Source: a virus
Length of the DNA: 26,422 bases
Strand: one strand, 5' to 3'
IMG/VR virus record: IMGVR_UViG_3300046692_000594
Span: 1-26,422 of that record
Part shown: piece by piece, positions 1-26,422 of the stretch
Position numbering within the stretch: position 1 is the first letter of the stretch
How the letters are laid out: each line of letters opens with the position of its first letter
Program-made: the position numbers and the translations under genes
Notes under the pieces: generated by a model
What the model saw: only the letters and a program-made list of their open reading frames with translations
Told to the model about the DNA's origin: nothing
The model's database searches: none

Positions 1-504
1 TTAGGCTACAATCAGCCCATGAGCCCGCAGCGCGGATAGAATGGTCGCCAGCGTTGTTCGCGCTTCGACATCGATAACAGCCCCGCCGATCGGCGCCGGG
101 ATCGCTGCCTGACGGGCGGCAATCACACGCTGATCGTCCACATACAGGCCATCACTGCGCACCGCACTGTCGCGCCAGTCGGTCCCGTCATGAAAAAGTC
201 GGTGCCCCCGGTCCGCGACATCCATCGCCACCCCCGCCCGCGCCGCCACGAACCGCCAGCCGCCCTCGCTCCAGACGGCGATCGCCCCCGCCTGCCCGGC
301 CCAGGCCCCGCTCGCCCCCGCCGCCACGATCCAGCATTGTCCGATTTCCGGCGTGCCCGGCGGGTTCGCCACGTCCGCGCTTTCCGCCCGCCCATGCAGC
401 AGCGCATCGACCAAGGTCAGCGCCTCATTGTGAAAAACTTCCTTCTGCGCCTGCCCTGCAAACAGCAAAGGCAGCGCCCATCGCGGCGTCATATCCATGA
501 TCAT
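1..504 (-). CDS. DUF2793 family protein, last gene of the GTA-like cluster
   Basis: The 167-aa product opens with a short lead and then TPRWALPLLFAGQAQKE, the signature I associate with DUF2793, a family found at the distal end of alphaproteobacterial phage and GTA tail clusters. Its biochemical role is unknown; position after the hub gene suggests a tail-tip or fibre-associated structural protein. No signal peptide or membrane segment is visible. The middle (about residues 50-125) is Trp/Gly-rich and probably beta-structured. The gene lies 17 bases after the gp15 stop on the same strand and ends in TAA at the window edge, so it is complete. ATG codons at 504, 498 and 492 are all in frame; an AAGGG lies just upstream of 504, so the exact start is open. 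Confidence 0.82.
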   Translation of the reverse strand: MIMDMTPRWALPLLFAGQAQKEVFHNEALTLVDALLHGRAESADVANPPGTPEIGQCWIVAAGASGAWAGQAGAIAVWSEGGWRFVAARAGVAMDVADRGHRLFHDGTDWRDSAVRSDGLYVDDQRVIAARQAAIPAPIGGAVIDVEARTTLATILSALRAHGLIVA

Positions 505-521
505 AGTCCCTTTTCAGATTT

Positions 522-2717
522 TCACAGATTAAGAGCGATCATCGCCGCCCGCCCCATGGCCAGCGTGCCGATCTGCGCCACCTCGACTGCCCAGTCCGCA
601 CCCGCGGCACCATCCGCTGCGATCATCGCCGCGTCATAGGTCCAGCCCGGCACGCCGGTTTCCACGCTCCGCACCACGCGCTCGCCGTCCAGCACCCGCA
701 CCCGATAGCGCTCGCTTTCCTCGCCCAGCGGCACGTCCCCGCCATTGCTCCAGCGCCATCCGGCCCGGCTGCGCCTGACCCAGCCGACCACCCGGCCACC
801 GTCCTCACCCCGCACCGTCAGATGCACCGGCGCCGGCGGGATCAGCGCCTCGCCCCGGATCGGCAGCCCCGCCTCCACCGGCTCGACATCGCCCAGCCCG
901 ATCGCCGCCACCCGCAAGGTACCGCCCACATCCCCGCTCGCCCCCAGCGCCGTCAGCGGCTCGACCAGCCGATCCTCCTCGATCAGCAGGAAGCGCTCGC
1001 CCGCGCCATGCGCTGTCATCGCCCACTCGCTCCCGCGCAGCCCCCGCCGCAGCCCGCTGAGCCGCCAGCTTGCCGGCCCGATCCGCTCTGCCGCCTCATA
1101 CTGGAGCAATTCCTCGCCCAGCAGGCACAGATTCCGCCCCTGCGCCAAAGCCGCCTCATCCGCGCCGCTCAGGTCCATATCTTCCGCCAGCAGCGTCACC
1201 AGCAGCGCCTGCTCCCGATCCACCAGCACCCGGCTACCGTCCGGTAGCGCCGCATCCGCCACCCCCATCACCGCCCGCCCGGCACTCCGTCCGATCGCGC
1301 TGGCCTCGCCGCTCTCGCTCATCACAAACAGCGCCGCGCTGCGCCAGCCCGCCCCGCCACTTGCCGCCGCCACCAGCAAAGGCGCGCTCGCCACCCCATC
1401 CCGTAACGGCGGCAGATCCGCCAGCATCAGCGTCGTCACCCCATGCGGCGCATCCACCTGCCGCATGATCGCGCCCGAAGACGCGCCCGTCGGCAGCGCA
1501 CCGCCCGCCCCCGGCACCCGCCGCAGCGACAGCCGCACCGCCATCGCCTCCCATTCCCGCTCCTCGATCCGCCACAGCGCCGGCACATCCTCCACCGTCA
1601 CCACCATGCCCGGCGCCAGCGTCAGCGCGCTCCAGTCACAGCGCAGCGCCATCGTCGCCCGCCCGGTCCATGACGCACACAGTCGCACCGCCGCCAGCGC
1701 CCGCGCATCGTCCGCGCCCATCACGACTGGCAGTTCCATCCCCTGCTCCTGCCGCCCCGGCCCCGGTCGCACTACCCGCTGCACCCCCGCCTGATAGTCC
1801 CGCGCCGCATCATAATGGCGCAGGCTCAGCGCCACCGGCACACCATCGGCCGCCCCGCCCGATCGCTCGACCGGATCGATCGCCTGCCCGTTGATCCGCC
1901 GCGCCAGCATCTCCGCGCCGATCGCCCCCTCGGCCGCGCCCGCCGCCCGCAACTGCAATCCCGCCTCCCCCGTCCCCAGCGCCAGCCCCTGCGCCTCGAC
2001 CAGCGGACCGATCGCCGCCCCGATATCGGCCCCGCCCGCCGCAAAGCCATTCAGCGCCGCCAATCCAGTCCCGCCCAGCGCCCCGTCGCTCAATTCCGCC
2101 GCGACAGCCTCGATCGCCACGGCCCCCTCATCCGCCGCCACCTCAAAGGTCAGCGACGGAATCCGATTGCCATAATCGGCCAGCGCCAGATCCTCGAACA
2201 GGACATAGGCGATCCCCCGATGCCCCGGCGTCAGCGTCATCCCTTCCGCCGAAGCGATCAGCGGATCGACCGCCTGATCCTCGCCCCCCAGATGCACGCG
2301 AAAAGCCGACACTTCACTCTTGAAGTCCCCCGCCGCTCCGCGCAGCAAATTGCCGTCCGCCCATATCCGCCCGATCGACCGGATCGACCGTGCCGACAGC
2401 GCCACCGCAAAACTCGCCGAATAGCTATAGGTCGTGACGCTCGCCCGCCCCTTGCCGCCGCCGCTCTTGCTGCGCGTCTCCTTCAGGTCCGTCGCCCAGA
2501 TCACCGTCCCGGCGACCCGCATCGTCCCGAAAATCTTCGGCACCTGCGTCCCGTAACTCGATGTCTGCACCTGTAAGTCGGACAGGCGCGATCCCTCCCG
2601 CCCCTTGGGCTTGAACAGGACCTGATTGTCGATGACATTGCCGATCACCGCCCCGATCGCCGCGCCGATCGGCCCGCCCAGCACGGTCCCCACCGCCGTC
2701 AGCACCACCGTCGCCAT
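522..2717 (-). CDS. GTA gp15-like tail hub/host-specificity protein
   Basis: This 731-aa protein starts MATVVLTAVGTVLGGPIGAA, a Gly-rich N-terminus followed by a block with SSYGTQVPKIFG and MRVAGTVIWAT, the typical start of RcGTA gp15 and related hub proteins (rcc01698 type, Phage-tail_3). The family forms the base of the tail and contacts the recipient surface. RcGTA gp15 is much longer, about 1,300 aa, and carries a GTA_TIM domain; I see no such domain here. I chose the ATG at 2717 because it has a GGGAGAG ribosome site; the 42 codons that could extend the frame upstream are translated from a palindromic repeat (HCERSEAIH) and are not genuine. The gene sits between gp14 and the DUF2793 gene in the same orientation. 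Confidence 0.88.
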   Translation of the reverse strand: MATVVLTAVGTVLGGPIGAAIGAVIGNVIDNQVLFKPKGREGSRLSDLQVQTSSYGTQVPKIFGTMRVAGTVIWATDLKETRSKSGGGKGRASVTTYSYSASFAVALSARSIRSIGRIWADGNLLRGAAGDFKSEVSAFRVHLGGEDQAVDPLIASAEGMTLTPGHRGIAYVLFEDLALADYGNRIPSLTFEVAADEGAVAIEAVAAELSDGALGGTGLAALNGFAAGGADIGAAIGPLVEAQGLALGTGEAGLQLRAAGAAEGAIGAEMLARRINGQAIDPVERSGGAADGVPVALSLRHYDAARDYQAGVQRVVRPGPGRQEQGMELPVVMGADDARALAAVRLCASWTGRATMALRCDWSALTLAPGMVVTVEDVPALWRIEEREWEAMAVRLSLRRVPGAGGALPTGASSGAIMRQVDAPHGVTTLMLADLPPLRDGVASAPLLVAAASGGAGWRSAALFVMSESGEASAIGRSAGRAVMGVADAALPDGSRVLVDREQALLVTLLAEDMDLSGADEAALAQGRNLCLLGEELLQYEAAERIGPASWRLSGLRRGLRGSEWAMTAHGAGERFLLIEEDRLVEPLTALGASGDVGGTLRVAAIGLGDVEPVEAGLPIRGEALIPPAPVHLTVRGEDGGRVVGWVRRSRAGWRWSNGGDVPLGEESERYRVRVLDGERVVRSVETGVPGWTYDAAMIAADGAAGADWAVEVAQIGTLAMGRAAMIALNL

Positions 2718-2734
2718 ATCTCTCTCCCTCACCG

Positions 2735-2804
2735 CGTCATTGCGAGCGCAGCGAAGCAATCCACTGGCGCTCCAATGGATTGCTTCGCTGCGCTCGCAAT
2801 GACG
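2735..2804. repeat. Dispersed palindrome, copy 1 (29-bp arms)
   Basis: Perfect inverted repeat with 29-bp arms (2735-2763 and 2776-2804) and a 12-base loop. It sits between gp14 and gp15 inside an otherwise tightly packed operon. Read as protein it gives HCERSEAIH and RCARND, a common spurious extension of ORFs in these genomes. Two more copies lie at 7833-7902 and 25674-25742. Confidence 0.95.
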
Positions 2805-2827
2805 AAAATTGCTATTCCTCGCGGATT

Positions 2828-3196
2828 CTACTCCACGGTCCACCAGCTAAGGACCGGCCAAGGCGACACCCCCGGCATCTCCACCACCCGCCCCAGCCCG
2901 GCATGCGCATGGACAAAGCCCGCCCCCGTCCCGATCATCAGATGCAGTTGCAAAGGCCCCGGCCGCACCAGCGCCAGATCGCCCGGCGTTCCTTCCGCCA
3001 CCGCCCGCAACCCCGCCGCCCGCAACCATATCTCGGCCCGCGCCACATCCCCGCTGCGCAGCCCATAATCGCCCGGCGCCTCCCGCCCCAAAGCCAGCGC
3101 CGCCAGCCCCACGCAATCCAGCCCCTCCCGACCGCGCCCATGCAGCCGAAACGGCACGCCGATCAGCGCCCGCGCCCGCTCGACCGCCGCGCTCAT
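2828..3196 (-). CDS. GTA gp14-like NlpC/P60 cell-wall peptidase
   Basis: The 122-aa product matches the small NlpC/P60 peptidases of GTA tails. The catalytic cysteine is C28 in GLDCVGL, preceded by the usual VPFRLHGRG stretch. The catalytic His is probably H85 (LQLHLMIG); H96 and H98 follow in FVHAHAG. In the family the enzyme cuts peptidoglycan peptide bonds so the tail can cross the recipient wall. The chosen start, ATG at 3196, overlaps the stop of the gp13 fragment as ATGA; a longer frame reaching 3481 is only the antisense-rich overlap with neighbouring genes. It is followed by a palindromic repeat and then gp15. Confidence 0.86.
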   Translation of the reverse strand: MSAAVERARALIGVPFRLHGRGREGLDCVGLAALALGREAPGDYGLRSGDVARAEIWLRAAGLRAVAEGTPGDLALVRPGPLQLHLMIGTGAGFVHAHAGLGRVVEMPGVSPWPVLSWWTVE

Positions 3197-3384
3197 GCGC
3201 CGGGATAGCGGGTCAGCAAGTCCATCCCCGGCAGATAAGGCTCCCCCCGGAAATTCACGACATTGCCGAACCGACCCGCGCAGGTCGCCATTTGCCGGTC
3301 GCACCCCTGCGTCAGCAGCGCCAAAGTCCCCGCCGCCACCGCAAAGGCCGGCGTCGTCAGCGCCCCGTCCAGCCCCCCGCTCAT
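3193..3384 (-). CDS. Phage BR0599-type domain, residual gp13 (DUF2163 C-terminus)
   Basis: This 63-aa protein contains TQGCDRQMATCAGRFGNVVN followed by FRGEPYLPG. That Cys-bearing motif is the C-terminal BR0599 segment of DUF2163/gp13 tail proteins, which are near 290 aa in RcGTA. The N-terminal DUF2163 part is absent; immediately upstream is the end of the gp12 fusion gene, overlapping by ATGA (3381-3384). The stop overlaps the gp14 start in the same way (3193-3196), so the short gene is firmly embedded in a translationally coupled operon rather than being debris. Its two Cys residues, eight apart, may bind metal as part of the tail-tip assembly; that is inference. Confidence 0.75.
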   Translation of the reverse strand: MSGGLDGALTTPAFAVAAGTLALLTQGCDRQMATCAGRFGNVVNFRGEPYLPGMDLLTRYPGA

Positions 3385-5708
3385 TCGCGTATCTCCACCA
3401 ATGGCACCGACACCGCCTCCCCGGCGGCAAAGGTCGCCCGGTTGATCTCCAACCGGTCCTCGGCAAAGCGCACCGGCACATCGAAGCGATAGCCAGCGGT
3501 CAGCACCACGCCCTCGCCCGGCGCTTCGTCAAAGGCGATCACGCCCATGCCGGCATGGCTCCATCCGCCGATCATCTCGACGCCATCGGCCGCCACGCGG
3601 ATGCTGCCCGCCACCGGCCGCGTGATGGTCCGCGCCTGCGCCTCCTCCCCCGCGCCATAATAGCGCATCAGCGGAAATTCGGCCGCCACACCGTCCCCCA
3701 CGCCCAGCCGCTGGTCCAGCGGCCCCGGCGCAACGCCCGGCGCCCCGCTGCGATCATCATAGGGATCGCTGAAGCGGAACCCCCGCGCCGCGCCCCGCCG
3801 CGCCCGGAAGAAAGCGATCAGCATGGCGATATCCGCTTCGCTCCTCACCCCAGGCCCGGCATCATAGGACAGCCTGGCATCGGCCCAGTCGCTCGACCGC
3901 CGCTCATGCCCGGCCGGGCTTTCCACAATCTGCGTCGAAAAGGCCGGGGCCAGGCTCGCCTCCCGCCCGATGGCCATGGGAAAGATCACATCGTCAAAGG
4001 CTTGCACATCATCCTCCCCATCGATTGCAAAGCAGGTAAAGCCATCGCGGCACACTTGCGGCATCGCCCAGATGAAAGTCGCCGCCGTGCCCCGCGCGAC
4101 AGACGCCTGCGCCGCCGCCACGATCGCCCGCCACTGCCCGGCCTGCTCCGGCAACAGCACGAAACCCGAAAAATATTGCTGTTCCTCGATCGGATAGCCC
4201 AGCCGCGCCGTCGCCATCTCCACGCCCCGCGCGGTCAGATGCGGCCGCCCCTCCGTCACCCATTCATAATCTTCCAGTTGCAGCACATCGAAGGCGGGCG
4301 AGGCCCAGCCGACCGGCATATTCGCCCGCTTGGCCTCCGGCGCGCGCGGATCGAGAATGGTCGGCAGATAGGCCAGCAAATGCGTCACCGCCCCCGGCGC
4401 AATCCCCTTCACATGCGCGCACAAGGCCGCCGTCGACGCCGCCAGCACCGCCCCCGCCGCATCCAGCAGATCGCACTGGTCGCTATCCAGCTCACCCCAC
4501 ACACTGTCGATCGACACCGGCGCCCCGCCAAGCGCCGCCCGCGCCGCATCGTCATAGATACAGATGCGCCCATCCCCCGGCATCACCCACCACCAGGGTT
4601 CACCCACCTGAAAGCGGATCGTCAGCCCCGCCTCCAACCCGATGGAAACAAAGGCCCCCGCCACCGCCTGCAAATAGGCCATCGCCCCGCTTTGCGCCGG
4701 CGACAGCAAAGTCGAAGGCGGCGACCATCCGGTCAGCGCCGGGTCGCCATTTTCCGCCCTCTGCTTCCAGTCGTTCCAGCAATGCGCATCGAACAATTCA
4801 TAGGAGAGCGACCAAATCAGGTCGAAACCCCATGCCTTCACCTGCGCCGCAAAATCCCGGTGCCAGGCCGCGCAGGCCGCATTCAGCACCCCGCCCGCCA
4901 GACTGACGAACAGGTCGCTGCCCACCCGTTCCAGCCGGAAATAATGGCTCATCCCCACATAATGGTTGATCGCCCCGCGATAACCCAGCGCATGGATCGA
5001 CGCCACGACCCGCGCGGGCGTCTGGTTGAAACAATCATCATAGCCGGTCGCCATCGCCAGCCCATGCTCCGGCAGCATCACATCGCCCACCGCCAGCACC
5101 GATCCCGCCCCGTCGCAACGTATCTCGCTCAGTTCCGCCCAGCCCTCGACCGCCGCCGGGAAAGGCGTATCCCCCGCATCATAATCGGGCGGCACCAGCG
5201 AAAGGAACATCCGGTCCACATCCCCCGCCCAGACCGGGTCCGCCTCATCGGGCAACAGATATCCGCCATTGATCGCCGCAAAATCCAGCGTGATGACAGC
5301 CTCTTCCGGCCCACCGCTCGCATAATTCCACAAGCGCACATACCAGGCCCGCGGCACCCCGCTCGCATCCCGCCCCTCGATCGTCAGCGTCGGCCCATGC
5401 GTCTCGTCCAGCTTGCGCAGACCACCGGAGCGCCAGCGAAAGGATAGCACACAATTACGAAAATCCCGCCGGGTCTCATAGGCCAGCAGGGGATGGCTCC
5501 ATCTGTCCTCCGCTTCCCAGATCAGCCCCGCCAGATCCCCCGACCCATAAAAGACCGCATCCACGCGCAAAGCGTCGGCCGCAGTCGTCACCACCCCCGC
5601 CATCATCGGCCGGGGAAAATTCACCGTCCAGTGCGTCGCCGCAAAGCGCTTCATGAAGGCCGCCTCCTGCCCCCGCCGCGCATCGGCCAGCCAATAGCCC
5701 ATCGTCAT
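3381..5708 (-). CDS. Distal tail protein fused to a TIM-barrel-like domain (gp12 position)
   Basis: This 775-aa protein ends with an obvious DUF2460 (TIGR02217, RcGTA gp12, distal tail) domain at about residues 571-775, marked by FSTQIVESPAGHERR, LIAFFRARRG and FDVPVRF. Residues 1 to about 150 form a beta-rich module. Residues about 215-560 look like a glycoside-hydrolase-type TIM barrel (GYRGAINHYVGMSHYFRL, WSLSYELFDAHCW, RFQVGEPWWW, and a terminal SVARGTAATFIWAMP strand). The same arrangement is known to me from phage 'non-contractile tail sheath' proteins with a TIM-barrel domain, so it may decorate the tail or bind surface glycans. RcGTA gp12 alone is about 200 aa. The start overlaps the gp11 stop (5705-5708, ATGA); an alternative ATG lies at 5702. 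Confidence 0.8.
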   Translation of the reverse strand: MTMGYWLADARRGQEAAFMKRFAATHWTVNFPRPMMAGVVTTAADALRVDAVFYGSGDLAGLIWEAEDRWSHPLLAYETRRDFRNCVLSFRWRSGGLRKLDETHGPTLTIEGRDASGVPRAWYVRLWNYASGGPEEAVITLDFAAINGGYLLPDEADPVWAGDVDRMFLSLVPPDYDAGDTPFPAAVEGWAELSEIRCDGAGSVLAVGDVMLPEHGLAMATGYDDCFNQTPARVVASIHALGYRGAINHYVGMSHYFRLERVGSDLFVSLAGGVLNAACAAWHRDFAAQVKAWGFDLIWSLSYELFDAHCWNDWKQRAENGDPALTGWSPPSTLLSPAQSGAMAYLQAVAGAFVSIGLEAGLTIRFQVGEPWWWVMPGDGRICIYDDAARAALGGAPVSIDSVWGELDSDQCDLLDAAGAVLAASTAALCAHVKGIAPGAVTHLLAYLPTILDPRAPEAKRANMPVGWASPAFDVLQLEDYEWVTEGRPHLTARGVEMATARLGYPIEEQQYFSGFVLLPEQAGQWRAIVAAAQASVARGTAATFIWAMPQVCRDGFTCFAIDGEDDVQAFDDVIFPMAIGREASLAPAFSTQIVESPAGHERRSSDWADARLSYDAGPGVRSEADIAMLIAFFRARRGAARGFRFSDPYDDRSGAPGVAPGPLDQRLGVGDGVAAEFPLMRYYGAGEEAQARTITRPVAGSIRVAADGVEMIGGWSHAGMGVIAFDEAPGEGVVLTAGYRFDVPVRFAEDRLEINRATFAAGEAVSVPLVEIRE

Positions 5709-6265
5709 TGCGCCAATGCCCCCCGCACCGCCCGCGCCACCTGCCGCGCGCTGCGCGCCAGCAACCGGCTTTCGCTCTCGCCACCCCGGCCATTCACCGC
5801 GATATTCACCCGCACGTCGCGCCCGCCCGATCCGCCAGCCGCCACCACCTGCCCGCTGCTCGTCGGCACGAACAATTCCGGCCCGCGCTCGCCCACCATA
5901 TAGGCCCGTCCGCCCGTCACCGGCCCACCGGTCGCCCGCCCCGGCGATCCCATCAGCGCCGTCAGCGCCGCCGTCGCCAGGCTCGCCGGCCCGCCCCCGC
6001 TGCTGCTCCCGCCGCCCACGGCCGATTGCAGCGCGCTCGCCGCAATCTCATTGAGCGCCGACAAAGCCACCGCGCGCAAATCGTCAAAGCCCAGCTTGCC
6101 GGTCCGTACCGCCCGCAACAGCCCCTGCTCGATCCGCCGCCCGGCCCGATCCGCCCCATCAGCCAGCGGCCCTTCCATCTCGCCCCGCATCGCCGCCACA
6201 TCCCGGCTCAACCCCTGCGTATCCGCCCGCACCCGCACCACCAAAGTCTCGATCTCGTCTTCCAT
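5705..6265 (-). CDS. GTA gp11-like tail tape measure protein
   Basis: The 186-aa product starts MEDEIETLVVRVRADTQGLS, has a central Ala/Gly-rich segment (GGGSSSGGGP) and then GRAYMVGERGPELFVPTSSG, a hallmark of tape-measure C-termini. It sets tail length and occupies the tail lumen. It is very short compared with phage tape measures but close to RcGTA gp11 (about 220 aa), consistent with a short-tailed particle. I chose ATG 6265, preceded by ACGGGGGGCTGAC, over a TTG at 6283. A palindromic repeat lies directly upstream, separating this gene from gp10.1. Confidence 0.85.
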   Translation of the reverse strand: MEDEIETLVVRVRADTQGLSRDVAAMRGEMEGPLADGADRAGRRIEQGLLRAVRTGKLGFDDLRAVALSALNEIAASALQSAVGGGSSSGGGPASLATAALTALMGSPGRATGGPVTGGRAYMVGERGPELFVPTSSGQVVAAGGSGGRDVRVNIAVNGRGGESESRLLARSARQVARAVRGALAQ

Positions 6266-6282
6266 GTCAGCCCCCCGTCCCA

Positions 6283-6439
6283 AAATCCTCTCCTGGAAGG
6301 GGAGGTGGCTGGCGAAGCCAGACGGAGGGGTATTCGCGCAGCCTCAGATGGCGCGCAAATACCCCTCCACCACTCGCTTCGCGAGTTTGATGGAGTCACG
6401 TGCCTCCATCAAACCCCCTCCCCTTGCAGGGGAGGATTT
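6283..6439. repeat. MITE-like palindromic element between gp10.1 and gp11
   Basis: The 157-bp element begins AAATCCTCTCC and ends GGGGAGGATTT, so its termini are inverted repeats. It holds an internal stem built on GGAGGGGTATT and AATACCCCTCC. It has no ORF. It is placed between two genes that are adjacent in RcGTA, in a cluster where most neighbours overlap. A second element with similar ends lies at 23098-23233. Confidence 0.75.
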
Positions 6440-6451
6440 CCGATGCCCGCA

Positions 6452-6652
6452 CTAATCCGGCATCACCCCCATCAACCGCCGCAACTCCGCCGCATCCACG
6501 CCCGCCTCCCCCACATCCTCCTCCCCCCGCGCCGCCCGCAGCACCGCCGCCAGCTCCACCGGCGTCGCGCGCCAGAAGTCGTCCGGCCGCCAGCCCAGCA
6601 GCCACCCGACCACCCCCGCCAGCCGCCCCGCCGCCTGCGCAAAGCGCGTCAT
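6452..6652 (-). CDS. Tail assembly chaperone, GTA gp10.1-like (rcc01693 / DUF2376 type)
   Basis: This 66-aa protein contains GWLLGWRPDDFWRATPVELA, the core of the small phage tail assembly chaperone family located between gp10 and gp11 in GTA clusters. In the family it binds the tape measure before tail polymerisation. The start overlaps the gp10 stop as ATGA (6649-6652). The end is TAG; downstream is the 157-bp repeat rather than gp11 directly. Confidence 0.85.
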   Translation of the reverse strand: MTRFAQAAGRLAGVVGWLLGWRPDDFWRATPVELAAVLRAARGEEDVGEAGVDAAELRRLMGVMPD

Positions 6653-6963
6653 TTTCCCGCCAATATCTGCTGCAAGATCGCCCTCAGCACCGGCGTCACC
6701 CGCGCCAGCCCCACCGCCAGCACCGCCTCGCCCAGCGCCTCACGCGTCAGCCGCTCGCGATCGACCAGACAATGCCAGAACAGCCCGACCAGCTCGGCCA
6801 GCGACAGCCGCCCGTCCGCCGCCCGCTCCACCAGCGCGAACAGCGGCCCCAGTTCCTCCTCGGCCGCCGCCAAAGCCGCGAAACTCGGCCGCACCAGCAA
6901 CTGCTCGCCGCCAATCTCCAGCGCCGCCTCACCCCTCTCCGGGTTCGCCGCCGCGCCCGTCAT
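6649..6963 (-). CDS. GTA gp10-like tail assembly chaperone
   Basis: The 104-aa product has the GTA gp10 pattern: a short polar N-terminus containing ERGEAALEIGGE, then LLVRPSFAALAAAEEELG, which matches the 'gene transfer agent family protein' core. It is mainly alpha-helical with a Leu-rich C-terminal half. It lies between the major tail protein and gp10.1 and overlaps both by four bases, indicating coupled translation. Its likely job is tail tape-measure chaperoning, by analogy with lambda gpG; that role is inferred from position. Confidence 0.82.
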   Translation of the reverse strand: MTGAAANPERGEAALEIGGEQLLVRPSFAALAAAEEELGPLFALVERAADGRLSLAELVGLFWHCLVDRERLTREALGEAVLAVGLARVTPVLRAILQQILAGK

Positions 6964-7367
6964 TCGCTCACCACCGCGCCGCTGCTTTCCAGACTCAGCG
7001 TATAATTGCGCTCGCCATTATAATCCCCGGCATAGTCCAGCCGCGTCACCAGAAAGCGCCCGCGCATCCGCTCCCCGCTCTCGAAACTCAGCTCATATGC
7101 CTCGATCGTCCCGGCCAGCGCATGGTTGCGCACCCGCACTTCGGCGGCCGATCCGGTGAACAGCCCCGCCGCCGATACGCTGACCGATCGCACCCCCGCG
7201 CCCGACAGCAATTCACGCCAGCCGCCCGAATCCTTGCTGGTGATGTTCACCGCCTCGCCATTTACGGACAATTGCGTGGTGCGCATGCCCGCCACCGTCG
7301 CATATGTTGCGGGCATGTTGCCATCGCCCACCTTCAGCAAAAACGCACTTCCTTTTTCGACGCCCAT
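6960..7367 (-). CDS. Major tail protein, TP901-1 family (GTA gp9)
   Basis: The 135-aa product (MGVEKGSAFLLKVGDG, MRTTQLSVNGEAVNITSKDS, and a C-terminal LESSGAV) is a clear TP901-1-type major tail protein that polymerises into the tail tube. I chose ATG 7367, which has GGAGA seven bases upstream; this removes six residues from the longest reading frame. The stop overlaps the gp10 start (6960-6963). In RcGTA gp8 is immediately upstream; here about 550 bp with a plus-strand gene and a palindrome intervene, so gp9 may need its own promoter. Confidence 0.9.
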   Translation of the reverse strand: MGVEKGSAFLLKVGDGNMPATYATVAGMRTTQLSVNGEAVNITSKDSGGWRELLSGAGVRSVSVSAAGLFTGSAAEVRVRNHALAGTIEAYELSFESGERMRGRFLVTRLDYAGDYNGERNYTLSLESSGAVVSE

Positions 7368-7504
7368 GGCGCATTCTCCAGCCAAGCGACACCGACGTCC
7401 GAAGCACCCTGCTACGGCCCGGAAAATCGCGAAAAAACAGAAGACTCGGCCGCCTTCCGCGCGACCGGTCTCAATAGAAATCTGGGGTTGATGGAGAGGT
7501 CCCG

Positions 7505-7828
7505 ATGATTGTTGCCGCTTCGCTTGCGATGATGCTTGCCGCCGCGCCTTCCGCCGATGCCGTGGGCACCGGGCGCAAGGAATTTTCCAAATGCCTGAGC
7601 GCCCAGACGCAGCCCGCGCTGGAAAAGAAATTATCCGTCGGCGATTTCCAGTCCGCGATCAAAAGCGCCTGCGCCGACAAGGAAGCCGCCTTCCGCAACG
7701 CCATCATCGCTCAGGACAAGGCCGACAAAATGTCCGACGCCGCCGCCAGCAGCGACGCCGACGACCAGATCTCCGAATATGTCGACAAGATCACCGGCGA
7801 ATATGAAGAAAGCAGCCGCCCGAACTGA
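7505..7828 (+). CDS. Small secreted hypothetical protein inserted between gp8 and gp9
   Basis: The 107-aa product begins with a likely signal peptide (MIVAASLAMMLAAAPSADA, cleavage near residue 19). The mature part is helical and charged, with two Cys residues (about 30 and 56) that could form a disulfide in the periplasm. I do not recognise the family. It has a GGAGAGG ribosome site five bases before ATG. It is the only plus-strand gene in the tail half of the cluster, and a 29-bp-arm palindrome follows its stop by four bases, possibly acting as its transcript end. It looks like a host gene placed in the cluster; a role in particle production is not indicated. Confidence 0.75.
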   Translation: MIVAASLAMMLAAAPSADAVGTGRKEFSKCLSAQTQPALEKKLSVGDFQSAIKSACADKEAAFRNAIIAQDKADKMSDAAASSDADDQISEYVDKITGEYEESSRPN

Positions 7829-7832
7829 CATC

Positions 7833-7902
7833 CGTCATTGCGAGCGGAGCGAAGCAATCCACTGGCGCACCCATGGATTGCTTCGCTCCGCTCGCAATGA
7901 CG
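7833..7902. repeat. Dispersed palindrome, copy 2 (29-bp arms)
   Basis: Perfect 29-bp arms (7833-7861, 7874-7902) around a 12-base loop. It matches copy 1 at 2735-2804 except that the arm has GCGGAGC where copy 1 has GCGCAGC, with the matching change in the opposite arm. It lies between convergent genes, the secreted protein and gp8, and could terminate both. Confidence 0.95.
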
Positions 7903-7918
7903 ACCATGGTTGTCGGCT

Positions 7919-8311
7919 TCACTCCCGCACCGCCCGCACCCGATAATCCACAACGCCACGCCACCCCTGCGCGCCACTCCGCGCCACCCGCGACCGCAAC
8001 AACCGCGCACTCACGATCCGCCAGCCCTGCTCCACGCCCGCAGCGACGATCGCCGGATCGACCCGCCCGATCATCCCGGCCAGCCGCCCCGGCGTCTCGT
8101 CCGCCACCACCAGCCCGATGGTCAGCCGCAATTCGCGCCCCTCGACATCCTTGCCGCCCCAGTCGCTCCCCAGACATTCGCCGACAAAGCCACAGGGTGC
8201 CGCCGCCCGCACCGGCTCGCCATCATAGATCCCATTGACCAGCGCCATCAGCGCTGCATCCGCCCGCAACGCCGCGATCACCGCCGCGCGCACCGCCACT
8301 TCCGCGCTCAT
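7919..8311 (-). CDS. Tail terminator, DUF3168 family (GTA gp8)
   Basis: This 130-aa protein begins MSAEVAVRAAVIAALRADAA and continues LMALVNGIYDGEP, the standard DUF3168 start, with a later GRELRLTIGLVV strand. The family caps the tail tube and joins it to the head connector. The ATG at 8311 overlaps the upstream stop as ATGA (8308-8311), which settles the start against a 14-residue longer frame. It faces the plus-strand secreted-protein gene convergently. Confidence 0.87.
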   Translation of the reverse strand: MSAEVAVRAAVIAALRADAALMALVNGIYDGEPVRAAAPCGFVGECLGSDWGGKDVEGRELRLTIGLVVADETPGRLAGMIGRVDPAIVAAGVEQGWRIVSARLLRSRVARSGAQGWRGVVDYRVRAVRE

Positions 8312-8496
8312 CGCCCTCTCCCCGCTTCCCGCAGCGCCAGATCGCGCAGCCATCGCGCCCGCAGCCCCCGCCCGGCCGCCACGACATCCTCGCCCTCGAC
8401 CAGCGCGTCGACGCCCTCGTCCCGCAAAGCCGCCACGATCGCCACCCGCCGCATCGCCGCCCGCGCCTCCACCAGCCGCACCAGCGCCGCCCTCAT
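8308..8496 (-). CDS. 62-aa ORF in the gp7 (head-completion) position
   Basis: The product (MRAALVRLVEARAAMRRVAI then GVDALVEGEDVVAAGRGLRA) is a small, basic, probably helix-strand-helix protein. It overlaps gp6 (8493-8496) and gp8 (8308-8311), each by ATGA, which is strong evidence that it is a real, coupled gene. It sits where RcGTA has gp7, a head-tail joining protein near 110 aa, but I see no clear match to that family. A diverged or minimal stopper protein is the best inference. Confidence 0.68.
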   Translation of the reverse strand: MRAALVRLVEARAAMRRVAIVAALRDEGVDALVEGEDVVAAGRGLRARWLRDLALREAGRGR

Positions 8497-9017
8497 GCCA
8501 GTCGCATCCGCCGGAACGGCCGCCACAGCGCGCTCACCACCGCCGGCGGCGCCGCGCTCTCATTGCCCCGCGCCAGATAATGGTCCGCCGCCAGCCGCAC
8601 GATCCCCTGCCGCAGTGCTTCGGGCAACCCATTCATCTCCCCGGCAAGTCCAGCGCGATAGCGCACCGCCAGCAGCCCCGGCTCCCCCGCCCGCGTCGCC
8701 CGCACCCAGCCATCGCCCGCCGCATCCACATCAATCGCATAGGCGCCCACCGCCAAAGCCGTACCATCCGCCGCCGTCACGCTCTCGATGCTCAGCACCG
8801 GCCGCGCCGACAGCCTTTGCCAGCGCCCATCACCCGCCACCGTCTCGCGCGCCTCCCGCGCCACCAGCCACTGGCCGACAAATTGCTCGCACAGCGCCGC
8901 CGCACTGCGCAGCAGCCCGGCCAGCACCGCATCTTCCGCCCCCGTCTCGATCCGCAAATAGGCTTTCAGCTCCGCCAGCGACGCCGCCAGCCCCCCACTT
9001 TCCTGTTCCACCAGCAT
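8493..9017 (-). CDS. Head-tail connector protein (GTA gp6, phiE125 gp8 type)
   Basis: The 174-aa product has the family layout: an N-terminal helical part with LAELKAYLRIETGAEDAVLA, then LLRSAAALCEQFVGQWL, a beta-rich middle (LSARPVLSIESVTAADGTAL), and a helical C-terminus around LPEALRQGIVRLAADHYLAR. This is the standard gp6-like adaptor that extends the portal and accepts the tail. It starts one base inside the upstream stop (TGATG) and overlaps the next small gene by ATGA. In RcGTA gp6 follows the capsid gene directly; here the fibre block comes between. Confidence 0.88.
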   Translation of the reverse strand: MLVEQESGGLAASLAELKAYLRIETGAEDAVLAGLLRSAAALCEQFVGQWLVAREARETVAGDGRWQRLSARPVLSIESVTAADGTALAVGAYAIDVDAAGDGWVRATRAGEPGLLAVRYRAGLAGEMNGLPEALRQGIVRLAADHYLARGNESAAPPAVVSALWRPFRRMRLA

Positions 9018-9295
9018 CAGCGTTCCTCCACCCGGATCGTCAGCGTCCGCTCATCCACCTGCCCGTCGGACAGGGTGACGCGATTGGTCAGCCGATAGAC
9101 ATGGCCGATCACCCCACCGCTCAGCCGCACGCTGCTGCGCTGCGCCTCGAACGCGCTCACCTCCACCACCAGCCCGCCCGTCTCCACCGGCGCCACCGTC
9201 CATCCGCTCGCGACCAGGCTCTGCCCGGCCAGATAGGCGGACCAGTCGACGCCATGGTCGATCCGTGCATCCGGGTCTTTCAATAATAGGCTCAT
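9017..9295 (-). CDS. Fibre-tail adaptor-like phage protein
   Basis: This 92-aa protein starts MSLLLKDPDARIDHGVDWSA and ends with a VTLSDGQVDERTLTIRVEER strand. The pattern 'DP...DYG.DWS...L..G...W' followed by 'SGG..G..YR.TNR...' and 'DERT..I.V.ER' is one I know from phage 'fibre-tail adaptor' proteins with an Ig-like beta fold. The start has AGGA six bases upstream and overlaps the stop of the 55-aa ORF (9292-9295). Position beside a chaperoned tail-fibre gene supports a role in attaching that fibre to the particle. RcGTA has no equivalent at this place. Confidence 0.65.
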   Translation of the reverse strand: MSLLLKDPDARIDHGVDWSAYLAGQSLVASGWTVAPVETGGLVVEVSAFEAQRSSVRLSGGVIGHVYRLTNRVTLSDGQVDERTLTIRVEER

Positions 9296-9459
9296 CTTAT
9301 CCTGCTCCCCCGTTCCGCCTCGGCCCGCGCCGTCCGCGCCTCGCCCGGCACGCGCCAGCCCTGCCCCGGCCGCACGCCGCTGCGCCACGGCCCTGTCCAG
9401 CGATCCGCGCTCTGCGCCAGATCGCCGATCACCCCCGCGCCCAGCGCCTCACCCTGCAT
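9292..9459 (-). CDS. 55-aa ORF between tail fibre and adaptor
   Basis: The reading frame begins at ATG 9459 (MQGEALGAGVIGDLAQSADR) with GGAGG six bases upstream, overlaps the fibre stop by 11 bases and ends in TGA overlapping the adaptor start (ATGA). The centre has WTGPWRSGVRPGQGW. The ribosome site plus two coupled junctions argue that it is translated. The rest of the minus-strand frame upstream (to 9795) is an out-of-frame shadow of the fibre gene. I do not recognise the family; the Trp-rich, Pro-containing segment and basic tail suggest a small structural or chaperone protein. Confidence 0.6.
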   Translation of the reverse strand: MQGEALGAGVIGDLAQSADRWTGPWRSGVRPGQGWRVPGEARTARAEAERGSRIR

Positions 9460-11257
9460 GGCCCGCCTCCAGCGCCGCCACCCGATCCGCCAGCGCCGCG
9501 ATCGCGTGCCGCTGCCATGCCGCCTCCAGCGCCAGACATTCCTCATAGCGCAGCCCCCAGCGCTCGCCCGCCGCCCGCGCCGGCCGCACGACAACGCCTT
9601 CGTCATCGCGCGCCTCGGCCTGCGCATCCCACGCATCATGACAGAGCAATCCCCAGCGCTGCGCCGCGCCATCGCCCATCCGCGCATCGATCGCGTCGCG
9701 CACCTGCTGCGCCACCAGCCCGACATGCCATCGCGCAGCGTCGCCCTTCTCCGCCACCGCCGCACGAAAGCGATAGCGCACCCAGCGCACATCACCCCAC
9801 GCCTCGATCAGCGCCGGATCGACAGCCTCCATCTCCTGCTTCTCGCGAGCGTCGGACGTGCTGATCGTCCCGCTCCCGGCATAGACGATCGACCATCGCA
9901 GCGCGGCCCCGCCCAGCGCCAGACTATTGTCGCTTGCCGGCGCCAGCACGCCGCCCACCTGAAACTCGCCCGTATCCCGCCGGATGGTCAGCGCCGTGCC
10001 CAGCACCGATCCCGCGTCCGAAAAACGCCGCAACGCAAAATCCGCCCCCGCATTGCTCCCGCTCTCCGCGCCATTGGTCTTGCCCATGTCCCAGCGCCCC
10101 GCCGTGCCGCTGCGCCACCGCAGCAGCGCATATTGGCCGGCCAGCGAGTCGATATAGGAAAAGGCGGTCGAGGAGGGATGGCTCACCTGCAAGCTGGTCA
10201 GCCCCGCCACCGCCCCGCCGCTGATCGCCACCGCCGAAGCGGCCTGCACCGCCATGTCACCCAGCCCCAGCGCGCTGCGCGCCCCGCTGGCGCTGGTCGC
10301 CCCGGTCCCTCCGCTCGCCAGCGCCAGCGTCCCGCCCAGCGTCAGCGTCCCGCTGCCCGTCACCGGCCCGCCCGACACGCTCAGCCCCGTCGTCCCGCCG
10401 CTCATCGCCACGCTGGTCACCGTGCCACTCGTGCTGCTCGTCCCCGCGCCGATATAGCTGCGCACGCCCGCCGCATCCGCCCGCGTCAACAGCGCCCGGC
10501 CGAAACTGGTCGTCGCCAGCGCCGCGATCGCCTCCAGATCGGCGTCATAGGCCTGCACGTCGCTGCCGATCGCCAGCCCCAGATTGCTGCGCGCCACGCT
10601 CGCGCTCGACGCCCCGGTGCCGCCATCGGCCACCGCCAGATCCACGATCCCGCCGATCGTCCCGCCGCTGATCGCCACCGCACCGGGGCTTTGCGTCGCC
10701 AGCCCGCCCAGCCCGATCGCCGCCCGCGCCGCCGCCGCATCCCCCGCGCCGATCAGGCTGCGTCCCTGCGCGCTCAGCGCCGTCAACCCGGCCGCGCCGG
10801 CCCCGGTCCAGTAGCTCATCTGGTCCGCCGCGCTCGCCTGCCCGGCCAGCGCCGTCAGATTGGCGCTCGCGCCCTGCTTGCCGTCCAGCGCCGCCGCCAG
10901 CCCGTCGATCGCCGCCAACCCATGGCCATGCGCCTCGACCGCCGCCACCCATCCGGCATGCAGCGCCAGCCCGACCTTCTTCTCCAGCGGCGCGAAATCC
11001 ACCGCCGCGCCGCCTGCCGAAGACGCCGCCGGCGTCCGCACCAGCCGCCCGGCCTCGTCCAGTTCCCCAGTCCCCGCCTCCCACTGGGTCGGATCGCCCA
11101 CGCCCATGATCATATAGGGGAAGCGCGCCCCCGCCCCCAGCACATCGGCAAAAGCGCGATAGCCCGCCACCGCCCCGCCCAGCAGCAACGGCCCATCCCC
11201 GCCATCATAACAGACCTCCCGCACCAGGTCGGCCATCTCCAGCCCCGAAATCGCCAC
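9449..11257 (-). CDS. Tail fibre with C-terminal S74 intramolecular chaperone
   Basis: With the GTG start at 11257 the protein is 602 aa. The N-terminal domain (MADLVREVCYDGGDGPLLLG then GYRAFADVLGAG) resembles phage particle-attachment domains. The middle is a repetitive shaft of Gly/Ala/Ser-rich repeats such as ADGGTGASSASVARSNLGLA and ASGGTGATSASGARSALGLG. The C-terminal about 135 residues begin at TSDAREKQEM and match the peptidase S74 chaperone, with likely self-cleavage between S468 and D469. Such fibres trimerise and bind the cell surface. Codons before 11257 are translated from a repeat. ATG 11236 is an alternative start; GTG is preferred for its AGGGGG ribosome site. The block is absent between gp5 and gp6 of RcGTA. 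Confidence 0.85.
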   Translation of the reverse strand: MAISGLEMADLVREVCYDGGDGPLLLGGAVAGYRAFADVLGAGARFPYMIMGVGDPTQWEAGTGELDEAGRLVRTPAASSAGGAAVDFAPLEKKVGLALHAGWVAAVEAHGHGLAAIDGLAAALDGKQGASANLTALAGQASAADQMSYWTGAGAAGLTALSAQGRSLIGAGDAAAARAAIGLGGLATQSPGAVAISGGTIGGIVDLAVADGGTGASSASVARSNLGLAIGSDVQAYDADLEAIAALATTSFGRALLTRADAAGVRSYIGAGTSSTSGTVTSVAMSGGTTGLSVSGGPVTGSGTLTLGGTLALASGGTGATSASGARSALGLGDMAVQAASAVAISGGAVAGLTSLQVSHPSSTAFSYIDSLAGQYALLRWRSGTAGRWDMGKTNGAESGSNAGADFALRRFSDAGSVLGTALTIRRDTGEFQVGGVLAPASDNSLALGGAALRWSIVYAGSGTISTSDAREKQEMEAVDPALIEAWGDVRWVRYRFRAAVAEKGDAARWHVGLVAQQVRDAIDARMGDGAAQRWGLLCHDAWDAQAEARDDEGVVVRPARAAGERWGLRYEECLALEAAWQRHAIAALADRVAALEAGHAG

Positions 11258-11313
11258 GCCCACCCCCTCGAAAAACAAAAAAGGGGGAAGAAGCCTGAAG
11301 CCCCTCCCCCCAA

Positions 11314-11388
11314 ACCTTCTCCCCATGGGGGAGAAGGATACGCAGTCTTACCGGCGCAGCCGGTTAGACGAAGTTGGATGAGGGGGAC
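11314..11388. repeat. Dispersed repeat downstream of the capsid gene
   Basis: It starts with an inverted CCTTCTCCCC/GGGGGAGAAGG hairpin and continues with GATACGCAGTCTTACC, GGTTAGACGAAGTTGGATGA and GGGGG. A clearly related copy lies at 12618-12690 on the other side of the capsid gene, in the same orientation. Confidence 0.8.
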
Positions 11389-11406
11389 CAACGCCCCCTC
11401 ACCCCC

Positions 11407-11436
11407 TTACGAAGCCGCAAACTTCATCAGCTTGCC
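11407..11436 (-). other. Eroded second copy of the capsid gene 3' end
   Basis: Read on the minus strand this 30-base piece encodes GKLMKFAAS-stop. The true capsid gene 40 bases upstream ends IKVMKFSAS-stop. The two 30-mers match at 22 positions, and several differences are third-position changes (TTC/TTT), the pattern expected of diverged homologous coding sequence rather than a recent tandem slip. The 40-base offset puts it in another frame, so it is not translated with gp5. Confidence 0.6.
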
Positions 11437-11446
11437 ACCGCCTCGT

Positions 11447-12562
11447 TTACGAGGCGGAGAACTTCATCACCTTAATCGCCTCGCTATTGGCCACGCCGCC
11501 GCCAATCCGCTTGACCGCATAGAAATGCACGAACGGCTTGTTGCTGAACGGATCGCGCAGGATGCTCGTCTCGCTGCGTTCCGCGATGACATAGCCCGCC
11601 TGAAAATTGCCGAAGGCGATCGACAGGCTGTTCGCAGCGATATCGGGCATGTCCTCGGCCTCGACCACCGGGTAGCCCAGCAAAGTCGCCGGCTGCCCCG
11701 CCGCCATCGAAGGCTGCCACAGAAACGCGCCGTCGCTGGTCTTCATCTTGCGGATCACCGCCAGCGTCGCCGAATTCATGACGAAGCTCGCCCCCTGCCG
11801 GTATGGCGCGCGCAGGCTCTGCACCAGATCGATGAGCCTGTCCTGCGGATTGGACGCGGCAAAGGCTCCTGCCGCCCCCGACGCCACATATTGCAGCGAC
11901 CCGAAGGCCCGCACGCTGTCCGCCTCATTGGTGGTCGTATAGGTCAGGAAGCCCTTGGGCTTGCTGGTCCCATTGCCATTGACAAAGGCCGCGCCCTCCG
12001 CCGCCGCAAATTCGCGCGCAATCTCGCTCGCCAGCCAGCTTTCGACATCGAACTGCGCATCGTCCAGCATCGCCTGCGATGCCGCCGGATTGGCGAACAG
12101 TTCGCCCGAAGGCGGCACGATCTCGTTGAAACTCGGCGTCCCCGTCTCGGCCCGCGCGCCCGTCTCGCTGGCCCATCCCGACACGATCCCGCCCGACGTC
12201 ACCAGCTTGCGATAGCCCGCCGTCCCGGTCCGCACGACATTGGCGATCCCGCGGATCGGCGATACGCTCTTGAGCGTCGCGTCGATCAACTGGTCGATCT
12301 CCCGCGGCACCGCATAGCCCCCCGCCGCGCCACTGGCGCCCGAAAAGCTCTTCAGCTCGACCCCGGCTTCCAGCCCCTGCCGCAAATAACGCTCCACAAA
12401 TAGCGCCCGCGCCGGATCGACGGCGCCACCCTTGACCCCATCCAGAGCCGGCCGCTGCTGCGCCAGCAAAGCCCCCTTCAGCGCCGCGACTTCCCCCGCC
12501 AGCTCCTCGATCCGCTCCCCCTGCGCCACCAGCTCCAGGCTCGCCTCCAACATATCCGTCAT
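11447..12562 (-). CDS. Major capsid protein, HK97 fold (GTA gp5)
   Basis: The 371-aa product is a typical GTA major capsid protein. It has an N-terminal scaffold-like coiled coil (MTDMLEASLELVAQGERIEE), then SGAAGGYAVPREIDQLIDAT at the mature N-terminus, a GFLTYTTTNEADS segment, a PYRQGASFVMNSATLAVIRK helix and a C-terminal DPFSNKPFVHFYAVKRIGG strand. The family assembles T=3-like small heads in RcGTA. I chose ATG 12562, which has GGAG six bases before it; the longer frame to 12721 is repeat-derived. The ATG at 12553 is a weaker alternative. The prohead protease gp4 is expected to remove the N-terminal part, probably shortly before residue 80. Confidence 0.95.
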   Translation of the reverse strand: MTDMLEASLELVAQGERIEELAGEVAALKGALLAQQRPALDGVKGGAVDPARALFVERYLRQGLEAGVELKSFSGASGAAGGYAVPREIDQLIDATLKSVSPIRGIANVVRTGTAGYRKLVTSGGIVSGWASETGARAETGTPSFNEIVPPSGELFANPAASQAMLDDAQFDVESWLASEIAREFAAAEGAAFVNGNGTSKPKGFLTYTTTNEADSVRAFGSLQYVASGAAGAFAASNPQDRLIDLVQSLRAPYRQGASFVMNSATLAVIRKMKTSDGAFLWQPSMAAGQPATLLGYPVVEAEDMPDIAANSLSIAFGNFQAGYVIAERSETSILRDPFSNKPFVHFYAVKRIGGGVANSEAIKVMKFSAS

Positions 12563-12617
12563 GCCCGTCTCCACAAAAGAAGGCGGCCCAACCGGACCGC
12601 CCATACAAAACAAAAAA

Positions 12618-12690
12618 TCCTCGCCCCTCCAGGGGAGAGGATACGAAGTCTTGGCAGCTTGCTGACTAGACGCAGTTGGAGAGGGGGCTG
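12618..12690. repeat. Dispersed repeat upstream of the capsid gene
   Basis: Related to 11314-11388: TCCTCGCCCCT/AGGGGAGAGGA hairpin, then GATACGAAGTCTTGGC, GACTAGACGCAGTTGGAGA and GGGGG. Both are in the same orientation and enclose gp5. Confidence 0.75.
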
Positions 12691-12715
12691 CCCACACGAA
12701 AGCGCAGAGCAAACA

Positions 12716-12785
12716 CGCCAATTCCCTCCGCGTCCCCGCGCCTCCGCGCGAACAAAAACCTCAGCGCCCTCTGCGCCTCTGCGCG
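12716..12785. repeat. Dispersed repeat (Cys/Arg-type 'CTCCGCG' and 'CTCTGCG' units)
   Basis: Contains CGCGTCCCCGCGCCTCCGCG followed by CTCTGCGCCTCTGCGCGAAC. The same units recur at 14243-14306, 14914-14940, 21691-21714 and 24301-24458. It lies upstream of the dioxygenase gene and supplies a spurious N-terminal extension to its frame. Confidence 0.8.
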
Positions 12786-12828
12786 AACCCACTGGACAGC
12801 CCCGCCACCCGCATTGGATAGCAGCATC

Positions 12829-13503
12829 ATGCTTCTCACCCTCGTCCCCCACGGCGCACACCACATCCCCGCCGCGCTCCCCGAAACCGCGCTCGCCACC
12901 ATCGAAGGCGCCCTCGCAGCTCTCCCCACCGACCGGGCAGGCCAGCGCCTCGCCAGCCTGCCCGCCCTCGCCGACATGCTGCACCCCAGCGGCGCAATCG
13001 GCCGCCACCCCGCCGCCCATCTGGGCAAGGCCGCCAAAGCCGTCCGCGCGATCTTCTTCGACAAGAGCGAAGCCACCAACTGGTCGCTCGGCTGGCATCA
13101 GGACCGCACCATCGCCGTGCAGCAGCGCATCGACACGCCGGGCTTCGGCCCCTGGACGCTCAAGTCCGGCATCCAGCACGTCGCCCCGCCGCAATCCCTG
13201 CTCGACCGGATGCTGACCCTGCGCATCCATCTCGATCCCGTCGACGCAGACAATGCCCCGCTGCTGATCGCACCCGGCTCCCACCGCCACGGCCGCGTCC
13301 CCGAAACAGACGTCGCCGCCCTCGTCGCTACCTGCGGCACCCATGCCTGCCTCGCCCGACGCGGCGACATCTGGCTCTACGCCACCCCGATCCTCCACGC
13401 CTCCGACGCCGCCACCAACCCTCGCCACCGCCGCATCCTGCAACTCGACTATAGCGCCGACCCGCTACCGGCCGCGCTGGAATGGCTGGGAGTCAGCAAA
13501 TGA
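12829..13503 (+). CDS. Phytanoyl-CoA dioxygenase (PhyH)-like Fe(II)/2-oxoglutarate oxygenase
   Basis: The 224-aa product carries the facial triad of the PhyH family: H90-x-D92 in LGWHQDRTI and a distal His, H190, in LYATPILHASDA. R201/R202 in PRHRRILQLDY, about ten residues later, is the expected 2-oxoglutarate-binding Arg. APGSHRHGR at about 149-156 is also typical of the fold. The substrate cannot be read from the sequence. It would be a cytoplasmic hydroxylase using Fe(II), O2 and 2-oxoglutarate. I chose ATG 12829 because the earlier codons are repeat-derived. It overlaps the next membrane-protein gene as ATGA, so the two form an operon on the strand opposite to the GTA genes, between gp4 and gp5. 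Confidence 0.85.
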   Translation: MLLTLVPHGAHHIPAALPETALATIEGALAALPTDRAGQRLASLPALADMLHPSGAIGRHPAAHLGKAAKAVRAIFFDKSEATNWSLGWHQDRTIAVQQRIDTPGFGPWTLKSGIQHVAPPQSLLDRMLTLRIHLDPVDADNAPLLIAPGSHRHGRVPETDVAALVATCGTHACLARRGDIWLYATPILHASDAATNPRHRRILQLDYSADPLPAALEWLGVSK

Positions 13504-13748
13504 GCGACAATCGTGCATTCAAAAAACGCAATCTGATCGCAGCTTCCATCTGCTACTGGTTCATCGCGCTATCGGTATCAGGCTTGGCGGTTATACTGGT
13601 GGGCGATTGCCCAACCGCCTTGACCGAAACTGACTATCAGCATTGCGTAAAAACAGCTGATGATGTTGGCTCCTTCACTCTCAGGCTGTCCTTGATCGGC
13701 TATTTCATTTTCATGTGCGCTTATGTGCTGAGACATAAGCGCAGATAG
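13500..13748 (+). CDS. Small two-helix membrane protein coupled to the dioxygenase
   Basis: The 82-aa product has a basic N-terminus (MSDNRAFKKRN), a hydrophobic segment from about residue 14 to 36 (ICYWFIALSVSGLAVILVG), a short extracytoplasmic loop with two Cys, and a second hydrophobic segment at about 55-75 (LIGYFIFMCAYVL). The ends (HKRR) are positive, so both termini should be cytoplasmic. The start overlaps the dioxygenase stop by ATGA and has GGGAG seven bases upstream. Base composition is lower in GC than its neighbours. The TAG stop touches the gp4 stop on the other strand. Family not recognised. Confidence 0.75.
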   Translation: MSDNRAFKKRNLIAASICYWFIALSVSGLAVILVGDCPTALTETDYQHCVKTADDVGSFTLRLSLIGYFIFMCAYVLRHKRR

Positions 13749-14150
13749 TCATCCCTCCACCGCCACCACCCGCGCCAGAGGCTGCATCGGATGCGTCACC
13801 ACGCTCACCTCGACCAGTTCCAGCGCCAGCAATTCACGCGGCCCCGCGCCCCGCGCCTCGCGCACCCGATAGCCAAAGCTCAACCCATCGACCGCGCGTG
13901 ACGCCAGCGCCGCCGCCGCCTCCCGCCCGGCCGCCGTGCGCCGCGACACCCTCCCGATCACCCGCAGCCCGCGCGCATCTTCCCGCGCCGTCTCGACCAC
14001 GCCAATGACGCTGCCCGGCCCATGCTGCCACAACAAGGGCACGCCCGCCGTCGCCACGGCGCCAAAAGCCCCCGCCCGCACCACATCTCCGCCCCGGTCC
14101 ACCCGATCGAAAATCGCCGCATAACCGGCAAAGCGCAGATCGCTGTCCAT
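13749..14150 (-). CDS. HK97-type prohead protease (GTA gp4)
   Basis: The 133-aa product begins MDSDLRFAGYAAIFDRVDRG and continues GGDVVRAGAFGAV, the usual entry to Caudovirus prohead proteases. The catalytic His is in LLWQHGPGSVIG and the catalytic Ser in VDGLSFGYRV; ELVEVSVVTHPMQPLARV closes the domain. It cleaves the capsid N-terminal scaffold during maturation. It is shorter than RcGTA gp4 (about 190 aa) and lacks a long C-terminal extension. ATG 14150 has a GGGGTGAGG stretch directly upstream; the longer frame to 14273 is repeat-derived (FARRRGDAE). It is separated from the capsid gene by the plus-strand dioxygenase operon. Confidence 0.9.
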   Translation of the reverse strand: MDSDLRFAGYAAIFDRVDRGGDVVRAGAFGAVATAGVPLLWQHGPGSVIGVVETAREDARGLRVIGRVSRRTAAGREAAAALASRAVDGLSFGYRVREARGAGPRELLALELVEVSVVTHPMQPLARVVAVEG

Positions 14151-14205
14151 CCTCACCCCTTCCAAATCGACATGGTTCACGCAGAGCCGCAGAGCACGCA
14201 GAGAG

Positions 14206-14226
14206 AAAAAAGCCGCCAAAGGCGGC
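14206..14226 (-). terminator. Intrinsic terminator-like hairpin after gp3.5
   Basis: On the minus strand GCCGCC-TTT-GGCGGC is followed by six T residues. It lies between gp3.5 and gp4 in the GTA transcription direction and forms the first part of a repeat module shared with 14875-14940. Confidence 0.75.
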
Positions 14227-14308
14227 CCATTCTCCCTTATCTTCTCCGCGTCCCCGCGCCTCCGCGCGAACACAATCTCAGCGTCCTCTGCGCCTCTGCG
14301 CGAACAAA
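14206..14308. repeat. Terminator-plus-repeat module, copy A
   Basis: Terminator hairpin, then CCCATTCTCCCTTATCTTCT and CCGCGTCCCCGCGCCTCCGC, followed by a CTCTGCGCCTCTGCGCGAAC unit. The first 66 bases are nearly identical to 14875-14940. Confidence 0.85.
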
Positions 14309-14324
14309 ATTGCCCCCTTCCCGC

Positions 14325-14633
14325 TTATCCCTTCACCAACCCGACAAGGCCGACCTTCACCGCAATCCCCAGCAGCAACAGCGCCATGCCGATCCGCACG
14401 ATCCAGCCGATCACCGCCCCGCGCGCCGCCTTCTTCGCGTCGCGCCAGGCGGACAGCAATTCGCGCAATTCCCGCACATCGCCCTCCGCGCGCCGATCCG
14501 CCAGCCCCAGCCGCTCCAGCGCCCGCCCTGCGCCCAGCTCGCTCGCCTCCTCGATCAGCGCGCGGATCGTCACCATATCCAGCACCTGCCCATCCGCCTG
14601 CGCCACCAGCCGCGCCAGCATCTCCTCTTTCAT
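14325..14633 (-). CDS. DUF6127 family protein (GTA gp3.5)
   Basis: This 102-aa protein has a helical N-terminal region (MKEEMLARLVAQADG, LIEEASELGAGRALERLGLA), then LRELLSAWRDAKKAARGAVI and one C-terminal transmembrane helix (IGMALLLLGIAVKVGLVGLV). This matches the DUF6127 family, the rcc01685/gp3.5 gene between portal and protease in GTA clusters. Function is unknown; the membrane helix suggests a role at the cell membrane rather than inside the head. ATG 14633 has AAGGAG six bases upstream, which excludes longer frames. A plus-strand 57-aa gene separates it from the portal. Confidence 0.82.
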   Translation of the reverse strand: MKEEMLARLVAQADGQVLDMVTIRALIEEASELGAGRALERLGLADRRAEGDVRELRELLSAWRDAKKAARGAVIGWIVRIGMALLLLGIAVKVGLVGLVKG

Positions 14634-14678
14634 CGCCCGCTCCTTCCCATCCGCCCACTCTGCCCCTATCTGCACGCC

Positions 14679-14852
14679 ATGAAGCGCACTCCCCGCAAAG
14701 TCCTGATCGTCCTTATCCTCGCCGCGATCGGCGCCCTCGCCTGGCATTTCGACCTGTTCCGCGTCGGCGATTGCCTGACGCAGGGCGGCACATGGAACTG
14801 GGACGGCAATTTCTGCCGCCTCGATTCCCTCCCCGCCCGCGCCCCGGACTGA
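14679..14852 (+). CDS. 57-aa single-pass membrane protein with a Cys-pair tail
   Basis: The product has a basic start (MKRTPRKV), one transmembrane helix (LIVLILAAIGALAWHF) and an exported tail with GDCLTQGGTWNWDGNFC, two Cys around a Gly/Trp-rich loop. Short proteins with a C-x(n)-GG-x-W-x(n)-C tail are common in sphingomonads in my experience, without known function. No clear ribosome site is seen before ATG 14679. It lies divergently beside gp3.5, and its downstream side is a terminator-repeat module. Confidence 0.62.
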   Translation: MKRTPRKVLIVLILAAIGALAWHFDLFRVGDCLTQGGTWNWDGNFCRLDSLPARAPD

Positions 14853-14874
14853 AAAGCACGCAGATCGCAGACAT

Positions 14875-14896
14875 AAAAAGCCGCCCAAAAGGCGGC
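14875..14896 (-). terminator. Intrinsic terminator-like hairpin after the portal gene
   Basis: Minus strand: GCCGCC-TTTTG-GGCGGC followed by five T residues, starting about 49 bases past the gp3 stop. It could also end the plus-strand 57-aa gene, though the T-run is on the minus strand. Confidence 0.72.
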
Positions 14897-14942
14897 CCAT
14901 TCTCCCTTATCTTCTCCGCGTCCCCGCGCCTCCGCGCGAAAT
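14875..14942. repeat. Terminator-plus-repeat module, copy B
   Basis: Nearly identical to 14206-14271 over the hairpin, the CCCATTCTCCCTTATCTTCT segment and the CCGCGTCCCCGCGCCTCCGC unit, including orientation. The copies flank the gp3.5/57-aa gene pair. Confidence 0.85.
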
Positions 14943-14944
14943 AT

Positions 14945-16075
14945 TCAAATCCCCAGCATCGCCCTCTTCTCATCCCCCGACAGAAAATCCGCCGCCGCCA
15001 CCCGCTCCCACAGCGCCGCGCGCTCGTCCGCCAGCGCTGGCACCGCATCCAGATCCGGTTCGATCGCCACGCCCGGCCACCAGGGCTGCAACCCTTGTGA
15101 CAGCCCCGCGCAAATCTTCGCCACAAGCGGCAAGATCGCCTGCCGCCACAGCGCCTTGTTCGCCTCGCGATAATTGGCGTAAGCATTGTCGCCCGGTAGC
15201 CCCATCAGCATCGGCGGCACCCCGAACGCCAAAGCAATCTCCCGCGCCGCCGCGCTCTTCAGCCCCACGAAATCCATCTCCGCCGGGGTCAGGCTCATCG
15301 CCTTCCAACTGAGGCCTCCCTCCAGCAGCATCGGCCGCCCCGCATTGGCCGCCCCCGCAAAGGCCGCCTCCATCTCGCGCTTCACCCGCTCGAACTGGTC
15401 GGGCGACAGCACCGATCCATCGCCCGGCTCATAGACCATCGCGCCCGACGGCCGCGCCGCATTGTCCAGCAGCGCCTTGTTCCACACGCTCGCCGCATTG
15501 TGGATTGCCACCGCCCCCGCCGCCGCGCCGACACAGCCCAGGCCATAATGATCGTCCAGCGGATGCAGTGCCTTCAAATGCAGCAAACTCGTCCGCCCCG
15601 CGCCATCTTCCGGCGACAGCCGCGTCACGCTCTCCCCCACACGATAGAGATAGGCCGCCGGCCACCCCCGCGCATCCGCCTCCACGCTCACCCGCTCGGG
15701 CCGCAGCGCGAACAGTTCGGCCGGCCGCCCATCCGCCCCCGCCATTACCTGCACATAGCCATTACCATGCAGCAGCAAATGGCAGGCCAAAGTCTCCACC
15801 AGCCCCTGCCCCGCAGAGGCCCGCCCGACCAGCGCCAGGACGGCCGCGTCCTCCGCCACCCCGCGCACCTTGATCGCACAGGCCCCCGCGCCTTCGGACA
15901 CCAGCCGCATCGCCCGCTGCGCCACCGGATTGCCCATCACCCCGGCGCGCAACTGCGCCTCATAGGATGCCGGCCACTCCCCCAGCGCCACCGCGCCCGA
16001 ACCCCAGGCACGCGCCAACACCGGCCGCGCATCCTGCGATGCGGCCGCCTTCGTCCCGAACCATTTCATCGACAT
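14945..16075 (-). CDS. Phage portal protein, HK97 family (GTA gp3)
   Basis: The 376-aa product has the portal landmarks: MKWFGTK near the N-terminus, NPVAQRAMRLVSEGAGACAI, the clip/stem region with HLLLHGNGYVQV, NKALLDNAARPSGAMVY, and the C-terminal FGVPPMLMGLPGDNAYANY motif that marks HK97-type portals. It forms the dodecameric ring for DNA entry and tail attachment. ATG 16075 (MSMKWF) with GGGGAT upstream is preferred; ATG 16069 is possible. Its 5' side carries a short hairpin repeat (16092-16138) and then the GNAT gene, not the terminase expected from RcGTA. Confidence 0.93.
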   Translation of the reverse strand: MSMKWFGTKAAASQDARPVLARAWGSGAVALGEWPASYEAQLRAGVMGNPVAQRAMRLVSEGAGACAIKVRGVAEDAAVLALVGRASAGQGLVETLACHLLLHGNGYVQVMAGADGRPAELFALRPERVSVEADARGWPAAYLYRVGESVTRLSPEDGAGRTSLLHLKALHPLDDHYGLGCVGAAAGAVAIHNAASVWNKALLDNAARPSGAMVYEPGDGSVLSPDQFERVKREMEAAFAGAANAGRPMLLEGGLSWKAMSLTPAEMDFVGLKSAAAREIALAFGVPPMLMGLPGDNAYANYREANKALWRQAILPLVAKICAGLSQGLQPWWPGVAIEPDLDAVPALADERAALWERVAAADFLSGDEKRAMLGI

Positions 16076-16091
16076 ATCCCCAAACGCAAAA

Positions 16092-16138
16092 GCCTCCTCC
16101 CATCTGGGGAGAAGGCTGGTGAAGGTTGGCGGCAAAGC
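16092..16138. repeat. Short hairpin repeat upstream of the portal
   Basis: GCCTCCTCCC and GGGGAGAAGGC form an imperfect hairpin, followed by TGGTGAAGGTTGGCGGCAAA. It is related to the 'CTTCTCCCC...GGGGAGAAGG' repeats beside the capsid gene. Confidence 0.6.
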
Positions 16139-16178
16139 CACCTGCAAAAGCTGGAAGAAAGGGGCAGCGCCCCACCCA

Positions 16179-16709
16179 TCAGACCGTCCGCAACTGATCC
16201 CGCATATCTATGGCTGTCTGCAGGGAAAGGAACATGCCCACCCCGTGATTATAGGGTTCAAAACCCAGGGCCGCGTAAAATCCCGCAGCCTTCTTGCTCA
16301 CCGGCGTCAGGATCAGCAGCGGCAAACCGATCTTCTCGCCATGGCCGGCAAAATCGGAAATGAGCTTGGCCATGATCGTCGATCCAATGCCGCGATTTTG
16401 GCGATCCTGCGCAACCGCCAGATAGACCATGCTCAGACAGGGGAAATAATTGGGATTACCGAAAAATGGCACATAGCGAACGCCCGGCAGAAGACGGGCC
16501 TCTTCGATCACAGTGGACAGTGCGTAGAAGCCGACGGGCTTTGCCCTATCGTCTCCTTCATAGGCACATGTGACGATATGCTTTCTGTTTCCATGATCTT
16601 TGAGCGATTTCGACCGAAACCATGTATCGATTTCTTGGACACCGCATCGGAAAGAAGCGATATTCGTTTCGGCACCATGCTCTCGAAAAGAAATCGACCC
16701 TTCCGACAC
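16179..16709 (-). CDS. GNAT N-acetyltransferase, TacT/KacT toxin-like
   Basis: The 176-aa product is a GNAT fold with the acetyl-CoA motif QNRGIGS within VYLAVAQDRQNRGIGSTIM and the C-terminal AAGFYAALGFEPY motif. The N-terminal FRCGVQEIDTWFRSKSLKDH resembles the 'FdcG...LD.fl...A' start of toxin GNATs such as TacT, AtaT and KacT, which acetylate aminoacyl-tRNA. The start is GTG at 16709, six bases after the stop of a 54-aa ORF. Partner size, order and spacing match a toxin-antitoxin operon. Base composition is lower in GC than the GTA genes, consistent with acquisition. An ordinary GNAT with another substrate remains possible. Confidence 0.78.
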   Translation of the reverse strand: MSEGSISFREHGAETNIASFRCGVQEIDTWFRSKSLKDHGNRKHIVTCAYEGDDRAKPVGFYALSTVIEEARLLPGVRYVPFFGNPNYFPCLSMVYLAVAQDRQNRGIGSTIMAKLISDFAGHGEKIGLPLLILTPVSKKAAGFYAALGFEPYNHGVGMFLSLQTAIDMRDQLRTV

Positions 16710-16715
16710 AATCGC

Positions 16716-16880
16716 TCAGCGCGCGACCTTGGCATTATAAATCGCAATCAACTTGCGCATGGCCGGCGTCAAACCGCCCCGTTTGGCATGCGCCTTCGCT
16801 CCCACTTTGAAGGCTATCGCCGTGCCTTTGTCGGACAAGGGTTTGGAAGCCACGAACGACTCTTTTCTAATGACTGCCAC
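16716..16880 (-). CDS. 54-aa basic protein upstream of the GNAT, putative antitoxin
   Basis: The ORF starts at GTG 16880 with a perfect GGAGG five bases before, and ends TGA six bases before the GNAT start. The sequence opens MAVIRKESFVASKPLSDKG (GTG read as Met) and ends KRGGLTPAMRKLIAIYNAKV. It is basic. It does not look like the roughly 90-aa DUF1778 ribbon-helix-helix antitoxin normally paired with TacT-type toxins, so it would be a short or novel antitoxin, or a truncated one. The ribosome site, spacing and shared strand support translation as the first gene of the pair. Confidence 0.6.
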   Translation of the reverse strand: MAVIRKESFVASKPLSDKGTAIAFKVGAKAHAKRGGLTPAMRKLIAIYNAKVAR

Positions 16881-17006
16881 GTGAACCTCCTTCCCGCTAT
16901 CCCAACGCCGACAAAAGGCCGGGCCTTTACGTCAACCCAAATAGCAATTTCGCGAAGAAGCGACAAGCATTCCCCCACTTGCCAAGAATGCTTGCAGCTC
17001 AACCCG

Positions 17007-17345
17007 TCACCGATTCCGCGCCAACACCCGATCGCACACTGAATTCGTGCCCTCGCTCTTGCCGATCACGCGCCCGGCGACCGCGCCCGCAGCGCCCGCC
17101 AGCAATGTCTCGCCCAGACCGCCGCCCGCCAGCAGGCCCACGCCCGCGCCACCGGCCGCGCCGATCACCGTGCCCTTGTCGCGCCCCTGCTTGCCCTTGA
17201 GCAGGCAGTATCGCACATCGTCCCGGTCGCGCGGCGCCGCACGGGCCACCCGCGCGCGATCCTTGCTGTTCAGACTGGCGGCCATCACCGGCGTCGCGAT
17301 CACACTCACGCCAACAGCCACCGCCATCAGCTTCATCCTCTTCAT
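17007..17345 (-). CDS. Exported glycine-zipper protein
   Basis: The 112-aa product has a signal peptide (MKRMKLMAVAVGVSVIATPV, cleavage after about residue 22, VMA-A) and then a Gly-rich membrane-spanning zipper (GTVIGAAGGAGVGLLAGGGL, continuing to GAVAGRVIG). A Cys at about 47 (RYCLLKGK) and one near the C-terminus could pair. Such proteins usually sit in the outer membrane or periplasm of alphaproteobacteria; function is unknown. A ribosome site AGGAG is eight bases before ATG. It lies 75 bases downstream of the nitroreductase on the same strand. Confidence 0.82.
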   Translation of the reverse strand: MKRMKLMAVAVGVSVIATPVMAASLNSKDRARVARAAPRDRDDVRYCLLKGKQGRDKGTVIGAAGGAGVGLLAGGGLGETLLAGAAGAVAGRVIGKSEGTNSVCDRVLARNR

Positions 17346-17420
17346 GTCACATACTCCTGATTACGGCAGGAGAACGATCCGGGCCGCCCACCAGTTCCCC
17401 GGCAGACGACCCAGAAACCC

Positions 17421-18053
17421 TCAATCAATCCGCGACACAAACTCGCCGATCGACCGCCGCACCTTCTTCAGGCCCGCCAACCAGTCGCCCTCATCCGCAC
17501 GATAGCCCACCGGCATGATCGCCACCGACCGCAAGCCCCGCGCCCGCAAATCCAGTATCGCATCCAGCGCCGCCGGATCGAAGCCTTCCATCGGCGTCGC
17601 ATCCACTTCCTCGAACGCGGCCGCAGTCAGCGCGATGCCCAGCCCGACATAGGCCTGCCGCGCGGCATGTTCGAAATTGGTCTGCGCATCACGCTGCGGA
17701 TAGGTGCCCAGCAACATCTGCCGATAGGCTTCCCAGCCCTCGTTGCGGAACCCGCGCTCGTCATTCACCAGATCGAACATATGGTTGATCCGGTCGGCGG
17801 TATAATTGTCCCACGCGGCAAAAACGATCAGATGCGACGCATCCGTCACCTGCTCCTGGCTCCAGGCAATCGCCTTGATCTTCTCGCGAATATCCTTGTT
17901 GGTGACGACGATCACCTCGAACTGCTGCAACCCGCTCGACGTCGGCGCCAGCCGCACCGCCTCCAGGATGCGCTCGATCTTGTCTTCGGGCACCAGCTTG
18001 TCCGGGTTCATCTTCTTGGTGGCATAGCGCCAGTTCAACCGATCGATCAGCAT
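17421..18053 (-). CDS. Nitroreductase family FMN flavoprotein
   Basis: The 210-aa product starts MLIDRLNWRYATKKMNPDKL, then LAPTSSGLQQFEVIVVTN, the FMN-binding P-T-S-S-G-L-Q motif of NfsB-like enzymes. The C-terminal MPVGYRADEGDWLAGLKKVR supplies the phosphate-binding Arg residues. These are cytoplasmic, dimeric NAD(P)H oxidoreductases for nitro compounds, quinones or flavin; substrate is not deducible. Length fits the family (about 210-220 aa). GAGGAG lies five bases before ATG 18053. It is co-directional with the GTA genes and lies between the 587-aa orphan gene and the glycine-zipper gene. Confidence 0.9.
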   Translation of the reverse strand: MLIDRLNWRYATKKMNPDKLVPEDKIERILEAVRLAPTSSGLQQFEVIVVTNKDIREKIKAIAWSQEQVTDASHLIVFAAWDNYTADRINHMFDLVNDERGFRNEGWEAYRQMLLGTYPQRDAQTNFEHAARQAYVGLGIALTAAAFEEVDATPMEGFDPAALDAILDLRARGLRSVAIMPVGYRADEGDWLAGLKKVRRSIGEFVSRID

Positions 18054-18328
18054 GCAAACTCCTCAAAACAAAGCCCACCGGAGATAGAACCGGCCGATGA
18101 CGCTGTGATGTAGAGGCGTGCACGGAGAAATAAAGGTCTTGGTTTGAAACTTTATTGCCAGCAACGACCAGCATTGTCGGGAACCGGCAATGGTCGCCCA
18201 TCGGCAGTGAAGGCCGTGACCAATCAGACGAGAGGCCACCGCATTTGCCCGACAGCAGTGCCAAAGCCGACGGCGCACGCTTGCCCCGCCTGCGCCATGC
18301 GACTTTGACAGCCCCCGATCGCTTGGGA

Positions 18329-20092
18329 CTACTCGTCGGAAAAACCGACCTTGAACGCCTTCGTTATGAAAATTCCGGCACTGAATTTATCCGGGTTCTT
18401 GCCTCCCATTTGATCGGAGAAGCGCAATCCCGCATGAATGCCGCCCTTGTCATCGGTAATAAACAGAACCGGGACATCATAGGCAAACTGGCCGCTATTT
18501 ACGTCCAGCGTCAATTTGGGGGCAATGGCCAGCCCCCCTGCAAACGGCACCCCGGCAAAATGAACCTTGCTCATCAGGCCCAGCCGATAGAATGTGCTTT
18601 CCTCCGGAGCCGCGATGTTCACCTTTGAACAGGCGATCACGTTACCGGGAAGACAGCGTATCTGATCCTCGCTACCCTTGGCATATTTATATTCCTGGCC
18701 GATCTCGACAAGAGCGGCGCCATAAAGGCGTGGCACTTGCGGCGCTAGACTGTCCCACTGTCCGGGCTTGGCAGACGACCGATAGATTCCGAACTTGCCG
18801 ATGTGCGCATTTGCGCTCCAGACCAGCTTTGCGGTTTCATGCTCCGCATAGCCAAATGGTTTCGTCGCATCCAAATCCTCTGCCGCCGTGCTTCCGAACC
18901 GGCTATAGGTAAAGGCTTGCCATCCCAGCTTGCCGTCAATGCCCCAGTCCCAATCCGGCGCTGCGTCGGAAGCCCAAAGGGCCTTATCATAAATATTCTT
19001 AATCGCCTTGTCTGGATTGTTGGCAGCCCAGCGCCCCAACGCCTCCCCGGAACATAATGCCGCCTTTTGCTCTGCATCGGGTTTTGTTTCTTTGCCATCC
19101 TGCTCGGCAATGCATTTTTTTACCAACTCGGCCTGCCCCCTCGCCAGGGAACTGCGAATAGCATCGGGTGAGCGAGGCCTGTAACCGATACGTGTCAGGC
19201 CCAGGCTAAACTGGACATTATCTTCAAAGCCCTTGCCCTCTCCGCCTGAATAGAGCGCGCCAAAACTGTCCGCCGCCTTCGCTATGATGCCTCCCGACAA
19301 GGTATAGGAATAGCCCTTGTCGCCCGTTACGGACACGCCTTCATCCGAACACGTCTTCTGCTTTTCTTTGCAGCGCAAATACTTCCCGGCCCATGAACGC
19401 GCAAGTTTGATCCCAATCTCGGTCTTGTCGTCCTGAGCCGAGAGGCTGACACCGCCCAGGCCGGAAGCATCGCTGCGATCAAACAGATATGAACTGGCCG
19501 CATTCGCCGCCCTCTCTACCAACGCCCATCCGACCGGCCGGGGGGCCTTGATAGATTCATCATTCTCTTTCGGTTCGGGGCCGTAAAAACTGTTAGGCGC
19601 CTTCAGAAGCGTAGTAAGTTTGGTGCCAAATAGCGTGCAATCGGAAACAACATCGTTCCCTGCCGGCTTGCCTTCGCCTTTATCAGCGGCACAAGCGCTC
19701 GGGTCCGCCACCGCCTGCTGTTCTGCAACTGGCCTCGCCTGATCCAGACGAGCAAGTATCTGCTGGAAATTGTTCAAGGCAATGGCCAGCGCCTGAGATT
19801 TCCCCTCAAGAGCACGGACCTCATCGGCCAGTTGCGACTGCATTGCGGCAAGATTGACCGTCGACGCATCCTGGCGGCCAAGCACTTCCATGAGTTGCCG
19901 CCTGACCCCAAGCTCACGATTTATCTGCTCGGCCTCCCCTTCCTTCTGCTTGATCTGTTGTTCGATAAAATCTCTCTGTTCCTGCCAGCCCCCGGCTTGC
20001 ACAGGCACCCCGCTCGTTTCCTGCGCAGCAATAGCCTGAATTGGGCAGGCAAAATAAGCAGCTACCAAGATCATGGAAAAATTTGATTTCAT
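18329..20092 (-). CDS. Orphan exported coiled-coil/beta-rich protein (587 aa)
   Basis: I do not recognise this protein. From ATG 20092 (GGGGGG ribosome site) it has a signal peptide ending near residue 23 (ACPIQAIAA), a charged Gln/Glu-rich coiled coil at about 36-122, a disordered stretch with a Cys pair, and then about 400 residues of alternating beta-type sequence ending FITKAFKVGFSDE. Repeated amphipathic strands (FSLGLTRIGYRPRS, ETAKLVWSANAHIGKFGIYR, LTLDVNSGQFAYDVPVLFIT) suggest a beta-barrel or beta-sandwich in the outer membrane. Codon use is more AT-rich than the adjacent terminase. It is transcribed in the GTA direction directly after gp2 (224 bases). Longer frames to 20185 add 31 residues without a signal sequence and are less likely. 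Confidence 0.7.
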   Translation of the reverse strand: MKSNFSMILVAAYFACPIQAIAAQETSGVPVQAGGWQEQRDFIEQQIKQKEGEAEQINRELGVRRQLMEVLGRQDASTVNLAAMQSQLADEVRALEGKSQALAIALNNFQQILARLDQARPVAEQQAVADPSACAADKGEGKPAGNDVVSDCTLFGTKLTTLLKAPNSFYGPEPKENDESIKAPRPVGWALVERAANAASSYLFDRSDASGLGGVSLSAQDDKTEIGIKLARSWAGKYLRCKEKQKTCSDEGVSVTGDKGYSYTLSGGIIAKAADSFGALYSGGEGKGFEDNVQFSLGLTRIGYRPRSPDAIRSSLARGQAELVKKCIAEQDGKETKPDAEQKAALCSGEALGRWAANNPDKAIKNIYDKALWASDAAPDWDWGIDGKLGWQAFTYSRFGSTAAEDLDATKPFGYAEHETAKLVWSANAHIGKFGIYRSSAKPGQWDSLAPQVPRLYGAALVEIGQEYKYAKGSEDQIRCLPGNVIACSKVNIAAPEESTFYRLGLMSKVHFAGVPFAGGLAIAPKLTLDVNSGQFAYDVPVLFITDDKGGIHAGLRFSDQMGGKNPDKFSAGIFITKAFKVGFSDE

Positions 20093-20316
20093 ATCGCCCC
20101 CCGACGAATCCATAAAATGGTCAAAATCATCAGATTTCACCATCAGTAGAGGCAATATTACATAACGATATTTAAAAGTGAACAATGATAATGTCGAATT
20201 AGGCCCAAACTGATGGTTGCAAAGTTAGACCGTTTTTTCAGTCCGCTGGCGCCAGACGAATCCCATGCACGGGGCTTTGACCGCCTGAATTGCATCCCAT
20301 GTCCTGCTGATCCCCC

Positions 20317-21630
20317 TCACATCCCCCGAACCCGCGCCTCCCCCACCTTCCCCAGCATCAGCTCACTCATCGCCCACACCAGCGCATCCGCCCGGTCCGG
20401 CGATCGCCCCGGCCCCACATAGCCGCCCCCCGCCAGCAATCCGCACATCTGGTCCTCCAGTTCGGGGAAGGCCCCGCGATGCGCCACGCGCCCGGCCTCG
20501 TACAAAGCCGCCACCGGCTCCGCCCGTGCCGCTTTCCCCCGGCTCGCATGGACGAGCCGCACCGGCATCTTCTCTTCCGCCGCACGCAGCACGCTTTCCA
20601 CCATCTGCCCGCCATTATTCGCCTCGGCCACGACCCGGTCGGCGCCATGCACCATCGCCGCCGCCGCGACCGCGCGCGCCCAGCCTTCGGGCCGCATCCC
20701 CGCCACGCTCGCATCCGCGATCACATAGCCGCGCCCGTCCCCGCCCAGACCAGCCACCACGATCCCGCACGCATCCCCGCCTGCGCTCGCCGGCGGATCG
20801 ACCGCCACCACCACACGGGCCAGCATACCCGGCACATGGCGCACCCGGCACCGCTCGATCAGATCGCGCGTCCACAGCGCGCCCTCCACCTCCTCGATCA
20901 GTTCGCCGTCCAGCTCCTGCCGCCCCAGCCGCGTGCCGCCATAGCTGGCCGCCATCGCCGCCACGAAGCCCGGCGCCAGATTGGCTGCATTGTCCGCCGT
21001 CCGCCCCCGCGTCACCACGACATCATCGCCATCCCGCGCGACCAGCCCCCGCACCAGAGGCACCGGCCGCGGCGTCGTCGTCGCCAGCACGCGCGGCGCC
21101 TTCCCCAATCGCAATCCCATCATCAGATTATGCCAGGCCGCCTCGCCGCCCGCCCATTTGGCGATCTCGTCGGCCCAGCCATGGCTGAACTGCGGCCCGC
21201 GCAGACTCTCCGGCTCGGCCGCGCCGAACAGCATCGCCGTCGCGCCATTGGGCCAGCGCAGCCGCCGCAGCGCCGGCGCATAGTCCGGCCGCGCCCACCA
21301 TGGCGCGATGGCCAGCAGCCCGCTCTCCCCCTCCACCATCACGCTGCGCGCCTCGCCCAGCGTCGCGCCGACCAGCGCGATCCGCGCCGCCGGATCAGCC
21401 TCGGCAATGGCCCGCACCCATTCCGCCCCGGCCCGCGTCTTGCCGAAACCGCGCCCCGCCAGCATCAGCCAGATGCGCCAGTCGCCCGCCGGCGCCCTCT
21501 GCCCCGGCCGCGCGACAAAGCGCCACTCCCGCTCCAGCCGCTCCGCCGCCGCCGGGGTCAGCCCCGCGCGCAACCGCGCCCACAAAGCCGCATCCTCCCC
21601 GCCCAGCCATTCCCGATCCGAAACGTCCAT
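20317..21630 (-). CDS. Terminase large subunit (GTA gp2)
   Basis: The 437-aa product holds all expected motor and nuclease motifs. Walker A is GRGFGKT (residues 59-65), Walker B includes ADE with D154-E155, and the coupling motif is ATTTPRP near 184-190. The RNaseH-type nuclease has D278 (VVVAVDPP), E336 (VVAEANNGGQ) and D415 or D412 (SPDRADALVWAM). It packages DNA into the procapsid by headful translocation and cuts it. ATG 21630 has GGGGAGA just upstream; longer frames into the terminator are wrong. In RcGTA gp1 lies directly upstream and gp3 directly downstream; here each is about 4.2 kb away. Confidence 0.95.
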   Translation of the reverse strand: MDVSDREWLGGEDAALWARLRAGLTPAAAERLEREWRFVARPGQRAPAGDWRIWLMLAGRGFGKTRAGAEWVRAIAEADPAARIALVGATLGEARSVMVEGESGLLAIAPWWARPDYAPALRRLRWPNGATAMLFGAAEPESLRGPQFSHGWADEIAKWAGGEAAWHNLMMGLRLGKAPRVLATTTPRPVPLVRGLVARDGDDVVVTRGRTADNAANLAPGFVAAMAASYGGTRLGRQELDGELIEEVEGALWTRDLIERCRVRHVPGMLARVVVAVDPPASAGGDACGIVVAGLGGDGRGYVIADASVAGMRPEGWARAVAAAAMVHGADRVVAEANNGGQMVESVLRAAEEKMPVRLVHASRGKAARAEPVAALYEAGRVAHRGAFPELEDQMCGLLAGGGYVGPGRSPDRADALVWAMSELMLGKVGEARVRGM

Positions 21631-21651
21631 CGCTCTCCCCCGAAACGGCAC

Positions 21652-21677
21652 AAAAAAGGCCGCCCGAAAGCGGCCTT
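21652..21677 (-). terminator. Intrinsic terminator between the M28 peptidase and the terminase
   Basis: Minus strand: AAGGCCGC-TTTCGG-GCGGCCTT followed by a run of T. It begins about 43 bases after the peptidase stop and ends 22 bases before the terminase start, so it should isolate gp2 from upstream transcription; it belongs to the same repeat module as copies A and B. Confidence 0.8.
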
Positions 21678-21716
21678 CTCCAAACATTCTCCGCGTCCCC
21701 GCGCCTCCGTGCGAAC
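21652..21716. repeat. Terminator-plus-repeat module, copy C
   Basis: Terminator hairpin, then a diverged linker and CGCGTCCCCGCGCCTCCGTG. It is the same layout as the modules at 14206 and 14875 with one base change in the last unit. Confidence 0.75.
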
Positions 21717-21719
21717 CCG

Positions 21720-23032
21720 TTATTTACGAGGCGCCATGCCTCCAAAAGTGACGAGACTCTCCGCCCCATCCTTCGCCACAGCCGCCACGCCGATGAAATG
21801 ATCATCGACCACGATATCCTTCAGCACCGTCTCCGTCGCGCCGGTCACGACCCGGCTGTCGCTCCAGTCCTGCGCATCGGCCCGCCGCCAATAGACCTTA
21901 TAAGCCGCCGCCCCCGGCACCGCGTCCCAGAAGACCCGCGTATCCATGGAGAGCGCGCCATCCAGCGACACGCTCGCAGGCGCCGCCGGCGCATCCGCCA
22001 GTGCCCGCAGCGTCGCGACATTCAGCGCCGTCACTTTCGCCAGATAGGGAAAGTCCATCCCCTCGACCGTATCGCCATAGACCCGGCCATTTTCGGTCCG
22101 CAGATCCTGATGCTGCCGGTCATAATTTTCGATCCCCACCGAAAAGCGCACCGCCGGAAAGCCCAGGTCCAGGAAGGGCGAATGATCGCCCCCGCGCCCG
22201 AACCGGTCGAACCGCCGCACCGCAAACACGTCCAGCCCGATCGCCGGATCGGCCTTGGCGATCCCGTCAATCTTCTTGGCCAGCGCGCGCGAAGGGCCAT
22301 CATCCCCCCGCCGATCGCCCGGCGGGTCAGATTGGCCTTCCCATCCTCCGAAAAGCGGATGCCTTCGGAAAAGACGCGCACCCGGTCCGCAACCCGCTGC
22401 CCATTCTGGCCCAGCGTATTGCCGACAATGTCATTGTTCAGCATCGCCCGCACCTGCCAGCCGCGCGCCTTGGCCGTGGCCGCCAGCAACTTCCCGCCCC
22501 ACAGCCCCTGTTCCTCGCCCGACAGCAGTGCGTAGACGATCGTCCCGTCAAACTTCTCGCCCGCCAGCACCCGCGCCGCCTCGATCACCAGCGCCGTGCC
22601 CGACGCATTGTCATTCGCGCCCGGCGCATCGCTGGTAATGTTCATCACATCCGTCACGCGGCTGTCGATATGCCCGGCGACGATCACCACCTGAGACGGA
22701 TCACCGGTCCCCTTCTGGATCGCCAGCACATCCACCACCTCGACCCCGTCGGGCGCACGCGGCCCGGTAAAGCGATCCGCGATCGTCTCCACCGTCAAGC
22801 ACCCGCCGCACGCCTTGCTGATCTTCTGAAACTCGCCCGCGCCCCAAGTCCGCGCCGCCCCGATCCCCCGCTTGGGATCAGTCGCCGAAGACAGCGTATG
22901 CCGCGTGCCGAAACTCACCAGCTTCTCCACCGTCGCCTTCATCCGCACCGGATCGGGCGCCTTGGTTTCGGCAAGAGCAGGTTGCGCAAGGGCGGTAGCC
23001 GACAGGGCGGCGATCAGGATCATCTTGGTCAT
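21720..23032 (-). pseudogene. M28 family metallopeptidase with C-terminal beta domain, frameshifted
   Basis: The 5' frame (from 23032) encodes a signal peptide (MTKMILIAALSATALAQPAL), then the zinc-peptidase core with H121 (VAGHID), D141 (GANDNASG), E173/E174 (LSGEEQG) and D201 (LNNDIVG). It goes out of frame at a run of six C on the plus strand (22304-22309). Restoring one base continues with GDDGPSRALAKKIDGIAKAD and the last zinc His (GGDHSPFLDLG), then a C-terminal fibronectin-III-like module (ALSMDTRVFWDAVPGAAAYK) to TAA at 21720; the repaired protein would be 437 aa. These are secreted aminopeptidases. The single-base loss at a homopolymer could be a true mutation, a phase-variable site or a sequencing error. 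It precedes the gp2 terminator. Confidence 0.83.
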
Positions 23033-23392
23033 AGCGCCAAACTCATATCGCCTGTCTCACGCCTGTAAAGCACCGCGCGCGGCCAAAGGCGGACCTAAAA
23101 TCCTCCCCGCGCGCAGCGGGGGGAGGGGGACCGTTCGCAAAGCGAATGGTGGAGGGGACATAGCGCGACGTTGCACACTTTCCCCTCCGCCGCCTTTGGC
23201 GCTCCTCCTCTTCAAGCGAATTTGGGGAGGATTACACCCCTCCCCCAATCCAGTCCCCGTCCCGCCCCGGAACAATCGCCCCAAATAAAGCCCAAGACCA
23301 ATCAACACTTTATCGCTTGACGACTTACCCGCGCCCAAGCACCAGTGGCTCTTCGGCTCCGGGGGGAGTCGTATCTATTGGGGGGTCCCATC
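23033..23392. other. Intergenic region, repeat-dominated
   Basis: No gene is seen. It holds a MITE-like element (23098-23233), then CCCCTCCCCC sequence and the likely divergent promoter zone of the peptidase and the secreted protein. I could not place a convincing -35/-10 pair. Confidence 0.6.
23098..23233. repeat. MITE-like element with inverted termini
   Basis: Begins AATCCTCCCC and ends GGGGAGGATT, about 136 bp, with internal GC-rich hairpins (CCCCGCGCGCAGCGGGG; CCGTTCGCAAAGCGAATGG). No ORF. The termini resemble those of 6283-6439. Confidence 0.75.
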
Positions 23393-24094
23393 ATGAAGTC
23401 CGTGTCCAGCGCCGTTCTCGGCGCGATTGCCTTTGCCTGCGCGCCGTCCGTCATGGCGCAAGTCACCACCGCGCCCGCCACGCCGGTCGCCACCATCGTC
23501 GCCAGCCCGGCCACCGGCAACATCCTGCGCGCAGGCGCCCAGGTCGCGCTCAAAATGGCCGAACCGCTCACCACGGAAGGCAAGAAGCTGCGCGTGGGCC
23601 AGCGCGTCCAGCTCGAAGTCGCCGAAGCCGTCAGCCTCAATGGCCAGATCGTCATTCCGGCCGGCAGCCCCGTCACCGGCGAAGTCACCGACGTCCGCAA
23701 CAAGGGCATGTGGGGCAAGTCCGGCCACATCATCGGCCGCGTCCTCTATGTCCGCGCCAACGGCAACCAGATCCGCCTGACCGGCACCTTCGATGACAAG
23801 GGCGTCACCGGCACCGCCGGCGTGGTCGCCGCCATCGCCCTGGTGCCGATCGCCGGCTTCTTCACCACCGGCACCAGCGCCCGCATCCCGCTCGGCGCGC
23901 CCGTCTCCGCCTTCCTGGACGAAGATGTCAGCGTCGCCTTCGCCGCTGCCGCACCCGCGCCAGCCGCCATCCCCGTCGCCGCAACGCCCGTCGCAGCCCC
24001 CGTCACCCCGGCCGCAGCACCCGCACCCGCGACCCCGGCCGCAACCAAGACATCGCTGGTCGACCCCTCGCTGGAAATCACCGCCGGCCGCTGA
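23393..24094 (+). CDS. Exported protein of unknown function with Pro/Ala-rich tail
   Basis: From ATG 23393 the product is 233 aa. It has a signal peptide (MKSVSSAVLGAIAFACAPSV, cleavage near VMA-Q), a globular beta-rich domain (LRAGAQVALKMAEPLTTEGK, VIPAGSPVTGEVTDVRNKGM, GNQIRLTGTFDDKG), a hydrophobic Gly/Ala stretch at about 140-160 (VVAAIALVPIAGFFTTG), and a Pro/Ala-rich tail. I have seen this type in other sphingomonads without a role; the 'aGs.v.G.v' strand resembles VirB10/TrbI-like folds, but that is weak. The 16 codons upstream lack a ribosome site; GGGGG lies before the chosen ATG. A strong hairpin follows the stop. Confidence 0.78.
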   Translation: MKSVSSAVLGAIAFACAPSVMAQVTTAPATPVATIVASPATGNILRAGAQVALKMAEPLTTEGKKLRVGQRVQLEVAEAVSLNGQIVIPAGSPVTGEVTDVRNKGMWGKSGHIIGRVLYVRANGNQIRLTGTFDDKGVTGTAGVVAAIALVPIAGFFTTGTSARIPLGAPVSAFLDEDVSVAFAAAAPAPAAIPVAATPVAAPVTPAAAPAPATPAATKTSLVDPSLEITAGR

Positions 24095-24101
24095 AAGACA
24101 C

Positions 24102-24131
24102 CGGGACGCCGACCGAACCACCGGCGTCCCG
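24102..24131 (+). terminator. Hairpin after the exported-protein gene
   Basis: CGGGACGCC (24102-24110) pairs with GGCGTCCCG (24123-24131) around a 12-base loop, seven bases after the TGA stop. There is no T-run, so termination efficiency is uncertain. Confidence 0.6.
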
Positions 24132-24209
24132 ACCGTCAGAGGGGCAGAGAATAACAGCACCACCCACCAACCGGGTTTGCAATGACAGGGCACGCCCTCC
24201 CCCTCCAAC

Positions 24210-24241
24210 CGTCACCCCAGCGAAAGCTGGGGTTTCAGGCG
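24210..24241. repeat. 32-bp hairpin repeat, copy 1
   Basis: CGTCACCCCAGCGAAAGCTG plus GGGTTTCAGGCG; stem CACCCCAGC/GCTGGGGT with GAAA loop. A second copy lies at 24517-24548; the following bases (AGGC-TGAACAGGCA) are also shared. Confidence 0.85.
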
Positions 24242-24300
24242 ATGGCGCGACAGGCCTGAACAGGCAGGTCGCCGCAGTGCCGCCGCAGGCAGCATATATT

Positions 24301-24370
24301 GTTCACGCGGAGGCGCGAAGACGCGGAGAAAATGCGCAACCCCTCCGCGTCTTCGCGCCTCCGCGTGAAC
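24301..24370. repeat. Perfect 28-bp-arm palindrome
   Basis: Arms 24301-24328 and 24343-24370 are exact reverse complements (GTTCACGCGGAGGCGCGAAG...), with a 14-base loop. It is built from the CTCCGCG repeat unit found at other junctions. Confidence 0.92.
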
Positions 24371-24386
24371 CAAATTAAAGAAAGAT

Positions 24387-24458
24387 TTCGCGCAGAAGCG
24401 CAGAGAGCGCAGAGGAGATGACCACGCCCGCTCCGCATTCTCTGCGCCTCTGCGCGAA
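24387..24458. repeat. 20-bp-arm palindrome
   Basis: TTCGCGCAGAAGCGCAGAGA pairs with TCTCTGCGCCTCTGCGCGAA with one mismatch (arms 24387-24406, 24439-24458). It is built from the CTCTGCG unit. Confidence 0.85.
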
Positions 24459-24516
24459 TATAATAAATGGACAATTGAGCGGAGCGTGACATTGTCTGAA
24501 AGCAGCCTCCCATTTT

Positions 24517-24548
24517 CGTCACCCCAGCAAAAGCTAGGGTCTCAGGCG
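24517..24548. repeat. 32-bp hairpin repeat, copy 2
   Basis: CGTCACCCCAGCAAAAGCTA plus GGGTCTCAGGCG. It differs from copy 1 at three positions, one of which weakens the stem. Confidence 0.8.
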
Positions 24549-24786
24549 GAAGCTGGAAAGGCTTGAACAGGCACCACGCTCCACCGTTTCGCGCCTTCGC
24601 CTGAGATGTCGTTGAGAGTCACGTGCCTCTCAACGGCCTTCGCTCGCATGACGATTAAAAATGCCGCTCGCGACCCAAAGCCGCGCTGTATAAGCCCCTC
24701 CCCTTCAGGTCGAAGGGCACATATGCCCTCTTCGAGGGTTGGGGTGAGGACTATCCACCCGACGCAGCATGTGCGGCAATCCCCAC

Positions 24787-25299
24787 TTAAAACGACCGGC
24801 CCTCAAAAGGCCGTCGCGCTGTCCGGCGAAACATCGCCGCATCAACCGACGCGCCCCCAAGATGCTCGACGAATTTCGCCTCCAGCCATCGAAGATGTTG
24901 CGCTTCCCTCAGTTCGCCCCCTGAACCTCCGTCAGCCCGAACAGCCAGTCTGGCGAAATTCTCGGCCGTGACCGTGCCCGATGCCGGAATGAGATCATCG
25001 ACCCTCACCGGCTTGCCATCCAGGATCCCGCCGCACCAGCCGCCCAGAACGCAAATATCCCACATCAGCATGTCGCATGGCGATGGCAGCACAATGTCAA
25101 TGTCATAGCTGTCGGCGTTGCACCAAAGCTCGATCTTCCGCTCCGATACGGCAGAATAGCTACGATCCTCCGCATTCTCCGACAGGGCATAGCGCACGCC
25201 CACTCGGGCAAGATGAGGAACCTCATGCCGGTCACCCCATGGCTCGACGGCAAGTATCAGGGTCGCCTCATCCAGATTTTCAAACTCGATTATCGGCAT
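24787..25299 (-). CDS. Hypothetical cytoplasmic protein, 170 aa
   Basis: I do not recognise this protein. It is acidic in its first half (MPIIEFENLDEATLILAVEP), mixed alpha/beta, with Cys residues in LWCNADSYDIDIVLPSP and VLGGWCGG and no signal peptide or membrane helix. A C-terminal helical, basic tail (LRWLEAKFVEHLGG ... RRTARRPFEGRSF) follows. Balanced composition and lack of repeat content argue that it is real. The ribosome site before ATG 25299 is weak. It is flanked by the repeat array downstream and by a divergent small gene upstream. Its small acidic fold would fit an immunity- or SMI1-like protein, but I have no motif to support that. Confidence 0.65.
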   Translation of the reverse strand: MPIIEFENLDEATLILAVEPWGDRHEVPHLARVGVRYALSENAEDRSYSAVSERKIELWCNADSYDIDIVLPSPCDMLMWDICVLGGWCGGILDGKPVRVDDLIPASGTVTAENFARLAVRADGGSGGELREAQHLRWLEAKFVEHLGGASVDAAMFRRTARRPFEGRSF

Positions 25300-25491
25300 T
25301 CAATATTCGTGCGCGAGCCTTCTACTCTGCGCAAGACATGTCTGTAATTAAACCCACGCCCACCATTCACCGCAAAAACCGCAATTCGGTCGCAATAGCG
25401 CGCCGCCCGAAAGACTTTATTAACCCCCTTCCCCAAAACTCCCCCGCTTGGGTGTGATCGGCGCAGACCGCCGCCCAGGGAGAGTGAGGCC

Positions 25492-25650
25492 ATGATGCAG
25501 GGGTCCGACTTCGTTTATTATTCCACCCGGTGCCGCAAACAGCGGTTGATGGCCGACGCCTCAACCCACAGCCGCGCACGCGCCGCCCATCGCAAGCTCG
25601 CCGCCGCCTATGCGGACCGCGCCGCCCTCGCGATGCTCAACAGCGATTAG
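25492..25650 (+). CDS. 52-aa small protein, sphingomonad-type
   Basis: Begins MMQGSDFVYYSTRCRKQRLM and continues ARAAHRKLAAAYADRAALAM. It is basic at the start and helical after it. The 'YY..R...E..LA......ARAAH..LA..Y' layout is a small protein family I recognise from sphingomonads, function unknown. AGGGAGAG precedes the ATG by about nine bases, and the coding region has strong GC third positions, so I accept it although it is short. A second in-frame ATG follows at once (25495). A palindromic repeat lies 23 bases after the stop. Confidence 0.66.
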   Translation: MMQGSDFVYYSTRCRKQRLMADASTHSRARAAHRKLAAAYADRAALAMLNSD

Positions 25651-25673
25651 AGCGCTACACGATAAGTCTGAAT

Positions 25674-25742
25674 CGTCATTGCGAGCGCAGCGAAGCAATC
25701 CATCTCACAGCATTGGATTGCTTCGCTGCGCTTGCAATGACG
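25674..25742. repeat. Dispersed palindrome, copy 3 (29-bp arms)
   Basis: Arms 25674-25702 and 25714-25742 with an 11-base loop. Same sequence as copy 1 apart from one C-to-T change in the 3' arm, which leaves a G-U pair if transcribed from the plus strand. Located between the 52-aa gene and gp1. Confidence 0.93.
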
Positions 25743-25873
25743 GCGTGGGTCAAAGCCAAATGATCGCAATCTGACGCAGCACCTGCACCTGCCGAAGAAC
25801 CGAACGAAATCCGAACAATCCCGCCTCAGCGCCTGTCGGGACAATAGAACAGGCGAGCGCATACCGCTGCCCG

Positions 25874-26422
25874 CTATCCCACCCCCTCCGCACGCCCCCT
25901 CTCCACCCGCACCCCCTCGATAATCGCGTCCACCCGAGCAATCGCATCCGGACTGTCCGGCCGCTCGACCGTCGCCCCTGCCGCCGCCTGCCGCATCGCC
26001 AGCATCGTGTCGCGATGATAGGCCAGCAGGCGCAGCGCCACGGCCATGTTGCGGCTGCGCTTCACCTTGCGCGTCTTCACCGCCCCCTCGGCATCCAACG
26101 TGATATCCTCCACCTCGCTGCCGAACAATATTTCCCGCATCAACAGCAGCTCGATCTCCTCATAGCCCATGACCAGCGCCTCAGCCCACGCCTGCGCAAA
26201 GACCGGATCAGCCTTCTTCCGGCGATAGGCGCCCGTCCGGCTCTTGCCGATCACGCGCGCCGCCTCGCTGGCATTGCACGTCTCGGCCAGCGTCTCCAGG
26301 AACAGCCGCTCGTCCGCCTCGCTCCACCCGTCGCCACGCACCTTGCGCATCTGCGCCTGCGTGCCGCCCGCCATTGCCTGCCGCTGCGGCACCATCTCGC
26401 CCCGCTTCTTCCTCGCCGCCAT
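25874..26422 (-). CDS. Terminase small subunit-like HTH protein (GTA gp1 position)
   Basis: The 182-aa product has a basic N-terminus (MAARKKRGEM), a helix-turn-helix at about residues 35-75 (FLETLAETCNASEAARVIGK then SRTGAYRRKKADP), a helical oligomerisation region (YEEIELLLMREILFG) and a positively charged linker (AVKTRKVKRSRNMAVALRLL). This matches the small-terminase layout, and it is the first gene of the cluster by position and strand. It would recognise DNA for packaging, or in a GTA act nonspecifically. The ATG is at the very edge of the window (26422), so a longer start cannot be excluded. It is about 4.2 kb from gp2, separated by unrelated genes. Confidence 0.62.
   Translation of the reverse strand: MAARKKRGEMVPQRQAMAGGTQAQMRKVRGDGWSEADERLFLETLAETCNASEAARVIGKSRTGAYRRKKADPVFAQAWAEALVMGYEEIELLLMREILFGSEVEDITLDAEGAVKTRKVKRSRNMAVALRLLAYHRDTMLAMRQAAAGATVERPDSPDAIARVDAIIEGVRVERGRAEGVG

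What the first reader, a model, noticed from the sequence alone, without database searches (positions are those of the whole stretch)
16179..16880. GNAT toxin with a non-standard 54-aa partner
A 54-aa ORF with GGAGG and a GTG start ends six bases before a TacT-like GNAT that also uses GTG. The partner is basic and does not resemble DUF1778 antitoxins, so this may be a minimal or new antitoxin type. Lower GC and placement between gp2 and gp3 suggest acquisition, and a toxin could help stabilise the cluster or act in producer/recipient selection.
Basis: partly seen in the sequence, partly recalled or inferred. Interest (0 to 1): 0.55.

Follow-up and report, generated by a model that had tools for sequence, protein, structure and literature searches.

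The report
Acetyltransferase toxin with tiny new antitoxin
A bacterial gene-transfer-particle cluster carries a small swappable cassette that encodes a protein-synthesis-poisoning type of acetyltransferase together with an unusually short, strongly basic partner protein that is probably its antidote and belongs to no described family.

Summary
The 54-aa ORF (16880-16716, minus strand) and the GNAT ORF (16709-16179) are real genes. The 54-aa frame is under strong purifying selection (dN/dS 0.04-0.13) and lies beside the GNAT at 6 of 6 loci found, two of them outside GTA clusters, in prophage-like regions, at 30-36% identity. The GNAT model matches the tRNA-acetylating toxins TacT/KacT/AtaT: the first 38 PDB hits are all of this family. 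All 55 other related GNAT loci examined have a DUF1778 (TacA-like) ORF upstream. This clade has none, and the partner matches no Pfam, NCBIfam, PHROG, PADLOC or PDB entry. The cassette (about 0.83 kb, GC 0.54) sits in an insertion hotspot between a glycine-zipper gene and the portal gene of a Sphingobium-type GTA cluster. It is more diverged than its flanks, so it has probably been exchanged. One genome with near-identical flanks holds a different TacT-like GNAT with a different 60-aa basic partner. Best reading: a type II-like toxin-antitoxin module with a mini-antitoxin, of a class that Bikmetov et al. 2022 noticed but left untested. Toxicity and neutralisation are inferred. The GNAT is damaged at 2 of 6 loci and no docking was predicted. 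A role in stabilising the GTA is untested.

The parts
16716..16880 (-). 54-aa basic partner, proposed mini-antitoxin (GTG start; stop included)
   Evidence: conserved frame, purifying selection, pI 11.2; no family match
16179..16709 (-). 176-aa GNAT, TacT/KacT/AtaT-like proposed toxin (GTG start, 6 nt after the partner's stop; stop included)
   Evidence: Pfam GNAT, nearest solved structures are GNAT toxins, FY (144-145) and QxxGxG (104-109) motifs present
16886..16892 (-). strong Shine-Dalgarno-like AAGGAGG of the partner
   Evidence: no comparable site in the 18 nt before the GNAT start printed
16938..16966 (-). promoter-like site TTGTCG - 17 nt - TATTTG, 57 nt before the partner's start codon
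   Evidence: a similar arrangement at the other five loci of the family (weakest in L002); motif chosen after viewing the sequences; the generic sigma-70 scan did not list it
16964..16994 (-). inverted repeat (CAAGCATTC / GAATGCTTG arms) just upstream of the promoter-like site; role unknown, perhaps terminator of the glycine-zipper gene
   Evidence: read from the sequence printed; similar hairpins with other sequences at L003, L002, L017, L018, none obvious at L046
16161..16177 (-). terminator-like hairpin just after the GNAT stop (resembles the ancestral glycine-zipper/portal spacer seen at empty sites)
16180..17006 (-). approximate extent of the inserted cassette (from the glycine-zipper stop codon to the GNAT end)
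   Evidence: distance from glycine-zipper to portal is 108-179 nt in 16 of 30 loci and about 0.9 kb here

Best explanation
The pair is an acquired, self-contained toxin-antitoxin module. The GNAT is most likely a TacT/AtaT-type toxin that acetylates the amino group of charged tRNA and so blocks translation (inferred from fold and motifs). The 54-aa basic protein is most likely its antitoxin: made in excess from a strong ribosome-binding site, it would bind and silence the weakly, probably coupled-translated GNAT (inferred). It replaces the DUF1778 ribbon-helix-helix antitoxin of the other members. The module lies in prophage-like regions and GTA clusters, and at this GTA site it has been inserted and exchanged (shown by comparative sequence). 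Shown: gene pair, conservation, selection, toxin-family fold, absence of a detectable DUF1778, insertion hotspot. Inferred: toxicity, tRNA substrate, neutralisation by binding, loss upon partner degradation.
For: GNAT: phmmer hits are KacT, AtaT and TacT-family toxins; the AlphaFold model's first 38 Foldseek hits in PDB are all GNAT toxins or toxin complexes (best E 4e-13, TMt 0.88; first other protein E 2e-7). The FY pair (144-145) and Q-x-x-G-x-G are kept; Y145 falls on the KacT tyrosine position's alignment (entry 5xun is a Y145F mutant). Partner: independent searches with partner and with GNAT land side by side in G001, G002, G480 and G401, and in L046 and L002; frame intact at 6 of 6 loci; dN/dS 0.04-0.13. 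Strong SD before the partner, no clear SD and GTG/TTG starts for the GNAT at 5 of 6 loci (the sixth has GCG), gaps 3-16 nt. Discriminator: 55 of 55 other GNAT loci (26, 29; a few are near-duplicates) have a DUF1778-like ORF upstream (own HMM made from three of them); 17 of 17 scanned proteins, 16 of them from these loci, hit PF08681. GNAT tree: the 6 short-partner GNATs and 52 DUF1778 GNATs are split by one branch, 99/96.
Against: No toxicity or binding data. GNAT is interrupted by TAA in L003 (a MAG contig whose own title gives coverage 2.65, so possibly a sequence error) and its start codon reads GCG in L002/L004, while the partner stays intact. In L017 and L018 the first glycine of QxxGxG is replaced (K, N). 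The partner had low confidence in the joined model (pLDDT mostly under 50, no usable docking) and only moderate confidence alone (67.9), with no PDB match at E <= 0.001. The family is rare: 1 of 397 family genomes matched strongly (two more at E 0.006-0.008 look like chance), 4 of 94 genus genomes clearly (7 at E <= 0.05), 1 of 385 class and 1 of 396 order genomes, these last two being the search centres.
Confidence: 0.62

Rival explanations
1. The GNAT is an ordinary, non-toxic acetyltransferase (peptide, small-molecule or ribosomal-protein) whose conserved basic 54-aa neighbour is its substrate or adaptor, not an antidote. The partner would be held by selection because it is the acetylation target.
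For: The partner is strongly basic at all ten short-partner loci measured (pI 9.8-11.5). The clade lies off the DUF1778 GNATs. Bikmetov et al. 2022 name a different physiological function as one option for acetyltransferases outside the DUF1778 clade.
Against: Fold and sequence neighbours are specifically GNAT toxins rather than general acetyltransferases; the two-gene order, spacing and translation signals are those of TA operons; a second, unrelated short basic partner with another TacT-like GNAT occupies the same site.
Confidence: 0.2
2. The partner is a cut-down DUF1778 antitoxin that keeps only the toxin-binding tail, or a very divergent RHH protein of Arc size, so this is a canonical TacAT module in disguise.
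For: Length and predicted helix-turn-helix order (helices 17-33 and 39-53) would fit either a neutralising tail or the helical part of an RHH fold. By eye the C-terminal L-x-x-L stretch resembles the DUF1778 tail. P0002, the Methylobacterium partner, aligns to the DUF1778 tail in hhalign, but with probability 2% only.
Against: hhalign of the partner family against 17 DUF1778 proteins: probability 1%, ten aligned columns at the wrong end. No Pfam RHH hit. No strand in the model and no PDB fold match.
Confidence: 0.13
3. A decaying genomic passenger: an acquired TA cassette on the way to loss, without present function in the GTA cluster.
For: GNAT interrupted or start-less at 2 of 4 GTA-site copies; 16 of 30 related sites are near-empty.
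Against: The window copy is intact and the GNAT pairs also show purifying selection (dN/dS 0.08-0.17); the partner is intact everywhere.
Confidence: 0.15

Closest known systems
TacAT / KacAT / AtaRT (GNAT-DUF1778 type II TA)
   Same: GNAT toxin fold, antitoxin-first operon, short spacing, FY and acetyl-CoA motifs.
   Different: Antitoxin is 54 aa instead of about 90-110, no DUF1778/RHH detectable, pI 11.2 against a median of 8.2 (5.4-10.5) for 17 DUF1778 proteins; the GNAT lies on the other side of a 99/96 branch.
GNAT-DUF4065 (VcaAT) and GNAT-Xre (PacTA)
   Same: Known cases where a GNAT toxin has another antitoxin than DUF1778 (passages of PMC9177977 and PMC9561280).
   Different: Those partners carry DUF4065 or HTH domains; ours matches no domain.
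Acetyltransferases with divergent short ORFs outside the 'true TA clade' (Bikmetov et al. 2022, PMC9177977, Discussion section read)
   Same: TacT-related GNAT preceded by a short ORF without a recognisable DNA-binding domain; probably the same class.
   Different: There only mentioned and left as a speculation; no families, selection tests or GTA location are given in the two sections read.

Membership tests
GNAT toxin family (TacT/KacT/AtaT-like) | GNAT domain with nearest similarity to known GNAT toxins | tested here: met
   Pfam GNAT above cut-off; PDB neighbours by sequence and fold are GNAT toxins.
GNAT toxin family (TacT/KacT/AtaT-like) | acetyl-CoA loop Q/R-x-x-G-x-G/A and FY tyrosine (motif names recalled) | tested here: met
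   Q104-x-x-G107-x-G109 and F144-Y145 in the window protein; in L017 and L018 the first G is K or N.
GNAT toxin family (TacT/KacT/AtaT-like) | growth arrest by acetylation of aminoacyl-tRNA | not testable with these tools
   Needs expression and LC/MS of tRNA.
GNAT-DUF1778 (TacAT) module | DUF1778/TacA1 (PF08681) ribbon-helix-helix antitoxin upstream | tested here: not met
   no Pfam hit for the partners of window, L046, L017 and L018; hhalign probability 1%. The 55 comparison loci do have one.
type II toxin-antitoxin module | two adjacent co-directional small genes, conserved as a pair | tested here: met
   6 of 6 loci.
type II toxin-antitoxin module | antitoxin protein binds and neutralises the toxin | not testable with these tools
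   The joined AlphaFold model gave the partner low confidence; no interface can be read from it.
type II toxin-antitoxin module | own transcription signals / autoregulation | tested here: inconclusive
   Promoter-like site at similar distance at the six loci, weakest in L002, chosen post hoc; no operator test.

The most novel reading that the evidence does not exclude
TacT-like toxins guarded by tiny basic proteins form a separate class of toxin-antitoxin module, with at least two unrelated antitoxin families, that moves between prophages and gene transfer agent clusters as plug-in cassettes. GTA clusters recruit and swap them at fixed sites, either as addiction or immunity devices that protect the GTA locus or because GTA-mediated transfer and recombination spreads them.
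Probability: 0.22. Interest if true: 0.75.

Novelty: new variant of a known kind. Interest (0 to 1): 0.56.

Why it matters
It puts a defined, testable family behind a question left open by Bikmetov et al. 2022: do TacT-like acetyltransferases with unrecognised short neighbours form toxin-antitoxin pairs? A 54-aa neutraliser without a recognisable DNA-binding domain would separate toxin neutralisation from autoregulation in this large toxin family. Finding such cassettes exchanged inside GTA clusters would make these clusters sites of selfish or defensive gene turnover rather than only conserved structural operons.

Tried and rejected
Partner as DUF1778 tail or RHH: profile comparison gave no support; kept only as a rival. 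Partner fold: Foldseek found nothing at E <= 0.001 and a PDB profile search found nothing at E <= 10. Partner relatives on plasmids: none; DNA of the region on plasmids: none. Defence annotation: no PADLOC hit. Joined partner-GNAT model: no confident interface. Read-through or programmed fusion: partner and GNAT share a frame in window, L003 and L018 but not in L017, L046 or L002 (start coordinates), so it is not conserved. Generic promoter scan did not list the promoter-like site.

Corrections: mis-oriented several comparison loci and was replaced. In one search the portal row of L003 was out of frame; one search replaces the portal values. Tree had long branches; a thinned tree with more rows keeps the short-partner-1 group (100/99) and places the second short-partner type separately (100/100). 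For one search I dropped up to 24 listed near-duplicate rows before building; the comparison sets share at least one locus (L021/L067).

Full report
What is there. The window is an IMG/VR record that holds a GTA-like structural cluster on the minus strand: terminase, portal, prohead protease, capsid, head-tail connector, DUF2460 protein and an Rcc01698-like protein. The two ORFs of the finding are as described, and GC of 16180-17006 is 0.54 against 0.66 for the window. Between terminase and the pair lie a 618-aa ORF without a confident family, a nitroreductase and a glycine-zipper-like protein.

The 54-aa ORF is a gene. Homologues of partner and GNAT lie side by side at five further loci: L003 (MAG SKS3.bin69; G002), L002/L004 (Sphingobium sp. 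YR768; G001), L046 (IMG/VR), L017 (G480) and L018 (G401). In G480 and G401 the partner and the GNAT were found by separate searches. Partner identity to the window is 96, 74, 80, 35 and 30%. Among the four GTA-site copies dN/dS is 0.04-0.13 for the partner and 0.08-0.17 for the GNAT.

The GNAT is of the toxin kind. Sequence neighbours in PDB are KacT, AtaT and other toxins of this family. A model made from the joined chain had good confidence over the GNAT half (pLDDT blocks mostly 77-92, one block 59), and its first 38 Foldseek hits are all GNAT toxins or their complexes; the first other protein is human Naa60, five orders of magnitude weaker. The QxxGxG loop and the FY pair are present.

The partner is not the standard antitoxin. 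It matches nothing in Pfam, NCBIfam, PHROGs, PADLOC or PDB. As a control, each of the 55 other GNAT loci fetched was examined: all 55 have a DUF1778-like ORF upstream by an HMM of my own built from three of them. Of 17 proteins scanned, 16 representatives of these and one mycobacteriophage protein, all 17 hit PF08681. In a tree of 58 GNATs the six with short partners fall on one side of a 99/96 branch. One of the six is a Methylobacterium plasmid GNAT whose 70-aa partner is also unmatched by Pfam above cut-off.

Operon signals. The partner has a strong AAGGAGG-like site, while the 18 nt before the GNAT start hold no comparable site. GNAT starts are GTG or TTG at 5 of 6 loci and the gaps are 3-16 nt. 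That is what a toxin-antitoxin operon needs: much antidote, little toxin. A promoter-like TTGTCG/A-N16-18-TAT site is found 56-68 nt before the partner at the loci of the family, weakest in L002; the motif was picked after looking, so the shuffle fractions printed are too favourable.

Insertion and exchange. In the genus, 72 of 94 genomes have the glycine-zipper gene. Of the 30 best of these loci, the distance from it to the portal gene is 108-179 nt in 16, 239-445 nt in 5 and over 700 nt in 8; one has no portal match in reach. The eight long ones hold the present pair (2), another GNAT pair (1), a 209-aa ORF, a 180-aa ORF on the other strand, a 340-aa ORF and two inserts with no clear gene. 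Flank genes of window, L003, L002, L046 and L087 differ by dS 0.12-0.38, but the cassettes by 0.42-0.46 (window-L003) and 0.9-2.2 (the other pairs). So the cassettes have a history of their own, most simply repeated replacement at one site.

A second mini-partner. L087 (G470), whose portal is 100% and nitroreductase 98% identical to the window's over the compared parts, carries at this place a different TacT-like GNAT with a 60-aa basic partner (MAVHSSSFGG...), unmatched in Pfam. That partner recurs at 54% identity in G479, where the pair lies inside the GTA cluster between prohead protease and capsid. A 57-aa ORF of like position, and similar by eye, precedes a 38% identical GNAT on a Rahnella plasmid. 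In the wider tree the two kinds of short-partner GNAT are separate.

Where the module comes from. In G480 the pair is 3 to 6 kb from a YqaJ recombinase and SSB, and next to a gene with weak S24 and Cro/C1-type repressor matches; in G401 it is about 1 kb from a tyrosine integrase. I infer that prophage-like elements carry the module and that GTA clusters took it up from them.

How it probably works. Inferred: the GNAT acetylates charged tRNA and stops translation; the basic 54-aa protein binds and silences it; when partner supply fails, the toxin acts. Binding, target and trigger are not shown. The model gives the partner two helices (17-33 and 39-53) with moderate to low confidence and no docking, and no known fold. 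Against a strict addiction role: the GNAT is interrupted in L003 (low-coverage MAG) and lacks a start codon in L002/L004, while the partner is intact.

What is known. Bikmetov et al. 2022 (PMC9177977; passages and sections 16 and 17 read) state that acetyltransferases outside the DUF1778 clade are preceded by divergent short ORFs without DNA-binding domains and may pair with unidentified antitoxins. GNAT-DUF4065 and GNAT-Xre pairs are known alternatives. Searches for GTA with toxin-antitoxin or GNAT terms (listings read, and passages of PMC13236601) showed no report of such a cassette in a GTA cluster. Passages of PMC9836097 on GTA clusters in Sphingomonadales did not mention one. The library holds open-licence papers only.

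Noticed in passing
L087:1938-2662; L142 (G479) 7749-8469: A second kind of TacT-like GNAT with a 60-aa basic partner sits in GTA clusters at two different places (before portal; between prohead protease and capsid).
   Followed up: partly
window 17007-16070 and loci L086-L115: The glycine-zipper/portal spacer of Sphingobium-type GTA clusters is an insertion hotspot with various cargo (209-aa, 180-aa and 340-aa ORFs in L098, L102, L110).
   Followed up: partly
L017 and L018, upstream of the partner: Both prophage-like copies have a TTACGTA...TACGTAA inverted repeat just before the promoter-like site; operator, terminator or integration site unknown.
   Followed up: no
window 12676-13503 (+): A PhyH-like dioxygenase ORF (PF05721) on the opposite strand inside the GTA cluster, overlapping a minus-strand ORF between capsid and protease genes.
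   Followed up: no
window 21720-23032 (-): Peptidase M28 homology in two overlapping minus-strand ORFs (22031-23032 and 21720-22229), which looks like a frameshifted gene.
   Followed up: no
window 18329-20185 (-): A 618-aa low-GC ORF without a confident family, also inserted between terminase and portal genes.
   Followed up: no
L050:2741-3480 (Methylobacterium plasmid): A GNAT of the same side of the tree with a 70-aa partner overlapping its start, between insertion sequences; possibly a third mini-partner family.
   Followed up: partly
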